Source of the DNA: an uncultured Roseicyclus sp.
GTDB taxonomy: Bacteria; Pseudomonadota; Alphaproteobacteria; Rhodobacterales; Rhodobacteraceae
Length of the DNA stretch: 64,000 nt
Direction: 5' to 3'
NCBI GenBank assembly: GCA_947489665.1
Contig: CANLEH010000005.1
Location: forward strand, 62,001 to 126,000
The translations under genes and the position numbers were made by a program. Every line of letters starts with the position of its first letter. Position 1 is the stretch's first letter. Shown one piece after another: positions 1 through 64,000 of the stretch. The notes under the pieces are model-generated. The model ran no database searches and was not told where the DNA came from. It was given only the letters and a program-made list of their open reading frames with translations.

Positions 1-218
1 AGTCGGAAAAGCTGGTCGGCGCAGCATTGGATCGCTTGGCAGAGGGCCGCACCACCTTGGTGATCGCGCACCGCCTGTCCACCATCCGCAATGCCGACAA
101 GATCATCGTCATGGATCAAGGCCGCGTCATCGAAGAGGGCACACATGACGAACTGCTGAGCCAAAATGGCGCCTATGCGCGCCTGCACGCGATGCAGATC
201 ACCGGCACTGATGATTAG
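1..218 (+). CDS. ABC exporter, C-terminal end of the ATPase domain (5' partial)
   Basis: Only the last ~72 codons are inside the window. The reading frame is open from the left edge and stops at 216-218. It shows the end of an ABC nucleotide-binding domain: the residues just after the D-loop ([12 protein letters not shown]), the switch strand with the H-loop histidine (VIAHRLSTI), and the usual [13 protein letters not shown] tail. This ending is typical of MsbA/type I exporters with fused membrane and ATPase domains, but the fusion itself lies outside the window. A TTG at position 27 is only an internal codon. Its stop overlaps the stop of the convergent membrane-protein gene. Confidence 0.85.
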
Positions 219-877
219 TGCGTGACGGCTGACCAAATCCCGAAAGCGCCGACCACCACAAGGCTCAACGCCCACAGAAGATCGAGGTTGAACCAAGTCT
301 TCGACAGAAACTTGAGCCCAAGCCAAAGATAAATGAAAACGGCAATAACTGCACCTGCCAGCGTCATCGCCAGCGTGTGCAAGCCTGCCACGGCTACCGC
401 GATCCCAAGATCGCTGCGCATCAGCGCCTCTGCCGCCAGATGCCCGGTGTCATCGGGCGCAATCGCGCAGATGCCCAGGTAAATCGGCACCAACATCAGC
501 CCCGCCCCATGGGCCAAGGCCGCCAGAAACGACCACAACGCCAGCCGGGCCGGATGCACGCGCGCCAGCATGCGCGGATGGCGGCGATTGATCAGCAGAT
601 ACACCCCCATCGCGATCACGATGACGCCTGCGCCGATCCGGATCTGAGTCTCGTATTCGACCAGCACGATCATCAGCGAAAACGGCAACAGGATCGCCAG
701 CATCGACAGGAAATGCCCAAACGCCAACAGCCCCAGCGCCTTCGGGAGGGCTGAGGCCTTGCGTTCCATCAACGCGGCAGAAACCGCCAGGGGCCAGCCC
801 ATCCCGGGGTTCAACCCGTGATAGAGGCCCGAGGCGATGACGGCCCACCAAAGGGCCGCCACTGAAAGCTCTTCCAT
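215..877 (-). CDS. Polytopic membrane protein with conserved histidines, linked to methanethiol oxidase
   Basis: A 220-residue protein with about six hydrophobic segments. Histidines sit in or next to helices in short Gly-rich motifs: [10 protein letters not shown] near residue 19, FGHFLSM near 53, LAHGAGLM near 121, and GLHTLAM near 166. This resembles, loosely, small metal or gas permeases such as the NicO/HupE type, but I cannot place it in a named family. It starts 9 bases after the stop of the methanethiol oxidase gene, so the two are probably cotranscribed and translationally close. Inference: it may move the copper cofactor or a product of the oxidase. It ends overlapping the stop codon of the convergent ABC exporter. 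Confidence 0.75.
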
Positions 878-886
878 AAGGCCCGC

Positions 887-2284
887 TTAGACGTTCGGGT
901 AGCAGAAGCTGTCAGTCGAACAATCCCCGCCCTCAAGGCGGATCTGGTGCGAGCGGTAGCCGTCGGGGAAGTCGATGTAGAAGTCCTCCGCCAGGCGGAA
1001 ACCATTCTCATCATTGTGAGCCATGACCATCTGGCCGCCCTCGTCGTCCGGGTAGAACTGGTCATCCCATGTCGAATAGAGCGAGTTAGTCCAGTAGACC
1101 CGCTTCCCGTCGCGAGAAACCTCGACCATCTGGGGGCCATAAACGAAGGGTTTGCCGTTGGGGTGCGCGGTGCCACGCGCAATGCCACCCACCTCAACCT
1201 TGCCCACAAGAACCGGGTTCATCGGGTCCGACACATCGTACTGATGCATCTCGCCCAGGCCCCAGCAGGCCACATAGAGGTATTTGTCATCCAGGCTCAG
1301 GTCGATATCCGTCACCAGCGGCGGCACCGCCTCGAACCCCTGCAAAAGCGGCGGCAGGTTCTCTGCCGCCTCAGGGCGCGGGTCGATGGTGATGGTCTTC
1401 TTGGCCTGCCATTTGCCATCCTCGCCGCGCCACCAGGTGAAGATCGAACCTTGCAGGTTGGTTGTATCCACCACCACCCCACAGAACCCGTAGCTTTTGG
1501 TCGGATCATGCGCAGGCCGGATTTCCAGTGCCATCTGGTGGTTCTCGCCCAGATCAATCGTCTGCACGTTCTTCCGCGCACGAAGGTCCCAGAAATGGAT
1601 CTTGTGGCCGTATTTGTTGGACAAAAGGTCCTCTGCCACGATCCCGCCCTCGAATTGCGGCGGCAGACCCCATTCGGACGACACCATGTAATCCTGCGGC
1701 AGGTTCCACCAGAAATCGTAGTGCTTGTCCTGCTCGCCCCGGTCCATCTCATAGCGGCCGATCACATCGAACGTCTCGCAATCCATGATGAAGATGCCGG
1801 GCGGGCCATCGGTGCCATCTTCGCCACCGCCACCAAGGGTGGAGACGTAAATGCCCTCGGGCCCGCAATGGATCGTGTGGGGGCGCGAATAGCCGGTCTT
1901 GGCGAAAATCTCTTCCGGTTCGATGATCTTGTGGATCTTGGCCTCAAGCGGCTCCTTCACGTCAATCACATAGATCCGGCTCGACCGGATGCCGGGCACG
2001 ATCAGATAGCGACGCTCAAGAAAGGCGTGACCCGTCAGCGGCGAAAGCGATGACGAACACGCGTTCCAGCCGAAATGGTGAAACTCATCGCCTTTGTTGG
2101 GCACGATCACCTGATGGACGATCTGGCCATAGGTGTCGGATTTTGGGTCAAGGTCCACCACGGCGATGCCATCGGGCTGACTGCCATCGGGGCTCAGCAT
2201 CACGGTGAAGCCATAGGTCTCAACCGGCGCTTCCATCGCCAGCTTCGCAGATGCGTGGAATGTCGGGTCTGGTCTCAGGTTCAT
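887..2284 (-). CDS. mtoX: Methanethiol oxidase / 56-kDa selenium-binding protein family (SBP56)
   Basis: A 465-residue member of the SBP56 family. Bacterial members (MtoX) oxidise methanethiol to formaldehyde, H2S and H2O2 and carry copper. Family signatures are visible: HHFGWNACSS near residue 70, RRYLIVPGIRSSRIYV near 91, SRPHTIHCGPEG near 134, a Gly/Asp-rich stretch, and the late VYWTNSLYSTWDDQFYP segment. The length matches the family. The ATG at 2284 is preceded by a GGGAGG ribosome site. No N-terminal signal peptide is visible, unlike some characterised MtoX proteins, so export, if any, is unclear. In Roseobacters methanethiol comes from DMSP demethylation, which would supply the substrate. 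It is followed 9 bases later by a polytopic membrane protein. Confidence 0.9.
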   Translation of the reverse strand: MNLRPDPTFHASAKLAMEAPVETYGFTVMLSPDGSQPDGIAVVDLDPKSDTYGQIVHQVIVPNKGDEFHHFGWNACSSSLSPLTGHAFLERRYLIVPGIRSSRIYVIDVKEPLEAKIHKIIEPEEIFAKTGYSRPHTIHCGPEGIYVSTLGGGGEDGTDGPPGIFIMDCETFDVIGRYEMDRGEQDKHYDFWWNLPQDYMVSSEWGLPPQFEGGIVAEDLLSNKYGHKIHFWDLRARKNVQTIDLGENHQMALEIRPAHDPTKSYGFCGVVVDTTNLQGSIFTWWRGEDGKWQAKKTITIDPRPEAAENLPPLLQGFEAVPPLVTDIDLSLDDKYLYVACWGLGEMHQYDVSDPMNPVLVGKVEVGGIARGTAHPNGKPFVYGPQMVEVSRDGKRVYWTNSLYSTWDDQFYPDDEGGQMVMAHNDENGFRLAEDFYIDFPDGYRSHQIRLEGGDCSTDSFCYPNV

Positions 2285-2592
2285 ATTCGTCCTCCCATTT
2301 CAGTAAGGTGCAGTCCTCTTGGGTGGGACTTTTCGCGTCGCTCGGGCACGGCTCCTCCAGTGCGGTCCCGGGGTAATCCGAGCCACGCGCCATACCGTCC
2401 GTCAAATGTCTGACAATTGATACGCTGCCTCAGAATCACTGATCCGCAAAGCGTTTTTTCAACCCGGGGTGCAAAGCCGCCTGCACAATTACTGCACTGA
2501 ATGCCCCCGCCCCCTGCACGGCCCCCACGCACCCTGCGCAATCGCTTCTGGCAGAACGTCTGCATTGAGACGCGAAACAGCGGAGAATACGA
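2285..2592. other. Divergent intergenic region between mtoX and the DUF4173 gene
   Basis: 308 bases without a convincing gene. It must hold the promoters of mtoX (leftward) and of the DUF4173 two-component cluster (rightward). Open frames across it are shadows of the neighbouring genes. I see no strong sigma-70 pair or long inverted repeat. The best-defined signals are the GGGAGG site before mtoX and the CGGAGA site at 2581-2586 before the rightward gene. Confidence 0.5.
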
Positions 2593-4104
2593 ATGAGTGG
2601 ACAGTTCACAATCCGGGGCCTTCCCGATCGCTTGAAACACGATGCCTGGTGGCTGATCGATGCGCCATCCAACACCAATGCGCGGCCACAGCCCGGACTT
2701 GGCGCGCGCATCTCGGATGGCAAGGCTGCCCTTCTGGCTCTGCTGATCCTGATCGTTCTGGCGGATATCAGTTTTTGGGGTCAGGCACCGGGCCTTTCCA
2801 TGGCCCTTTTCTGCATCGCCCTGTCCGCCGCAATGGTCGCATTCAAACCGATCAAGGCAACGCGCCGCGAATGGGCCATGGCCATGGCGTTCGCCGTCAT
2901 ATGCAATTTGCCCGTTATCGAACACAGCCAGCCGCTGGCATACGCTTTCAGTGTGGGCGGTATCGCGGTGCTGCTCGCGTGGGTGGTCCTTGGTAGGCAA
3001 ATCCGCTGGTCCGAGGCGCTGACACCCTTTATCCGCGCCTCCTCTGACGGCTTGATCCTGCTGCCGGCCCGCGTGATCGGCTCTGCGCGAAATCGCAAAG
3101 CCGACACAAACTGGGCGGCCCTCACCCGCGCCTACCTGCTTCCTGTCACCATCGCGTTGGTCTTTGTAACGCTATTCGCCGTCGCAAACCCGCTGTTCGA
3201 ACGGACCCTGGCCAACGTGGCCAATTTCGGCCCGATCAATGGCGAGACCATCGTGCGTATCATCTTCTGGGCCGCTGCCGCGTGCCTGATATGGCCCTAC
3301 CTCAACACCTTTGCCTTGCGCCGAGACGCAGCCTTCGACCTGAAATTCCCGGCGGGCGACCTCTCTGCCGGCTATCTGAATTCTGCGTCCCTACGCCTGT
3401 CCCTGATCCTGTTCAATGCGATCTTCGCGATCCAAACTCTGTCGGACCTGACGATCCTGACGGGCGGCGTCGCCCTGCCGGATGGCATGAGCTACGCCGA
3501 ATATGCGCATCGAGGCGCTTACCCTTTGCTGGTGACGGCGCTGCTTGCGGGCCTGTTCGCGGCCCTGACCCACAAAATGGTGGCCGAGGACAAACGGATG
3601 CGCTGGCTGGTCTACGCCTGGCTCGGCCAAACCCTGTTGCTGGTCTGCACTGCCGCGTTCCGACTGGCGCTGTATGTGCAGGCCTACAGCCTGACGCATC
3701 TGCGCATTGCGGCCTTCATCTGGATGGCGCTGATCGGCGTGGGCCTTGTGCTGGTCCTGATCCAGATCGCTCAGACCCGCCCCTTGGGCTGGCTGATCCG
3801 CTGGAACGCAGGCACGGCGCTCGCCACACTCTACATCTGCTGCTTCGTCAACTTCACCCACATCATCGCCGACCATAACCTGTCGGCAGACATTCCCATC
3901 AGCCGCCTCGACCTGCACTACCTCTGCGGCCTTGGCGAGCAGGTCATCCCGGCCATGTGGGAACACGGGCCCATCCATGACGATGTGATGTGTGGCGTCC
4001 ATGGCCGCCCGACCATTGCCTTTGACGACATCGGCAGCTGGCAGGAATGGGGCTTTCGCCGCTGGCGGCTTGAAGCGTATCTTACCGCTCACCACGATTT
4101 GTGA
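2593..4104 (+). CDS. DUF4173/DUF4153 family polytopic membrane protein
   Basis: A 503-residue integral membrane protein with roughly 10-12 hydrophobic helices, starting around residue 45 after a soluble N-terminus. The arrangement and the motif AFRLALYVQAYSLTHLR near residue 355 fit the DUF4153/DUF4173 family, whose function is unknown. The ATG at 2593 has a CGGAGA ribosome site. The gene ends 13 bases before an OmpR-type response regulator and its histidine kinase, so the three probably form one unit. This resembles the way the CreD membrane protein goes with CreBC. Inference: it may be a target or sensor accessory of the two-component system. A role in transport is not shown. Confidence 0.8.
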   Translation: MSGQFTIRGLPDRLKHDAWWLIDAPSNTNARPQPGLGARISDGKAALLALLILIVLADISFWGQAPGLSMALFCIALSAAMVAFKPIKATRREWAMAMAFAVICNLPVIEHSQPLAYAFSVGGIAVLLAWVVLGRQIRWSEALTPFIRASSDGLILLPARVIGSARNRKADTNWAALTRAYLLPVTIALVFVTLFAVANPLFERTLANVANFGPINGETIVRIIFWAAAACLIWPYLNTFALRRDAAFDLKFPAGDLSAGYLNSASLRLSLILFNAIFAIQTLSDLTILTGGVALPDGMSYAEYAHRGAYPLLVTALLAGLFAALTHKMVAEDKRMRWLVYAWLGQTLLLVCTAAFRLALYVQAYSLTHLRIAAFIWMALIGVGLVLVLIQIAQTRPLGWLIRWNAGTALATLYICCFVNFTHIIADHNLSADIPISRLDLHYLCGLGEQVIPAMWEHGPIHDDVMCGVHGRPTIAFDDIGSWQEWGFRRWRLEAYLTAHHDL

Positions 4105-4117
4105 GACGACGTAGCCC

Positions 4118-4807
4118 ATGCCCGCACACCTTCTGATTGTCGATGACGATCCCAATATCCGCGATGTCATCGGCTTTGCTGTTGAGGCCGCGGGGTTCAA
4201 GGCCGACTTCGCCGCCGATGGCGCGGCGGGTCTGGCCAAGGCGCAGACAGGTGCGGCAGACCTGCTGATCCTGGATGTGGGTCTGCCCGAGATGGACGGC
4301 TTCGACGTCTGCAAGGAGCTGCGCAAAACCTCGGACGTGCCGATCCTGTTCTTGACTGCCCGCGATGATGAGATTGACCGCATCCTGGGCATGGAAATCG
4401 GCGGGGACGATTACGTCACCAAACCCTTCTCGCCTCGCGAACTTGTGGCGCGGATCAAGGCAATTCTGAAACGCTCGGGCGGGCGAGCCGCCCCGTCACA
4501 ATCGTTCAGCCACGGCGCGCTAACCCTCGACCCCGCCCGCCACCAATGCACCTTCGCAGGCGCTGAGGTGGCGCTGACGCAATCGGAGTTCAACCTGCTT
4601 GAAGCCCTGCTCGCCAACCCCGACAAGGTCATAAAGCGCAACGCGCTGGTGGATGCAGTTTACGGCCACAACATCCACGTCTCCGACCGCACCATCGACA
4701 GCCATATCCGCAACATCCGCCGCAAACTGGCCGAGGCTGGCTGTGCAGACAGCATCGAAACGGTGCACGGGGTGGGCCTTCGGATGGGCCCATGCCTGCC
4801 CGCGTGA
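4118..4807 (+). CDS. OmpR/PhoB-family response regulator (CreB-like)
   Basis: A 229-residue regulator with an N-terminal receiver domain (residues 1-120) and a C-terminal winged-helix DNA-binding domain (about 135-225). The acidic pocket D9-D11, the phospho-acceptor D53, T80 and K102 are all present, so it should be phosphorylatable. The effector domain has the OmpR pattern (LTQSEFNLLEALL, VSDRTIDSHIRNIRRKL). The last 16 bases overlap the start of the partner kinase, a strong sign of translational coupling. The layout with kinase and membrane protein is like creBCD, but the signal sensed cannot be read from sequence. Confidence 0.93.
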   Translation: MPAHLLIVDDDPNIRDVIGFAVEAAGFKADFAADGAAGLAKAQTGAADLLILDVGLPEMDGFDVCKELRKTSDVPILFLTARDDEIDRILGMEIGGDDYVTKPFSPRELVARIKAILKRSGGRAAPSQSFSHGALTLDPARHQCTFAGAEVALTQSEFNLLEALLANPDKVIKRNALVDAVYGHNIHVSDRTIDSHIRNIRRKLAEAGCADSIETVHGVGLRMGPCLPA

Positions 4808-6327
4808 GCGCGCGTAGAAAATGGCGCCCGGGATTGGGCGGGGTGATCCTCGCCATGCTGGCGCTGGTCCTGTTTCTGCCATTTGCGGGCCTGAACCTGT
4901 TTCGCTTCTACGCCAATCAACTTGTCCAACAGACCGAGGAAAGCCTGCTGATGCAGGCCGCCGTCCTAACGGCCACCTACGAAGAACTCTACCGCACCGC
5001 TGCCGATCTGCCGCCTGAGCCTTTGCCCGCCGATGGTCGCCGTCCGTTCCGCCCGCTCTTTCCCTCCGTCACCGTTAACCCGCAGACGATCCTCGGCCCC
5101 CGCCCGGATGGACTTCCCGCCACTGAAACAGTCGCAGAGCCATACCGCCGGATCTCGCCCTACCTGTCCGAGATCGCCCTCGGCGCGCAGGAGCAAACGC
5201 TGGCGGGTTATCGCTTCCTCGACCGCTTCGGCACCGTGATCGCGGGCTCCGCTGAAACCGGCGTCTATCTGGGCCATGTGCAAGAAGTCGCGCTTGCGTT
5301 GAATGGCGATACCGTCTCCGTCCCGCGTGTGCGCACCCGCCCAACGGCAGAGCCGCTGATCTACCGCTTCAGCCAAGGCACACGCGTCCGCATCTTTGTG
5401 GCGATGCCAGTTACCATAGGCGATGACATCATCGGCGTCGTTTACCTCAACCGCACGCCCAACCATATCTTCCGCTTCCTCTACACCGAACGCCTCAACC
5501 TCTTCGGCGCCGCGATGTTCGTGCTGCTATCCACCGGCTTGATCGGCTATCTCTTCTGGCGCTTCGTCTCCCGCCCCATCCGCTCGCTCGCCGCCCGAAC
5601 CGAGACCTTCGGCGCGTCCGAGGCGCGATGGGAACCGCTCGACCATTACGGAACGCGAGAGATTGAGACCTTGGCGCAAAGCTTCGGCACAATGGCCAAC
5701 CGGTTGCAGGACCAGCAGACCACGTTGAAGACCTACACCGCCCATGTCAGCCACGAGATGAAATCACCTCTCACCGCGATCAAGGGCGCGGTGGAATTGA
5801 TGCAAGACACCGAGATGCCCCCAGAACGGCAGGTGAAATTCCTTGAAAATATCGCACGTGACACGGAGCGGATGGAGCAACTCCTCGCCCGGATGCGGGA
5901 ATATTCTGCCGTCGGTCAACTCGCCTCGGACGGGTCCAGCGATCTGGCGGACGCATTGGACAGCATGATCAGCCGCTTCCCACGCCTCAACGTGCGCCTG
6001 ATCGGTCCAACGCGGCAGGTTCCGCTCTCACGTGAGGCGCTCGAGATCGTCTTCCGCCACCTCATCGAGAACGCAGAAAGCCATGGCGCCACCGAGGTGC
6101 GGGTCACGGCCACCGACGAGGGGTTCACCTTGTCCGACAACGGCTCGGGCATCAGTCCCGGCAATCGCGACCGCATTTTTGAGCCGTTCTTTACCTCGCG
6201 TCGCACTGACGGCGGCACGGGGATGGGCCTGTCGATTGTCCGCTCCGTGCTCGCGCAGGCCGGAGGCGGCATCACACTGGATGACGCTGATGACGGCACG
6301 ACGTTCCGGATCCATTTTCAGGTCTGA
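4792..6327 (+). CDS. Membrane sensor histidine kinase (CreC-like), partner of the upstream regulator
   Basis: A 511-residue kinase. A membrane helix lies near residues 20-42, followed by a periplasmic sensor region of about 185 residues. A second helix lies near 233-258, then a HAMP-like linker (RFVSRPIRSLAAR). The HisKA box has the phosphorylated H321 in VSHEMKSPLTAIKG. The ATPase domain carries the N box (HLIENAESHGA), G1 (DNGSGI), F box (FEPFFTSR) and G2 (GGTGMGLSIV). All catalytic elements are intact. The start overlaps the regulator gene by 16 bases. The periplasmic sensor has no recognised ligand motif. Confidence 0.92.
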   Translation: MPARVSARRKWRPGLGGVILAMLALVLFLPFAGLNLFRFYANQLVQQTEESLLMQAAVLTATYEELYRTAADLPPEPLPADGRRPFRPLFPSVTVNPQTILGPRPDGLPATETVAEPYRRISPYLSEIALGAQEQTLAGYRFLDRFGTVIAGSAETGVYLGHVQEVALALNGDTVSVPRVRTRPTAEPLIYRFSQGTRVRIFVAMPVTIGDDIIGVVYLNRTPNHIFRFLYTERLNLFGAAMFVLLSTGLIGYLFWRFVSRPIRSLAARTETFGASEARWEPLDHYGTREIETLAQSFGTMANRLQDQQTTLKTYTAHVSHEMKSPLTAIKGAVELMQDTEMPPERQVKFLENIARDTERMEQLLARMREYSAVGQLASDGSSDLADALDSMISRFPRLNVRLIGPTRQVPLSREALEIVFRHLIENAESHGATEVRVTATDEGFTLSDNGSGISPGNRDRIFEPFFTSRRTDGGTGMGLSIVRSVLAQAGGGITLDDADDGTTFRIHFQV

Positions 6328-6393
6328 CGAGGTAAGGGTTGCGGGATGGCCCGTTCCCCGGCACATCTTGGCGGCCTGCTTGTGGAGCTTCCA

Positions 6394-7494
6394 ATGACAG
6401 ACATCCCCAAAACAATGCGCGCTGTTGTCCTCAAGCGACATGGCGGCCTTGATGCGCTGGAATTTGAGCCTGCCTGGCCCGTGCCCACGCCCGGCCCAGA
6501 TCAGGTGCTGATCAAGGTGCTTGCCTGCGGCATGAACAACACCGACGTGAACACGCGCGCGGGCTGGTATTCGAAATCAGTGACCGAGGCCACAACCGGC
6601 GGCGCCTACGAGACGCTGGATGGTGACGCCGACAACACATGGGGCGGCGCGGGCATCGCGTTTCCGCGTATTCAGGGGGCAGATGTCTGCGGTTTGGTCG
6701 TAGCCGCAGGCACGAACGCCGATCAAAGCCTGATCGGCAAGCGTGTCATCACTGACAACTGGCTGCGCGACTGGGATGATCCCCTGAACATGCACAAAAC
6801 GGGCTACTACGGGTCCGAGGCCGATGGCGGCTATGCCGAATACACCGTGATCGACCACCGCAACGTCGCCGCGGTGAACAGCCCGCTGTCAGATGCGGAA
6901 CTCGCCACCTTTTCGTGCTCCTACGCCACCGCAGAGGGAATGTTGGATAAATCCAGCGTCGGTGCGGGCGATGTGGTCCTCGTTACCGGCGCGTCCGGCG
7001 GGGTCGGCGGCGCCCTGATCCAGCTGGCCAAGCATCGCGGAGCAACGGTCGTCGCTTTGGCCTCACCCGCCAAGCACGAAGACGTCGCCAAATGCGGCCC
7101 CGATGCGATCCTGCCCCGCGCGCCAAAGAACCTGAAAGCCGCCTTGAAGAAGGCGATTGGCCGCGACAGCGTCACGGTGGTCGCGGACATCGTCGCTGGT
7201 GATTACTTTCCTACGCTGATCGACGCGCTTGATCGTGGCGGGCGCTACGTGACCTCCGGTGCCATTGCCGGGCCCATCGTCAGCCTCGATGTGCGCACGC
7301 TCTATCTGATGGATCTCAGCTTTTTCGGCTCCACCGTGAACCCGCCGCAGACCTTCAAGAATCTGGTAAGTTACATCGAAGCCGGCGCGCTCAAACCCAT
7401 GCTCGCGTCAACCTACCCGCTGGAGGATTTCCAAGCGGGACAGCAAGCCTTCATCGACAAGGCCCATACGGGAAATATCGTTGTGGTGCCGTGA
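6394..7494 (+). CDS. Zinc-independent MDR-family alcohol dehydrogenase / quinone oxidoreductase-like protein
   Basis: A 366-residue medium-chain reductase. It has an N-terminal GroES-like domain (GMNNTDVNTRAGWY) and a Rossmann domain with the NAD(P) motif VTGASGGVGGALIQLAK near residue 205. The catalytic zinc Cys/His set of classical alcohol dehydrogenases is not apparent. I use the ATG at 6394 because a GGAG ribosome site sits 5-6 bases upstream and the protein then begins with the usual KTMRAVVL strand. An earlier in-frame ATG at 6346 would add 16 unconserved residues. The substrate is unknown. It follows the kinase by about 65 bases on the same strand. Confidence 0.85.
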   Translation: MTDIPKTMRAVVLKRHGGLDALEFEPAWPVPTPGPDQVLIKVLACGMNNTDVNTRAGWYSKSVTEATTGGAYETLDGDADNTWGGAGIAFPRIQGADVCGLVVAAGTNADQSLIGKRVITDNWLRDWDDPLNMHKTGYYGSEADGGYAEYTVIDHRNVAAVNSPLSDAELATFSCSYATAEGMLDKSSVGAGDVVLVTGASGGVGGALIQLAKHRGATVVALASPAKHEDVAKCGPDAILPRAPKNLKAALKKAIGRDSVTVVADIVAGDYFPTLIDALDRGGRYVTSGAIAGPIVSLDVRTLYLMDLSFFGSTVNPPQTFKNLVSYIEAGALKPMLASTYPLEDFQAGQQAFIDKAHTGNIVVVP

Positions 7495-7579
7495 ACACTC
7501 CACAACCACCCTTGGCTTATTTTCTTCCTTGAAGGCCGGATAGACCTGAAATTCGGTCCAAATTTACCTTTTTACAACA

Positions 7580-8419
7580 TCACTCCACAAGCGCCGCAAT
7601 CCACTCGGCGAACGCAATAGCAGTCGCTTTTTCCGACGAGATCGACAGGAAATAGGCTTCCTGGCCCACAATCGCACCATCGGATGCGCGGACCAATTGC
7701 CCTGTTTCCAGCGCCTGGCCCGCCAACATCTCGCTGACCAAAGCAACCCCGTGGCCTTGCGCGGCCAATTGCAGAGCCATGCCGTAGGTATCGGTGAACA
7801 GGACGGGTTTGCGCACCCGTCCAACTTGCTCCTGCCAGGCTTGCCAACCTGCTGAGGTTCCAACCGCCTCAATCAGTGCCGCCTCGGCCAAGGGGGCCTC
7901 AAATCCCGGTGCTTTTAACGGAACCAACCGGTCCGATCCCAAGGCCACCGCACCCTCTCCTGCCTGTTTGGCCGACCCGAAGCGGATTTCAACATCCGCC
8001 CGCGCGGTTTGGAAATCATCGGCCCAGATCGCGCTCAACAAGCGCAAGCGAACCGCCGGGAACAGCGCTTGGAACGCCCCCAGATGCGGTGCGATCACCC
8101 ATTGCGCCACGCTGACCGACGTCGCCACCGTCAAAAGATCCTCACCCGGATCGCCCGCAACCAGATCCGCCGCCGCCGCCAATCCACCCAGCGACGCGCT
8201 GACCTGCGGCAAGAGCCGCCTGCCATCATCCGTCAGCGCCAATCCACGCGGCAACCGTGTGAACAACGGCACGCGAAGGCGCGTTTCCAACGCTTTCACC
8301 TGTTGGCTCACCGCCGATTGCGTCAGCCCCACTTCCTCTGCCGCTGCGGTAAAACTCAAGTTTCGTGCAGCGGCCTCAAACGACCGAAACCACGTCAAAG
8401 GGGGCAGCGATTTCGCCAA
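7580..8419 (-). CDS. LysR-family transcriptional regulator (GcvA-like), divergent from the DUF1185 operon
   Basis: A 279-residue LysR regulator. The N-terminal winged helix starts at LPPLTWFRSFEAAARNLSFT and contains the recognition segment LTQSAVSQQVKALE. The effector domain runs from about residue 90. The start pattern and domain length are like the GcvA/AmpR subgroup. It is transcribed away from the DUF1185-hydrolase-LLM-ALDH operon with 106 bases between the starts. A palindromic LysR-type box (8431-8451) lies in that gap. It very probably controls that operon and itself, but the co-inducer is unknown. Confidence 0.9.
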   Translation of the reverse strand: MAKSLPPLTWFRSFEAAARNLSFTAAAEEVGLTQSAVSQQVKALETRLRVPLFTRLPRGLALTDDGRRLLPQVSASLGGLAAAADLVAGDPGEDLLTVATSVSVAQWVIAPHLGAFQALFPAVRLRLLSAIWADDFQTARADVEIRFGSAKQAGEGAVALGSDRLVPLKAPGFEAPLAEAALIEAVGTSAGWQAWQEQVGRVRKPVLFTDTYGMALQLAAQGHGVALVSEMLAGQALETGQLVRASDGAIVGQEAYFLSISSEKATAIAFAEWIAALVE

Positions 8420-8430
8420 TGATCAACTCC

Positions 8431-8451
8431 GGTATTAGTCTTTCTGATACC
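8431..8451. promoter_or_regulatory. LysR-type operator (GGTAT-N11-ATACC)
   Basis: An inverted repeat with 5-base perfect arms GGTAT and ATACC separated by 11 bases. It extends inward to nearly 8-base arms (GGTATTAG / CTGATACC, one mismatch). This is the T-N11-A architecture bound by LysR proteins. It lies 12 bases upstream of the LysR start and about 75 bases upstream of the DUF1185 start, exactly where an autoregulated divergent promoter would be controlled. Binding is inferred. Confidence 0.65.
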
Positions 8452-8525
8452 AAAGGCCATAATTCCCGCGTTTGTCAAAGAAACAACGCCTTCCTACGGT
8501 CATCCGACCAAGACCGGAGCCGCCA

Positions 8526-9125
8526 ATGACCCCCGAAATCCGCAAAACCGTGACCTACGACGAAGAGGTTCTGATCGAAGGCTTTCGCAAGGCGGACACA
8601 CCTTGGCGTCTCTTTGCGGTCGCCGCGGTGGTCACGAACCCCTGGGCTGGTCGCTATGTCGATGATCTCAAACCGGAAATCCAAGCCTACGGTCCCATCC
8701 TCGGGCAAATGCTGACCGACCGCATGACAACCCTCGCGGGCGGCGGCGACAAAATCGAAGCCTACGGCAAAGCAGCTGTTGTAGGACTGAATGGTGAGAT
8801 CGAACACGCCTCGGGCCTCATCCACACCCTGCGCTTCGGCAATTTCTACCGCGAGGCCGTCGGCGCGAAATCCTACCTCGCCTTCACCAACACGCGCGGG
8901 CCTGCAAATGCGCCGATCATGGTGCCGCTGATGGACAAGAACGACGCGGGCCGACGCTCCCACTACCTGACCATCCAATTCGCCATTCCTGACGCCCCCC
9001 GCGACGACGAAATCGTCGTCTGCCTCGGCGCAGCACTTTCGGGCCGCCCGCACCACCGCATCGGCGACCGCTACCAAGACCTCAAGGACCTGGGCCATGA
9101 CGTGGACAACCCGGCCGCGGTCTGA
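8526..9125 (+). CDS. DUF1185 'amino acid synthesis' family protein
   Basis: A 199-residue protein of the AA_synth/DUF1185 family (PF06684), known from structures but with no settled reaction. Recognisable segments are the strand PWRLFAVAAVVTNPWAGRY near residue 30, the GDKIEAYGKAAVVGLNGEIEHASGLIHTL region near 78, and the conserved RSHYLTIQFAIPDAPRDDEIVV near 145. The ATG at 8526 is chosen because a GGAG ribosome site lies 6 bases upstream. An in-frame TTG at 8472 would add 18 residues of no family character. It is the first gene of an operon with a hydrolase, a flavin monooxygenase and an aldehyde dehydrogenase. Context suggests a catabolic rather than biosynthetic role. Confidence 0.82.
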   Translation: MTPEIRKTVTYDEEVLIEGFRKADTPWRLFAVAAVVTNPWAGRYVDDLKPEIQAYGPILGQMLTDRMTTLAGGGDKIEAYGKAAVVGLNGEIEHASGLIHTLRFGNFYREAVGAKSYLAFTNTRGPANAPIMVPLMDKNDAGRRSHYLTIQFAIPDAPRDDEIVVCLGAALSGRPHHRIGDRYQDLKDLGHDVDNPAAV

Positions 9126-9858
9126 CCTCTCCGGCCTCGCCTGCATCCGTGCGGGCGACGGGCCACAGGTCGTGCTTTTGCACGGCGTCGGCCTGCGGTC
9201 CGAGGCGTGGAATGCGCAGATCGACGCCCTAAGAGCGACCCACAACGTCATCGCCATTGACATGCCCGGCCATGGCGAAACGCCCCTTGCGGACTTCACC
9301 ATCGAAAGCCACGCCGCCCATATCCTGCGCGCCATCGACGGGCCTTTCACGGCCATCGGCCACTCCATGGGCGCGATGATCGCCGTGGAACTCGCCCGCC
9401 AGGCCCCCACTCGCATTCAAGCCGTCGCGGCCCTCAACGCCATCTTCGAACGCGCTCCCGAGGCCGCAAACGCCGTCCAATCCCGCGCCGCTTCCCTCGA
9501 CAGCCCCACCGACCCCGCACCAACGCTCACCCGCTGGTTCGGCGACACCCACTCCCCCGAACGCACCGCCTGCGAAAGCTGGCTCCGCGACATCGACCCA
9601 ACCGCCTATAAACACGCCTACACCCTCTTTGCCGCCTCAAACGGCCCGTCCCGCAACACGCTGCGCACGCTGTTCTGTCCCGCCCTCTTCCTGACCGGCG
9701 AATTCGAACCGAACTCGACCCCGAAGATGTCCCACACTATGGCCGCCCTCGCCCCGCAAGGCCGCGCGGAAATCATCAGCAACGCCGCCCACATAATGCC
9801 CATGACCCACGCGCACGGCACCACCAGCGCCTTGAAATCCCTGCTTGAAAGGACCTGA
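9097..9858 (+). CDS. Alpha/beta-fold hydrolase
   Basis: A 253-residue alpha/beta hydrolase. The oxyanion motif LLHGVGLRSEAW is near residue 27 and the nucleophile elbow GHSMG near residue 88. The predicted triad His lies in the C-terminal AAHIMPM segment. It resembles small esterases and 3-oxoadipate enol-lactonase-type enzymes but the substrate cannot be named. It overlaps the end of the DUF1185 gene by 29 bases and ends 3 bases before the LLM oxidoreductase, so it is firmly inside the operon. Confidence 0.87.
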   Translation: MTWTTRPRSDLSGLACIRAGDGPQVVLLHGVGLRSEAWNAQIDALRATHNVIAIDMPGHGETPLADFTIESHAAHILRAIDGPFTAIGHSMGAMIAVELARQAPTRIQAVAALNAIFERAPEAANAVQSRAASLDSPTDPAPTLTRWFGDTHSPERTACESWLRDIDPTAYKHAYTLFAASNGPSRNTLRTLFCPALFLTGEFEPNSTPKMSHTMAALAPQGRAEIISNAAHIMPMTHAHGTTSALKSLLERT

Positions 9859-9861
9859 CCC

Positions 9862-10896
9862 ATGGAGTTCTCCCTCTTCGCCCATATGGAACGGATCAGC
9901 CCCGACCAACCGCAGGACCTGCTGCGAGAGGAATTTCTGAGCCTGTGCAAAATGGCCGACGAAGGCGGCATGCGCGCGATCTGGACGGGCGAACATCACG
10001 GGATGGATTTCACCATTGCCCCCAACCCGTTCCTGACGCTGGTGGACCTCGCCCACCACACCAAGAACGTCCGCCTGGGCACTGGCACCATCGTTGCTCC
10101 CTTCTGGCACCCCATCAAACTGGCAGGAGAGGCCGCCTCCGCCGACATGATGACCGGCGGCCGGGTCGAATTGGGCATCGCACGTGGCGCCTATTCCTAC
10201 GAATATGAACGGCTGATGCCCGGCATGGATGCGATGGAGGCGGGCTTGCGGATGCGCGAGGTCACCCCCCTTCTGCCGCAGCTCTGGCAAGGCGATTGCG
10301 CCCACGAGGGCAACTATTTCAGCTTCCCCGCCACGACCTCCGCCCCCAAACCCGCACAAGAAAACGGTCCGCCCATCTGGATCGCCGCCCGTGATCCCAA
10401 CAGCCACGAATTCGGCGTCCACAACGGCTTCAACATCCAGGTCACGCCGCTCTGGCAGGGCCTCGAAGAAATCGAAACCCTCATGTCCCGCTTCAAAGAT
10501 GCTTGCGACACCTACGAGGGGAAACGCCCCAAGATCATGCTCCTCCACCACACCTATGTTGCCTCCGACGACGCTGACACAGCGCAGGCGGCCCAGGACC
10601 TCTCCCGCTTCTACTGTTATTTCGGCGCGTGGTTTCAGAACAAGCGCACCGTCACCCAAGGTCTGATCGAAACGCTCTCTGACGCCGAACTCAAAGCCAA
10701 CAAAATGATGGCCCCCGAAAACATGGCCCGCGACCTGACCATCGGCACGGCGCAGGAAGTTATCGACCAGATCAAACGCTACGAGGACCTCGGCTACGAC
10801 GAATATTCGTTTTGGATCGACAGCGGCATGTCCTCTGAGAGAAAACAGGCCTCGCTGCGTCGTTTCATCGACGACGTCATGCCCGCCTTTGCCTGA
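9862..10896 (+). CDS. LLM-class flavin-dependent monooxygenase (bacterial luciferase-like)
   Basis: A 344-residue luciferase-like monooxygenase. Typical features are the MEFSLFAHMERI first strand, the WTGEHHG motif near residue 41, LGTGTIVAPFWHPIKLA near 73, and GRVELGIARGAYSYEYERL near 100. Such enzymes use FMNH2 supplied by a separate reductase and O2 to hydroxylate or cleave a substrate. No flavin reductase gene is in the operon here, so FMNH2 must come from elsewhere. The ATG is 3 bases after the hydrolase stop. The gene ends 10 bases before the aldehyde dehydrogenase start. Confidence 0.9.
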   Translation: MEFSLFAHMERISPDQPQDLLREEFLSLCKMADEGGMRAIWTGEHHGMDFTIAPNPFLTLVDLAHHTKNVRLGTGTIVAPFWHPIKLAGEAASADMMTGGRVELGIARGAYSYEYERLMPGMDAMEAGLRMREVTPLLPQLWQGDCAHEGNYFSFPATTSAPKPAQENGPPIWIAARDPNSHEFGVHNGFNIQVTPLWQGLEEIETLMSRFKDACDTYEGKRPKIMLLHHTYVASDDADTAQAAQDLSRFYCYFGAWFQNKRTVTQGLIETLSDAELKANKMMAPENMARDLTIGTAQEVIDQIKRYEDLGYDEYSFWIDSGMSSERKQASLRRFIDDVMPAFA

Positions 10897-10906
10897 GGGA
10901 TCGCAA

Positions 10907-12382
10907 ATGAGCCAGCCGCATTACCAGCTCTTCATCGACGGCCAATGGACGGAAGGCGCGCGCGGTCAGACCATGGCGTCTGAGAACCCCGCAACTGGCG
11001 CTTCCTGGGCCACCTTCGCCTGCGCCGCACCCGAGGATGTTGACCGCGCCATCGTCGCCGCCCGCCGCGCGCTGGAGGATCCGGCGTGGCGCGACATGAC
11101 CCAGACCGCGCGCGGCAAACTGCTCTACAAACTCGCCGATCTTATAGAGGAACATGCGCATGAGATCGGGCGGATCGAAACCACCGACAGCGGTAAACTC
11201 CTCGCCGAAACCGCCTCCCAATCCACTTACGTCGGCGACTATTACCGTTACTATGCGGGCCTTGCCGACAAGATCGAAGGCGCGGTTTTGCCCATCGACA
11301 AACCTGACATGCACGTCTTCACGACGCGCCAGCCCATCGGTGCGGTCGCGGCCATCGTGCCGTGGAACGCGCAGATGTTCCTGACCGCAACCAAACTTGG
11401 CCCCGCGCTCGCCGCCGGTTGCACCGTCGTCCTGAAAGCCTCGGAAATTGCGCCCGCCCCGATGCTGGAATTCGCCAAACTCATTGAGGCCGCAGGCTTC
11501 CCAGCCGGCGTCGTCTCCGTCATCACAGGTGACGCCGAAAACTGCGCCATCCCCCTCACCCGCCACCCGGACGTAGACCGCATCGCCTTCACCGGCGGTC
11601 CAGAAACAGCCCGCCATGTGGTGCGCAACTCGGCCGAAAACTTCGCCGTCACAACGCTGGAACTCGGTGGCAAATCCCCAATCCTCGTCTTCGACGACGC
11701 CGACCTCGACGGCGCGGCCAACGGCCTGATCGCGGGCAATTTTGGCGCCTCCGGCCAAAGCTGCGTCGCCGGATCGCGTGGCCTGATCCACCGCCCGATC
11801 CTCGACGCGCTCGCGGAAAAGATCGAAGAGAAAATGGCAAACGTCAAAGTCGGCGATCCGCTGGAAGCCGCAACCCATATCGGCCCCCTCTGCACCAACG
11901 CGCAGATCGAGACGATCAAGACCACCCTCGAAAAATCCACAACACAAGGCGCGCAGATACGCTTTGGCGGCGCACCACTGGACCGCCCCGGCAACTACAT
12001 GGCCCCCACCCTCGTGGAATGCGCAGGCCCTGACACCGAAACCCTGAAAGTCGAGATGTTCGGCCCCGTCATGTCGCTTCTTCCCTTCGACACCGAGGAC
12101 GAGGCCATCGCCATCGCCAATGCGACACCCTTCGGTCTCGGCTCGGGCATCTTCACCCAAAACGTCGCCCGCGCGCACCGCGTGTCGTCGCGCCTCAAAG
12201 CAGGCATCTGCTGGGTCAACACCTACCGCGCCGTCTCCCCCATCGCGCCGTTTGGAGGGTTCAATCAGTCCGGCTACGGACGCGAAGCCGGTCTGGAGGC
12301 GATCCTCGACTACACGCGCACCAAGACGACGTGGATCAACACGTCTGATGCGCCGATGGCGAATCCATTTGTGATGCGGTGA
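10907..12382 (+). CDS. NAD(P)-dependent aldehyde dehydrogenase
   Basis: A 491-residue aldehyde dehydrogenase. The cofactor region (PWNAQMFL, VLKASEIAPAP), the general-base Glu in LELGGKSP near residue 255, and the catalytic Cys in FGASGQSCVAG near residue 285 are all present. The length is normal. The ATG at 10907 follows a GAGGGA ribosome site; an upstream in-frame TTG at 10889 overlaps the previous gene and looks spurious. As last gene of the LysR-controlled operon it probably oxidises an aldehyde released by the monooxygenase/hydrolase steps. The exact aldehyde is unknown. Confidence 0.92.
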   Translation: MSQPHYQLFIDGQWTEGARGQTMASENPATGASWATFACAAPEDVDRAIVAARRALEDPAWRDMTQTARGKLLYKLADLIEEHAHEIGRIETTDSGKLLAETASQSTYVGDYYRYYAGLADKIEGAVLPIDKPDMHVFTTRQPIGAVAAIVPWNAQMFLTATKLGPALAAGCTVVLKASEIAPAPMLEFAKLIEAAGFPAGVVSVITGDAENCAIPLTRHPDVDRIAFTGGPETARHVVRNSAENFAVTTLELGGKSPILVFDDADLDGAANGLIAGNFGASGQSCVAGSRGLIHRPILDALAEKIEEKMANVKVGDPLEAATHIGPLCTNAQIETIKTTLEKSTTQGAQIRFGGAPLDRPGNYMAPTLVECAGPDTETLKVEMFGPVMSLLPFDTEDEAIAIANATPFGLGSGIFTQNVARAHRVSSRLKAGICWVNTYRAVSPIAPFGGFNQSGYGREAGLEAILDYTRTKTTWINTSDAPMANPFVMR

Positions 12383-12483
12383 CGAACGTTCAGGGCAAAG
12401 GCCCTTCATAGGGGCTTAGGGCAATCAAACCCTTTCAAACGTCTACCGACGTTCGAATTCTGCCTTGCAAATCCTGGGATGAT

Positions 12484-12570
12484 TGGTGCGGTCGAGAAGA
12501 CTCGAACTTCCACGGGAGTTACCCCACAGCGACCTCAACGCTGCGCGTCTACCAATTCCGCCACGACCGC
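12484..12570 (-). tRNA. tRNA-Leu (anticodon GAG)
   Basis: Read on the minus strand, the sequence gives a 7-bp acceptor stem (GCGGTCG with CGACCGC), a D-arm with GGTAGAC, and a 5-bp-plus anticodon stem whose loop TTGAGGT has anticodon GAG. A long variable arm, typical of tRNA-Leu, a T-loop GTTCGAGTC, and an encoded CCA at 12484-12486 are also present. It is 87 nt with CCA. No integrase or duplicated 3' end is nearby, so there is no sign of an integrated island here. Confidence 0.95.
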
Positions 12571-12673
12571 ACGTGATCAGGTAGTGCGCCGCTCTCTAGC
12601 CGCTCCGCTTAGGCTTGTGAAGGGGGCGAACGGCGCAAGGGGCCACTTTTTTCAGGGCGCTTGACCAAACGAA

Positions 12674-12700
12674 AACGGCGCGCCGATGAGGCGCGCCGTT
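12674..12700 (-). terminator. Rho-independent terminator of the peptidoglycan-binding protein gene
   Basis: A perfect 11-bp stem (12674-12684 with 12690-12700) with a 5-base loop, followed on the minus strand by a T-rich run (TTTTCGTTT). It lies 21 bases after the stop of the leftward peptidoglycan-binding gene. Confidence 0.85.
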
Positions 12701-12721
12701 CAGGGTCAGGAAAAGGCGGGC

Positions 12722-14332
12722 TTACTGATCCACCTGGAACTGCTGGACGCCGCCCAGTGCCGTGATGTTTGGCTCTTGCGAGATCAGCGGCTCGATCGTG
12801 GGCTCATTGCCAACGGGCGCCGGCGCGGGCACCTGAACGGGGGCGGGTTGCACGCCAGCCACCTGCTGCGGCGCGGGAGCCACGGCTTGCGGTGCGAGGG
12901 TCGGCGCCGGAGCGACGGCCTGCGGGGCAAAGGTCGCGGCACCCGGGATCACCGGCACCTGCGGCTGAAGCGCGGTCGGCGTCGGCTGAAGCTGCCCACC
13001 GAAGGTCACGGCCACGGCCTGACGGATCAGCGGCAGACGCCCGGCATCAGACGGGCTGAACACAGCAGGGGCACCGGCGGCCAGCGCGTTGAGCGAGGCA
13101 TCATACCATTCATGGGCGCGATGCTCGTCCTGCGTCACGCCATAGCCCTCGCGCAGGTGGTGGCCCAAAAGCTCGCCATAGGCAGGCTCACCGGAGGCCA
13201 CGAGGATCAGGGCCGAGCCCAAAGCCATCTGCATGTCGTCGGCGCCATAGCCGACGCCCAAGCAGACGCGTGCGGTTGCGGCCAGCTCGGCCTGCGGAAT
13301 GCCGGTGGTGATCGCAAAGCCCTGCGCGGCGGCGGTTGCCTGTTGCGGGCTGACAATGCCCACAAGGCTGGCCTGCGCCGAAACGGCGTCCGAGAAGCCC
13401 TGGCACTGAACCGAGATCTGCTCATACGTCATGCCCACGATGGCTTCGGTCAGGTCATGGCCTTGGTTCACGGCACTGGCACGCGCCGTGCAGAACTGCT
13501 CGGACAGCGCAAAGCCGGGATTGCTCAGGTTGCCAAGGGTCATCATCCCGCCATTGGCCTGGCCCTGAAGGGCGACGGCGTCACAGCGCGACGACAGAAC
13601 GGGCGCGTCGGAGGCCCCGGCGAAGAGGTTGGGAACCTCGGTTGCACCACTGGCCGATGCCGTCGTGACAGGGGCGCCGCCTTCAGGCACCACGGTGGTG
13701 GTGGCCGGGTTCACGATCACGGTGGTGGTCGACCCGCCCGGATTGCCTGCAACGGTCGGGCCAGTCGTGCCGTTCAGCACATCACGGTAGGCAACCAGAA
13801 GAGGCGCACCGGTTAAACCGCCGGCCTGTGCGGCACCACCATTGGTCGCCCACAGATAGGCACCAATCAGGTACTGCGCCTGTGGCTCAGGGAACGAGCG
13901 GCCATTTACGGGATAGCCCAAGGCGGCTTGGTAACGCTCGACCGCTGCGCGGGTCGCGGGACCAACCTGGCCATCCACAAAGCCTGCGTTAAAGCCGAAA
14001 TAGTTCAGCGCCGTCTGGACCTGTCGGCCAGCTTCAGTCGCTGGGATTGCAGGGCGCGGCGGATTGTAGGTCGCCTGCGGACGCGGCTGCGAGGGCGGGC
14101 GCGGCGTCGCGGCGGGCGGTTGGACCTGAGGGGGCGGCGCCGGGCGGATCACCTGCGGCGGGCGCTGCGGCTGTTGCGAGGCGGCAATGCCACCCAGGAT
14201 TGCACCGCCCAACAAAAGGCCACCAATCAGGCCGCGGGCATCGTCAACCTGGGCTTGTGCGGGGGCCGACGCGATGGGGGTCAATGCAATCGCTGCAATA
14301 AGCGATGTCGTGGTCAAATACTTCGAAAACAT
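12722..14332 (-). CDS. Exported peptidoglycan-binding-domain protein with Pro/Gln-rich linkers
   Basis: A 536-residue secreted protein. A signal peptide covers about residues 1-27 (cut after PAQAQ). A Gly-rich hydrophobic segment follows, then a Pro/Gln/Ala-rich linker (about 55-95). A PG_binding_1-type repeat occupies about 100-150 (VQTALNYFGFNAGFVDGQVGPATRAA). The central region (about 210-400) is Ala-rich with several cysteines and no family I recognise. The C-terminus is low complexity with PAPTLAPQAVAPAP repeats. Likely periplasmic and cell-wall associated. A GGAGAG ribosome site precedes the ATG and a strong terminator follows the stop. Confidence 0.8.
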   Translation of the reverse strand: MFSKYLTTTSLIAAIALTPIASAPAQAQVDDARGLIGGLLLGGAILGGIAASQQPQRPPQVIRPAPPPQVQPPAATPRPPSQPRPQATYNPPRPAIPATEAGRQVQTALNYFGFNAGFVDGQVGPATRAAVERYQAALGYPVNGRSFPEPQAQYLIGAYLWATNGGAAQAGGLTGAPLLVAYRDVLNGTTGPTVAGNPGGSTTTVIVNPATTTVVPEGGAPVTTASASGATEVPNLFAGASDAPVLSSRCDAVALQGQANGGMMTLGNLSNPGFALSEQFCTARASAVNQGHDLTEAIVGMTYEQISVQCQGFSDAVSAQASLVGIVSPQQATAAAQGFAITTGIPQAELAATARVCLGVGYGADDMQMALGSALILVASGEPAYGELLGHHLREGYGVTQDEHRAHEWYDASLNALAAGAPAVFSPSDAGRLPLIRQAVAVTFGGQLQPTPTALQPQVPVIPGAATFAPQAVAPAPTLAPQAVAPAPQQVAGVQPAPVQVPAPAPVGNEPTIEPLISQEPNITALGGVQQFQVDQ

Positions 14333-14418
14333 GGAAAACTCTCCGGGGCAGCAGAAGGGGTAATCTCTCTCCTATACACCTTAACAGGCGAATCGCCGAC
14401 TCCCGATGGGGGAAAACC

Positions 14419-14910
14419 CTACTTCGCCAGATGCAGCCGTCCGCGGACACGGATGAACGCGAAGGTCACAACCGCAAGTGCAATCGCCACAAAGCCCATT
14501 TCCGGCGCGTCACCGAACAGCATCTCGTTGAGTCGCCGCCCGGGCAGAAGTGTCAGCAAGCTCGTGATGCCAAGCGCCTGCCAGTAGAGCGCGCGCATGA
14601 TGGCCTGATGCCGCCAGACCTGACCGCAAAGGATCGCTTCCATCCCCTGATACATCGAGATCAAAGCCCAGACGCCGAACAGGTGGATCGGGCCGAACGG
14701 ACCAACAAGGGGCAGCACCACCGCCTCGATAAAAAATGCGGTAACGGCAAGCACGGTCATCGCAACAATCCAGATATACCCCATGGTTTTGTGCACCCGG
14801 TCGCGCTTTTTGCGATACAGGGCGACGGGGCCAAGGCTCAGGGCAAGCAGGCCTGCCGCCACATGGATTTGCACGGCAGCGGGGGCGGACAGGATCGGGT
14901 CCAGAGTCAT
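14419..14910 (-). CDS. DUF2306-type small membrane protein
   Basis: A 163-residue protein with four predicted helices. It starts with an Ala/Val helix containing QIHVAAGLLALSLGPVAL, then has HKTMGYIWIVAMTVLAVTA and VWRHQAIMRALYWQALG. The histidine-bearing first and third segments are like the DUF2306 group of predicted four-helix membrane proteins. I choose the ATG at 14910 because a GAGGGAGA ribosome site precedes it. Upstream in-frame starts add residues with no membrane character. It is divergent from a membrane-bound LytTR regulator with 115 bases between, so the two may be functionally linked. Confidence 0.7.
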   Translation of the reverse strand: MTLDPILSAPAAVQIHVAAGLLALSLGPVALYRKKRDRVHKTMGYIWIVAMTVLAVTAFFIEAVVLPLVGPFGPIHLFGVWALISMYQGMEAILCGQVWRHQAIMRALYWQALGITSLLTLLPGRRLNEMLFGDAPEMGFVAIALAVVTFAFIRVRGRLHLAK

Positions 14911-15025
14911 GGTCAAGGTCTCCCTCCTCGGACGAAAACGGCATCGCTTGTGATTGCGAAGACCCTCTGGCACCTTCCCCCCACCCGCACACAAGCCTGC
15001 ATGCGCCAATGACCCGGAGAGTTTC

Positions 15026-15787
15026 GTGAACGACTGCAACCCGCCATCCGCGCTTCGTGAATGGCGTGCGCTTGCGACCAAACCGGTCACGTGGGTGATC
15101 GTGGCAGGCATTGCGGCACTGCTGACGATTTTCGGCCCGTTTGAGACCAATACGCGCCTGACCCTGTTCCCCCGTTTCGCCTATTGGCTGGCCATGGTCG
15201 CGTTGACCTATTCAGTGGGCTTTGCCGCGAATGCGTTGATGCGAAACTGGGTCACGGGCCAGCACGTCGTGGTGCGCGTGGTCGCAGTCGGCCTCGCCAC
15301 CGGCATCGGCATCACGCCGGTGGTGTTGGCACTGAACTACGTGACCTTTGCCTATATCCCCGCCTCGGGCGATTGGCCGCCGCTGCTGGTGCAATTCTTC
15401 GCAACTGCCCTGATCGTGACGATCATCTTTGAGGTTCTGACCGACCCCGCACCTGCTTCTGACATCCGCGCCCCGGCCCTGCTGGACCGCCTGCCGCTTG
15501 AAAAACGCGGTCCCCTTGTGTCGCTGTCGTCGGAAGATCACTACACGCGCATCCGCACCACCAAAGGGGAGGAGATGATCCTGATCCGCCTTGCCGATGC
15601 CATCCGTGAAGCTGCGCCGACCAGCGGCCTGCAGGTCCACCGCTCCCACTGGGTGGCTCTTGATGCCGTTAAAGCAGCACGCCGCGATGGCGATCGTGCG
15701 ATCATAACCCTTTCAGACCGCAGCGAAATTCCAGTCAGTCGCGCCAATGTGCCGGCGATCAGGGAGGCGGGGCTTTTGCCCCGGTAG
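15026..15787 (+). CDS. Membrane-anchored LytTR-domain DNA-binding regulator
   Basis: A 253-residue protein with about four membrane helices (residues 22-150) and a C-terminal LytTR DNA-binding domain (about 160-253). The LytTR pattern is clear: LSSEDHYTRIRTTKGEEMILIRL, the conserved VHRSHWVAL, then IITLSDRSEIPVSR. The start is GTG at 15026 with a GGAGA ribosome site 5 bases upstream. Membrane-bound LytTR regulators bind DNA without a kinase. The divergent DUF2306 membrane gene is the obvious first candidate target. It ends 3 bases before lipB. Confidence 0.85.
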   Translation: MNDCNPPSALREWRALATKPVTWVIVAGIAALLTIFGPFETNTRLTLFPRFAYWLAMVALTYSVGFAANALMRNWVTGQHVVVRVVAVGLATGIGITPVVLALNYVTFAYIPASGDWPPLLVQFFATALIVTIIFEVLTDPAPASDIRAPALLDRLPLEKRGPLVSLSSEDHYTRIRTTKGEEMILIRLADAIREAAPTSGLQVHRSHWVALDAVKAARRDGDRAIITLSDRSEIPVSRANVPAIREAGLLPR

Positions 15788-15790
15788 GCC

Positions 15791-16462
15791 ATGGTCGAAT
15801 GGATCACCTCTGACAAGCCCGTCGCCTACGACCTCGCCGTGACCGAGATGGAGGCCCGCGCCAACGCCATCGCGCGCGGTGAAGCGGGAGAGGCTGTGTG
15901 GCTGCTGGAACACCCGCCGCTTTACACCGCAGGCACCTCGGCCGAGCCCAAGGACCTCAAGGACCCGGACCGTTTCCCCGTCTTCCAGACCCGGCGCGGC
16001 GGGCAATATACCTATCACGGGCCGGGCCAGCGCGTGGCCTATGTGATGCTCGATCTGTCCAAACGCGGCCGCGATGTGCGCCGCTATGTGGAACAGTTGG
16101 AGGCCTGGGTGATCGCCGCCCTGGCCGAATTCAACGTACAGGGCGAAATTCGTGAGGGCCGCGTCGGCGTCTGGGTCACGCGCCCCGAAAAAGCCCCCCT
16201 GCCCGACGGCAGCCCCCGCGAAGATAAGATCGCCGCCATCGGCGTGCGGATGCGCAAATGGGTGTCGTTCCACGGCATCTCGATCAACGTGGAGCCCGAC
16301 CTGAGTCATTTCGACGGCATCGTCCCCTGCGGTATCGAGGGCCATGGCGTCACCTCCCTCGTCGATCTGGGCTTGCCCGTGACGATGAATGATCTGGACG
16401 TGGCGTTGAAGCGGACGTTCGACGGGGCGCTTGGAGGGCGCCGTTCCGACAATCAGCGCTGA
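15791..16462 (+). CDS. lipB: Lipoyl(octanoyl) transferase LipB
   Basis: A 223-residue LipB, which moves octanoate from acyl carrier protein to lipoyl domains. Signatures are [13 protein letters not shown] near residue 69, the catalytic Lys in [12 protein letters not shown] near 150, and the catalytic Cys in [15 protein letters not shown] near 180. The length is normal. It begins 3 bases after the LytTR gene and may share its transcript, but a functional link between them is not obvious. Confidence 0.95.
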
Positions 16463-16568
16463 CCCGTATTGTGTCGTACGCGTTACAATCACAGTATATT
16501 CACTATTCAGAATTCTCGTTCCCAGCGATACGTGAGATGTTCCGCGCATCATAGTTTTGGGGGTTACT

Positions 16569-17525
16569 ATGGCTGCTTTGAGAAATGTGCGCCGTGTCTG
16601 CGCTTTGGCATCGATCGGTTTGATTGCTTTGCAGGGAACGGCGGCCGCGCAAGATGACCCGCTTGCCACGGGCACTGTTCTTGAGTTCAGCATCGGCGCC
16701 GTCCACACTATGAACACGCTTCAGGACCAACTCACCACGCCAAATAATGCATCGCTCGCAGCCGTGCCGGGACCGACGATTGCCAGCACGAGCCTTCTGG
16801 ATATCGGCAATGGTGCGCGCGTGGATCTCTCGTTCAGCCGCAATATCACGAGTGACCTACGTGGGTTCGTTGACATTTCTTTCAGCGAGACTTCGGCGGA
16901 CCAGGTTCTGACCCTTGCGTCAAGCGCCTTCCCCGGATCGTTCGACGATGGCTTCCTTATCGTGGGAGGTGATCGCTATGCGTTCGATTTCGAGCATCGC
17001 ACCTTGCTAGCGTCTGCGGGTGTCGATTTTGCTGAAATTGGCGGGGTCACGATTGGCGCCGGTATCCAAGCGGGTCTGTTGGAACAGAGCAGCCTGCTTG
17101 TGCGCAACGCAGGTGCCCGCATAATAAATGTCGATGCGACCAATCGCATGTTTGGGGTCATGGTGCGTGCATCGGACTACACGTCACTATCCGACAGGAC
17201 CGGTGTCCGGTTTGGAGCTTCACTCGGTGTGCTGGCAAATTCCTACGACTATGATTTCCTGAACTCCAGCGGTGGTGGAGTCGATCAACAGGCTTCCGCA
17301 AGCGGCGAAACCGGTGTGATTTCATACGCTTTCACTGCACGCCTGGAACATGCTTTGTCCGCGCAGACCTTTCTGACCATGGAACTCGGAGTTGAAGGTT
17401 TTTCGGGCATCGTCAATGGGTTCGACACGTTTCTCGACTTCCGAGGACGCGAAACGTCCGCATTTGTTGAACGTGGCGTGCAATCCGAGAGCTACCTCTC
17501 CGTTGGCGTGGCTCACCGCTTCTAG
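16569..17525 (+). CDS. Predicted outer-membrane beta-barrel protein
   Basis: A 318-residue exported protein. A signal peptide covers residues 1-24 (cleavage after GTAAAQ). The rest alternates polar and hydrophobic residues in beta-strand-like stretches and ends in a C-terminal aromatic (VAHRF), the usual mark of outer-membrane barrels recognised by BamA. No family name can be given. The ATG at 16569 has a GGGGG ribosome site; the upstream in-frame TTG is less likely. The composition is visibly less GC-rich than its neighbours, which may mean faster evolution or acquisition. Confidence 0.72.
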   Translation: MAALRNVRRVCALASIGLIALQGTAAAQDDPLATGTVLEFSIGAVHTMNTLQDQLTTPNNASLAAVPGPTIASTSLLDIGNGARVDLSFSRNITSDLRGFVDISFSETSADQVLTLASSAFPGSFDDGFLIVGGDRYAFDFEHRTLLASAGVDFAEIGGVTIGAGIQAGLLEQSSLLVRNAGARIINVDATNRMFGVMVRASDYTSLSDRTGVRFGASLGVLANSYDYDFLNSSGGGVDQQASASGETGVISYAFTARLEHALSAQTFLTMELGVEGFSGIVNGFDTFLDFRGRETSAFVERGVQSESYLSVGVAHRF

Positions 17526-17612
17526 CTAGGAACGAGAAACATCCAGGATGTGAATCTCCGTCCCTGCGCCAATTTTACCCACCCGATCTTCACGCAAGCG
17601 CGAGATGTCGCG

Positions 17613-17641
17613 TTGATCCGTATACCCGGGCGCACTAAACC
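17613..17641 (+). promoter_or_regulatory. Possible sigma-70 promoter for ctaD
   Basis: TTGATC and TAAACC spaced by 17 bases, 118 bases upstream of the ctaD start. The match is moderate. It is the best -35/-10 pair I see in the 233-base gap between the barrel gene and ctaD. Confidence 0.35.
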
Positions 17642-17758
17642 CTCTGCCAAGAGACTCGATTTCGGGACCTATCGTGGTGCCGAAGCGCCAGACCAGCCAA
17701 TCGCCCTTCAGACGGGCGCAGGCATCAAAGCGCAGTAAGACGCGAACAGGAGACGACC

Positions 17759-19681
17759 ATGGCAGACGCCACGCTCTCAGGGCACGAGGGACACGACCGC
17801 CCGAACTTCTTTGTTCGGTGGTTCATGTCCACCAACCACAAAGACATTGGTATCCTTTACCTCTTCACCGCGGGCCTTGTTGGCCTCGTGTCGGTGGCTT
17901 TCACCGTCTACATGCGGATGGAGCTGATGGAGCCCGGTGTTCAGTTGATGTACGAGGCTTTCTCGGCATCGCCGGACGCCATTTCAGCGATTTTCGCGGA
18001 TCTTCTTTCGGATCTGAGCGAAGTCGGTGGCGCCTCGATGGGGCCGCAACTGGCTGAAATCGAAAGTGGTTTGCTTGCCGCCGCGACAGGCGTTGGTGAA
18101 AACGCTGAGGTTGTGATCGACGGCACGATGATGGCCGACTTCTCGGGCGGCTCCGTGCGCGGTGAGATGGTTGCAGCCTTTGAGGGCCTGATTGCATCGG
18201 CCACACCGGAACAAGCCCAGGTTTTGTTGGGAACTCTGGACCAGCTAGACGGCAACCCTGACGGCCATCTGTGGAACGTGATGATCACGGGCCATGGCGT
18301 TTTGATGATGTTCTTCGTCGTCATTCCCGCCCTCTTCGGCGGCTTCGGCAACTACTTCATGCCGCTGATGATCGGCGCGCCCGACATGGCGTTCCCACGC
18401 CTGAACAACCTGTCGTACTGGATGTACGTCGCAGGTACCTCGCTGGCCTTCTGCGCTACGTTCATCGACGGCGGGGCCGGACCGGGCTGGACCTTCTACC
18501 CGCCGATCTCCGCCCAAGGGGTCGAGACCAGCCGCGCTGTGGATTTCGCGATCTTCGCGATCCACGTCTCGGGTGCCTCATCGATCCTGGGCTCGATCAA
18601 CTTCATCACCACGTTCCTGAACATGCGCGCACCGGGCATGACGCTGCACAAAGTGCCGCTCTTTGCATGGTCCGTGTTCGTCACCGCATGGCTGCTTCTG
18701 CTGTCGCTGCCGGTTCTGGCGGGGGCGATCACCATGCTGCTGACCGACCGTAACTTCGGCACGGCCTTCTTCGATCCGGCCGGTGGCGGGGACCCGATCC
18801 TGTTCCAGCATATCTTCTGGTTCTTCGGCCACCCCGAGGTGTACATCGTGATCCTGCCCGCGTTTGGCGTGATCTCCCACGTTGTGGCGACCTTCTCGAA
18901 GAAGCCGATCTTCGGCTACCTGCCGATGGTCTATGCTCTGGTGGCAATCGGTGGTCTGGGCTTCGTCGTCTGGGCGCACCACATGTACACGGTGGGCATG
19001 ACGCTTACGCAGCAGGCCTACTTCATGGTGGCCACGATGGTGATCGCGGTGCCCACGGGCATCAAGATCTTCTCGTGGATCGCAACGATGTGGATGGGCT
19101 CGGTGACGTTCAAAACACCGATGCTGTTCGCCATCGGCTTCATCTTCCTCTTCACCCTTGGCGGCACGACGGGCATCATCCTTTCGCAAGCCGGTGTGGA
19201 CCGGGCCTATCACGACACCTACTACGTCGTGGCCCACTTCCACTACGTGATGAGCCTTGGGGCCGTGTTTGGCATCTTCGCGGCCGTCTACTACTGGCTC
19301 GCCAAGATGTCTGGGCGTCAGTACCCCGAATGGGCCGGTAAGCTGCACTTCTGGGTGTTCTTCATCGGCGCCAACCTGACGTTCTTCCCGCAGCACTTCC
19401 TGGGCCGCCAGGGCATGCCGCGTCGCTACATCGACTACCCGGAGGCGTTCGCGCTCTGGAACTACTGGTCGTCCATCGGCGCGTTCCTGTCCTTCGCCTC
19501 GTTCATCTTCTTCATCGGCATCGTGTTCTACACGCTCTTCGCCGGTCGCAAGGTGACGGAGCCTGCGTACTGGGGCGACCATGCCGATACGCTGGAATGG
19601 ACCCTGCCCAACCCACCGCCGGAGCACACCTTCGAGGAGCTTCCGACACGCGAGATGTGGGACAAGCAACCGGGCCACTGA
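17759..19681 (+). CDS. ctaD: Cytochrome c oxidase subunit I (aa3 type) with a long extra periplasmic loop
   Basis: A 640-residue haem-copper oxidase subunit I. The core matches Paracoccus-type CtaD: the haem a ligand H179 in [10 protein letters not shown], the CuB/proton-channel motif FFGHPEVYI, the HH pair in [10 protein letters not shown], the double histidine in [11 protein letters not shown], and the C-terminal [18 protein letters not shown]. The last axial-ligand positions are intact, so it should be active. Between helix 1 (about residues 32-52) and helix 2 there are about 85 residues more than in P. denitrificans, where the equivalent histidine is H94. The insert is acidic, Ala/Ser/Gly-rich, and faces the periplasm. 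ctaC, ctaG and ctaE are not here, as is common for solitary ctaD genes. A terminator follows. Confidence 0.95.
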
Positions 19682-19710
19682 CTGATGCGTTGGTTTGAAC
19701 AGACCTAAAA

Positions 19711-19756
19711 AAAACGGCCGCCGCGCAATCACATGCGGCGGTCGTTTCCTTTTTTC
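19711..19756 (+). terminator. Rho-independent terminator after ctaD
   Basis: A stem of AAAACGGCCGCCGC with GCGGCGGTCGTTT (one G-T wobble) and a short loop, followed by TTCCTTTTTT. It starts 29 bases after the ctaD stop. Confidence 0.85.
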
Positions 19757-19767
19757 GGAGTCGTTCC

Positions 19768-20340
19768 TTGGATCATCCACGTCCACAGCCACCCCATACC
19801 GCTCCGCCGCCTATCCCGCGCACAACACCTCCACACTCTCCATCCGTCCATGCAAAACTCACCTTCTGGACAACGCTGCTCGTGGTGATCAGCTGCATAT
19901 CGACCGCGCCGCTTTATGTGCCGTTCCCCGATGTCCTGCGCGATCCGCAAACAACCTTTGAGCAGATCACCGGTGTCCTTTTCTGGCCTTTGACAATCCT
20001 GCCATTGACCTTCAAAGCGTGGGGTGGCGGAGTAGCGGCATGGATGGCGTATCGCTCTCTGTTCAAATTTCTCGGTGCCCCCTTGAGGCACGCAAGCCTG
20101 ATCTGCATGAACCTGTTCGCACTTGGTTTGATCCTGACCATCCTGCTTATTCTGAGGCATCCGGAGCCCTTTGAGGCAGCCGTCTTTTTGTGGTCCATGG
20201 ACGGTTTGTTGCCTGACTCCTACGCCGGCGCTGCCATGGCGATTCAGAATCTGGACTGGATCACAAATGCCCCGCTGCTGTCGTTCTTCGCGCTATGCGC
20301 ATTTGCGCTACTGAAAGGCCGGCCAAAGTCTGCGAACTGA
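19768..20340 (+). CDS. Hypothetical four-helix membrane protein
   Basis: A 190-residue protein with a Pro/His-rich N-terminus and four hydrophobic segments (about residues 33-52, 68-90, 108-130, 168-185). I do not recognise the family. The only early in-frame start is TTG at 19768, with CGGAG about 7 bases upstream. A start further inside cannot be excluded. It follows the ctaD terminator closely, so its promoter would have to lie in or just after the terminator. Codon use looks like the neighbours. Confidence 0.55.
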   Translation: MDHPRPQPPHTAPPPIPRTTPPHSPSVHAKLTFWTTLLVVISCISTAPLYVPFPDVLRDPQTTFEQITGVLFWPLTILPLTFKAWGGGVAAWMAYRSLFKFLGAPLRHASLICMNLFALGLILTILLILRHPEPFEAAVFLWSMDGLLPDSYAGAAMAIQNLDWITNAPLLSFFALCAFALLKGRPKSAN

Positions 20341-20410
20341 CGGCGAGCGTTGGTGACCCGCGACCCTTTTGCCGCTTGCCCTGACGGCAGAGCGCAACAC
20401 AATACGACCC

Positions 20411-20908
20411 ATGCCGATACGACCCGCAGAAACCCAACCCACCCCCAAAGGTCCCCCGCGCCTGCATCTGGTGCTGACGCCCTACAAATCCCTCACCCCC
20501 GAGGGGTTCGTCTGGTTCATCGGCGTGACCGCAGCGCTGATCTCCGTCCCACTCTTCTCCATCCTCGGCACCTCGGTCTTCTGGGCCCTCCTGCCCTTCC
20601 TTGTCGCAGCAATCTGGGGCGTCTGGGCAGCGCTGAAACGGTCCTGGCGCGATATGGATCTTTACGAGGAAGTCACCGTCTGGGATGACCTGATCCGCAT
20701 CGAACGGCACGAGCGCAAACGAGACATGAAGGATTGGGAAGCCAACCCTTACTGGGTGCGCGCGACGCTGCACAAAAAGGGCGGGCCGGTGCCGAATTAC
20801 CTGACGCTCACGGGGGGCGCGCGGGAGGTCGAACTGGGCCGCTTCCTGACGCCCCTGGAACGGGTCGAGCTTAAGGGTCTGATCGAGGCCAACCTGCGCC
20901 CGGTCTGA
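20411..20908 (+). CDS. DUF2244 family membrane protein
   Basis: A 165-residue protein with two adjacent helices near residues 34-75 (FVWFIGVTAALISVPLFSI and FWALLPFLVAAIWGVWAAL). These are followed by a soluble region of DUF2244 type (EVTVWDDLIRIERHE, then WVRATLHKKGGPVPNYLTL, VELGRFLTPLERVEL). The family is common beside cytochrome oxidase genes in Rhodobacteraceae, but its function is unknown. I use the ATG at 20411; a start at 20369 would add 14 unconserved residues. Confidence 0.82.
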   Translation: MPIRPAETQPTPKGPPRLHLVLTPYKSLTPEGFVWFIGVTAALISVPLFSILGTSVFWALLPFLVAAIWGVWAALKRSWRDMDLYEEVTVWDDLIRIERHERKRDMKDWEANPYWVRATLHKKGGPVPNYLTLTGGAREVELGRFLTPLERVELKGLIEANLRPV

Positions 20909-21087
20909 CCGCGCGCATTTTCTCGGTCTCCTTCATTCTTCCTTAACCCGACCAATGGACAAACAGCGTTGGTCGACCAAGGTCCGGGGCGTGCGAAAGC
21001 ATCAGCGCTTCGGGCAGGATCATGAGGGTTTGCGTCTGGTCAAAGACAGCCCCTTCATTGGGCCGAGGTCAGACACATCGCGCAACG

Positions 21088-21108
21088 TCGGGGCACCACC
21101 CCGGTAAA
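21088..21108. repeat. Short hairpin repeat, copy 1
   Basis: A 21-base sequence identical to 48202-48222. It forms a 5-bp stem CGGGG/CCCCG over a 5-base loop and ends in GTAAA. Here it is upstream of the AraC-type gene; the other copy is in the likely rpmG promoter. Confidence 0.6.
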
Positions 21109-21189
21109 CCGATCCGCCTTCGGGCGGCGCCGCCTTCCTTATTTGTGGACTTTTCCGGTCCCAACCCACCCGCCGATTCCTGAAAATCG

Positions 21190-21222
21190 GCCGGTTTTGA
21201 GAAATCGGTGCGCAAAACCGGC
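21190..21222. promoter_or_regulatory. Interrupted palindrome upstream of the AraC-type gene (possible operator)
   Basis: Perfect 10-base arms, GCCGGTTTTG and CAAAACCGGC, separated by 13 bases. It ends 49 bases before the regulator's ATG. The size and position suit a dimer-binding operator, possibly for autoregulation, but it could also be an RNA hairpin in the leader. No T-run follows, so it is not a terminator. Confidence 0.5.
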
Positions 21223-21271
21223 GGGCCACGGTTATCTTCCCTCCATCACTCGGAACGGGAGCGCTTTGCCC

Positions 21272-22357
21272 ATGGAAATCCTAGACCTTGCCCTGCGCAT
21301 AGCCTCCATCGCCCTGATGGTCCTGCTGGCCGTCCTGCTGGTTCGCCAAACCCGCATCGGATGGGAAGGCCGCATTTCCTTTATCGCCGTGGCCGCAACC
21401 GAATCTGCCTTCCTCCTGAACACCACGCTGATGCCCCTCGGCTTCCCTGCCGCGCTCAGCGCGAACCTGACGCTGCTGGCAAGCCTCTCCCCTAACGCGG
21501 TGACCTGGCTGATCGTCACAATCTTCCTCGACCCGCCCCTGCGTCGCTGGCCTTGGCTCGTTGCCTCCTCCATCGTCTCCGCCCTGTTCTACCTGCATCA
21601 GATCATGCCCGACGCGCCGCTGGCCTATCTGTGTGCCTTTTCCGGCATGGCGCTCTACGGCGCGCTTTTCGTGCTGGCGCTTTGGTCATCGCGCGATGAC
21701 CTTGTGGAGTGCCGCTGCCGCGCGCGACCGGGATTTGCGGCCGCAATCGCAGGGCTTGGCCTGATCCTGACCGGCTCGCAGGCCTTTGGATTGCTGGAGG
21801 AAGGCACCACAGCGCTCGCGCTTCTTAAGTCCACGGGCATCTTCGCCGTGACCTTTGCCTTCGCGCTCTGGATCCTCAGCCCCGACGTGACGCTCTGGCC
21901 CAGCGATCAGGGCGCGCCGCCAAGCCCCGCGCCCAAGCCCGCCCCACAAGACCCGGACGCCCCCCTGATCAACAGGTTGGAGACGGCCATGGCCGAAGGC
22001 ATCTGGCGCGAAGAGGGCCTGACCATCGGCGCCCTGGCCACGCGCTTGGCCGTGCCCGAGCACCGCCTGCGCCGCGCCATCAATGGCGGGCTGGGGCATC
22101 GCAACTTTTCCAGCTTCATCAACCGCCAACGGATCGAAGCCGCCAAGGCGCAACTGGCGGACCCGGACCTGTGCGGCAAAACGGTGCTGGAAATCGCCTA
22201 TGATGTGGGCTTCGCCTCGCTTGGGCCGTTCAACCGTGCGTTCCGGGCGGAGACCGGCCAAAGCCCGACCGAATATCGCCGAACGGCCTGTGACGAGGTC
22301 CCAGCGGACCTCGCCGATTCTGAAAACATCATGCCGATCCGCGCAAATCTGCACTGA
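21272..22357 (+). CDS. AraC-family regulator with an N-terminal membrane domain
   Basis: A 361-residue protein. Six or seven hydrophobic helices fill residues 1-215, a Pro-rich linker follows (PPSPAPKPAPQDP), and a C-terminal AraC-type double HTH (about 255-340) completes it. Evidence for the HTH is LTIGALATRLAVPEHRLRRAING, the recognition-helix region, and the family signature VLEIAYDVGFASLGPFNRAFRAETGQSPTEYRR. The ATG at 21272 has a GGGAG site. Upstream in-frame codons have no membrane or family character. Membrane-bound AraC proteins are thought to sense envelope or extracellular signals. A small secreted protein gene follows 78 bases downstream. Confidence 0.88.
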   Translation: MEILDLALRIASIALMVLLAVLLVRQTRIGWEGRISFIAVAATESAFLLNTTLMPLGFPAALSANLTLLASLSPNAVTWLIVTIFLDPPLRRWPWLVASSIVSALFYLHQIMPDAPLAYLCAFSGMALYGALFVLALWSSRDDLVECRCRARPGFAAAIAGLGLILTGSQAFGLLEEGTTALALLKSTGIFAVTFAFALWILSPDVTLWPSDQGAPPSPAPKPAPQDPDAPLINRLETAMAEGIWREEGLTIGALATRLAVPEHRLRRAINGGLGHRNFSSFINRQRIEAAKAQLADPDLCGKTVLEIAYDVGFASLGPFNRAFRAETGQSPTEYRRTACDEVPADLADSENIMPIRANLH

Positions 22358-22435
22358 TTTCCAAACATGGCGCGCCGGACGGGGCGCGGAGACCCATCCT
22401 TCTGATCACACGCACTTCAGATCAGGAGTTCCCCG

Positions 22436-22600
22436 ATGCGCCCTACCCTTCTCGCCGCCTTTATCGTCCTTGGCTTTGCAGCTCAGGCAACCGCCCAAAG
22501 CGTCGCCATGCCCAATGTCAGCTTCCCCGAGCCCGGCACCTTCTGCGGTCCGTTCCAACTCTGCCAGCCGGATCTCGTCACCCAAGGCACGAACGGCTGA
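22436..22600 (+). CDS. Small secreted two-cysteine peptide (54 aa)
   Basis: An ATG with an ideal AGGAG site 7 bases upstream opens a 54-codon frame. The product has a clear signal peptide (residues 1-20, MRPTLLAAFIVLGFAAQATA). Its mature part is only about 34 residues, with two cysteines five positions apart in GTFCGPFQLCQP that could pair in the periplasm. I know no family for it. It lies downstream of the membrane-bound AraC regulator on the same strand, so it may be its target or cotranscribed with it. A GC-rich hairpin at 22712-22743 could end the transcript. Confidence 0.7.
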   Translation: MRPTLLAAFIVLGFAAQATAQSVAMPNVSFPEPGTFCGPFQLCQPDLVTQGTNG

Positions 22601-22631
22601 TCCCTCTCCCCGTCTCCTGCGACATGCGCCC

Positions 22632-22655
22632 GCAATTTTTCGCAAGAAAAATTGC
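22632..22655. repeat. Perfect hairpin in the yqeY-peptide intergenic region
   Basis: A perfect 10-bp stem (GCAATTTTTC / GAAAAATTGC) with a 4-base CGCA... loop. The arms are AT-rich in a GC-rich gap, resembling the small palindromic elements near 32049 and 53250. No gene is associated. Confidence 0.5.
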
Positions 22656-22711
22656 CGCCCCCCGGACTCTGCGCGACCGCGAAGCGGGCGCAACCCCGCA
22701 GGGGACAACGC

Positions 22712-22743
22712 AAAGGGGCGGATGCATCTGCAACCGCCCCTTT
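22712..22743. terminator. Bidirectional terminator between the small peptide gene and yqeY
   Basis: A 10-bp stem, AAAGGGGCGG with CCGCCCCTTT, over a 12-base loop, between convergent genes. A short T-run exists on both strands. It lies 23 bases after the yqeY stop and 112 bases after the small peptide stop. Confidence 0.7.
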
Positions 22744-22765
22744 CAATTCCAGTTTTTGACAGCTT

Positions 22766-23224
22766 TTAGCTCAGCCGTGCCTTCACCATCGGGCCGACTG
22801 CGCCAAAATCCATCTGGCCCGCATATTTGCCTTTCAGCGCGCCCATCACGCGACCCATGTCGCGGATGCTGTCCGCGCCCGCCTCGGCAATCGCGGCCTC
22901 AACGGCGGCCTCAGACTCTTCCTCGGACAATTGGCGCGGCAGGAAATCCTCGATCACGGCGATTTCCGCCTGCTCCTGCTCGGCCAGTTCCAGCCGCCCA
23001 CCCTCTTCATAGGCGCGCGCGCTTTCCTGGCGTTGCTTGACCATCTTGGCCAGGATCGCCAGCACTTCGCCATCATCGACGCCATCCGCGTTGCCCTTGG
23101 CACGCGCGGCAATGTCCTGATCCTTCACAGCCGCATTGATCAGGCGCAGCGTGGACAGGCGCACCTGATCCTTTTCGCGCATGGCCGATTTGATGCCGTC
23201 GGTGATCTTTGTTCTCAAACCCAT
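22766..23224 (-). CDS. GatB/YqeY domain protein
   Basis: A 152-residue YqeY-family protein, related to the tail domain of GatB that contacts tRNA. Family features are MGLRTKITDGIKSAMREKD at the start, LSTLRLINAAVKDQ near residue 23, and the C-terminal GRVMGALKGKYAGQMDFGAV. Its function as a free-standing protein is not settled; a role in tRNA or amidotransfer metabolism is usually assumed. The ATG at 23224 gives the conserved N-terminus. It is divergent from carA. Confidence 0.9.
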   Translation of the reverse strand: MGLRTKITDGIKSAMREKDQVRLSTLRLINAAVKDQDIAARAKGNADGVDDGEVLAILAKMVKQRQESARAYEEGGRLELAEQEQAEIAVIEDFLPRQLSEEESEAAVEAAIAEAGADSIRDMGRVMGALKGKYAGQMDFGAVGPMVKARLS

Positions 23225-23376
23225 GGGTCTATCCCCACCTTTCGATGTCTCGAAGGCGCCTAGATAGGGATCGCATCGCCCCTGCGCAACCCACGAGCCT
23301 TGACCCGCACCGCGCCCGCCCTTAGACCACCGAAAGTTTGCCCGCCTGCCGCCATCAGAACCCGGAGCCGCTGCCC

Positions 23377-24546
23377 ATGACCGCCCCTGCATCTCAAGAT
23401 CATCCCACTGCCTGCCTCGTCCTCGCCGATGGCACCATTTTCTACGGGCGCGGGTTTGGCGCCACTGGCATGCGCGTGGCCGAGCTGTGCTTCAACACCG
23501 CCATGACCGGCTATCAGGAGATCATGACCGACCCGTCCTATGCGGGCCAGATCGTGACCTTCACCTTCCCCCATATCGGGAATACCGGCACCACGACGGA
23601 GGATGATGAAACGGCCGAGCCTGTGGCCGAGGGTATGGTCGTGAAATGGGATGTGACCGATCCGTCGAACTGGCGCGCGCAAAAGCATCTGGTGGATTGG
23701 CTTTCCGCCACGGGTCGCATCGGCATCGGCGGCGTCGACACGCGGCGGCTGACCCGCGCGATCCGGCAGCAAGGCGCGCCCCATGTGGCGATGGCCCATG
23801 ACCCCGAGGGCAAGTTCGATCTTGAGGCCATGGTCGCCGCCGCCCGTGGGTTCAGCGGGCTTGAGGGCCTCGACCTCGCCAAGGAAGTCACCTGCGCCCA
23901 AAGCTACCGCTGGGACGAAATGCGGTGGGCCTGGCCCGAGGGCTATACGCGGCGCGAAGGTCCCGCGCCCAAGGTCGTGGCGCTGGATTACGGCGCCAAG
24001 CGCAACATCTTGCGCTGCCTCGCGTCCGCAGGCCTCGACGTGACCGTCATGCCCGCAACCGCGACGGCGGAGGAGGTTTTGGCCCAATCCCCCGATGGTG
24101 TCTTCCTGTCCAACGGCCCCGGCGACCCCGCGGCCACCGGCGAATATGCCGTGCCGATGATCAAAGGCGTGCTCGACGCCGACATCCCTGTCTTTGGCAT
24201 TTGCCTCGGGCATCAAATGCTGGCGCTCGCGCTCGGCGCGAAGACGGTCAAGATGAACCACGGCCATCACGGCGCGAACCATCCCGTCAAAGAGGTCTCT
24301 ACCGGCAAGGTCGAGATCACCTCCATGAACCACGGCTTCACCGTCGACAGCCAGACCCTGCCCGAAGGCGTGTCCGAGACCCATGTGAGCCTCTTTGACG
24401 GCTCGAACTGTGGGATCGCGGTGGATGGAAAGCCGATTTTCAGCGTTCAGCATCACCCCGAGGCCTCGCCCGGCCCCCAGGACAGCTTCTACCTGTTCGA
24501 ACGCTTTGCCGAGGCCGTGAACGCGCGCGCCAAGACCCCGGCCTAA
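23377..24546 (+). CDS. carA: Carbamoyl-phosphate synthase small chain
   Basis: A 389-residue glutamine amidotransferase subunit that releases ammonia from glutamine for carbamoyl phosphate, feeding arginine and pyrimidine synthesis. The N-terminal domain shows LADGTIFYGRGFG and ELCFNTAMTGYQEI. The class I glutaminase domain has the nucleophile Cys in FGICLGHQMLALALG near residue 275 and the His/Glu pair in QHHPEASPGP near 360. The length is normal. The ATG at 23377 follows a CGGAG site; a TTG at 23338 is not needed. carB is not in the window. Confidence 0.96.
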   Translation: MTAPASQDHPTACLVLADGTIFYGRGFGATGMRVAELCFNTAMTGYQEIMTDPSYAGQIVTFTFPHIGNTGTTTEDDETAEPVAEGMVVKWDVTDPSNWRAQKHLVDWLSATGRIGIGGVDTRRLTRAIRQQGAPHVAMAHDPEGKFDLEAMVAAARGFSGLEGLDLAKEVTCAQSYRWDEMRWAWPEGYTRREGPAPKVVALDYGAKRNILRCLASAGLDVTVMPATATAEEVLAQSPDGVFLSNGPGDPAATGEYAVPMIKGVLDADIPVFGICLGHQMLALALGAKTVKMNHGHHGANHPVKEVSTGKVEITSMNHGFTVDSQTLPEGVSETHVSLFDGSNCGIAVDGKPIFSVQHHPEASPGPQDSFYLFERFAEAVNARAKTPA

Positions 24547-24636
24547 GCCCCGCCTCGCACCCGTCATCGGCATTTGCGGCAAATCGTTTACGATTTGTTA
24601 ACCAGCCTCGTCCAAGCCTGAAGCAGACAGGACGAG

Positions 24637-25998
24637 ATGAAGGGCCGACTTTTGGACGGGGACCTGCCCCAGGAACGCAAACCGCCTGCGCGGTCTCGGG
24701 CCATGTCTGTCATGGCCCGCGCGGCCCCGCGTGCGCGCGCCCTTGCCTCACCAACCGCGCAACAGACCCCGAAACACCATGAAGAGGCCAAGCATCTTGC
24801 GGCCCTGCTGCAAGTTCGTGGCCTGATCAGCCCCGCAGATCTTGCCCGGGCTGAGCGGGCCCGGCGCGGCACGACGCTGTCCCTCGGCCAGGTGCTATTG
24901 ACCCAGGGCGCGATCAGCGAGGCTGAGTTGCTCTCCGCGCTCACCCATATCTACGGTGTGGGCCTTGCCGATTTCGACGCCACGCCGCCGGACCGAAGCC
25001 TTGCTCCGCATCTGCCGGCCAAGGCGGCCATCGCCCATGAAGCGGTGATCTGGCAAAGCAGCGGCACCACGCTGGTCATTGCTACCAGCCGTCCGGATCG
25101 CATCGAAGATCTGCGCGCCGCCCTTCCGCCCGGAACCCGCATCCTCAAGGCACTGGCCGCCCGCGCGCAAGTGATCGAAGCGCAGCGCCGGGTCTATGGC
25201 CCGCGTCTGGCCCGCGAAGCCGAAGCGCGCGTCCCCGCCCGCCATTCCTGCCGATCCTGGCGCGGCAGCGCGCTTGCCCGGATCGTGATCGCCGCGTCAC
25301 TTGCCGTCTTGCTCGGCCTGCTCGTGGCGCCTCACGTCGTTGCTGTGGCGGTCTTCGGGGTGGCGCTTGCGGTTTTCGCCGCCAATAGCATTCTGAAAGT
25401 CGCAGCGCTGATCGCGTCAGTCCGCGCCGCGTCCCAGCAACAAGACCCGCCCGAAGCAGAGAGCCAATTCCTGCATCTGCCCACCGTCTCAATCATCGTG
25501 CCCCTCTTCCGAGAGCCGGAGGTCGCCGGTGCCCTGGTCGAGCGGTTGCGCCAGATTGATTATCCGCTTGAACGCCTCGACGTCCTGCTCGCGATTGAAG
25601 AGGATGATCCCCTCACCCTGTCGGCCCTGCGCATGGGCACCCTGCCCCCTTGGATGCGTGCCGTGATTGTCCCGCGCGGCCACCCGCAAACCAAACCGCG
25701 CGCCCTGAACTATGTGCTGAACTATGTCCGGGGCGACATCGTGGGCATTTACGACGCCGAAGACCGGCCAGAACCGGACCAGATTCGCCGCGTCGTGCAG
25801 CGCTTTTCCGAAGTGCCGCGTGATGTGGCCTGCCTGCAGGGGCGGCTTGATTACTACAATGCGCGCCACAACTGGCTGGCGGCGATGTTTACCGTCGAAT
25901 ACGCCGCCTGGTTCCGGGTTTTGTTGCCGGGCGTGCAGCGCCTCGGGCTTGTGGTGCCCCTGGGCGGCACCACCCTGTTCCTGCGCGGTGTTATGTAG
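24637..25998 (+). pseudogene. Glycosyltransferase family 2 protein, 5' part, cut by an IS1595-type element
   Basis: The first 450 codons (to 25986) encode a large membrane glycosyltransferase. Residues about 50-130 resemble the MshEN/GspE N-terminal domain found on NrfB-like and BcsA-like proteins (LGQVLLTQGAISEAELLSAL). Two membrane helices follow (about 208-265). The GT2 catalytic core starts at VSIIVPLFREPEVAGALVERL and has the D-x-D-like IYDAEDRPEPDQ and QGRLDYYNARHNWLAAMFTVEY. The frame then runs into the inserted element and meets a TAG in its left inverted repeat (25996-25998). The rest of the gene is at 29972-30631. The truncated product lacks the TED and QxxRW motifs, so it should be inactive. 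Confidence 0.92.
25977..25986. repeat. Target-site duplication, left copy
   Basis: GTTCCTGCGC, identical to 29962-29971 on the other side of the element. Ten bases match exactly; the flanking base differs. Removing one copy plus the element restores the glycosyltransferase frame. Confidence 0.85.
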
Positions 25999-26010
25999 CA
26001 AACGCACCAA
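25987..26010. repeat. Left terminal inverted repeat of the IS1595-type element
   Basis: 24 bases beginning GGTGTTATGTAGC. It is a perfect inverted match to 29938-29961. It carries the stop codon that ends the interrupted glycosyltransferase. Confidence 0.9.
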
Positions 26011-26039
26011 GCAAGGGCGGGGCGTGAGCCGTGATTAGG

Positions 26040-26954
26040 CTATTGCTTGTGCTCGTTTTGTTTGCGCCAGTTTGGCCAAATGTCAGCGAAATCGCTTTCT
26101 TTGATGTCATGTCCCATACCGGCGAGAATGTCCGTGCTGGTATCCATTTCATAGCCCCTGGTGGGGTCGGGAGACCCGCCAGCGGTGAAAAAATTGGAAG
26201 AGGTTATTCTCCTTTTGAAGACGTCGCGCGCGATAACTTTCAATTGCACATGGCACGCCACTGCATTGTGGAAATCTCCAGCAGAAACCTTGCAGTGCAG
26301 GTAGTTGGTCGAAATTCCGACCGCCTCCCCCACGGGGATGGTTCCAATTTCGTGAATCACGCGGAAGTTGATAATTCTATTATTTACAAACAGTGTGATC
26401 TTCGCGAGAGCAAACCCGTCGATGGCTGGGGATTGACCATAGTTCACAGTGGAACAACTGAATGTCAGACAAGAACTTTGGCCATCATAGGTGATCCAAG
26501 CTTTGCTGGCAGCGATGTAGGCCCGGACTTGGGCCTCACCGATTTCCCTTGTGTCGTTGGCCATACTCTGCGTTTCGCGCAAAGTTTGCCAAATGAGGTA
26601 AATGGACCCACAGCCCACAAATATTCCCAAGACCCCAACCCAACCCATGATCCGAGTGAATCGCGCCATTACTTCTTGGGCATTCAAATCGCGTTCGGCG
26701 CGGCTATTGTCATTGTCGGCTTGTATTATCTCACTAAGGCAGCTTCTTACCGCGAGAGTGTCGAGGTCGGACCCGCATTCGTTTTGTATCCTTTGAATGG
26801 TTTGCTCGGTGTAGGCTTGGGTGGCCTGCTCATTGCGCACGCGCTGTTCGGTTAGAACAGTTGCAGTATCCCATGCCGCGAACCAGAAAGCAGTAAGAGC
26901 TAAGGCCCCGAAGACTACAAATGCAGTTGGTGTGCGCCAATCGCGGTCAGACAT
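26040..26954 (-). CDS. Cargo protein: two-TM protein with a C-terminal beta-rich domain
   Basis: A 304-residue protein. The first helix is near residues 10-28. A charged, probably coiled region of about 70 residues follows, then a second helix near 102-123. After it comes a helical linker (ETQSMANDTREIGEAQVRAYI), and then a beta-rich domain that begins with the NYGQSPA motif, seen as NxGxTPA in many two-TM proteins of mobile regions. The cysteines are scattered. The function is unknown. Its first 40 bases overlap the end of the DUF6471 gene, which points to translational coupling. It ends 29 bases inside the left inverted repeat. Confidence 0.72.
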   Translation of the reverse strand: MSDRDWRTPTAFVVFGALALTAFWFAAWDTATVLTEQRVRNEQATQAYTEQTIQRIQNECGSDLDTLAVRSCLSEIIQADNDNSRAERDLNAQEVMARFTRIMGWVGVLGIFVGCGSIYLIWQTLRETQSMANDTREIGEAQVRAYIAASKAWITYDGQSSCLTFSCSTVNYGQSPAIDGFALAKITLFVNNRIINFRVIHEIGTIPVGEAVGISTNYLHCKVSAGDFHNAVACHVQLKVIARDVFKRRITSSNFFTAGGSPDPTRGYEMDTSTDILAGMGHDIKESDFADIWPNWRKQNEHKQ

Positions 26955-27136
26955 GCCAGCAAGAAAGCCGCTGAAAACTTCCCACGGGATAGCTTATTCC
27001 TGACATTCGCCTCTCGCTCACTGATTCCAATATCAGCAAGCCTTTCAACAAGTTGGGCGTATGTCACTCCCTGGCGCTTCAACTCGGCTTTCAGAAGGTT
27101 GGCGGCCTTGGTTTCCCACTCAGTTTGTTCGGGCAT
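26915..27136 (-). CDS. Cargo protein: DUF6471 small helix-turn-helix protein
   Basis: A 73-residue protein matching the DUF6471 pattern: AANLLKAELKRQGVTYAQLVERL, then REANVRNKLSRGKFSAAFLLACLTAIG. The helices resemble a Cro/XRE fold, so it is probably a small DNA-binding regulator. An AGGTGA ribosome site precedes the ATG. It faces away from the transposase gene across a 102-base gap holding repeated GATACGT-like words. It could therefore repress the transposase, its own operon with the two-TM protein, or both. Confidence 0.8.
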   Translation of the reverse strand: MPEQTEWETKAANLLKAELKRQGVTYAQLVERLADIGISEREANVRNKLSRGKFSAAFLLACLTAIGAHQLHL

Positions 27137-27181
27137 GTGTCACCTATGATGCGAAAGTATCGTAAATGATTACATAAGCCC

Positions 27182-27210
27182 TTGTAGGGGATACGTCTAC
27201 ATACTATATG
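27182..27210 (+). promoter_or_regulatory. Possible transposase promoter
   Basis: TTGTAG and TATATG spaced by 17 bases, 29 bases before the transposase ATG. The related words GATACGTCTAC and GATACGTAAGC overlap or follow it, with TATCGTAA nearby. They could be binding sites for the DUF6471 protein. Confidence 0.4.
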
Positions 27211-27238
27211 CGATACGTAAGCATCGGATATAGTGACA

Positions 27239-28201
27239 ATGGCACAGCATTTTCTTCTCTCGGCAGCATCCCGCACCCTCAGCCTTCGCAAGATCTACAA
27301 GGCTGGCGAGGACGCGGCGTATCGCACCTTCTGCGAAATGCGCTGGCCTGAGACGAACGGCGAGGCCGTGTGCCCGCGCTGTAGCCATGACGAAACCTAC
27401 AGCATCACCACGCGCCGCAAGTTCAAGTGCAAGGCCTGTGCGCACCAGTTCAGCGTCACGTCCGGCACCATCTTTGCCTCGCGCAAGATGGACTTCGTGG
27501 ACCTGCTGGCCGCGATTTGCATCATCGTGAACGCCGCCAAGGGCGTGTCCATGGTGCAGCTTTCCCGCGATCTGGACTGCCAATACAAGACGGCCTTCGT
27601 GCTGGCCCACAAGCTGCGTGAAGCCATGGCAGAGGAAGTGCAGACCGGCGAAGTGCTGGACGGCCACGTAGAAGTCGATGGCGCTTACTTCGGCGGTCAT
27701 ATCCGCCCTGAGAACCACAAGGCAGACCGTGTGGATCGTCGCTTGAAGCGCCACCAGAACGGACGCCGCCGCGTTGTCGTCGCCCTGCGTGAACGTCAAG
27801 GCCGTGTGTTGCCGTTTGTGGCTCACACAGAGGCCGAGGGCGTGGCACTGGTGCGTGAGAACGTGTCCCGAATGGCAACCGTATCAGCCGACGAAGCGAG
27901 CCATTGGGACATGCTGCACGGCGCATGGGACGTGGAGCGCGTCAACCACTCCGAGGTCTACAGCGATCACGGCAAGCACACCAACATGGTGGAAAGCTAC
28001 TTTGCCCGCCTGCGCCGCATGGTTATGGGCCAGCACCACCACGTAAGCCCGCAATACCTGCACCAATATGCGAACCACGCTGCATGGCTCGAGGACAACC
28101 GCCGGAAAAGCAATGGCGGGCAGGCCATGGGCTTGGTGCAGAACGCCATGGGTGCTCGAGTTAGCCGCCAATGGAAGGGGTATTGGCAGCGAGCTTCTTA
28201 A
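27239..28201 (+). CDS. IS1595-family (ISXO2-like) transposase
   Basis: A 320-residue DDE-type transposase. An N-terminal zinc ribbon has two C-x-x-C pairs (VCPRCSHDE and KCKACAHQF) at about residues 45-65. Catalytic positions fit the family: D in HVEVDGAYFGG near residue 144, D in VSADEASHWD near 215, and the N/E region in HTNMVESYFARLRRMVMG near 246, followed by the HQYANHAAWLEDNRR tail. The reading frame is intact, so the element may be active. The ATG at 27239 is used; a GTG at 27233 in the same frame is also possible. Confidence 0.95.
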   Translation: MAQHFLLSAASRTLSLRKIYKAGEDAAYRTFCEMRWPETNGEAVCPRCSHDETYSITTRRKFKCKACAHQFSVTSGTIFASRKMDFVDLLAAICIIVNAAKGVSMVQLSRDLDCQYKTAFVLAHKLREAMAEEVQTGEVLDGHVEVDGAYFGGHIRPENHKADRVDRRLKRHQNGRRRVVVALRERQGRVLPFVAHTEAEGVALVRENVSRMATVSADEASHWDMLHGAWDVERVNHSEVYSDHGKHTNMVESYFARLRRMVMGQHHHVSPQYLHQYANHAAWLEDNRRKSNGGQAMGLVQNAMGARVSRQWKGYWQRAS

Positions 28202-28420
28202 AAAGAACACTAAGTGAACGTTGTAGGGGTAGACGCTTAATGTAGCTTTGCGGTAACTGTGACATACAGGTGCTAGGGGGCTTTCTTGGCGGTCAGCCCT
28301 CCTAGCAGAAAACCATATCCATGTCGTCGCATGGGGCCTCCCTGTACCTCGGTCTATGCCTGAATCGGCAGAATCCGTCAACCCATGCTGCGGCGCAGAA
28401 TGCCCAAGGAGGGCAGTGCG
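28202..28420 (+). other. Gap between transposase and RhuM gene with a bulged hairpin
   Basis: 219 bases inside the element with no convincing gene. A hairpin at 28272-28306 pairs GCTAGGGGGC with GCCCTCCTAGC (one bulged T) over a 14-base loop. It lacks a T-run, so it is more likely a leader structure or protein site than a terminator. The promoter of the RhuM gene should lie here. Confidence 0.4.
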
Positions 28421-29446
28421 ATGGCTAAAAGGCCTACTTTTGAGCGCCTTAAAGATGGCGTCCGTGGTGTCGTGGATAGCGTCAAGACGACGCTTGGATT
28501 CGACGTGGTGGCGCGCTTCCAGGATGGAGGGACTGAGGTCGATTTCCCCATAGACATGGAGGGAGATACGGTCTGGGCGACCACTCAGCAGATCGCTGAC
28601 TTGTTTGAGATTGACCGTTCTGTAGTCTCGAAACACATCAAAAAAATCTTCTCTACGGGTGAGTTGGATCGCTCAAGCGCAACCTGTGCAAAATTTGCAC
28701 AGGTTCGCGTCGAAGGTGAACGCGATGTGTCACGAGAAGTCGAGCATTTCAGTCTCGATGTCATCTTGGCGGTCGGATACAGAGTTAGCGGAAAGCGTGC
28801 GACAGCGTTTCGGAGGTGGGCATCGAACGTTCTCAAGGGCTACATCCAAGATGGGTACGCCCTCAATGGGAAGCGGTTGGATGCAGATCCGTCTGCTCTT
28901 CTACACCTAGCTCAAGAAGTTCGCGCCATTCGGACTTCAGAAAAGAACCTCTACTCTCAGGTACGTGAAGTTTTCTCGCTCGCAGCCATCGATTATGACA
29001 AGGATAGTCCAGAAGCTCGAAAGTTCTTCGCCGAGGCGCAGGATACCATGCACTATGCCGCGACCGAGATGACGGCATCTGAGATCATCGTAAAGAGGTG
29101 TGATGCGTCGAAACCGAATATGGGGCTCGTTGCGTTGGGCAATCAACGCCCGACCAAAGCTGATGTGTCGGTGGCAAAGAACTATTGCCCTGCTGACGAA
29201 CTTCGCCGGATGCAGCTTATTGGCGAGGCGTTTTTGCTTTACGTGGAAGGGATAGCCGAGCAAGAAAAGCAAGTTTCAATGGCTCGCCTGCTGGCCAAAT
29301 TCCAAGGCATGGTCGAGTTCTACGATTATCCTGTCTTCCCAGGTTATACCTACAAGCGCCCTACAGCGAAAGAAGCCAAGCGCTTTGCAGGTAAACAGTA
29401 TGAACTGTTTAAGCAGGATTCCCCTACGCAGACTGCGGAGACTTAA
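28421..29446 (+). CDS. Cargo protein: RhuM family
   Basis: A 341-residue RhuM-family protein (named after Salmonella rhuM; biochemical function unknown). The family core is clear: WATTQQIADLFEIDRSVVSKHIKKIF near residue 52 (HTH-like), then CAKFAQV near 90. Next come VEHFSLDVILAVGYRVSGKRATAFRRWASNVLKGYI near 108-143 and a C-terminal helical part ending in QYELFKQD. The ATG at 28421 has a strong AAGGAGGG site 7 bases upstream. RhuM genes are often found in defence or restriction-modification islands. Here it is transposon cargo. A perfect palindrome lies inside the gene at 28681-28705. Confidence 0.88.
   Translation: MAKRPTFERLKDGVRGVVDSVKTTLGFDVVARFQDGGTEVDFPIDMEGDTVWATTQQIADLFEIDRSVVSKHIKKIFSTGELDRSSATCAKFAQVRVEGERDVSREVEHFSLDVILAVGYRVSGKRATAFRRWASNVLKGYIQDGYALNGKRLDADPSALLHLAQEVRAIRTSEKNLYSQVREVFSLAAIDYDKDSPEARKFFAEAQDTMHYAATEMTASEIIVKRCDASKPNMGLVALGNQRPTKADVSVAKNYCPADELRRMQLIGEAFLLYVEGIAEQEKQVSMARLLAKFQGMVEFYDYPVFPGYTYKRPTAKEAKRFAGKQYELFKQDSPTQTAET
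28681..28705. repeat. Perfect 12-bp-arm palindrome inside the RhuM gene
   Basis: AACCTGTGCAAA, one central A, then TTTGCACAGGTT. It covers the codons for the conserved CAKFAQV motif. The middle part follows partly from the codons needed for C-A-K-F-A, but the outer six bases on each side are not forced by the protein. Confidence 0.7.
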
Positions 29447-29471
29447 ATCTCTCACGGGGTTTGCGCTGGCC

Positions 29472-29894
29472 TTACGAGGCCAGCGACCACTCAAACCGCC
29501 CCATCCTGTCTTTGACGCCCACCACAACCCCGCGCTGGCGCAGCAGTCTCAGCGCTTTCGACACGCGCCGTGTAACGTCCATGACAAGCCGCTGATCCGT
29601 GATGTTCCGGCCTTCCTCTGCGCAAATGCGTTCGGCCAAATCGCGCGATGATAGCGGCTCACCCTTGCGGAGTTCCCGCAAAAGGCATTGCCTCAACTCA
29701 TTCCGGACAAAGATCACCAACCGATGCTCACGCACCTGACGGCCTTCTAGGTCACCCTGATAGCCTAAGGCGTCCAGCACTCGGTCTATGGCTTCTACGT
29801 CATTGCAGACCTCAGCTTGGCGCACTCTGATAGCCTGTAGTTCAGCCATCATGTCGTCACGGGTCTTAAGCAGTCCGGTGATTGTCTGTTCCAT
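29472..29894 (-). CDS. Cargo protein: coiled-coil plus winged-helix protein
   Basis: A 140-residue protein. Residues 1-45 form a likely coiled coil (LLKTRDDMMAELQAIRVRQAEV). Residues about 60-140 look like a winged helix (LSSRDLAERICAEEG, then VTRRVSKALRLLRQRGVVVGV and a short beta-hairpin FEWSLAS). I know no named family. It is probably DNA-binding. It converges with the RhuM gene (25 bases between the stops) and starts 43 bases inside the right inverted repeat, so it may bind the element end. Confidence 0.65.
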   Translation of the reverse strand: MEQTITGLLKTRDDMMAELQAIRVRQAEVCNDVEAIDRVLDALGYQGDLEGRQVREHRLVIFVRNELRQCLLRELRKGEPLSSRDLAERICAEEGRNITDQRLVMDVTRRVSKALRLLRQRGVVVGVKDRMGRFEWSLAS

Positions 29895-29937
29895 GCGCGG
29901 AACCTAGCAAAACAAGGCACGCGGGGATTCACTTTTT

Positions 29938-29961
29938 TTGGTGCGTTTGCTACATAACACC
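29938..29961. repeat. Right terminal inverted repeat of the IS1595-type element
   Basis: 24 bases ending GCTACATAACACC, the exact reverse complement of 25987-26010. Confidence 0.9.
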
Positions 29962-29971
29962 GTTCCTGCGC
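29962..29971. repeat. Target-site duplication, right copy
   Basis: GTTCCTGCGC, matching 25977-25986. IS1595 elements usually make 8-bp duplications, so ten identical bases is two more than expected. Confidence 0.8.
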
Positions 29972-30631
29972 CGTGACGTACTGGAAAAAGTCGGGGCCTG
30001 GGACGCGCACAATGTCACCGAGGATGCCGAACTGGGCCTGCGTCTGGCGCGCGCAGGCTACAAGACCGAGATCGTGGACACGACCACATTTGAGGAGGCC
30101 AATGCCGCCGTGGCCCCGTGGATCCGCCAACGCTCCCGCTGGCTGAAGGGCTACCTTATGACCTGGGGGGCCGCGATGCGCCGCCCGGCTGAGCTTTGGC
30201 GCGAATTGGGTGCGATGCGCTTCTGCGCCTTGCAAGTGCAGTTTTTGGGGGCTGTGCTTGGCTTTCTTTTCGCTCCGCTTTTGTGGAGCTTCATGGTCAA
30301 GATGTTCGGCCTCTGGCACCCGCTGGATGCGGTGCTGTCCCCAACAGGCTATCTCATCCTCGGCGGTGCGATGCTGGCGGGCTTGCTGATGTCCATCGGC
30401 GTCTCGCTTTATGCCTGCCGCGCGCCCCATCTGCGCCATCTCAGGCCCATCTCCCCATTGGTCGAGCCCTACTACCTGTTCGGCACGGTGGCCGCTTGGG
30501 TTGGACTGGTGGAGGTGATGGCCAAGCCCTTCTTCTGGGCCAAGACAACGCACGGCGCTTTCGGCGGGTCCGAGGCTGACCACAGCGCCAACACCGGCAC
30601 GGCAGACAAGCAACTCCACGCCGCCGAGTGA
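29972..30631 (+). pseudogene. Glycosyltransferase family 2 protein, 3' part, separated by the IS1595-type element
   Basis: 220 codons continuing the gene cut at 25986. Joining the two gives the uninterrupted GT2 sequence TTLFLRR-DVLEKVGAWDAHN and a 669-residue protein. This half holds the base motif TED (HNVTEDAELGLRL), the QRSRWLKG acceptor/processivity motif and three C-terminal helices. It has no start codon or ribosome site of its own at the junction, so it is unlikely to be made as a working enzyme. Before the insertion the gene would have made an inner-membrane glycosyltransferase for an extracellular or surface polysaccharide. Confidence 0.9.
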
Positions 30632-30635
30632 GCGC

Positions 30636-31271
30636 CTAGGCCCCCTGCGCCTCTTCCTTCAAACGAACCTTGAAGGCCGTCGACAAATGCGATTTCAGCG
30701 CGTCCGCCGCGCGGTCGCCGTCCTGGTCGGCAATGGCATCCACAATCGCCTCATGCTCGGCCAGCGCATCCTCGCCCCGGCCTTCCGCCGCCAAAGACGT
30801 GCGCGCCATCAACGCCATGGAGCGATAGACAAGGTCGAGCTGCTGCACGAGATAGCGGTTGTGCGAGGCCAGATGGATCTGGTGATGAAAGCGCTTGTTG
30901 GCCCGCGCCAAGGCCTGCGGATCGCCTAAGAGCGCGCGGTCCTGTTCGACCATATCGCGCAGAACGGCCACCTCTTCACTGGCGGCGTGTTTGGCGGCAA
31001 GACGGGCCGCCAGCCCCTCAAGCTCCTGACGCACCGTGTAAAGCTCCGCCATCTGCCCGTGATCGAGCGAGGCCACGATCAACGACCGCCCGTCGCGCGT
31101 CAAAAGCGATTGTGTCTCAAGCCGCTGTAGCGCCTCCCGGATCGGCGTGCGGCTGACCCCGAACCGTTCGGCCAACTCGCTTTCCACCAGACGCGCACCG
31201 GGGCGATAGACGCCCGCATCAATCGCATCCAGGATCATCGCATAGGCGTCTCTTTGGCTGACGTCGCTCAT
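30636..31271 (-). CDS. GntR-family regulator, FCD (FadR) subclass
   Basis: A 211-residue regulator. The N-terminal GntR winged helix (ILDAIDAGVYRPGARLVESELAERFGVSRTPIREALQRLE) fills residues 13-60. The C-terminal all-helical FCD domain contains metal-site residues in LARANKRFHHQIHLASHN near 145 and in HEAIVDAI near 185. It is convergent with the glycosyltransferase fragment (4 bases between). Its start is 99 bases from the divergent HAD gene. The ligand and targets are unknown. Confidence 0.9.
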   Translation of the reverse strand: MSDVSQRDAYAMILDAIDAGVYRPGARLVESELAERFGVSRTPIREALQRLETQSLLTRDGRSLIVASLDHGQMAELYTVRQELEGLAARLAAKHAASEEVAVLRDMVEQDRALLGDPQALARANKRFHHQIHLASHNRYLVQQLDLVYRSMALMARTSLAAEGRGEDALAEHEAIVDAIADQDGDRAADALKSHLSTAFKVRLKEEAQGA

Positions 31272-31370
31272 GTCACGCTTCCCTTACAGTCCCGTTCCGG
31301 ACGCTACGCGAGGCCCGACGCAACTGTCCAGTGACTTGCCCATCGGGGCGCAGCCCGATAGCCCGCATCC

Positions 31371-32009
31371 ATGGCACAGCTGACCGATATCGAAACCTGG
31401 GTCTTCGACCTCGACAATACCCTTTATCCGCCAACCATGGCGCTCTTCCCGCAAGTCAATGCGAAGATGACACAATGGGTGATGGAGACGCTTGGCGTCA
31501 GCCGGGCAGAGGCCGACCATCTGCGCCACAGCTACTACACGCAACACGGCACCACGCTTGCCGGTCTGATGCAGAACCACGCCATCGATCCCGCCCCCTA
31601 CCTTGTCGCCGTCCACGACATCGACTTTTCTGTCCTGTCCCCCGATCCGGCCCTCGCATCAGCCATCGCGGCCCTGCCCGGGCGCAAGATCATCTACACC
31701 AACGGCACCGCCCCCTATGCCGAAGCCGTCGCGCATGCGCGCGGCCTGTCGGACCTCTTTGATGCGATCTACGGCGTGGAACACGCGGCATATCACCCCA
31801 AACCCTCCGCCGATGCGTTTCAGACCGTCTTCGCAAAAGACGGGCTTTCCCCGACACGCGCCGCGATGTTCGAGGATGAGGCCCGCAACCTCAAAGTGCC
31901 CCATGCCATGGGCCTGACCACGATCCATGTCGCACCCGCGACCGAACCGGCCGACCATATCCATCACCACACCGATGACCTTGGCAAATTTCTCCGCGCG
32001 CTCGCATGA
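31371..32009 (+). CDS. HAD-superfamily pyrimidine 5'-nucleotidase
   Basis: A 212-residue phosphatase of the SDT1/PYR-5'-nucleotidase type, which removes phosphate from pyrimidine mononucleotides. Motif I is FDLDNTLYPP near residue 13 (nucleophile and acid Asp), motif II is IIYTNG near 105, and motif III/IV are HPKPSADAF near 140 and MFEDEARNLKVP near 163. The length fits. The ATG at 31371 is preceded by a poor ribosome site. Confidence 0.9.
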   Translation: MAQLTDIETWVFDLDNTLYPPTMALFPQVNAKMTQWVMETLGVSRAEADHLRHSYYTQHGTTLAGLMQNHAIDPAPYLVAVHDIDFSVLSPDPALASAIAALPGRKIIYTNGTAPYAEAVAHARGLSDLFDAIYGVEHAAYHPKPSADAFQTVFAKDGLSPTRAAMFEDEARNLKVPHAMGLTTIHVAPATEPADHIHHHTDDLGKFLRALA

Positions 32010-32221
32010 TCGCGCCCTTCCTTGTTTCAAAAACACCTCGGGGGTCAGCGGCTTTTCCGAAGAAAAGCCGCGGCAGGGGGCAGCGCCCCCTGGCCTGAGC
32101 AGGACCGCCCAAGGCGGGCCTGCGAGGCAAATAGAATGCGGGCGCAGCCCGCCCCTTTTGAAAACGACCCGAGACAGTCTGCCGCCTTTCCCGCAGCGCG
32201 CCAGCCCCTACCTTCCTTGGC
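32010..32221. repeat. Intergenic cluster of small hairpins (32049-32092)
   Basis: 212 bases with two adjacent perfect hairpins. The first is CGGCTTTTC with GAAAAGCCG at 32049-32070. The second is CAGGGGG with CCCCCTG at 32074-32092. A third GCGGGC/GCCCGC pair lies near 32135. No gene is supported. They may end the nucleotidase transcript or belong to dispersed palindromic repeats of this genome. Confidence 0.5.
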
Positions 32222-33430
32222 ATGAACGATATGGCTGACATCGACATCTTCATTTCAGGCGGCGGCGTGGCCGGGCTGGCGGCGACCATTGCTTTTGCAC
32301 AGGCGGGTTTCACAACCCTGTGCGCTGACCCGACCCCGCCCATCACCGATCGTGACAGCGATGGCGCGGACTTGCGCACCACGGCGTTCCTGCAGCCCTC
32401 ACAAGCCTTTCTGGACCGCATTGGCCTCTGGCCGCGCCTTGCCGATCACGCCACGCCTCTGCAGGTCATGCGGATTGTCGATGCCGGTGGGCCCGATCCC
32501 GTCGCACGGGCGGCCCATGATTTCGACGCCGCCGACATCTCGGAGGCCCCCTTTGGCTGGAACCTGCCCAACTGGCTGCTACGGCGTGAAATGGTAGCCC
32601 ATATCGAAACGCTGCCTAACGCCAGCTTCCGGTCCGGGATCGGCACGGCTCATGTCCTGACCCGCGCGACCGAGGCGCGCGTCCGCCTAAGCGACGGGAC
32701 ACGCCTGCGCGCCAAGCTGATCATCGCCGCAGATGGGCGCCATTCCCCGGTGCGAGAGGCCGCCCAAGTGCCGGTGCACACAACCCGGTACGGGCAAAAG
32801 GCCTTGGCCTTTGCCGTCACCCATGACGCACCGCACGACAATATCTCGACCGAGATCCACAGAACAGGCGGCCCGTTCACACTGGTCCCGCTGCCCGACC
32901 ATGAGGGGCGCCCTTGCTCGGCCATCGTCTGGATGGAAACGGGTCCCGAGGCACAGCGGCTCGCCGCTTTGTCCGAGCCGGACTTCGAGGCTGAGATGTC
33001 CGAGCGCTCTGCCCATCTTTACGGCCCCCTAAAGCTGGCCTCGCGCCGCACGATCTGGCCGATCATCAGCCAGCGCGCGGAACGGCTGACGGCGGAGCGG
33101 ACGGCCCTCGTCGCCGAAGCCGCCCATGTCGTCCCGCCCATCGGAGCGCAGGGCCTGAACATGAGCCTTGGCGATATTGAGGCGCTGCTGGTCGAGGCCG
33201 AGGCCAACCGTGATGACCCGGGCCGCGCGGCCGGGCTGGACCGCTACAACCGCGCGCGCCTTCCCGAAATCCGGGCGCGTGTTGCGGGTGTCGATGCCCT
33301 GAACCGTGCGTCGATGACGGGCATTCAGCCCTTGCGCGACCTCCGCATGCGCACCCTTGGGCTCTTGCACACTGCGACCCCGATCCGGCGCACGCTGATG
33401 CGCGCCGGACTTGGGACGTCGCGCGGCTGA
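32222..33430 (+). CDS. UbiH/COQ6-family FAD-dependent hydroxylase
   Basis: A 402-residue flavoprotein monooxygenase of the ubiquinone-ring hydroxylase family. The FAD-binding N-terminus is FISGGGVAGLAATIAFAQAG. The family motif is LRTTAFLQPSQ near residue 57. The second FAD motif is LVAEAAHVVPPIGAQGLNMSLGD near 300. That motif has Ala-Glu where the canonical form has Gly-Asp; this variant is common in alphaproteobacterial homologues. It probably hydroxylates a ubiquinone precursor, but which ring position cannot be told. It is convergent with the aminotransferase gene (3 bases between). Confidence 0.85.
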   Translation: MNDMADIDIFISGGGVAGLAATIAFAQAGFTTLCADPTPPITDRDSDGADLRTTAFLQPSQAFLDRIGLWPRLADHATPLQVMRIVDAGGPDPVARAAHDFDAADISEAPFGWNLPNWLLRREMVAHIETLPNASFRSGIGTAHVLTRATEARVRLSDGTRLRAKLIIAADGRHSPVREAAQVPVHTTRYGQKALAFAVTHDAPHDNISTEIHRTGGPFTLVPLPDHEGRPCSAIVWMETGPEAQRLAALSEPDFEAEMSERSAHLYGPLKLASRRTIWPIISQRAERLTAERTALVAEAAHVVPPIGAQGLNMSLGDIEALLVEAEANRDDPGRAAGLDRYNRARLPEIRARVAGVDALNRASMTGIQPLRDLRMRTLGLLHTATPIRRTLMRAGLGTSRG

Positions 33431-33433
33431 CGC

Positions 33434-34564
33434 CTAGTCGAAAACCTTGTCGAGGACGGCCTTGAGCCGTGCCAGCGCGGCGTCGACATCGTAAAGTTTA
33501 TCCAGGCCGAACAGACCCAGGCGAAAGGTCATGAACCCCTCGGGCTCATCAACCTGCAGCGGGACACCGGCCGCAATCTGCATCCCGTGCTCCATAAACG
33601 CCGCACCGGATTTGATCACGGGATCATCGGTGTAGCTGACCACCACACCCGGCGCGCCGAAACCTTCAGCGGCGACAGACACGATGCCCTTTTCCGCAAG
33701 CATCGCACGCACGCCATCGCCCAGGGCCCATTGTGCCTCTTTCAACTTCTCAAAGCCGAATTCGCGCGTCTCGACCATCGTGTCGCGGAAGACGCGCAGG
33801 GCATCCGTTGGCATGGTGGCGTGATACGCATGACCGCCATTTTCGTAGGCTTTCATGATATTGTGCCAGCCCTTGAGATTGCTGGCGAAGGAATTCGACT
33901 CCGTTTCCTCCATCCGTGCGACGGCGCGCTCGGACATCATCACAAGGCCCGCGCAGGGTTGTGCTGACCAGCCCTTTTGCGGAGCGGAGATCAGGACATC
34001 GACGCCCGTGGCCTTCATGTCGACCCAAGCGCAGCCCGACGCGATGCAATCCAATACCATCAGCGCCCCGACCTCATGCGCGGCGTCGGCCAGCGTCTTG
34101 ATGTAGTCGTCGGGCAGGATCACACCTGCGGACGTCTCCACGTGAGGCGCGAAAACGATGCCCGGTTTGGTGTCGCGGATCTTTGCCGTCACTTCGTCGA
34201 TGGGCGCGGGCGCATAGGGGGTTTGGGCTGCGTTGCCGGTGGGGCGCGCCTTCATCACCGTCACCTCGCGCGCAAAGCCGCCCGCGTCGAGGATTTGCGA
34301 CCAGCGAAAGCTGAACCAGCCGTTGCGAACGACCAGAACGTCGGTGTCTTGCGCAAATTGGCGGGCCACAGCCTCCATCCCGAAGGTCCCACCGCCCGGC
34401 ACAAGCGCCACGGCGTCCGCGTTGTAGACGGTTTTCAGCATCGCTGAGATGTCGTTCATCACGCCTTGAAACGCCTGGCTCATGGAGTTGAGCGACCGGT
34501 CAGTGAACACCACCGAGTATTCCAGCAGGCCGTCCGGGTCGACGTTAGGCAAAAGCGCGTTCAT
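33434..34564 (-). CDS. Class V aminotransferase (alanine/serine-glyoxylate aminotransferase-like)
   Basis: A 376-residue PLP enzyme. The PLP-binding lysine is in ISAPQKGWSAQPCAGLV near residue 192, the Asp that holds the PLP ring is in MVLDCIASGCAW near 165, and PGGGTFGMEAVARQF near 57 binds phosphate. The group moves amino groups from alanine or serine to glyoxylate or related keto acids. The exact substrates are not fixed by sequence. It is next to an Lrp-family regulator gene on the same strand, separated by 125 bases, which may control it. Confidence 0.85.
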   Translation of the reverse strand: MNALLPNVDPDGLLEYSVVFTDRSLNSMSQAFQGVMNDISAMLKTVYNADAVALVPGGGTFGMEAVARQFAQDTDVLVVRNGWFSFRWSQILDAGGFAREVTVMKARPTGNAAQTPYAPAPIDEVTAKIRDTKPGIVFAPHVETSAGVILPDDYIKTLADAAHEVGALMVLDCIASGCAWVDMKATGVDVLISAPQKGWSAQPCAGLVMMSERAVARMEETESNSFASNLKGWHNIMKAYENGGHAYHATMPTDALRVFRDTMVETREFGFEKLKEAQWALGDGVRAMLAEKGIVSVAAEGFGAPGVVVSYTDDPVIKSGAAFMEHGMQIAAGVPLQVDEPEGFMTFRLGLFGLDKLYDVDAALARLKAVLDKVFD

Positions 34565-34689
34565 GGGGGCATTTCCTTTTGTAGCAAGTTAGCCATGTGC
34601 TACCCGCGCACCCTGCCCGCGTCACGGTCTATCTTTGCATACAGGGCGCGCCAAGCGGCCCGATCTTCCCCCCTTGTTTCCGATAGGCG

Positions 34690-35145
34690 TCAGCCAAGCG
34701 GGCCGGGCCGCTGTTCTTCGCTGAGAAGAACGTTTGCCTCCACATTTCCAACGCTTGGCAGGGTCATGATGCGGCGGCGCAGGACACGTTCAAAGTCGGG
34801 CAGATCGCGCGCCGTGACGCGCAGGCGGTAATCGTAAAGGCCCAGGACATGTTCAACCGTCTGCACCTCCGGGATTGCCGTAATTGCACGCTCGAAATCT
34901 TCGAGGTTGGTGCGGGATTTAGTGGAGAGTTTGACACCCAGAAAGACCGTCACACCGAAACCGAGTATCTCGGCATCAAGGCTCAGGCGACGGCCTGCGA
35001 TGATCCCCGCCTCGGTCAAGCGCTGGATCCGCCGCCATGTGGCGGGCTGGCTGAGGCCCACACGGCGGCCAATCTCAGACGCTTTCAGCGTCACGTCGCG
35101 GGCGAGGTGGCGCAGGATGGCGAGGTCGGTGGCGTCGGGGGTCAT
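34690..35145 (-). CDS. Lrp/AsnC-family regulator 1
   Basis: A 151-residue Lrp-type regulator: N-terminal HTH (LAILRHLARDVTLKASEIGRRVGLSQPATWRRIQRL) and a C-terminal RAM effector domain (VQTVEHVLGLYDYRLRVTARDL, then VLRRRIMTLPSVGNVEANV). It lies 23 bases after a second Lrp gene on the same strand; the two differ clearly, so this is an old duplication or separate acquisition rather than a recent one. Confidence 0.92.
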   Translation of the reverse strand: MTPDATDLAILRHLARDVTLKASEIGRRVGLSQPATWRRIQRLTEAGIIAGRRLSLDAEILGFGVTVFLGVKLSTKSRTNLEDFERAITAIPEVQTVEHVLGLYDYRLRVTARDLPDFERVLRRRIMTLPSVGNVEANVLLSEEQRPGPLG

Positions 35146-35168
35146 AGCGGTCGGTCCAAAGGAGCGCG

Positions 35169-36781
<1,613 letters not shown>

Positions 36782-36805
36782 CGGCCCGAGCGACCGCAGT
36801 TCTCA

Positions 36806-36843
36806 GGCGCGTCCCCTTTGGGAGGAGGGGGCGCGCCTTTTTT
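36806..36843 (+). terminator. Rho-independent terminator after ilvC
   Basis: An 11-bp stem (GGCGCGTCCCC with GGGGGCGCGCC, one G-T pair) and loop, then TTTTTT. It begins 25 bases after the ilvC stop and ends just before the stop of the convergent small gene. Confidence 0.9.
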
Positions 36844-36846
36844 GTG

Positions 36847-37023
36847 TCAGCGGCGCGGGGCCGTCACCGGGTTTGGGCCGGGGCCATCTTTCGCCAGCGA
36901 CGATTTCGGGGCATCGGGGTCTGCGAGCCGTTCTTCCGTGCGCTTTTTGCTGAGCGTTGCCCAAGCCAGAAAGGCCAGCATCGTCATAAAGAACAGGCCC
37001 GCGAGGAAATACCACGTCTCCAT
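36847..37023 (-). CDS. Small single-helix membrane protein (58 aa)
   Basis: A 58-residue protein starting at an ATG with a GGAGAAG ribosome site. Residues 4-22 form one membrane helix (YFLAGLFFMTMLAFLAWATL). The rest is polar with many Lys, Asp and Pro, likely cytoplasmic. I know no named family. Its position, convergent with ilvC, suggests a conserved but uncharacterised gene. Confidence 0.65.
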   Translation of the reverse strand: METWYFLAGLFFMTMLAFLAWATLSKKRTEERLADPDAPKSSLAKDGPGPNPVTAPRR

Positions 37024-37143
37024 TTGTCTTCTCCGGTTTGTTGCGATCTGCAAGGACAACGGCCCGGCGGGGCGCGAGGTTCCGCGCTTCCCGCGACAAA
37101 GACCGCCCTTTGGGCTATGCTCAGCCGCAGGAGGAGTGCCGAG

Positions 37144-37605
37144 ATGGAATTCACACAAAAGGACCTGCCCGAACAGCCCTATATCTACGTCGACCGCGAA
37201 TGCGGCTTCGGCCCGGAAATCGCCGATGCCATGGGGTCCGCCTTTGGGGAAGTCTTTGGCTTTGTTCAGGAAAACGGGATCACGCCGCGGTCAATGCCGA
37301 TGTCGATCTACCTCGGCATGGATCCGAAGATCCTGCGGTTTCGGGGAGCGGTTGCAGTCTCGGCGGAGGATGCGGCCAAGGCGAGCGGCGCGATCAAGGC
37401 CGATACCTTGCCGGGCGGCGCCTGCATGACGGGTGTGCATGTCGGCCCCTATGACCGCATGAATGAGACCCACCAAGCGATGTGGGCCCATATGGAAGCT
37501 GAAGGGATCAAAGGCGGTATGCCGATCTGGGAAGTTTATGTGGATGATCCTGGCATGGTTGAGCCCGACACGTTGCGGACCGAGATTTATTGCACACTCG
37601 GTTGA
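37144..37605 (+). CDS. GyrI-like small-molecule-binding domain protein
   Basis: A 153-residue single-domain protein of the GyrI-like/SHS2 fold. The domain shows the paired pattern YIYVDRECGF... MSIYLGMDP... and the late GACMTGVHVGPYDRMNETHQAMWAHMEAEG with PIWEVYVDDPG. There is no DNA-binding domain, so it is a stand-alone ligand-binding or hydrolase-type member. An AGGAGGAG-type ribosome site precedes the ATG at 37144. Confidence 0.85.
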   Translation: MEFTQKDLPEQPYIYVDRECGFGPEIADAMGSAFGEVFGFVQENGITPRSMPMSIYLGMDPKILRFRGAVAVSAEDAAKASGAIKADTLPGGACMTGVHVGPYDRMNETHQAMWAHMEAEGIKGGMPIWEVYVDDPGMVEPDTLRTEIYCTLG

Positions 37606-37636
37606 CCGCCCGCCTTGCGCAGGCGACATCTGAGCC

Positions 37637-38248
37637 ATGAAGGCCACCATCCGCCCCGCCCTGACCGCCGACCGGGCCGCCATCGAGGCGGCCAGCCGCG
37701 AGACGTGGGAGGCGCACCGCCAACGCCAACCCTTTGCGTTTGCCGAAAACGGGTGGGATTTCGGCATGGCGCGCTGGCACGAAATCGCCTTTCGCGGCCC
37801 CAAGGCCGAACCGCTGGAGGAAAGCGGCAATCTGTTTGTGGCCGATGCGGGTGGGCAAATGGTGGGTTTCGTGCTGCTCAGCTGGCATGTGCGGGCGGAT
37901 GTCGAAAATATGCCCGATGGCGCGATCCTCGATATCTGGGTCCATCCGGATTGGCGCCATAAGGGTGTCGGCCGGAATTTGGTGAGTTTTGTCCAAGACA
38001 TGGCCAGAGAGGCGGATTGGGACAATCTGACAGCGGATGTTTGGGTCGGCGCGCCATCGAGCGGCCTGTTTGAGGGCGCCGGGTTTGTGCCGCAAAGCAC
38101 CACCTGGCGCTTCGGTCCCGACCGCCCGGCGCAGGCGCGGGTCAAACGGTCTGAGACGAAAGCCGGAGCCGAGGATCGTTGGTGGAAATGGGCGGTACTG
38201 CTGGTGATCGTGGCATGTTTTGCCGCCGTGATGATGTCGCAGCAATGA
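37637..38248 (+). CDS. GNAT N-acetyltransferase with a C-terminal membrane anchor
   Basis: A 203-residue protein. Residues 1-160 are a GNAT domain. The acetyl-CoA site is LDIWVHPDWRHKGVGRNLVSFVQDMA near residue 97, and the usual GAGFVPQST end follows. Residues about 178-200 form a helix (WKWAVLLVIVACFAAVMM), so the enzyme is probably tied to the membrane by its tail. Tail-anchored GNATs are uncommon. Its stop overlaps the start of the exporter gene (ATGA), so the two are coupled and the exporter may move the acetylated substrate. Confidence 0.85.
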   Translation: MKATIRPALTADRAAIEAASRETWEAHRQRQPFAFAENGWDFGMARWHEIAFRGPKAEPLEESGNLFVADAGGQMVGFVLLSWHVRADVENMPDGAILDIWVHPDWRHKGVGRNLVSFVQDMAREADWDNLTADVWVGAPSSGLFEGAGFVPQSTTWRFGPDRPAQARVKRSETKAGAEDRWWKWAVLLVIVACFAAVMMSQQ

Positions 38249-39162
38249 GCGCATCGCCAACGCAGCCCGGGGCGCTCAACTGGGTGTTGATCATAGCACT
38301 TGGTGTGATCTGGGGGACGGCGTTCATGGGCGTCTCCACCGCGCTGACCGGTTTGACGCCGTGGTGGATCACAGCCGGCCGGGTTGGCTTGGCGGCCCTG
38401 ATCCTTGTGCCCGTCGGCGCCTTGATGGGACAAGGTTTGGGCAAGGTAGACAGCGCGCGCGCCTGGGTCGTGATCGGCTTTATTGGTTTGTTTTCAACCG
38501 CTTTGCCCTTTGCGCTGCTCAGTTGGGGATTGACACAGGTGCCCTCGGCCTTTGCGGGGGTGGCGATGGGATCGGTGCCGCTTCTGGTGTTGCCGCTGGT
38601 TGCGATCTTTTCCCCTGATGAGGGGATTGGCCCGCGCCGGATCATTGGCGTGATCCTCGGGTTTGCGGGCCTCATTCTGCTGATGGGGCCAGGAGCCTTT
38701 GGCGAGGGCACCTTGGCCGGGCGGTTGGCCTGTGTGGCGGCGGCGGCGTGTTATGCCGTGGGCTCGGTCGTGACGCGCCGCGCGCCGGCTATCCCGCCGG
38801 TGGCCTTTGCCGCTGGGAGCATGCTGATTGGTGCCATCGCTTTGATCCCATTGGCCTTTCTTCTTGAAGGCCCGCCCGAGCTGACCCGACCAGCAGCCCT
38901 ATGGGCGCTAATCTACGTGGCGCTTCTGCCCACAGGTTTGGCCGCGATCATCCGCGTGCGGGTCATCACGACGGCAGGGTCGCTGTTCATGTCGCTGACC
39001 AGCTACATGGTGCCCCTATGGGCCGTCATCTTTGGCGTCACCCTGATGGGAGAGGCCCTGCCCGCCCAATTGTTCTGGGCGTTGGGCATCATCCTGGCGG
39101 GGATTGGCATCAGCCAATCCCGTGCCATTGCTCAGCAACTGCGCCCAAGAACCAGAACGTAG
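38245..39162 (+). CDS. DMT/EamA-family transporter
   Basis: A 305-residue protein with ten helices in two EamA repeats (first starts VLIIALGVIWGTAFMGVSTALTG; second at RLACVAAAACYAVGSVVT near residue 165). The family exports metabolites such as amino acids or purines, but the substrate is unknown. It starts at ATG 38245, overlapping the GNAT stop. Its end overlaps the end of the convergent CAP-domain gene by 31 bases. Confidence 0.9.
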   Translation: MSASPTQPGALNWVLIIALGVIWGTAFMGVSTALTGLTPWWITAGRVGLAALILVPVGALMGQGLGKVDSARAWVVIGFIGLFSTALPFALLSWGLTQVPSAFAGVAMGSVPLLVLPLVAIFSPDEGIGPRRIIGVILGFAGLILLMGPGAFGEGTLAGRLACVAAAACYAVGSVVTRRAPAIPPVAFAAGSMLIGAIALIPLAFLLEGPPELTRPAALWALIYVALLPTGLAAIIRVRVITTAGSLFMSLTSYMVPLWAVIFGVTLMGEALPAQLFWALGIILAGIGISQSRAIAQQLRPRTRT

Positions 39163-39623
39163 TAGCCGCCGTTATTGGCAAACCCGAATTGCGTGGCTTG
39201 CGGCGCAAGGATGTTGCGGCGATGGCCGTTCGAATTCATCCAGTCAGAGAACACCTGTTGCGTCGTGGCCTGGCCGTAGGCGATGTTCTCAGCCACAAAA
39301 CAGGCATTGTAATTGGCCGCCCGTGTGCGGGAGTTGAGCGTGGATCCACCGGAGCCGGTATGCCCAAAATTGCCTGTGCGGGCCATATCATCGGCATGGG
39401 CCTGCGCCGCCGCCTGGAGGGCCGCGGAATGGCCCAAGGGCCGGGTCAGACCGTTTCGTGCGCGCAGGGCTGACACCCGTGCGCCAACAGCGGCGATATC
39501 AATGCTCTGCCCAAAGGTCAGCCGCGTGTCCCCGCCCGCGCTATCGCGGCTGGTCACGGCAGGCGTGCAGGCCATGGTGGCCAGGGTAAGCGCCGCAAGC
39601 GCGGCGATCATGTGGATCTTCAT
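39132..39623 (-). CDS. CAP/SCP-domain lipoprotein
   Basis: A 163-residue exported protein. The signal ends in a lipobox (LATMAC, Cys near residue 19). The rest is a CAP domain: HSAALQAAAQAHADDMARTGNFGHTG near residue 66, CFVAENIAYGQ near 109, WMNSNGHRRNIL near 127, and FGFANNGGYYVLVLG at the end. Bacterial CAP proteins are secreted or membrane-linked and may act on cell-wall or other ligands. The ATG at 39623 gives the signal peptide. Its 3' end overlaps the convergent exporter gene by 31 bases. Confidence 0.87.
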   Translation of the reverse strand: MKIHMIAALAALTLATMACTPAVTSRDSAGGDTRLTFGQSIDIAAVGARVSALRARNGLTRPLGHSAALQAAAQAHADDMARTGNFGHTGSGGSTLNSRTRAANYNACFVAENIAYGQATTQQVFSDWMNSNGHRRNILAPQATQFGFANNGGYYVLVLGRSC

Positions 39624-39810
39624 TTTGAGTGATCCCTCTTTTTTGCTCGATACACCCAAAATGCCTGACGCGCGGCCAAGCGGCAAGCGTGATGAAATCG
39701 GCGTTTGACGGGATTGTGGATAAAACTTTGGATAAGTTTTATGAGTGTTCGAAAAGTGTCATTTTTTGGTGATTTTCACCGATATGTTGGAGAATTTAAG
39801 CTCGAATAGA

Positions 39811-41151
39811 CTAGGCGTGATCAGCAAGACCCTGCGCGAGACGCCGCTGTTGTGTGAGGTGCGCCCCAAGATCAAGCGTCGCAATCTCACCTTCCGCAAC
39901 CACGCGCCGGCCTTCGACGAACAGATCGCGCACTTTGCGGGGCCCGGCCAGAAGCAGCGCCGCCATGTCCCAATTCCCTGCCGCCTCAACACCAGTCATG
40001 TCCCAGATCGCAAGGTCGGCGCGGTAACCGGGGCTGATCTGACCCAGGGCGTCGCCACGGCCCAACACCTCCGCCCCGCCCCGCGTCGCGATACGCAGCG
40101 CCTCGCGCGCCGACATGGCAGAAGGGCCGGAGGCGACACGCTGCAGCAAAATGGTCTGGCGCGCTTCATCTACCAGCGATCCTGCATCGTTTGACGCCGA
40201 CCCATCGACCCCAAGGCCGACTTTCACGCCTGCATCCCGCATGGCGCGCACCGGCGCGATGCCTGAGGCGAGGCGGCAATTGGAGCAAGGGCAGTGGGCC
40301 ACGCCCGTGCCGGAGCGGGCGAACAGGTCAATCTCCGGCCCGTCCAACTTCACACAATGCGCGTGCCAGACATCCTCGCCCGTCCAGCCCAAATCTTCGG
40401 CATATTGACCGGGGCGGCAGCCGAATTTCTCAAGCGAATAGGAAATATCCTCGTCGTTTTCAGCAAGATGGGTGTGCAGCATCACGCCCTTGTCGCGCGC
40501 CAGAAGGGCCGCATCATGCATCAACTCGCGGCTGACGGAAAAGGGCGAACAGGGGGCCACGCCGACCCGGCACATCGACGCCGGGGACGGATCGTGGAAG
40601 GCGTCGATCACGCGGATGCAATCGTCGAGGATGGCGGCCTCATCCTCGACCAGGCTGTCCGGGGGCAAGCCGCCGTCCGACACGCCAATCGACATCGCAC
40701 CGCGTGTCGGGTGGAAGCGCAGGCCAATCTCGGCGGCGGCCTCGATCGTGTCATCCAGGCGCGACCCGTTGGGATAAAGGTAGAGGTGATCGGAGGACGT
40801 CGTGCAGCCCGACAAGGCCAATTCCGCCAGCCCAATCGTGGCCGAGACGCGCATATGCTCCGGCGTGAAGCGCGCCCAGATGGGATAAAGCGTTTGTAAC
40901 CAGCCAAACAAAGCCGCATCCTGCGCGCCGGGCACCGCACGGGTCAGGGTCTGATAAAGGTGATGGTGCGTGTTGACCAAGCCGGGCGTCACAAGACAGC
41001 CCGCGCAATCCAGGCTCTCGGCTGTCGAAAGCCCAAGGCCAACCTCCGAAATCTCCCCATCTTTCAGCAGGATATCGGTTTCGTGCAGCTCATCGCCGGC
41101 ATCGTTCATTGTCAGGGCAAGGCTGACATTCTTCAGAAGCAGCTCAGCCAC
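39811..41151 (-). CDS. 8-oxoguanine deaminase-like amidohydrolase
   Basis: A 446-residue amidohydrolase of the cytosine/guanine deaminase group. Metal ligands are in TPGLVNTHHHLYQTLTRAVPGAQ near residue 62, in LHTHLAENDEDISYS near 232, in WHAHCVKL near 270, and in VGLGVDGSASNDAGSL near 320. The pattern matches 8-oxoguanine deaminases, which also act on isocytosine, but related s-triazine-type enzymes are similar. The start is GTG at 41151, with an AAGGGG site, overlapping the hisN stop by 8 bases. The two genes are coupled. Confidence 0.82.
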   Translation of the reverse strand: MAELLLKNVSLALTMNDAGDELHETDILLKDGEISEVGLGLSTAESLDCAGCLVTPGLVNTHHHLYQTLTRAVPGAQDAALFGWLQTLYPIWARFTPEHMRVSATIGLAELALSGCTTSSDHLYLYPNGSRLDDTIEAAAEIGLRFHPTRGAMSIGVSDGGLPPDSLVEDEAAILDDCIRVIDAFHDPSPASMCRVGVAPCSPFSVSRELMHDAALLARDKGVMLHTHLAENDEDISYSLEKFGCRPGQYAEDLGWTGEDVWHAHCVKLDGPEIDLFARSGTGVAHCPCSNCRLASGIAPVRAMRDAGVKVGLGVDGSASNDAGSLVDEARQTILLQRVASGPSAMSAREALRIATRGGAEVLGRGDALGQISPGYRADLAIWDMTGVEAAGNWDMAALLLAGPRKVRDLFVEGRRVVAEGEIATLDLGAHLTQQRRLAQGLADHA

Positions 41152-41956
41152 GAATAGCCCCTTGAACCAGTGCCATCGCCTCGGCATGCAGCGCTTCGGA
41201 GGAGGCGGCAATCGCGCGCCCGCCGTCATGGACGGGGCCGCCCTCCCAATCCGTGACAATGCCGCCCGCGGCTTCGATCACGGCAATTGGGGCCGCAATG
41301 TCGTAGGCGTTCAGACCCGCTTCGATCACCAGATCGATCTGCCCCGCGGCCAGAAGCGCGTAGGCGTAGCAATCGCAGCCGTAGCGGACCAATTGCACGC
41401 GGTCGCGCACGGCCTCAAAACCGGCGCGGTCCTCGGCCGTGCCAACCTCGGGGAAGGTCGTGAAAAGCGTGGCATCCGCCAGCGTGGCAGAGGGCGCAAC
41501 GGCCAGCGGGCGCTCGCCGTGTGGGCCTGTCAGGCGGGCATGACCCAGCCCGCCTTCGAACCGCTCCCCGATATAGGGTTGGTCGATGATCCCGTAGAGC
41601 GGGCCGTCCGAATTGTTCAATGAAATCAGCACGCCCCAGGTTGGTGTGCCGGAGACGAACCCCCGCGTGCCGTCGATGGGGTCCAGCACCCAGGTCAGCC
41701 CGCTGGTGCCGGGCTTGGCGCCTTCTTCCTCCCCCAGGATCGCATCATCGGGCCTGCGCTCGGCCAGCACGGCGCGCATTGCGGCCTCACCCGCATGGTC
41801 AGCAACGGTGACGGGGTCGTAATGGTCGACCTCCTTCGAGACCGTACCAAGGGACGCGCCCCGAAAATGCGGCAGAATGGCCGCACGCGCGGCATCGGCC
41901 ATGGCATGGGCGCAGGCCACAATCTCATCCCGAAGGTCTTTGGAAAGATTTGTCAT
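41144..41956 (-). CDS. hisN: Inositol-monophosphatase-family phosphatase, likely histidinol-phosphatase HisN
   Basis: A 270-residue phosphatase. The metal site is built by LGEEEGAKPG near residue 72, WVLDPIDGTRGFVSG near 87, and the C-terminal LNAYDIAAPIAVIEAAGGIVTDWEGG near 216. The fit is best to HisN-type histidinol-phosphatases, the last phosphatase of histidine synthesis in many alphaproteobacteria, though the family also has other substrates. I choose the ATG at 41956; an in-frame GTG further up is possible. The gene overlaps the deaminase start (GTGGCTGA). Confidence 0.8.
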   Translation of the reverse strand: MTNLSKDLRDEIVACAHAMADAARAAILPHFRGASLGTVSKEVDHYDPVTVADHAGEAAMRAVLAERRPDDAILGEEEGAKPGTSGLTWVLDPIDGTRGFVSGTPTWGVLISLNNSDGPLYGIIDQPYIGERFEGGLGHARLTGPHGERPLAVAPSATLADATLFTTFPEVGTAEDRAGFEAVRDRVQLVRYGCDCYAYALLAAGQIDLVIEAGLNAYDIAAPIAVIEAAGGIVTDWEGGPVHDGGRAIAASSEALHAEAMALVQGAIRG

Positions 41957-42024
41957 CGCGTCGTCCCGGTCCGGTTGCATCTTGGGGTGCACCGGGCCGG
42001 GGGCCGCGTCAAGCGCTCTGCAGG

Positions 42025-42411
42025 TCAGGCAGCCGCAGATTCCGACAGCACGCGCGCCAGGTCAAACAGGCGACGACGCTGATTTTCCGGGATCGCGTAG
42101 TAGGATCGGACAAGCTCCAACGCCTCACGATCTGCCAACAGATCGCCGGGCAAACCCTCAGCCGTCTGGGCGGCCTCGGCAGCGCCCTCCTGTTCGTCCA
42201 TGCCTTCGAAGAAATAGGCAACCGGGATCGAAAGGGCTGCGGCCATATCCCAAAGCCGCGAGGCAGAGACACGGTTCATCCCCGTCTCATACTTCTGGAT
42301 TTGCTGGAATTTGATCCCGACATGGCCGGCCAGCTGTTGCTGGGTCATGCCGACCATCCACCTGCGATGGCGGATACGTTTGCCCACGTGAACGTCAATG
42401 GGGTGCTTCAC
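42025..42411 (-). CDS. XRE-family transcriptional regulator
   Basis: A 128-residue HTH protein. The Cro/C1 domain (VGKRIRHRRWMVGMTQQQLAGHVGIKFQQIQKYETGMNRVSASRLW) fills residues 9-60, with the second helix pair FQQIQKYE typical of the group. A helical tail of 60 residues may mediate dimerisation. The start is GTG at 42411 with a GAGGGAGA site; the protein extended to 42465 has no family character. Such regulators are common in alphaproteobacteria. The target is unknown. Confidence 0.88.
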   Translation of the reverse strand: MKHPIDVHVGKRIRHRRWMVGMTQQQLAGHVGIKFQQIQKYETGMNRVSASRLWDMAAALSIPVAYFFEGMDEQEGAAEAAQTAEGLPGDLLADREALELVRSYYAIPENQRRRLFDLARVLSESAAA

Positions 42412-42632
42412 AAGGTCTCTCCCTCGATAGAACACAGTCGTCCGATACACTGTCTTAGCCGTCACCGACGCCGAGGTCTGAAGCCGGCGCGTCCTAAGCC
42501 AAGGGTAGTGCGGCAGCAGAGGCGTTCAATGAATGGTTGTAATTTTTTCGCCGATTGCCGTTTGGGCCGGGCTGGCCAAGCGTGGTCGGACAGGCTAGGC
42601 CAAAGCCGATTGCGGCAGAGAAAGGCGAAGCT

Positions 42633-43592
42633 ATGCGTGCATTTGTGGTGTCAGATCATGCCATTGCCCCCAGCGTGATCGAGATTGACGAACCCGCCCC
42701 CGGTCCGGGACAGGTCAAGATCCGCATCCACGCCTGCGGTTTGAATTTCGGCGATCTGTTGATGATCAAAGGCACCTATCAGGACACGCCTGCCCTGCCC
42801 TTCACTCTGGGCATGGAAATTGCCGGTGTGGTCGAGGCGCATGGTGCGGGTGTCAGCCACCCCGCCGTGGGAACCCGCGTTGCCGTGTTTGAAGGCGCGG
42901 GCGGCTTGGCAGAGGCAGGTGTTTTCGACGCGACGCGCTGTGTGGAGATTCCTGATGAGATGCCGTTCGACCATGCGGCGGGCTTCATTGTCGCCTACGG
43001 CACCTCCCATCTTGCACTGACCGACCGGGCGCATCTGAAAGCGGGCGAACGGTTGCTGGTTCTGGGCGCAGCAGGCGGCGTTGGACTGACGGCAGTGGAA
43101 TTGGGCGCCGCCATGGGCGCCGAAGTGATCGCGGTGGCGCGCGGGGCTGAGAAGTTGGCCGTCGCCAAGGCGGCAGGTGCGGCCCATGTGCTGGACAGCG
43201 ACACCGCGGATATCCGGGCCGAGGTGAAGGCCCTGGGCGGCGCCGATGTGGTCTATGACGCGGTGGGCGGCGACGGGTTCAAGGCCGCGATGCGGGCCAC
43301 GAACCCCGGCGGGCGCCTGCTGGTTATCGGGTTTGCCAGCGGCGATGTCCCGCAAATCCCTGCCAATCATCTGCTGGTCAAGAACATCGACGCCATCGGC
43401 TTTTACTGGGGCGGCTACTTGCGATGGGCGCCTGAGCGGTTGGCGAAAAGCCTTGGGCAGCTGATGGACATGTACCGCGATGGCGCGCTGAAGCCGCATA
43501 TCGGTGCGGTCCGCCCGTTGGAGGAGGCAGGCGAGGCGATGGACCTGCTGCGGCAGCGCAAGGTCTCGGGCAAGGTTGTCGTCACGATCTAG
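42633..43592 (+). CDS. NADPH:quinone oxidoreductase-type MDR protein
   Basis: A 319-residue medium-chain reductase without catalytic zinc. Typical segments are CGLNFGDLLMIKGTYQ near residue 38, the substrate-side FAEGAGG-like region near 92, and the NADPH motif LGAAGGVGLTAVELG near 146. The family reduces quinones or enones. The ATG at 42633 is preceded by a GAGAAAGG-like site; earlier in-frame codons overlap the upstream gap. It is divergent from the XRE gene. Confidence 0.9.
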   Translation: MRAFVVSDHAIAPSVIEIDEPAPGPGQVKIRIHACGLNFGDLLMIKGTYQDTPALPFTLGMEIAGVVEAHGAGVSHPAVGTRVAVFEGAGGLAEAGVFDATRCVEIPDEMPFDHAAGFIVAYGTSHLALTDRAHLKAGERLLVLGAAGGVGLTAVELGAAMGAEVIAVARGAEKLAVAKAAGAAHVLDSDTADIRAEVKALGGADVVYDAVGGDGFKAAMRATNPGGRLLVIGFASGDVPQIPANHLLVKNIDAIGFYWGGYLRWAPERLAKSLGQLMDMYRDGALKPHIGAVRPLEEAGEAMDLLRQRKVSGKVVVTI

Positions 43593-43654
43593 GTCGGCGG
43601 CCATGCGCATGTGTTAGAGTGCCGGCATGCCCCTCAATTCAAAGGCGCGCCTTG

Positions 43655-44032
43655 ATGTCCCGACGCCCCATTTGCTTTCTGGCGACCGATAACGCCGAAC
43701 AAGCGAAAACCTTTTACGCCGATGTCCTGGGCCTGCCTCTTGTAGAGGTTTCACCCTACGCGCTGGTCTTTGACGATGCGGGAATGATGTTGCGCGTGCA
43801 GATCGTGGAAACGGTCGTCGCCCCGCCATACACGGCCTATGGGTGGCACGTTGACGACATCGTGGCAGAGATTGCGCATCTGGCCGCCCAAGGCATCCCT
43901 TGTTTGCAGTTCGCGCACCTGCCCCAAAACAGCACGGGCATTTGGACCAGCCCGGACGATGCCCAAATCGCATGGTTCAAAGACCCTTGCGGCCATACCC
44001 TGTCGTTCACGCAATTCCCCGGAGTCACCTAA
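43655..44032 (+). CDS. VOC-family (glyoxalase-fold) protein
   Basis: A 125-residue single VOC protein. The repeated beta-alpha-beta-beta-beta pattern is clear: CFLATDNAEQAKTFYADVLGLPLVEVSPYALVF near residue 6, then YGWHVDDIVAEIAHLAAQG and IAWFKDPCGHTLSFTQFP at the end. Metal ligands may be H/E at these positions but are not certain. The substrate is unknown. An alternative start at 43619 would add 12 residues. It is convergent with the LysR gene (6 bases between). Confidence 0.82.
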   Translation: MSRRPICFLATDNAEQAKTFYADVLGLPLVEVSPYALVFDDAGMMLRVQIVETVVAPPYTAYGWHVDDIVAEIAHLAAQGIPCLQFAHLPQNSTGIWTSPDDAQIAWFKDPCGHTLSFTQFPGVT

Positions 44033-44038
44033 GCGGCG

Positions 44039-44893
44039 TCACATCGCCCGGTAGGATTGGCGCAGGAACTCCACCAGCGAATCCAGCGGCTCTGTCCGCT
44101 GAAGCTCGGTCCGGTACATGTTGATCTGGATCCGCGGCAGCGCGGGCAGCGCCCCGCCATGTTCGATCTTCTCCGCATAGGGTGATTCCGTGCCCTCGAT
44201 GATGGCGTGCACGGCTAGATCGGCACTGACGGTCGCCTCCACGGTGCGGATCGAGTCCGCCTCGACGGCCATTTCCCAGCTGATCCCGGCCGCATCCAGC
44301 GCCGACAAAGCAGGCCCGCGAAAGATGCACGCGTCCTCCAACGCCAACCGCAGGGGCCGTTGCCGCCACATCTGACCCTCTTTCGCGCCGACCCAGACCA
44401 TGGGCCGTTCCAAAAGCGTTTCGCCGCCGCGGTCGAGATCCTCCTCTGTGGTCAGGATCACATCAATCTCACCGCGCGCGAAGGCCGCCTTGAGGTTGAT
44501 CGTGCCCATCGACAAAAGCTGCACCTTCATCCGGGGATAGGCCTTGTTGAAGCGCTGCAGCACCTCGGGGATGGCCGGGTAGACCACATCATGGGGCACG
44601 CCGAGCGAGATCTCGCCCTCATACTCCTTGGATGTCAGCCGCCCCAGAACTTCGTCGTTCAATTCCAACATCCGCCGCGCATAGCTGAGCATCTGTTCGC
44701 CCGCACCAGTCAGGTTCAACTTGCGTTCGGCGCGGTTGAACAGGGCCACATCCAGCGCCTCTTCCAACCGCTTGAGCTGCATCGACACGGCAGATTGCGT
44801 GAGGTTGAGAAAGCCCGAGGCTTTCGTGACACCGCCCGCATCCACAACCGCCACAAAGGCGCGGAGCGAGGTGAGATCGAGGTTTCTGGGCAT
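44039..44893 (-). CDS. LysR-family transcriptional regulator
   Basis: A 284-residue LysR protein: HTH at LTSLRAFVAVVDAGGVTKASGFLNLTQSAVSMQLKRLEEALDVALF (residues 8-52), effector domain from about residue 90. It faces a DUF1127 gene across a 123-base AT-rich gap, so it may control that gene. The inducer is unknown. Confidence 0.92.
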   Translation of the reverse strand: MPRNLDLTSLRAFVAVVDAGGVTKASGFLNLTQSAVSMQLKRLEEALDVALFNRAERKLNLTGAGEQMLSYARRMLELNDEVLGRLTSKEYEGEISLGVPHDVVYPAIPEVLQRFNKAYPRMKVQLLSMGTINLKAAFARGEIDVILTTEEDLDRGGETLLERPMVWVGAKEGQMWRQRPLRLALEDACIFRGPALSALDAAGISWEMAVEADSIRTVEATVSADLAVHAIIEGTESPYAEKIEHGGALPALPRIQINMYRTELQRTEPLDSLVEFLRQSYRAM

Positions 44894-45016
44894 TCATCAA
44901 TCCTTGTGATGATAAGCTTCACAATCATTCACTATCAAAATGCATTCCATCGGTCCATACATCACGTATCGAAATGAACTCTCCCCATTTCGTCACAAAC
45001 GCTGAAAGGAAAGCAA

Positions 45017-45241
45017 ATGGCTGATCTGTCCCTGTCCCGTCCCCATTCTGGTTGCAGTGCAAAGACTGCGCCCGAGATCCGCCTGACTGTCCTTCAGCGG
45101 ATTTTCGGCGTGTGGCGTCAACGCCAGCACCTCGACCGGCTCGACGCCCATATGCGCCGCGATATCGGGGTCACCGACGCGCAAGTGCACCGTGAGGTGG
45201 AGCGCCCGATCTGGGATGTGCCGACCACCTGGCGGCTCTGA
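45017..45241 (+). CDS. DUF1127 (YjiS-like) small protein
   Basis: A 74-residue protein with the DUF1127 pattern: LQRIFGVWRQRQHLDRLDAHMRRDIGVTDAQVHREVERPIW. Short Arg-rich members of this family are abundant in alphaproteobacteria and several affect RNA turnover or stress responses; the role here is unknown. A GGAAAG ribosome site precedes the ATG. Confidence 0.88.
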   Translation: MADLSLSRPHSGCSAKTAPEIRLTVLQRIFGVWRQRQHLDRLDAHMRRDIGVTDAQVHREVERPIWDVPTTWRL

Positions 45242-45261
45242 CGCCACGCGATAGCAAAAAA

Positions 45262-45296
45262 CTATCGGTCCTTGTGGTTTCCATAGGGACCGATAG
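45262..45296. terminator. Hairpin after the DUF1127 gene
   Basis: A perfect 10-bp stem (CTATCGGTCC with GGACCGATAG) over a 15-base loop, 20 bases after the stop. A run of six A lies on its left, so the T-run needed for termination exists only on the minus strand. On the plus strand it is followed by CTTGAAAAAG, a weak terminator. It may rather stabilise the DUF1127 mRNA end. Confidence 0.5.
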
Positions 45297-45375
45297 CTTG
45301 AAAAAGCCGCGCACGTCACCGATATTCTCGCGTGAAAGGCCCAATTGCCGGGCCTTGCCTATTTTGGAGGACCAA

Positions 45376-46134
45376 ATGGCTGAATATCAGACGATGCGCT
45401 CCCAGGGCATGGCGACCTCCGCCGCGGAGATCGACGCCGGCCTGCGCGCGCACATGAACAAAGTCTATGCGACCATGTCGATTGGTCTGCTGGTGACATT
45501 CGCGACAGCTTGGGCATTCGGGGCCAACCCCGCCATGCTCCAGATCTTGCGCGATCCGCTTACGCTGCAACCGACCATCCTGGGGTGGATCGTGATGTTT
45601 GCACCGCTCGGCATGGTTTTTGCCTTCGGCGCCGTCATCACCAAGGCCTCTGCGGCGGCCGCACAGCTTTTCTTCTACGTGTTCTCGGCCGTCATGGGCG
45701 CCTCGATCGCCTATATCTTCGCGGTCTACACGGGCGCGTCCATCGTGCAGTCGTTCCTGGTGACGTCCATCGCCTTCGCATCGCTTAGCCTGTTCGGTTA
45801 CGTGACGAAGCGGGATATCTCCGGCTGGGGCGCCTTCCTGTTCATGGGCCTGATCGGTGGCATCGTGCTGATGATCATCAGCCTTGTGATGAGCGCCTTC
45901 TTTGGCATCGTCATCCCCGGCTTTGACATCGCCATCTCACTGATGCTGCTGCTCGTCTTCGCCGGTCTGACTGCGTATCACACGCAGACGATCAAGCAGG
46001 ACTATGTCGACCACGCACAGTATGGCGACACGGAGTGGCTTCAGAAATCCGCCATCATGGGCGCGCTGAACCTCTACATGTCGTTCATCAACATGTTCCT
46101 GATCATCCTCAGCTTCGTCGGCAATCGCGAGTAA
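45376..46134 (+). CDS. Bax inhibitor-1 / YccA family membrane protein
   Basis: A 252-residue protein with seven helices, in the BI-1 (YbhL/YccA) family. Family marks are LRAHMNKVYATMSIGLLVTF near residue 25, FGYVTKRDISGWGAFLFMGLIGG near 148, and the C-terminal GALNLYMSFINMFLIILSFVGNRE. Members act as membrane ion-leak or protease-modulating proteins. The ATG at 45376 has a TGGAGG site. A strong terminator follows. It is monocistronic. Confidence 0.93.
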   Translation: MAEYQTMRSQGMATSAAEIDAGLRAHMNKVYATMSIGLLVTFATAWAFGANPAMLQILRDPLTLQPTILGWIVMFAPLGMVFAFGAVITKASAAAAQLFFYVFSAVMGASIAYIFAVYTGASIVQSFLVTSIAFASLSLFGYVTKRDISGWGAFLFMGLIGGIVLMIISLVMSAFFGIVIPGFDIAISLMLLLVFAGLTAYHTQTIKQDYVDHAQYGDTEWLQKSAIMGALNLYMSFINMFLIILSFVGNRE

Positions 46135-46154
46135 GCAACGGACCATCCACATTC

Positions 46155-46184
46155 AAAGGGCCGGGATTTTCCCGGCCCTTTTTT
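46155..46184 (+). terminator. Rho-independent terminator after the Bax inhibitor-1 gene
   Basis: A perfect 12-bp stem (AAAGGGCCGGGA with TCCCGGCCCTTT) over a 3-base loop, then TTT and G. It is 20 bases after the stop. Confidence 0.92.
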
Positions 46185-46318
46185 GTTGCGTGTCTTGGCC
46201 CGCTAAGGCACGGTCCGCCCACGGGGCAGCGGCGCCCCGTCAGGCCTCCGCCACCGGATCAAGGGCCCAAGGTTCCGCACTTGCGTAGCATTGGATGATC
46301 CGGACAGGAGCCCACCCC

Positions 46319-46975
46319 ATGACCCACTTCCCCACGATCCAGCCTATTGACGTTTTGGCGCGCCTTGCCGCCCCGAACGCCCCGATTGTGTTGGACATCC
46401 GGCTGCCCGACGATTTGGCCGACGACCCGACCCGCCTGCCCGGCGCGGTTCAGATCGCCTTCGATGACCTGCAAGGCCAACTGAACCTATCCGCCACGCG
46501 CGGGGCCATCGTCGTTTGTTGGAAAGGGCTGAAGCTCAGCGCCGGGGCAACGGCCCGGTTGCGGTCCCATGGGGTCGATGCCGTGCGAATGACCGGCGGC
46601 CATGTCGGGTGGCGCGCAGAGGGCTTGCCCGTCCTCAGCAATGCTGCCCCGTCTCGGATCGCTTTACCCCTCGACGCCAGCTTACCAGAAGCTCTCGCCG
46701 CATGGGCGTGCCTGCGGTTCGACGCGCCCCTGGCCGAACTGCTTGAAGTGCCGCGCGGAGATTTGCCCGGTGTCGTGGATCGTTTTGAGGCCACGGCACC
46801 CACATCGATGCCCGATCTCCCCGGCCTAAGCGCCCTACCCGGCGCGGACCACCTTGTCGCCCTCGCCCTCGCCGAAGGCCCGCCGTCCGCCCTGTTCCCC
46901 ACCTTCGATCTCGCCTTTCGCAGCGCACTGCGTCATGAAAGGGTCACCTCCGCAGCGCATGGGGCTGAGGCATGA
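46319..46975 (+). CDS. Rhodanese-domain protein with a ChrB-like tail, coupled to chrA
   Basis: A 218-residue protein. Residues 1-105 are a rhodanese domain: VLDIRLPDDLADD, then the active-site loop VVCWKGLKLSAGATARL with the catalytic Cys. The tail (about 110-218) contains AWACLRFDAPLAELLEV, which faintly resembles the core of ChrB-type chromate resistance proteins. A CAGGAG site precedes the ATG. Its stop overlaps the start of chrA (ATGA). A role beside chromate transport is inferred from context, not proved. Confidence 0.75.
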   Translation: MTHFPTIQPIDVLARLAAPNAPIVLDIRLPDDLADDPTRLPGAVQIAFDDLQGQLNLSATRGAIVVCWKGLKLSAGATARLRSHGVDAVRMTGGHVGWRAEGLPVLSNAAPSRIALPLDASLPEALAAWACLRFDAPLAELLEVPRGDLPGVVDRFEATAPTSMPDLPGLSALPGADHLVALALAEGPPSALFPTFDLAFRSALRHERVTSAAHGAEA

Positions 46976-48192
46976 GCACACCCTCCTTTTCCCAGATGTT
47001 CCGCGTCTTCGGACGTATCGGAATGCTGTCCTTCGGCGGGCCCGCCGCCCAGATCGCGCTGATGCATAAAGAGCTCGTCGAAGATCGCCCCTGGCTGACC
47101 GAGCGGCAATACTTGAGCGCCCTGTCCTTCTGCATGTTGCTTCCGGGGCCAGAGGCGATGCAGCTGGCCACCTATGCCGGCTGGCGCATGCGCGGCACGC
47201 CGGGGGGGCTGCTGGCGGGGCTCCTGTTCGTGCTCCCCGGGGCGGCGGTGATCCTGGCGCTCGCCAGCGCCTATGCCGCCTATGGATCCCTGCCATGGGT
47301 GGCCGCTGCCTTTCTCGGCATCAAGGCGGCCGTCATTGTCATTGTGCTCCAGGCCTTGCTGAAGGTCTCTGCTAAGGCTCTGAAAAGCCCTGTCGCCTAC
47401 GGTCTGGCCATCGCAGCCTTCCTCGCCATCTTCACCCTCGGCATCCCGTTCCCATTCATCATTGCCGCCGCCGCCCTGGTCGGCGCGCTTTTGATGCGTG
47501 GCTCGGCCGCAGAGACACCCACCATAACCGTCTCCCCCGCCCGCACCCTCGGCACCATAGCGCTCTGGGGCACGCTCTGGCTCGCTCCCCTGCTCGGCCT
47601 GTGGCTGTTCGCCCCAACCCTGCTCGCAGATATTGCTGTGTTTTTCTCAACCCTTGCGATTGTGACCTTCGGCGGGGCCTACGCGGTGCTGGCCTACATG
47701 GTCCAAGAGGTCGTGCAGGGCTATGGCTGGCTGAGCACCGATCAGATGATGGACGCGCTTGGCCTGGCCGAGACCACGCCCGGCCCCCTGATCCTGGTCA
47801 CGCAATTCGTGGGGTTCATGGCAGGCGCGCAATCCGGCGGCTGGGGCATGGGGGCGCTGGCCGCGATGATCACGCTCTGGGTCACGTTCTTGCCTTGCTT
47901 CCTTTGGATCTTTGCAGGCGCCCCTTACGTGGAATGGATCGCGACGCGGCCCCGGCTGACAGGCGCGCTCACGGGCATCACCGCCGCCGTTGTGGGGGTG
48001 ATCGCCAATCTCTCGATCTGGTTCGCCCTCAACATCTGGTTTGCAGACGGCACCTTCGCGCTTTCGGCACTTGATCCGCGGGCGCTGGCCCTCTCCGCGC
48101 TCGCGGCTGCCCTGCTCCTCTGGCGCAAATGGGACCTGTTGATCGTGCTCCCGATCCTGGCCGCGGCCGGGATCGGCGCATCTTTGATTTGA
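46972..48192 (+). CDS. chrA: ChrA-family chromate transporter
   Basis: A 406-residue long-chain CHR transporter with two homologous halves and about 12 helices. Marks are MLSFGGPAAQIALMHKELVE near residue 18, LLPGPEAMQLATYAG near 56, and in the second half VTFGGAYAVLAYMVQEVV near 225 with AETTPGPLILVTQFVGFMAG near 266. The family exports chromate, or takes up related oxyanions. It is translationally coupled to the rhodanese-domain gene. No other chromate genes are here. Confidence 0.9.
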   Translation: MSTPSFSQMFRVFGRIGMLSFGGPAAQIALMHKELVEDRPWLTERQYLSALSFCMLLPGPEAMQLATYAGWRMRGTPGGLLAGLLFVLPGAAVILALASAYAAYGSLPWVAAAFLGIKAAVIVIVLQALLKVSAKALKSPVAYGLAIAAFLAIFTLGIPFPFIIAAAALVGALLMRGSAAETPTITVSPARTLGTIALWGTLWLAPLLGLWLFAPTLLADIAVFFSTLAIVTFGGAYAVLAYMVQEVVQGYGWLSTDQMMDALGLAETTPGPLILVTQFVGFMAGAQSGGWGMGALAAMITLWVTFLPCFLWIFAGAPYVEWIATRPRLTGALTGITAAVVGVIANLSIWFALNIWFADGTFALSALDPRALALSALAAALLLWRKWDLLIVLPILAAAGIGASLI

Positions 48193-48196
48193 GGTG

Positions 48197-48224
48197 TTGA
48201 CTCGGGGCACCACCCCGGTAAAAG
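48197..48224 (+). promoter_or_regulatory. Possible rpmG promoter containing a hairpin repeat
   Basis: TTGACT at 48197-48202 and TAAAAG at 48219-48224 with a 16-base spacer, 70 bases before the rpmG start. The spacer is the 21-base hairpin repeat also found at 21088-21108. Confidence 0.5.
48202..48222. repeat. Short hairpin repeat, copy 2
   Basis: Identical over 21 bases to 21088-21108 (stem CGGGG/CCCCG, 5-base loop). It overlaps the rpmG promoter candidate. Confidence 0.6.
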
Positions 48225-48294
48225 GCGCGTCTCTACCAGATGACAGCGTAAGCCGCCCGCGCGGCGCGCCCCGAGAATTCGCAGGAGCCTTACG

Positions 48295-48462
48295 ATGGCG
48301 AAGCCAACCACAATCAAAATCCGCCTCAACTCGTCCGCGGGCACGGGCCACTTCTATGTGACCAAGAAGAACGCACGCACGATGACCGAGAAGATGGTCG
48401 TACGAAAGTACGATCCTGTTGCGCGGAAGCATGTCGAATACAAGGAAGGCAAGATCAAGTAA
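48295..48462 (+). CDS. rpmG: 50S ribosomal protein L33
   Basis: A 55-residue L33 with the family pattern [41 protein letters not shown], and the basic end [10 protein letters not shown]. The zinc-binding cysteines of the C+ form are absent, so this is the zinc-free form, as in most alphaproteobacteria. An AGGAG site lies 7 bases before the ATG at 48295. A terminator follows. Confidence 0.97.
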
Positions 48463-48488
48463 GATCACCCCCCCTTCCAAAGACCGAC

Positions 48489-48528
48489 AAAAGGCCGCGC
48501 CGGAAAATCCGACGCGGCCTTTTCTTTT
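48489..48528 (+). terminator. Rho-independent terminator after rpmG
   Basis: A stem of AAAAGGCCGCG with CGCGGCCTTTT, continued as CGG/CCG past one mismatch, then TTTTCTTTT. It begins 26 bases after the stop. Confidence 0.9.
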
Positions 48529-48582
48529 GTCGAAAGCGGGGTGTCCCGCGGACGACGGCCCAACACATAGGAGGACAGGGCC

Positions 48583-49089
48583 ATGGTTGAAGAGATCGTC
48601 ATAAGAACCACCAGCGGGGCCGATCTGCCCGCTATCGACTCGCTTCTGGGCGCGTCCTACCCGGTGCTTCTGAAGCCAGACTACCCGCCGTCGGTCCTCG
48701 TCACCTGCCTGCCTCTGATCACCCGTGCGCGACCGGAACTGCTCCGCTGCGGCTCCTACTACATGGCCGAGGATGAAAGCGGCCGCGCGCGCGCCGCAGG
48801 CGGCTGGACCCACGGCGCGCCGCAAGGCGGCGTGGGTCCGCGCGATGTCGGCCACATTCGCCATGTCGTCACCCACCCCGAGGCCACCCGTAGGGGGCTC
48901 GCCCGTGCCATCCTGCAACGCAGCTTCGGCGCGGCGAAAGCGGCAGGTGTGCGCTGGATGATGTGCCAATCCACCCGCACGGCCGAGCCGTTCTATACCG
49001 CCATGGGCTTCCAACGGCGCGGCGAGATCGACATCCTGCTGCGCCCCGGCATCGCCTTCCCGGCGGTCGAAATGATCCGCGCGCTCTGA
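48583..49089 (+). CDS. GNAT N-acetyltransferase
   Basis: A 168-residue acetyltransferase. The acetyl-CoA motif is HVVTHPEATRRGLARAILQRSF near residue 92. The other family parts are IRTTSGADLPAIDSLLGASYPVLL at the start and AEPFYTAMGFQRRGEIDILL near 138. The ATG at 48583 has an AGGAGG site about 9 bases upstream. The substrate is unknown. It is convergent with the UPF0173 gene; a quadruplex-type hairpin lies between the two stops. Confidence 0.88.
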   Translation: MVEEIVIRTTSGADLPAIDSLLGASYPVLLKPDYPPSVLVTCLPLITRARPELLRCGSYYMAEDESGRARAAGGWTHGAPQGGVGPRDVGHIRHVVTHPEATRRGLARAILQRSFGAAKAAGVRWMMCQSTRTAEPFYTAMGFQRRGEIDILLRPGIAFPAVEMIRAL

Positions 49090-49150
49090 CTCGCGTCACG
49101 GCCGGATCACCAGCGGCCTGCGTGGATCTCTCCCCCGCGCAGGCCGCCCC

Positions 49151-49170
49151 TCTTTGTTCCCTGAAAATGC
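49151..49170. repeat. Dispersed intergenic motif, copy A
   Basis: A 20-base word beginning TCTTTGTTCC. It matches 60527-60546 with one mismatch and, on the opposite strand, resembles the 53829-53856 sequence. It is followed by CCGCCGGAGG. It looks like a member of a short dispersed intergenic repeat family. Confidence 0.5.
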
Positions 49171-49226
49171 CCGCCGGAGGCGAACCCAACTCTGCCCCTG
49201 CGCGAACGCCCGCAGAATGGCATCAA

Positions 49227-49273
49227 GGGGCGGGAGGGCGACGGGTGGGTGGGTGGGGTCGCTCTCCCGCCCC
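49227..49273. repeat. 16-bp hairpin with a four-G-run loop (duplex-quadruplex hybrid candidate)
   Basis: The arms 49227-49242 and 49258-49273 pair over 16 bp with one G-T wobble. The loop, 49243-49257, is exactly four GGG runs separated by single T bases, the strongest known type of intramolecular G-quadruplex sequence. It lies in the convergent gap, 4 bases after the stop of the leftward UPF0173 gene and 137 bases after the rightward GNAT stop. It has no T-run, so it is not a standard terminator. Confidence 0.85.
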
Positions 49274-49277
49274 GGCC

Positions 49278-49970
49278 CTAAAGATCGACCGTTTCCATCA
49301 CCTCCGGGTCCAGCACCCGGACACCCGGCAAAGCTGCCTTGAGCGGGTCTGCCGACTGCTCCAGCAAAGGAAAGGTCTTGTAATGCACCGGTATCACCGT
49401 CTCGAACCGGAACAGCTTCGACGCCGCATAGGCCGCCCGTTCCATGTCCATCGTGAAATGCCCTCCGGCGCACAGGATGCCGATCTCGGGCGCATGAATA
49501 TCCTGTAGCACCGACATATCGGCCATCACATCGGTATCGCCCGACACATAAACCGTGCGCCCTTCCCCTTCGATCATATAGCCCGCCGGCGCGCCCGCAT
49601 TATACAACCGCCCATTATGCGTGAGCGACGAGGAGTGGGCCGCGTTCACCATCGTCACCGCCACATCCCCAATCCGCACCGTGCCGCCCTTGTTGAAGCC
49701 GACCGTCTCGATCCCATGCACATCCGCCAGAAAGCCCGCCAATTCCACGATGGCGTATAGCGTTACGCCAAGATCTTTCGCCATCTCCGCCACACCCTCT
49801 GCATGGTCGAAATGGCCGTGGGTCAGCAGGATCGCTGTCACTCCTGCCAAGGCCTCCGCGCGGCGCTCATCTGGGAAGGACGGGTTGCCCTCCAGCCATG
49901 GATCAATCAACAGCACTTCTCCGGCGATCTCCAACCGCACACTCGCATGGCCCAACCAGGTGTATTTCAT
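49278..49970 (-). CDS. UPF0173 metal-dependent hydrolase (metallo-beta-lactamase fold)
   Basis: A 230-residue metallo-beta-lactamase-fold protein of the UPF0173 family. Metal ligands are visible in LLTHGHFDHAEG near residue 49 and in VYVSGDTDVMADM near 143, with HYKTFP near 197. The start MKYTWLGHASVRLE is typical. The ATG at 49970 has a GGGAGATG site. Its substrate is unknown. The stop is 4 bases from the quadruplex hairpin. Confidence 0.92.
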   Translation of the reverse strand: MKYTWLGHASVRLEIAGEVLLIDPWLEGNPSFPDERRAEALAGVTAILLTHGHFDHAEGVAEMAKDLGVTLYAIVELAGFLADVHGIETVGFNKGGTVRIGDVAVTMVNAAHSSSLTHNGRLYNAGAPAGYMIEGEGRTVYVSGDTDVMADMSVLQDIHAPEIGILCAGGHFTMDMERAAYAASKLFRFETVIPVHYKTFPLLEQSADPLKAALPGVRVLDPEVMETVDL

Positions 49971-50093
49971 CACACATCTCCCAATTTCCGCACCCATCCA
50001 GCCTACCCTGCTCGACCAACGGCGCAACCACGCTTGAAGCCCCCGCGCCCCGCCGCTAAACCCGGCCCGTTCGCACGAGAGGATCAAGCGCCC

Positions 50094-50381
50094 ATGTCCA
50101 TCGATACCGCCACCGCCGCCAAGGTCGCGAAACTGGCCCGGATCAAGGTCGAAGAGGCCGAGCTTCCGGCCCTCGCCCAGGAATTCAACGCCATCCTCGG
50201 TTTCATCGAGCAACTCGAAGAAGTCGACGTAGACGGCGTGGAGCCGATGGTCTCGGTCACGCCGCAACGCCTGAAACGGCGCGAGGATGTGGTCACCGAT
50301 GGCGACCAGCCCGCCAAGGTGCTGGCCAATGCGCCCGATGCACGCGAAGGCTTTTTCTCGGTTCCGAAGGTGGTCGAATAA
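50094..50381 (+). CDS. gatC: Aspartyl/glutamyl-tRNA amidotransferase subunit C
   Basis: A 95-residue Gat[43 protein letters not shown] near residues 12-52, and the usual tail [34 protein letters not shown]. It stabilises the GatAB enzyme that makes Gln-tRNA(Gln) and Asn-tRNA(Asn). The ATG at 50094 follows a GAGAGGA site. gatA starts one base after its stop. Confidence 0.96.
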
Positions 50382-50382
50382 C

Positions 50383-51867
50383 ATGTCCGATCTGAACAAA
50401 CTCACCATCACTGAGGCCCGCGATGCGCTGCGCAAAGGCGATGTGACCTCCGTGGAGCTGACCGAAGCTTGCCTCTCGGCAATCGACGCCGCCGACGCAC
50501 TTGGCGCCTTCGCTCACAAAACGCCAGATCTGGCGATGGAGCGCGCCCGCGCAGCAGACGCCCGCATCAAGGCGGGCGATGCGCCCGACATGTGCGGTGT
50601 ACCCGTCGGCATCAAGGATCTGTTCTGCACCGAAGGCGTGCCGTCGCAAGCAGCCTCAAAAATCCTCGAAGGGTTCAAGCCGGAATACGAATCGACCGTC
50701 TCGGGCAAGCTGCGCGATGCGGGCGCGGTCATGCTTGGCAAGCTGAACATGGACGAATTCGCCATGGGTTCGTCGAATGAGACCTCGGTCTATGGCAATG
50801 CGATCAACCCCTGGCGCGCGGGCAATTCCGATGCCGCACTGACGCCGGGCGGCTCTTCGGGCGGTTCGGCCTCCGCCGTGGCCGCTGACCTCTGCCTCGC
50901 CGCCACCGGCACCGATACCGGCGGCTCCATCCGCCAGCCCGCCGCGTTCACTGGCACCGTGGGCCTCAAGCCCACCTATGGCCGCTGCTCGCGTTGGGGC
51001 ATCGTGGCCTTCGCCTCCTCGCTCGATCAGGCGGGACCAATGACCAAAACCGTGCGCGACACCGCGATCATGGGTGCTGCGATGATGGGCCATGACCCGA
51101 AAGACAGCACGTCGGCCGACCTGCCCGTGCCCGATTTCGAGGCGATGCTGACCGGCGACATCAAGGGCAAAGTCATTGGTATTCCGAAAGAATACCGCAT
51201 GGACGGAATGCCGGACGAGATTGAAAAGCTCTGGGCCGATGGCACCGCCATGCTCAAGGATGCAGGGGCCGAGATCCGCGATATCTCCCTGCCGCACACC
51301 AAATACGCCCTGCCCGCCTACTACGTGATTGCGCCCGCTGAGGCCTCATCGAACCTCGCCCGCTACGACGGTGTCCGCTTTGGCTATCGGGCCGACATGG
51401 CGCCGGGCGACGGCATTACAGAAATGTACGAGAAAACCCGCGCCGAAGGCTTCGGGGCCGAGGTCAAACGCCGCGTGATGATCGGCACCTACGTGCTGTC
51501 GGCAGGCTTCTACGACGCCTACTACAACCGCGCCCGCCGCGTGCGTGCGCTGATCAAGCGTGACTTCGATGAGGTTTTCGCCGATGGCGTCGACGCCATT
51601 CTCACCCCGGCCACCCCGTCCGCCGCATTTGAATTGGGCAAAGAGGTCAGCGATCCGGTCGAGATGTATCTTAACGACGTCTTCACCGTGACGGTGAACC
51701 TCGCGGGTCTTCCCGGTGTGGCGGTGCCCACGGGCATGGACCGCAACGGGCTTCCCCTTGGTCTGCAGCTGATCGGCCGCCCGTGGGAGGAAGGCGAATT
51801 GCTCAACACCGCGTATGCGCTGGAATCCGCCGCAGGCTTTGTGGAAAAGCCCGCGCGTTGGTGGTAG
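50383..51867 (+). CDS. gatA: Aspartyl/glutamyl-tRNA amidotransferase subunit A
   Basis: A 494-residue amidase-signature protein that releases ammonia from glutamine for tRNA-dependent amidation. The Ser-cisSer-Lys triad is visible: Lys in [10 protein letters not shown] near residue 76, and Ser residues in [15 protein letters not shown] and [17 protein letters not shown] near 150-180. The length is normal. It follows gatC by one base. gatB is not in the window. Confidence 0.97.
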
Positions 51868-51904
51868 GTTGCCCGGCAACGAGACGTATGAGGCGAGTAA
51901 AGTG

Positions 51905-52546
51905 ATGGTGTCCCCCCGTTTTTCGGCAGGTGCTCTGGCATGTGCCCTGTTGGCCCTGGGGGCCTGCGGCAACGTTCCCAACGATGTGTCGCCAGGCTTG
52001 CAACAGCAGACCAATCTGGGCCCGGTCGGCCAGCGCCCTACCAACGGCCAAATCTCGGCTACCCCTTTTGAGGCTGGCGATCCAAGCGTCGCCGGACCGT
52101 CGGGCAGCATCGAAAGCATCGCTGCAGGCGCAATTGCCGAAGCGGAGCAGGCCGGGGCAACAGGTGGCAGCGGTGGGGGCGTCTTTGACAATATCCAGCC
52201 CCAAAACGCCGCCGACGCCCTGCCGCCGCCGATCATCCCGCGCGTGGCGGCCTTTGCGATCCGCACAACCCATGCGCCCGGCCAGCGGCAATGGCGGCGC
52301 AATCCCTTCCGCCGCAACAACGCCTCCGATTGCGCATCCTTTGAAAGCCGCGATCTGGCGCAGGACGCGTTCCTGCGCGAAGGCGGACCCGAACGGGACC
52401 CGCTTGGGCTGGACCCCGATGGCGATGGCTTTGTCTGCGGCTTCGATCCGGCCGGATACCGGTCAGATGCCGCCGCCGCCAACGCGCCAGAGCCGATCCC
52501 GCAATTCGGCGACCCGCTAGACGCGACGGGCGAAACTGGAAATTGA
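51905..52546 (+). CDS. Lipoprotein with a C-terminal Excalibur calcium-binding domain
   Basis: A 213-residue exported protein. The signal ends in a lipobox (LLALGAC, Cys near residue 21). The middle is low-complexity Ser/Gly/Gln/Pro. Residues about 140-180 are an Excalibur domain: DCASFESRDLAQDAFLREGGPERDPLGLD followed by the DPDGDGFVCGF calcium loop. The function is unknown; such domains are usually extracellular. The ATG at 51905 is 37 bases after the gatA stop, with a GAGG site. Confidence 0.85.
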   Translation: MVSPRFSAGALACALLALGACGNVPNDVSPGLQQQTNLGPVGQRPTNGQISATPFEAGDPSVAGPSGSIESIAAGAIAEAEQAGATGGSGGGVFDNIQPQNAADALPPPIIPRVAAFAIRTTHAPGQRQWRRNPFRRNNASDCASFESRDLAQDAFLREGGPERDPLGLDPDGDGFVCGFDPAGYRSDAAAANAPEPIPQFGDPLDATGETGN

Positions 52547-52604
52547 CCGCTCCATAAGAAGCCCCAATTTCGGGGAACGGCGCGACGGGCTTCGGCCCGA
52601 GCTT

Positions 52605-53216
52605 GTGGTGATCCACTACACAGCCATGCAGGATTGCGCGGGTGCGGCCAAGGCGCTGTGCGACCCTGAGCGCGAGGTCTCTGCCCACTACCTGATCGGT
52701 CGCGACGGCGCGGTGTTCGAGTTGGTCGACCCCGACATGCGCGCCTGGCACGCGGGCAAAGGCACCTGGCACGGCAGGGGGGATGTCAATTCCCGCTCCA
52801 TCGGGATCGAGCTCGACAATGATGGGCTGTCACCCTTTTCCGAGCCCTTGATGGACGCGCTTGAAATCCTCCTCGCTTCGCGCCTCGCGGCCTACAGGAT
52901 CGGGCCAGACGGTGTGATCGGGCATTCGGACATGGCGCCGGGGCGCAAGATTGATCCCGGACGGCGGTTTGATTGGAAACGTCTCGCGCGGCAGGGTCTG
53001 GCCGTGTGGTCAGAGGCAGCAGGTGAGGCCGTGGACCCCAAGGCGTTCCGGCGCGACGCCACCGCCTTCGGGTATGGCGAAATGGACGACGAGTTGCTGC
53101 TGGAGGTCGTACGAATGCGGTTCCGCCCTTGGGCGCATGGGCCATTGGATGGTGTGGATTGCGCCATCATGGCGGACCTGGCGGCGCGGTATGGGCGCCC
53201 TCTCACTGCAACCTGA
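52605..53216 (+). CDS. N-acetylmuramoyl-L-alanine amidase, AmpD/Amidase_2 type (start uncertain)
   Basis: A zinc amidase that cuts peptide from muramic acid. Zinc ligands are in VIHYTAMQDCAGA and in GHSDMAPGRKIDPGRRFDW near residue 107 of this frame, with SRSIGIELDNDG between. The only canonical start is GTG at 52605, which cuts into the first strand. The open frame continues upstream to a stop at 52518-52520 and there reads SPNFGERRDG and LRPELV, the usual N-terminus of these enzymes, after ATT (52542) and CTG (52536). A non-canonical start is likely. The C-terminus ends within a duplicated 31-base segment. Confidence 0.85.
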   Translation: MVIHYTAMQDCAGAAKALCDPEREVSAHYLIGRDGAVFELVDPDMRAWHAGKGTWHGRGDVNSRSIGIELDNDGLSPFSEPLMDALEILLASRLAAYRIGPDGVIGHSDMAPGRKIDPGRRFDWKRLARQGLAVWSEAAGEAVDPKAFRRDATAFGYGEMDDELLLEVVRMRFRPWAHGPLDGVDCAIMADLAARYGRPLTAT

Positions 53217-53306
53217 CGGCAAGCCGTCAGAACGCAATTGCCGGGCCCGCGCATTTTCACCCCGTGAAAATACGCTGGATTGCGCCATCATGGCGGATCT
53301 GGCGGC
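53155..53306. repeat. 31-base direct repeat at the amidase 3' end (copies 53155-53185 and 53276-53306)
   Basis: Two 31-base copies with one mismatch, 121 bases apart. The first encodes DCAIMADLAA near the amidase C-terminus. The second is outside the gene and would read DCAIMADLAACFGLD in a different frame. The 90 bases between them include a GCATTTTCAC/GTGAAAATAC-type hairpin, so a short palindromic element may have been added along with the duplication. Confidence 0.75.
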
Positions 53307-53353
53307 TTGCTTCGGGCTTGATTAGGGGGCTGCTGGCGCGTAAGCGGGGCGTC

Positions 53354-53770
53354 GCGCGGAGGGTTGGATGGCCGCTGGGGCGTTTTCCCGCGAACGCGGG
53401 AAAGCCGCCCTAGAGGAAAGTCCGGACTCCCTGAAGAAACGGTGCCGGGTAACGCCCGGGCGGAGCAATCCGACGGAGAGCGCCACAGAGAACAGACAGC
53501 CACGTCGCACCAGAGGTGCGCCAATGGATAACTGCGCGTGGTAATGGTGAAACGGTGGGGTAAGGCCCACCGGGGTGCTGGCAACAGCGCTCGCATGGCA
53601 AGCCCCACCGGGAGCAATGCCGAATAGGGACCGCGCTATGGGGGCTTCACCCCGCGGTCCGGGTTGGCAGCTGGAGCGTGTTGGCAACAGCACGTCGAGA
53701 GGAATGGTCATCTATTCCGGGGGGAAACCCTCGGTTGGACAGAATCCGGCTTACAGGCCCTCCGCGCATC
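53354..53770 (+). ncRNA. rnpB: RNase P RNA, type A
   Basis: Bacterial RNase P RNA, the catalytic part of the enzyme that trims tRNA 5' ends. The signature GAGGAAAGTCCGGACTCC is at about 53413-53430, and ACAGAATCCGGCTTACAGGCCC at the 3' side. The ends pair as P1: GCGCGGAGGG (53354-53363) with CCCTCCGCGC (53758-53767). Length (about 415 nt) fits. A T-run (53778-53783) follows. Exact ends are estimates. Confidence 0.95.
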
Positions 53771-53828
53771 TATTCGATTTTTTGTAGCGCTACGCGCCGG
53801 GGGGCGCCGCCCCCGTCCTGCGGACTCC

Positions 53829-53856
53829 CCCGGAGGTATTTTTGACCAATGGAAGA
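53829..53856. repeat. Dispersed intergenic motif, copy C
   Basis: A stretch starting CCCGGAGGTATTTTTGACC, between rnpB and tadA. On the opposite strand it resembles the 49151 and 60527 copies (Gly-rich GGAGG core, A/T-rich centre, then an AA.GAAGA word). Confidence 0.4.
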
Positions 53857-53862
53857 CAGGGC

Positions 53863-54312
53863 TCAGCGCTTGGTCGCAAAGAAGTCTTTCAGCAGCGCGG
53901 CGGCTTCAGCTTCGTGCAGGCCGGAAATGATCTCGGGCCGATGATGGGCTTGGGGATGGTCGAAAACGCGGGGACCCTGCGCGATACCGCCGGATTTCGG
54001 GTCGGGCGCCGCGTAGTAGAGTTTGTCGAGGCGCGCCGCCGCGATGGCGCCTGCGCAGGCGGGGCACGGCTCCAACGTGACCCAGAGCGCGCAACCGGTC
54101 AGGCGTTCCGTTTCAAGGGCCGCGCAGGCCGCGCGGATTGCGAGCATTTCTGCATGGGCGGTTGGATCGTGCAATTCACGCATCCGATTGCCCGCGCGCG
54201 CGATGATTTTGCCATCCTTCACCACAACCGCGCCCACCGGCACCTCGCCGCGCGCGGCCGCCATGCGGGCCTCAGACAAGGCGTCGGCCATGAAATCAGT
54301 GAAATCGCTCAT
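53863..54312 (-). CDS. tadA: tRNA-specific adenosine(34) deaminase
   Basis: A 149-residue deaminase that makes inosine at position 34 of tRNA-Arg. The zinc/catalytic motifs are HAEMLAIRAAC near residue 53 (His ligand, Glu acid) and TLEPCPACAGAI near 83 (two Cys ligands). The start MSDFTDFMADALSEAR at 54312 is typical. It is divergent from rluB and convergent with rnpB. Confidence 0.95.
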   Translation of the reverse strand: MSDFTDFMADALSEARMAAARGEVPVGAVVVKDGKIIARAGNRMRELHDPTAHAEMLAIRAACAALETERLTGCALWVTLEPCPACAGAIAAARLDKLYYAAPDPKSGGIAQGPRVFDHPQAHHRPEIISGLHEAEAAALLKDFFATKR

Positions 54313-54364
54313 GGCCCGTTGGTTGCCGCTTTCGGGCGGGGTGTCAAACCTGTAGGGCTGTTCC

Positions 54365-55216
54365 ATGGACGGAGATCGTATTGCAAAAGTGTTGAGCCGC
54401 GCGGGCGTCGCCTCGCGCCGGGAAGCCGAGCGCATGATTGGCGAAGGCCGCATTTCGGTGAATGGCAAGGTCATCGACAGCCCCGCGCTGAACGTGACCG
54501 ACCGCGACACGATCCTGGTTGACGGCAACCCGATCCCCGAAGTCGAGCGCCCGCGCCTGTGGCTTTATCACAAGCCTTCCGGCCTTGTGACCAGCGCCTC
54601 GGACGAGAAAGGGCGCAAGACCGTGTTCGACGACCTGCCCGAAGCGATGCCGCGCGTGATGTCTGTGGGGCGGCTCGACCTGACGTCCGAAGGGCTGCTT
54701 CTTTTAACCAATGACGGCGGCATAAAGCGCAAGCTGGAGCTGCCCTCCACCGGATGGGTCCGCAAATATCGCGTGCGCATCAAGGGCGCGCCGAAGGATG
54801 AGGATTTTGCCCCCCTCCGCAAAGGCATGACGATCGAGGGGGAGCGCTTTCAGCCGATGGACATCACCTTCGACCGCCAGCAGGGCGCCAATGCCTGGGT
54901 CACTATCGGCCTGCGCGAAGGCAAGAACCGCGAAATCCGCCGCGCCATGCAGGAAATCGGCCTGGTCGTGAACCGGTTGATCCGCGTGTCCTACGGACCC
55001 TTTCGGCTGAACCAACTCAAAGCCAGCGAGGTCGAAGAGGTCCGCCCCCGCGTCCTGCGCGACCAACTGGGGCTAGAGGCCGCGACCGAAGGTCATGCCG
55101 AAGCAAAACCCAAAGCCCGCCGCAAGAAACCCGCAAATGCGGCCAAACCCGGCACTTCGTTCAGGACAAAGGCGTCTAAGCGCCCTCCTCGTCGGACTCG
55201 TCCTCCTCAAGGCTGA
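54365..55216 (+). CDS. rluB: RsuA/RluB-family pseudouridine synthase
   Basis: A 283-residue enzyme making pseudouridine in rRNA. Residues 1-60 are an S4 domain ([30 protein letters not shown]). The catalytic Asp is in [18 protein letters not shown] near residue 103. Then [14 protein letters not shown] and [14 protein letters not shown] fit. The C-terminal 50 residues are Lys/Arg-rich and disordered. The RluB choice over RluE/F is by similarity of motifs only. Its end overlaps the convergent yciB by 41 bases. Confidence 0.88.
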
Positions 55217-55796
55217 ACCGCTCGATCAGCGGGGCCTGGGACATGAAGACCACGAACAGGAACGCCGGCAACACGAAGGTCTCGAACGTGACCCAGAAGC
55301 GATCGGTCTGGGTGCGCCAGATCACCTCGTTCGCGACGCCCATCGCCACAAAGGCCAGCGCCAGCCGCTTGGTCATGATCATCCAGCCCTCATCTGCCAT
55401 TGGCAGGCGATCCCCCATCAGGAACTTCAGGTAGGACTGGCCGCGCGCCAGCCCGATCCCCAGCATCCCCGCAAAGAAGGCGTAAACGATGGTGGTCTTC
55501 ATCTTGAAGAATTGCGGGTCGTTGAACCAAACAGTCAGCGCGCCGAAAAACACCACCAGGATCGCCGTAAACACCTGAATTCGGCTGATAACGCCTGTCA
55601 GCTTCCACAGGATCGCCGTGGTCGTCAGAAGGATTGGCACAAAGGCGGCCGTGGCGATGATGAAGCCATCATACTCCGTTCCGCCGACCGTCACGGTCGT
55701 GTCTTCCAGCCGCAGATACGCGATGAAGAACAGGATCGGCGGCCCGAGTTCGAGGCCGTTTTTCAGCCAGGGATTGATTGCGCGTTCTTCAGGCAT
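55176..55796 (-). CDS. yciB: Inner-membrane septation protein A (YciB/IspZ family)
   Basis: A 206-residue protein with about six helices, of the YciB family needed for normal division and envelope integrity. Marks are [20 protein letters not shown] at the start, [26 protein letters not shown] near residue 65, and [36 protein letters not shown] near 125-160. The C-terminus is acidic. It is the last gene of the leftward ftsY cluster, 9 bases after the EamA gene. Confidence 0.92.
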
Positions 55797-55805
55797 GACT
55801 GCTCC

Positions 55806-56708
55806 TTACCCACCCGCCTCAACTATCACCGCGCCCGCTGCGATCAACCCCATCAACGCGACACGGGCCGGGCCAACCTTTTCCTTGAGGAACAGCCAGC
55901 CGATCAGCGCCGCGAAAACAGTCGAGGTTTCGCGCAACACGGCTGCCTCACCCACATTGTCGAGGCGCGTGGCCAACATCACGGCCCCGAAGGAAAAGGG
56001 CGCGATCACCCCGCCTGCCATGCCGCGCAGCGCAAGCGGGCCGAGCGGTGGGCGTTCCTCCATCGTCAAATAGAAGCGCAGGGCGAGCACTGGAAACAGC
56101 AGCCCGTCGACGAAGAAAAACCAGGCGAGGAAGGTGAAGGGGTCCGCCGTGGCGCGAATGCCATAGGCGTCAAACGTGGTGTAAAGCGCGACAAACAGGC
56201 CGGTCAGCACCGCAAACCCCAGCGCGGGCACCAAGGTATCGCGCGCCACCGTGATCTTGGCCATGTTGTAGGCGGCCAGCCCATAAAGCCCGGCCAGCAG
56301 GACCGCGACCCCGATCCACTGAACCGCACTGAACGTCTCCCCAAACAGCAACCACGCGCCGAAAATGGTGAAAAGCGGCCCCGTCCCGCGCATCACCGGA
56401 TAGACAACCGTGTAGGCCCCGCGCCGGAACGAGGAGAGAACCGCCCATTTGTAAGGCACGTGGATCACGAAAACGCCCAGGAAAATCAGCCACATATGCG
56501 GCTCGGGCCAAGGCACGACGAAGAACGCGAAGGGCGCGGCCATCAGGCAATAGCAGATGTCGATGACGCCGCGCGACAATAGCGGATCGTGCCGCCCCTT
56601 TTGCAGCGCCCCGAAGGCCGCGTGTAGAACGGCGGCCATCAGCGCGAGGATCAGGGCGACCGTGGCCCCGGTCGGCGTCCCCTCAATGCTCTGGACCCAC
56701 GCGCTCAC
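55806..56708 (-). CDS. EamA/DMT-family transporter in the ftsY cluster
   Basis: A 300-residue protein with ten helices in two EamA repeats (first at LILALMAAVLHAAFGALQKG; second near residue 160). Helical positions such as VYPVMRGTGPLFTIFGAWLLFGE fit the family. The substrate is unknown. It starts 8 bases after the stop of the upstream exported-protein gene. Confidence 0.88.
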   Translation of the reverse strand: MSAWVQSIEGTPTGATVALILALMAAVLHAAFGALQKGRHDPLLSRGVIDICYCLMAAPFAFFVVPWPEPHMWLIFLGVFVIHVPYKWAVLSSFRRGAYTVVYPVMRGTGPLFTIFGAWLLFGETFSAVQWIGVAVLLAGLYGLAAYNMAKITVARDTLVPALGFAVLTGLFVALYTTFDAYGIRATADPFTFLAWFFFVDGLLFPVLALRFYLTMEERPPLGPLALRGMAGGVIAPFSFGAVMLATRLDNVGEAAVLRETSTVFAALIGWLFLKEKVGPARVALMGLIAAGAVIVEAGG

Positions 56709-56716
56709 CCGCCGCC

Positions 56717-57619
56717 CTAATTCGCGGGCGACCAGTCGGCGGTCAGCGTCAGGCGATCAGGCACGGCCTCCAACAGCGATTGCCCGTCGGCCACATCCGC
56801 GGCGATCTCGGCGGGCGAAAACGGGGCGTCGTTCGTCAGTGACAGGCTGAGGTCGCCACGCGGGTTGGGAATGGTGGCAATAAAGTCGACAATCGCCTCC
56901 TGCGACGCGGTCGGCACCAGGGTTGTGGGCACATTTGCCAGCAATCCAAAGGCCATGGCCGACATGAATTGCGCCGATTCGGGCGTCAGCGCGGTGCCGT
57001 TGGCCTCAATCGGTGGCGCAATGGCCAGCTCGAAGAGACCGTTGAAAGCGATATCCAGGCCAAGCTGCGTCAGGCCGAAATCCTCGTCCCGCAGGACATA
57101 GGGCTGCCAGCCATCCGCCTGTCCTTCCAGTGCAAGGGTCACGGAATTACCGTCACCCAGATCAATGCGGAACGTGTTGACCGACAGCTCTTGCGTGGCC
57201 TCATTCCAACCGGCGCCTAGAAAGATGCTCTGGGCCGAGATCGGGACGATCCACTCAAGCCCCGCAGGCACACCGAATTCGGTGTCGATGGCCACGTCGA
57301 GGATTTCGAGCGTCACATTGTCCGGCAGCACAACATCCCCGCGCACCCAGTCCATCGCCTGCGGCGCGACAAGGCTGGCAGTGCGGGCGGTGTAGCGCAC
57401 GCCAAGCTCTTGCACGTAGATCTCAAGGTCCGTGACCGAACAGGCCCCCGGCCGCGCCTGCGCGGTTGAGGTCGGCGATTGCGTCACCTCCCACCCGAAC
57501 TCAGCGTCCAGGATGGTGTAAATCTGGCTTTCAATCTCGCCGCATTCAGCCGTGTCAAAGGCACTGGCGGGGGCGGACAGCGCCGCCAGACAGGCGACGG
57601 ACATCAGGGTGTGGCGCAT
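56717..57619 (-). CDS. Exported protein of unknown function in the ftsY cluster
   Basis: A 300-residue protein with a signal peptide (residues 1-20, cut after APASAF). The mature part is acidic and rich in beta-like alternation (LTLALEGQADGWQPYVL, then LSLSLTNDAPFS). Two Cys lie near the N-terminus of the mature form. I know no family. The ATG at 57619 has a GGAGGGCGA site. It lies 43 bases after ftsY, likely in its operon. Confidence 0.75.
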   Translation of the reverse strand: MRHTLMSVACLAALSAPASAFDTAECGEIESQIYTILDAEFGWEVTQSPTSTAQARPGACSVTDLEIYVQELGVRYTARTASLVAPQAMDWVRGDVVLPDNVTLEILDVAIDTEFGVPAGLEWIVPISAQSIFLGAGWNEATQELSVNTFRIDLGDGNSVTLALEGQADGWQPYVLRDEDFGLTQLGLDIAFNGLFELAIAPPIEANGTALTPESAQFMSAMAFGLLANVPTTLVPTASQEAIVDFIATIPNPRGDLSLSLTNDAPFSPAEIAADVADGQSLLEAVPDRLTLTADWSPAN

Positions 57620-57662
57620 ATTCGCCCTCCAATAAGCTATCCACAGGGGGTGTGGAGAAAGG

Positions 57663-59000
<1,338 letters not shown>

Positions 59001-59144
59001 GGGCACCCTATATCTTTGCCTGACCCAACCCACCTAATACCCGAAAGCGCGCTTGGAAAGGCCCGCCAAATCCGCCATTCTTTCGCCAGATTGCCGTGGT
59101 ACACGCGTGCCAAGCACGCAGACACGACCCAAAGGACCGACCCG

Positions 59145-60392
59145 ATGCCTGTCATCGCCCGCTACGCCGCCATAACCTTGCCGCCGATGCTCTTGCTTTT
59201 ACTGGCGGGCACCGCTTGGGGCGGTTTTGCATGGGCAGCGCTGGCCTGGCTGACGATTGTGGCCGCCGTGGCTGACCGTTTGCTGGAGCCGCCCAAAACC
59301 CCCGCGCCTGAGGAAGAGACCGTCCCTTGGTCCGATACCCTCTCCGCCGGGCTTGGCGTGGGCCACCTGCTGGTCCTGATCTCCACCTGCACCGCTCTGG
59401 GGTCGGCAAGCCTCACCTTCGGGCAAAGCATCGCGCTGTTTCTCGCCACGGCCAGCTTCTTCGGCCAGGTGAGCCACCCCAATGCGCATGAGCTGATCCA
59501 CCGCCGCAACCCGTTCTTCAAAGCGCTCGGCGCGGCGGTCTACACCTCCGTGGGCTTCGGCCACCACGTCTCGGCCCACCGCCTTGTCCACCACCGCTTT
59601 GTGGGCACGGAACAGGACCCCAACACGCCGCTTCCGGGGGAAAGCTTCTGGGCCTATCTGCCCCGTGCCTGGCGCGGCTCGTTCGAGGCCGGGATCATGC
59701 AGGAGGTCGATCGCCTTGACCGCAAGGGCCGTGGCCCGAACCATATCTCCAACCCCTATTGGCTCTGGCTCGGCGGCGCGCTGCTGACCGTCATCGCCGT
59801 CGTGAGCGGCGCGGGCCTTGGCGGGCTCCTCGTTCTGATCGGCCTTGGCGCACTCACGGGCGCACAAATCCTGATGTCGGACTATGTGCAGCACTACGGC
59901 CTTCAACGCCTGATCCTGCCCAACGGGCGCACCGAACCGGTCGCCGCCCACCACAGCTGGAACGCGCCCAAGGGCTTTTCGTCCTACCTGATGATGAACG
60001 CGCCCGCCCATTCCGAGCATCACATGCACCCCGACCAACCCTATGAGCGTCTGGATACCGAGGCGCAGGTGCCCACCTTGCCCTTCTCCATGCCCATCAT
60101 GGCCATGATCGCCACGGTGCCCGCAGCCTGGCACCGAATGATGGACAAGCGCGCACTGAAGGTGATGGAGGCCGCGCAGGCCGCCCATCTTGCGCCAAAG
60201 CCCGCCGCACAGCATTCCGCTGTCTCGCCCGCAAGGACGGAAACCGCTCCAGCCCCCGGGCCTGATCCACAGGACGCGGCCCCCAACAGCCCTGTTGTGC
60301 CCAAGCAAGACGCACCCGAGGCGGCAGCACCCCTATCCGATGATCCGGAAACGGATGCCATGTTGCAGGCCATCCGCGCCGCCACGCGCTAA
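59145..60392 (+). CDS. alkB: Alkane 1-monooxygenase AlkB-type membrane di-iron enzyme
   Basis: A 415-residue membrane hydroxylase. The eight-histidine di-iron set is visible: HELIHRRN near residue 110, GFGHHVSAHRLVHHRFVGT near 137, and AHSEHHMHPD near 288. DYVQHYGLQR near 249 adds the fourth motif. About six helices fit. It oxidises medium-chain alkanes or related chains, with rubredoxin. The last ~85 residues are Pro/Ala-rich and not part of the usual enzyme. The ATG at 59145 has an AAAGGA site. It is divergent from ftsY. Confidence 0.9.
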   Translation: MPVIARYAAITLPPMLLLLLAGTAWGGFAWAALAWLTIVAAVADRLLEPPKTPAPEEETVPWSDTLSAGLGVGHLLVLISTCTALGSASLTFGQSIALFLATASFFGQVSHPNAHELIHRRNPFFKALGAAVYTSVGFGHHVSAHRLVHHRFVGTEQDPNTPLPGESFWAYLPRAWRGSFEAGIMQEVDRLDRKGRGPNHISNPYWLWLGGALLTVIAVVSGAGLGGLLVLIGLGALTGAQILMSDYVQHYGLQRLILPNGRTEPVAAHHSWNAPKGFSSYLMMNAPAHSEHHMHPDQPYERLDTEAQVPTLPFSMPIMAMIATVPAAWHRMMDKRALKVMEAAQAAHLAPKPAAQHSAVSPARTETAPAPGPDPQDAAPNSPVVPKQDAPEAAAPLSDDPETDAMLQAIRAATR

Positions 60393-60634
60393 GGCACTTT
60401 GCGTTTTATCTGAGCCACTCTTATCGCGTGCCGCGCGGGCCATCGGCGCGAGGCAGCGGGTTGCGATTCAAATCAAACGCAAAGCGCTCTTAAGCGCCCC
60501 CGCAGGCCAGGTGCGACGACCCGCCATCTTTGTTCCATGAAAATGCAAACGCGACAGCCGCCCCACAATGCAGCCGTCGCAATTAAAGCGCCAAAATCCA
60601 GGTCAATTGCGCGCATGACCCGAGAACGGGCCAT
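60393..60634. other. Intergenic region between alkB and the DUF815 gene, with copy B of the dispersed motif
   Basis: 242 bases between two convergent genes. It includes an inverted pair CTTTGCGTTT / AAACGCAAAG with ~60 bases between, and at 60527-60546 a 20-base word matching 49151-49170 with one mismatch. No T-rich terminator and no gene are clear. Confidence 0.45.
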
Positions 60635-61486
60635 TCAGCCCAAAGCCACCCCACGCCGCCCGGCCAGATCCGTGAAGTACTGCCAAGCCACCCGGCCGGA
60701 CCGAGAGCCGCGCGTGGCTTGCCATTCGATGGCCTCCGCCCGCAGATCCGCGTCCGAGATCTCCACGCCGAACGCGTCACAATAGCCCCGGATCATCGTC
60801 AGATAGGCATCCTGATCGCAGGCATGGAAGCCCAACCACAACCCGAACCGATCCGACAGCGATACCTTCTCCTCCACCGCTTCCGACGGGTTGATGGCCG
60901 AGCCGCGCTCATTCTCGATCATGTCCCGCGGCATCAGGTGGCGACGGTTCGACGTGGCATAGAAGACCACGTTGTCAGGCCGCCCCGATACACCACCATC
61001 CAGCACCGCTTTAAGGCTCTTGTAATGCTGATCATCATGGCTGAACGACAAGTCATCACAATAAAGCACCGCCCGAACGTCCGCCCCTCGCAACAGCGCC
61101 AGCAAACGCCCAATCGACGGCAAATCTTCGCGCTGGATTTCCACCAGCTTCAGGCCGGGGAAATCGCCTTCCAGCGCACCGTGCACGGCCTTCACCAGCG
61201 ATGATTTCCCCATCCCCCGTGCCCCCCACAACAGCGCGTTGTTGGCGGGCAGCCCTTCGGCGAACTGGCGGGTATTGGCCATCAGCGTATCGCGCGCCCG
61301 GTCGATGCCGTGCAACAGCTCCAGCGGGACGCGGTTCACCTGCGCCACAGGTTCAAGATGGTCAGGGTCGGCGTGCCACACAAAGGCGCTCGCTGCGGAC
61401 CAATCCGGCGCTGCGGCAGGCGGCGGGCGCAGGCGTTCCAGCGCCGCGGCGATGCGTTCCAGCGCGCCGTCGGGCAGATCGCTCAA
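60635..61486 (-). CDS. DUF815-family AAA-type ATPase
   Basis: A 283-residue P-loop ATPase of the DUF815 family. Walker A is LWGARGMGKSSLVKAV near residue 90. Walker B-like is VLYCDDLSFSH near 142. The sensor and arginine region is FYATSNRRHLMPRDM near 172. The start is TTG at 61486 overlapping the tatC stop. A GAGGACGAG site sits upstream. The protein's role is unknown, but location after tatC is common in alphaproteobacteria. Confidence 0.85.
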   Translation of the reverse strand: MSDLPDGALERIAAALERLRPPPAAAPDWSAASAFVWHADPDHLEPVAQVNRVPLELLHGIDRARDTLMANTRQFAEGLPANNALLWGARGMGKSSLVKAVHGALEGDFPGLKLVEIQREDLPSIGRLLALLRGADVRAVLYCDDLSFSHDDQHYKSLKAVLDGGVSGRPDNVVFYATSNRRHLMPRDMIENERGSAINPSEAVEEKVSLSDRFGLWLGFHACDQDAYLTMIRGYCDAFGVEISDADLRAEAIEWQATRGSRSGRVAWQYFTDLAGRRGVALG

Positions 61487-62358
61487 AGCGTCTCGTCCTC
61501 GCCCAGAATACCCTCTTCGCGCAGGCGCTTGTTGCGAGAATGCTCGACCCAACGCACCAGCTGGATTGAAATCTCGTATAGGCCATAGACCACGACGAAC
61601 AGGATCACCTGCGTGATCACGTCCGGTGGCGTCACCAGGGCGGCCAGCGTCAGGATACCCACAACCGCCCATTTGCGCACATTGCCCAGACCCTCCGCGC
61701 TCACCAAACCGGCCTTGCCCATCAGGGTCAGAACAACCGGCAATTGGAAACACAGGCCAAAGGCGAAGATGAACTTCAGTGACAGGTCCAGCGAGTCCTT
61801 GGCCGTACCAAGGAACACGGTCTGCAATTCATCGCTTTCAGCAGATGGCAGATATTCCTGCCCGGTCAGGAAGGCCGTCATGGCCGGGATCACGTCCGAG
61901 AAGCCGATGAAGAAGTTCATCGCAAGCGGCGTGACCACGAAATGCGCAAAGGACGCGCCGAGGGCGAACAGGAAGGGCGACGCAAACAGGAACGGAAGAA
62001 AGGCGTTCTTCTCGGACTTATAAAGCCCCGGCGCCACGAACCGCCACAACTGATGCGCGATGATCGGGAACGAGGCCGCAAAGCCCAGGATCATGGCGAC
62101 GCGTACCAGGACAAAGAAGTATTCCTGCGGCGCGTTGTAGACGATCTGCGTCGGCAGACCGCGCGACTCCAGGATACCGCGCAGGGGTTCGAGGATGAAA
62201 TTGTAGGCATCTTCGGCAATGATGAACATCAGCACGAAGCAGACCACAAACGCCATCACCGACCGGATCAGGCGGGTCCGCAACTCGGCCAAATGCTCCA
62301 CCAGCGGGGCGGCGCTATCGTCCAGCTCTTCTTCAGGCGGGGTAGAGGTATCGCTCAT
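61483..62358 (-). CDS. tatC: Twin-arginine translocase subunit TatC
   Basis: A 291-residue six-helix protein, the receptor part of the Tat exporter for folded proteins. Marks are [19 protein letters not shown] near residue 19 and [44 protein letters not shown] near 75-117. [15 protein letters not shown] is near 200. A 20-residue acidic N-terminus precedes the first helix. It overlaps tatB by 4 bases (ATGA). Confidence 0.97.
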
Positions 62359-62873
62359 GACCGCTCCGGCTCAACATTGGCGGGGCCCGGGTCGGCCGGC
62401 TTGATCACTTTGACCGGCCCCTCGGGCGCCTCGGTGTCCGCGGCATAAACCGGCTCCTGCGGCTCTTCCTCGGGCTCTTCCGAGGTTTCAGCCGCCTCAC
62501 CTGCCTTCATTGCAGCAATCCGTTCCTTGGTGGCGGCCTGTGCCGCAGCCTTCTTTTCCGCGATGGCGCGCGTGGCGCTGCCTTCTTCGAATTTGGACGG
62601 GTCGATGTCATCCATCATATCGCCCATCATGTCCTTGGCCATCGCCTTGGGATTGGCAAATTTGGTGGCCGAGCGCAGGTCCTTCGTCATCTCGGACATG
62701 CCGGACTCGTCGGCGGCTTCGTTCATCGCGCTCGAGAATTCCTTGGCCATGTTGCGGACACGGCCAGTGATTTGCCCCAGCTTGCGGAACATTTTCGGCA
62801 AGTCTTTCGGGCCCACGACGATCAACGCCACGACCCCGATGACAAGCATTTCCATCATGCCGATGTCTGGCAT
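62355..62873 (-). CDS. tatB: Twin-arginine translocase subunit TatB
   Basis: A 172-residue TatB. One N-terminal helix ([29 protein letters not shown], residues 5-33) and an amphipathic helix follow. The rest is a charged, Glu-rich tail that is not conserved. TatB binds the substrate receptor TatC. The hinge GPKDLP is typical of TatB. It overlaps tatC by 4 bases. Confidence 0.95.
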
Positions 62874-62913
62874 AGACCCCGTCCTCCGCCGTCACTTGAA
62901 GGGATAGGATCCG

Positions 62914-63171
62914 TTACGCGTTGTCGCGCTCCGAGCGCTCCTCAGGCGTCACGTCACGTGCGGCTGCGGTCGCATCCTCGACCTCGTCCGAGGCATCCTC
63001 GATCTCGTTTTCCGGCTGCTTCAGGCCCGACCGGAACGAGTTGATGCCCTTGCCGACCTCACCCATCAGACCGGCAACCTTGCCGCGCCCGAACAGGACC
63101 AGAACGACAACGGCAATCAGAACCGCGCCCCATGGACCGATGTTCTGAATAAACAAAGGTGTCGTGTACAT
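62914..63171 (-). CDS. tatA: Twin-arginine translocase subunit TatA
   Basis: An 85-residue TatA, pore-forming subunit. The helix and hinge are IGPWGAVLIAVVVLVLFGRGKVAGLMGEVGKGINSFRSGL, residues 11-50. The tail is acidic. The ATG at 63171 has a GGAGGGAG site 7 bases upstream. An N-terminal extension to 63216 has no TatA character. It starts the operon tatA-tatB-tatC-DUF815. Confidence 0.95.
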   Translation of the reverse strand: MYTTPLFIQNIGPWGAVLIAVVVLVLFGRGKVAGLMGEVGKGINSFRSGLKQPENEIEDASDEVEDATAAARDVTPEERSERDNA

Positions 63172-63289
63172 TTCATTCTCCCTCCGCGAAGCGCACATCC
63201 CGCGCGCGCCGCGCATTTGTCTTTAATTCCCCTGCATAGGTATGGTCTCGGGCCGCCAGATCAAAGCCCAAAAACGCATTTCCTGGGGC

Positions 63290-64000
63290 TCAATCTCTGT
63301 TTCCAAACACAAAACAGCGATCCCGGCGGATGGTTAACCACAATGCCGTGCCCGGTTTGGGCAGGAAAACGTTGGGAACCGTGGCCTTCAGCATCGATCC
63401 GTCGAAATCCATGCGGAATTCGACAAGGCTTTCATGGCCCATGAAACGGGCCCGTTCCACAACGCCGCGCGCCGGTACGCCATCCTGGGGCGTCGGGTTC
63501 GGCCCTTTGCCGCCACGGTCGAAGTCGATCTTCACATGCTGCGGGCGAAACACGATCTCAACCGTGCCGCCATCCGGCACACCCGGGGCCAGGAATTGCC
63601 CGAAGGCCGTATCGATCAACGCTCCATGAACTTCGCCCGTTATCACGTTGATATCGCTAAAGAACGCTGCCGCATCCTTGTCGCAGGGTGAGGTATAGAT
63701 GTTGTAGGGCGCGCCGGTCTGAACCACGCCGCCATCGCGCATCAGCGCGATCTGGTCAGCCATGCGCATGGCCTCTTCCGGCTCATGCGTGACCAGCACC
63801 ACCGCGGTGCCCTCTTCCTTCAATAGGGCCAGCGTCTCGTCCCGGATTCCGTCCCGCAGGCGGTTGTCGAGGCCAGAAAACGGCTCGTCCATCAGCATGA
63901 TCCGCGGCCGCGGTGCCAGCGCGCGGGCCAGCGCGACCCTCTGCTGCTCGCCCCCCGACAGCATATGCGGCGCCTTGTCGCCGTAGCCCGCCAAATCGAC
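63290..64000 (-). CDS. ABC transporter ATP-binding protein, FbpC/PotA-like (N-terminal end outside window)
   Basis: At least 237 residues from the right edge to the stop at 63290. It begins in mid-domain with the signature LSGGEQQRVALARALAP, Walker B IMLMDEPFSGLD, and H-loop VLVTHEPEEAMR. After about 110 residues it has a TOBE-like C-terminal domain (VEIVFRPQHVKI and GVVERARFMGHESLVEFRM). This is the pattern of iron(III) or polyamine-type importers; FbpC is the best fit. The upstream half and its partners are not in the window. Confidence 0.88.
   Translation of the reverse strand, partial: VDLAGYGDKAPHMLSGGEQQRVALARALAPRPRIMLMDEPFSGLDNRLRDGIRDETLALLKEEGTAVVLVTHEPEEAMRMADQIALMRDGGVVQTGAPYNIYTSPCDKDAAAFFSDINVITGEVHGALIDTAFGQFLAPGVPDGGTVEIVFRPQHVKIDFDRGGKGPNPTPQDGVPARGVVERARFMGHESLVEFRMDFDGSMLKATVPNVFLPKPGTALWLTIRRDRCFVFGNRD

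What the first reader, a model, noticed from the sequence alone, without database searches (positions are those of the whole stretch)
25987..29961. IS1595-type element with four cargo genes: candidate undescribed system
Seen: a 3,975-bp element with 24-bp perfect inverted ends carries its transposase plus four genes with intact frames. These are RhuM-family, DUF6471 HTH overlapping a two-TM protein, and a coiled-coil/winged-helix protein. Known: some IS1595-family members carry passenger genes; RhuM genes occur in defence and restriction islands. Inference: the cargo has two probable DNA-binding proteins, a membrane protein and RhuM. That is the make-up of a regulated defence or persistence module, not of random cargo. 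I know of no described system with this set.
Basis: partly seen in the sequence, partly recalled or inferred. Interest (0 to 1): 0.78.

Follow-up and report, generated by a model that had tools for sequence, protein, structure and literature searches.

The report
Transposon with swappable defence-gene slots
A 4-kb bacterial jumping gene, inserted in a sugar-transferase gene, belongs to a family that keeps a fixed transposition core and carries exchangeable passenger genes, often of phage-defence or toxin-antitoxin type; here the passengers are a RhuM gene and a membrane protein.

Summary
The element is real: 25986-29962 (3,977 bp), perfect 25-bp inverted ends, 8-bp target repeat TTCCTGCG, IS1595-type transposase, inserted in a glycosyltransferase gene that has an open full-length frame in six same-genus genomes. 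The reading as one four-gene system fails. I compared 73 elements (the window plus 72 of 80 fetched relatives with both ends). DUF6471, transposase and the coiled-coil/winged-helix protein are found in 73 of 73: they are the chassis. The smallest distant relatives are just transposase plus winged-helix gene. The membrane protein fills a left slot (same family in 31 of 73); RhuM sits in a right slot, in the window only. Slot contents are unlinked to transposase ancestry: elements with 93-94% identical chassis DNA carry different cargo. RhuM or a Panacea, BstA/Bro-N, NYN (HEC-09), M78-peptidase or DUF4258 gene is found in 26 of 73, types seen in toxin-antitoxin and anti-phage loci; the cargo pairs measurable show purifying selection. 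So the defence flavour is partly right, the module is not. Known kind: transporter IS (tIS) of the IS1595 family. The two-slot, exchanging architecture was not found in my literature searches. RhuM's activity is inferred.

The parts
25986..29962 (.). whole element, 3,977 bp
   Evidence: 25-nt perfect inverted repeats and 8-bp repeat
25978..25985 (.). target-site duplication, left copy TTCCTGCG
   Evidence: same 8-bp geometry (at most 1 mismatch) in 67 of 71 testable elements
29963..29970 (.). target-site duplication, right copy TTCCTGCG
25986..26010 (+). left terminal inverted repeat
   Evidence: family consensus CGGCCTTATGTATCAAACGCACCAA
29938..29962 (-). right terminal inverted repeat
26040..26954 (-). 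left-slot passenger: 304-aa membrane protein, two N-terminal hydrophobic stretches, long helices, C-terminal beta strands (family C3)
   Evidence: no Pfam family; 31 of 73 elements; AlphaFold2 model mean pLDDT 74
26915..27136 (-). chassis: DUF6471, 73 aa, divergent from transposase
   Evidence: PF20075 E 1.5e-31; profile match in 73 of 73 elements
27137..27238 (.). divergent promoter region between DUF6471 and transposase, 40% GC
   Evidence: alignment of 73; promoter role inferred
27239..28201 (+). chassis: IS1595 transposase (zinc ribbon + ISXO2-like domain)
   Evidence: PF12762, PF12760, NF033547
28421..29446 (+). right-slot passenger: RhuM family protein, 341 aa, AAGGAGG 8 nt upstream of ATG
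   Evidence: PF13310 E 5.1e-70; PADLOC PDC-S05 E 9.1e-97; sequence
29472..29894 (-). chassis: coiled-coil + winged-helix protein, 140 aa (family C2)
   Evidence: profile match in 73 of 73 elements; also in small elements without slots; AlphaFold2 pLDDT 92.6
24637..25985 (+). interrupted host gene, 5' part: glycosyltransferase with MshEN domain
   Evidence: PF13641, PF05157
29971..30631 (+). interrupted host gene, 3' part
   Evidence: joined frame of 669 codons; open frames of 660-711 aa in 6 same-genus genomes

Best explanation
This is a passenger-carrying IS1595-family transposon made of a conserved chassis and two cargo slots. Chassis: 25-bp ends, transposase, a convergent coiled-coil/winged-helix gene at the right end, and DUF6471 divergent from the transposase. 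Left slot: between the left end and DUF6471; right slot: between the transposase stop and the winged-helix gene. Cargo is exchanged between related elements largely independently of the chassis, probably by recombination in the shared blocks when two elements meet in one cell (inferred). In the window the left slot holds a membrane protein and the right slot RhuM. Shown: anatomy, ends, 8-bp duplication, insertion into a host gene, chassis conservation, unlinked cargo, purifying selection on the passenger pairs that could be measured, a TA/defence-type gene in about a third of elements. Inferred: DUF6471 represses the divergent transposase (and perhaps left-cargo) promoters, the winged-helix protein is an accessory or regulator of transposition, and RhuM is a single-gene anti-phage or growth-arrest effector that pays for the element's upkeep.
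For: Both ends found for 72 of 80 fetched relatives; 8-bp repeat with at most 1 mismatch in 67 of 71 testable elements, window included. DUF6471, winged-helix and transposase profiles match in 73 of 73 elements (profiles built from these elements; the first ORF clustering gave 62 and 64 of 73 for the first two). Small distant relatives with transposase and convergent winged-helix gene: L211-L214, 1,537-1,691 bp, exact 8-bp repeats in L212, L213, L214, not in L211. Exchange: L081/L082 share DUF6471+transposase at 92.7% DNA identity, but the left genes are unrelated, the right slot holds an NYN gene in one and nothing in the other, and the winged-helix proteins are 21% identical; L062/L079 share transposase 94.3% and right end 86.7%, slots differ. 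Left-slot class needs 42 changes on the transposase tree, shuffled mean 40.8; 0 of 55 pairs with transposase DNA at least 84% identical share a right-slot family. TA/defence-type genes, RhuM included, in 26 of 73 elements. dN/dS 0.02-0.30 in 8 of 12 passenger-gene pairs compared. Two different elements co-reside in Roseovarius aestuarii KCTC 22174 (L031, L041).
Against: About two thirds of elements have no slot gene of the six families counted. The flank control was not empty: 13 PADLOC families, one member each, of 84 ORFs, one of them HEC-09. Winged-helix alleles also exchange, so that gene is less tied to the transposase than DUF6471. In viral contigs the winged-helix gene is missing or unfound in 3 of 20 loci, DUF6471 in 3 of 20, and in four loci the winged-helix gene has the other orientation, so the layout is not universal. 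Four of 12 dN/dS pairs were saturated and four of the eight values rest on dS above 2. No conserved site flanks the slots, so the exchange route is a guess. No function of RhuM, DUF6471 or the winged-helix protein was tested; no chain of a solved structure matched RhuM by sequence.
Confidence: 0.8

Rival explanations
1. The four cargo genes are one undescribed defence or persistence system.
For: Four open frames; RhuM matches a defence-candidate model; DUF6471 and membrane gene overlap.
Against: RhuM in 1 of 73 elements; among 394 genomes, RhuM genomes share none with DUF6471 or transposase genomes except the window's own; the winged-helix gene is in elements without any cargo.
Confidence: 0.04
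2. The cargo is mainly addiction: toxin-antitoxin or toxin-like genes that stabilise the transposon in the host, rather than phage defence for the host's benefit.
For: Panacea antitoxin-type genes in 8 of 73 elements; of the 7 first found, 6 have an adjacent same-strand ORF, of five different clusters; HicB-like, RelE and MqsA matches, one ORF each; RhuM was proposed to be a toxin domain (PMC3710099, passages). A regulatory, invasion-stabilising role was suggested for TA pairs in Tn3-family transposons (PMC7157771, abstract).
Against: The window's RhuM stands alone in its slot, and single-gene right slots of BstA or NYN type exist.
Confidence: 0.3
3. DUF6471 and the overlapping membrane gene form a two-gene toxin-antitoxin pair, with RhuM unrelated.
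For: 40-bp overlap on one strand in the window; the same order and overlap in many C3 elements.
Against: DUF6471 is kept in the 42 elements without C3, often with an unrelated gene on the opposite strand; median identity 0.68 for DUF6471 against 0.20 for C3. Not against it: identity of the two is weakly correlated, Spearman 0.21, 3 of 500 permutations as high.
Confidence: 0.12
4. The passengers are chance hitchhikers without function.
For: Contents look random with respect to transposase ancestry; many slot ORFs are single-occurrence (125 singletons among all ORFs).
Against: dN/dS 0.02-0.30 in the 8 measurable of 12 passenger pairs; more TA/defence-type domains than in length-matched flank ORFs (against 58, 59).
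Confidence: 0.1

Closest known systems
Transporter IS (tIS) of the IS1595 family, e.g. ISNha5
   Same: IS1595 transposase, 8-bp target repeat, passenger genes including transcription regulators (passage in PMC11891212; family facts in passages of PMC8101967; primary source Siguier 2009 not read)
   Different: Here a clade shows a fixed chassis with two slots whose contents exchange independently and are often of TA/defence type; membership in the ISNha5 subgroup itself could not be tested
Tn3-family transposons with embedded toxin-antitoxin pairs (PMC7157771; abstract, outline and section 14 read)
   Same: TA genes carried within the transposon; that paper has a section on acquisition and exchange of TA modules (heading seen, text not read)
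   Different: There TA pairs lie beside resolvase genes and res sites; here the transposase is of IS1595 type, and the cargo also includes BstA-, NYN-, RhuM- and membrane-protein genes
RhuM genes inside type I restriction-modification operons
   Same: Same family, 37-39% identity
   Different: There RhuM lies between hsdM and hsdS in 5 of 5 plasmid neighbourhoods opened; here it stands alone in a transposon
BstA, prophage-encoded abortive-infection protein (PMC8585504, start of abstract in a search listing only)
   Same: BstA/Bro-N-type proteins occupy the same right slot in 6 of 73 elements
   Different: RhuM is a different family; no test of abortive infection here

Membership tests
IS1595 insertion sequence family | ISXO2-like DDE transposase domain and N-terminal zinc ribbon | tested here: met
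   PF12762 E 1.4e-36, PF12760 E 3e-14; NF033547 over its cut-off
IS1595 insertion sequence family | terminal inverted repeats and 8-bp target duplication | tested here: met
   25-nt perfect repeats; TTCCTGCG both sides; 67 of 71 elements
Transporter IS (tIS) | passenger genes not needed for transposition inside the ends | tested here: inconclusive
   passengers lie inside the ends, and vary or are absent while transposase and ends stay; that they are not needed for transposition is inferred, not assayed
ISNha5 subgroup of IS1595 | sequence kinship with ISNha5 | not testable with these tools
   ISfinder not held; three Nitrobacter hamburgensis plasmids gave no match and its chromosome was not searched
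RhuM family | Virulence_RhuM domain | tested here: met
   PF13310, residues 87-334, E 5.1e-70
RhuM of type I restriction operons | next to hsdM/hsdS | tested here: not met
   neighbours in the window are transposase and winged-helix gene
Anti-phage defence system | protects host from phage | not testable with these tools
   PADLOC PDC-S05 is a candidate model only
Tn3-type TA transposon | Tn3-type transposase | tested here: not met
   the transposase matches IS1595 models; none of the element's other four proteins matched a resolvase model

The most novel reading that the evidence does not exclude
A widespread alphaproteobacterial transposon family works as a compact, interchangeable carrier of defence and toxin-antitoxin genes: a constant transposition chassis with two loading bays whose contents are reshuffled faster than the transposase evolves, so that the many unannotated slot genes, including the window's membrane protein, are an untapped set of new anti-phage or TA systems.
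Probability: 0.35. Interest if true: 0.75.

Novelty: new variant of a known kind. Interest (0 to 1): 0.5.

Why it matters
If right, the ends and chassis give a simple search key: anything found in either slot is a candidate defence or TA gene, without needing a known domain. It also gives a natural case of cargo exchange in an IS-sized element in which I found no cassette-type recombination site, and this can be tested directly. For the window itself, it replaces one supposed four-gene system by two chassis genes and two independent passengers.

Tried and rejected
Rejected: four-gene module (no co-occurrence). Right-slot cargo linked to the winged-helix allele: no, 23 pairs that share a right-slot family have median winged-helix identity 0.26 against 0.28 for 1,868 others. 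Site-specific cassette insertion: no 8-mer within 120 bp of the slot borders is shared by more than 4 of 64 (after the transposase) or 6 of 61 (before the winged-helix gene) elements. Over-dispersion of the left slot on the transposase tree (28 changes for C3, shuffled mean 23.6, 499 of 500 shuffles as low) was weaker in a nearest-neighbour test (same class 9 of 73, expected 14.7, 318 of 5,000 as low) and absent in pair tests, so I claim only independence. Promoter and terminator scans found no more than shuffles; no Rfam family. PDB fold search of the winged-helix model: no match at E 0.001, best ones ArsR/Fur-type regulators. Membrane model: weak match to Kir-channel structures, E 1.7e-4, TM-score 0.26, too low to name a function; a profile search of that family gave ApaG at E 0.03 as best. 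An operator-like inverted repeat in the consensus of the DUF6471-transposase gap is imperfect in the window and poorly conserved by column; not used. ISNha5 kinship: no match on three N. hamburgensis plasmids. I guessed that the 354-360-aa ORF beside RhuM in L254 and L255 was an integrase; one of them matched no solved structure, and the translations recall an AlbA/Schlafen-type protein instead (recalled, from no call).

Rows dropped before counts: 8 of 80 relatives without two recognisable ends; slot ORFs under 90 aa in the family scans; an antisense ORF cluster (C5) over the transposase. ORFs were chosen by a longest-first rule, which missed genes (for example a BstA-type gene in L075 and a Panacea gene in L009, found); the family scans rest on that ORF set. 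The 80 loci are the most similar of 226 found. Of 26 loci from the 394-genome sample, 18 are the same loci as in that set. The nine plasmid loci opened with the transposase were chosen by me from 282 records, and the dN/dS pairs were chosen by me.
Full report
The window carries a 3,977-bp element at 25986-29962 with 25-nt perfect inverted ends and an 8-bp target repeat, TTCCTGCG. It lies in a glycosyltransferase gene (PF13641, MshEN domain). With the element and one repeat left out, the frame reads 669 codons without an internal stop, and the six other same-genus genomes of one search hold the gene's 5' part inside open frames of 660-711 aa. None of 12 other same-genus genomes searched has this transposase at E 1e-60, and the window's genome holds one copy, which suggests a recent insertion in this lineage.

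Gene content: transposase (IS1595), RhuM (PF13310 E 5.1e-70; PADLOC candidate PDC-S05 E 9.1e-97), DUF6471 (E 1.5e-31), a membrane protein without any Pfam family, and a coiled-coil/winged-helix protein (AlphaFold2 mean pLDDT 92.6).

A scan of one genome per species with the transposase found 226 relatives, of which the best 80 were fetched; most bear Rhodobacteraceae/roseobacter names, a few are metagenome bins with other names. In 72 of the 80 I found both ends; with the window that makes 73 elements of 2.3-4.6 kb. Taking the repeat to begin with C, the 8-bp duplication has at most one mismatch in 67 of 71 testable elements. The ends are conserved for about 25 bp only.

Clustering the ORFs of the 73 elements shows a common order: left end, variable left gene(s), DUF6471, transposase, variable right gene(s), winged-helix gene, right end. 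Profiles built from these families match in 73 of 73 elements for each of DUF6471, transposase and the winged-helix protein (E 1e-3 over all six-frame ORFs); the first clustering had given 62 and 64 of 73 for DUF6471 and the winged-helix family. The window's membrane-protein family (C3) fills the left slot in 31; other left genes include C4 in 10, and a small two-helix protein plus M78-type peptidase in 4. RhuM is found in the window's element only (1 of 73).

Other samples. In 394 family genomes the transposase (E 1e-80 or better) is in 27, one match each (at most five candidates a genome were scored). Of the 26 loci besides the window's, 24 have DUF6471 next to it and the other two are cut near a contig edge; all 26 have a winged-helix hit, though in L182 the best one lies just outside the element. 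Of these 26 loci 18 repeat the first set. In viral contigs, 20 loci with a substantial transposase match have DUF6471 in 17, the winged-helix family in 17, and a repeat-flanked pair of ends in 11; in L236, L239, L246 and L247 the winged-helix gene has the other orientation. At least L230 repeats L022.

More distant relatives on plasmids show what the basic unit is. L211 to L214 (transposase identity 46-61%) are 1,537-1,691 bp, with a transposase and a convergent winged-helix gene between conserved ends; exact 8-bp repeats flank L212, L213 and L214, not L211. I take the winged-helix gene to be part of the transposition unit, not cargo. DUF6471 was found in one of the nine plasmid loci opened (L210), so it belongs to the chassis of a narrower group.

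Cargo and chassis evolve apart. L062/L079 share transposase DNA at 94.3% and the right end at 86.7%, with different slots. L081/L082 share DUF6471 plus transposase at 92.7%, but the left genes are unrelated, the right slot holds an NYN gene in L081 and nothing in L082, and the winged-helix proteins are 21% identical. In the pairs listed, homology mostly stops at the transposase stop codon and in or near the 3' part of DUF6471. Identity of transposases correlates with DUF6471 (Spearman 0.29, 55 elements, 0 of 500 permutations as high) and the winged-helix protein (0.23, 58 elements, 0 of 500), not with C3 (0.04, 27 elements, 153 of 500). The left-slot class needs 42 changes on the transposase tree against a shuffled mean of 40.8. 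Of 55 pairs with transposase DNA at least 84% identical, 0 share a right-slot family; of all 2,628 pairs 26 do. Two different elements sit in one strain, Roseovarius aestuarii KCTC 22174 (L031, L041), so the chance to recombine exists. No shared site flanks the slots.

What the slots carry. Among 84 right-slot ORFs, Pfam finds SocA/Panacea in 7, KilA-N 3, M78 peptidase 3, HTH_3 3, NYN 3, DUF4258 2, and Bro-N, HicB-like, RelE, MqsA, SNase and DUF3800 in one each, plus single other matches, among them a nested transposase (25 of 26 families shown). PADLOC finds BstA in 5, RmrA in 4, HEC-09 in 3, capP in 3 (one ORF may match several models). Among 79 left-slot ORFs the M78 peptidase (4) stands out, with capP/RmrA models in 4 and PDC-S42 in 2. 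In 84 length-matched flank ORFs no PADLOC family had more than one member (13 families, one of them HEC-09), and the 25 of 53 Pfam families shown held no TA family. With profiles built from slot genes and run on all frames, 26 of 73 elements hold Panacea (8), BstA/Bro-N type (6), NYN (3), M78 (7), DUF4258 (2) or RhuM (1); L044 holds two. Of the seven Panacea genes first found, six have an adjacent ORF on the same strand, of five different clusters, which fits the promiscuity reported for Panacea antitoxins (PMC8832971, start of abstract in a listing). dN/dS could be computed for 8 of 12 passenger pairs and was 0.02-0.30; four of these rest on dS above 2, and in the other four pairs dS was saturated.

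RhuM elsewhere. In five of five plasmid neighbourhoods opened it lies between hsdM and hsdS of type I restriction systems. A second, distant IS1595 transposase (32%) on a 3-kb contig, L157, is followed by an overlapping RhuM gene and pieces that I read as DUF3800-like (by eye, no family call); no ends were found on that contig. So RhuM stands beside IS1595 transposases at least twice. The nearest RhuM proteins found, 56-60%, are in three viral contigs, and 48 phage records have matches, 21 of Streptococcus names, several of them satellite phages. RhuM was proposed to be a toxin domain because of its neighbours (PMC3710099, passages read).

Mechanism. Most likely the transposase and ends move the unit; the winged-helix protein and DUF6471 regulate or assist (inferred from conservation, position and predicted fold); the passengers are kept because they help the host or the element. 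For RhuM I favour a single-gene anti-phage or growth-arrest effector, about 0.4 likely on its own, untested. The membrane protein (two N-terminal hydrophobic stretches, long helices, C-terminal strands, pLDDT 74) could be a membrane effector; there is no direct evidence.

Novelty. Passenger-carrying IS1595 members (tIS, ISNha5) are known (PMC11891212 passage; PMC3129680 passages; the 2009 primary paper was not read). My searches for IS1595 with passenger genes, ISNha5, DUF6471 (no paper), IS1595 with Roseobacter, IS1595 with toxin-antitoxin and anti-phage and transporter IS with defence cargo listed no title or abstract start that describes this two-slot family; most listed papers were not opened. 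I rate it a new variant of a known kind.

Noticed in passing
L157:144-2822: A different IS1595 transposase (32% to the window's) followed by an overlapping RhuM gene and DUF3800-like pieces (read by eye) on a 3,017-bp contig: RhuM beside a second IS1595 branch.
   Followed up: partly
L203:4076-5310: DUF6471 plus membrane-protein gene between two family-type ends, 1.2 kb, no transposase hit; no matching 8-bp repeat. Possibly a non-autonomous derivative or a deletion remnant.
   Followed up: partly
L043 (same locus as L182): about 2918-3795: Directly beside the element lies what looks like the right end of another one: NYN/HEC-09-like gene, winged-helix fragment and a right end.
   Followed up: no
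394-genome sample: All 27 genomes with this transposase show one match at E 1e-80 (at most five candidates scored): low copy number for an IS, as if transposition were held down. Two assemblies do hold two (L031/L041, L032/L072).
   Followed up: no
G000:C5:127544-128446 (L099), about 1.5 kb beyond the window's right edge: A second, distant IS1595 transposase (32%) in the same genome.
   Followed up: no
L254 and L255: Viral-contig RhuM genes (56% to the window's) stand next to a 354-360-aa protein that recalls AlbA/Schlafen-type proteins (recalled, no call).
   Followed up: partly
L216:2910-3704: A gene annotated inositol monophosphatase lies in the left-slot position of a repeat-flanked 2,752-bp relative in Microvirga ossetica: cargo is not always TA/defence-like.
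   Followed up: no
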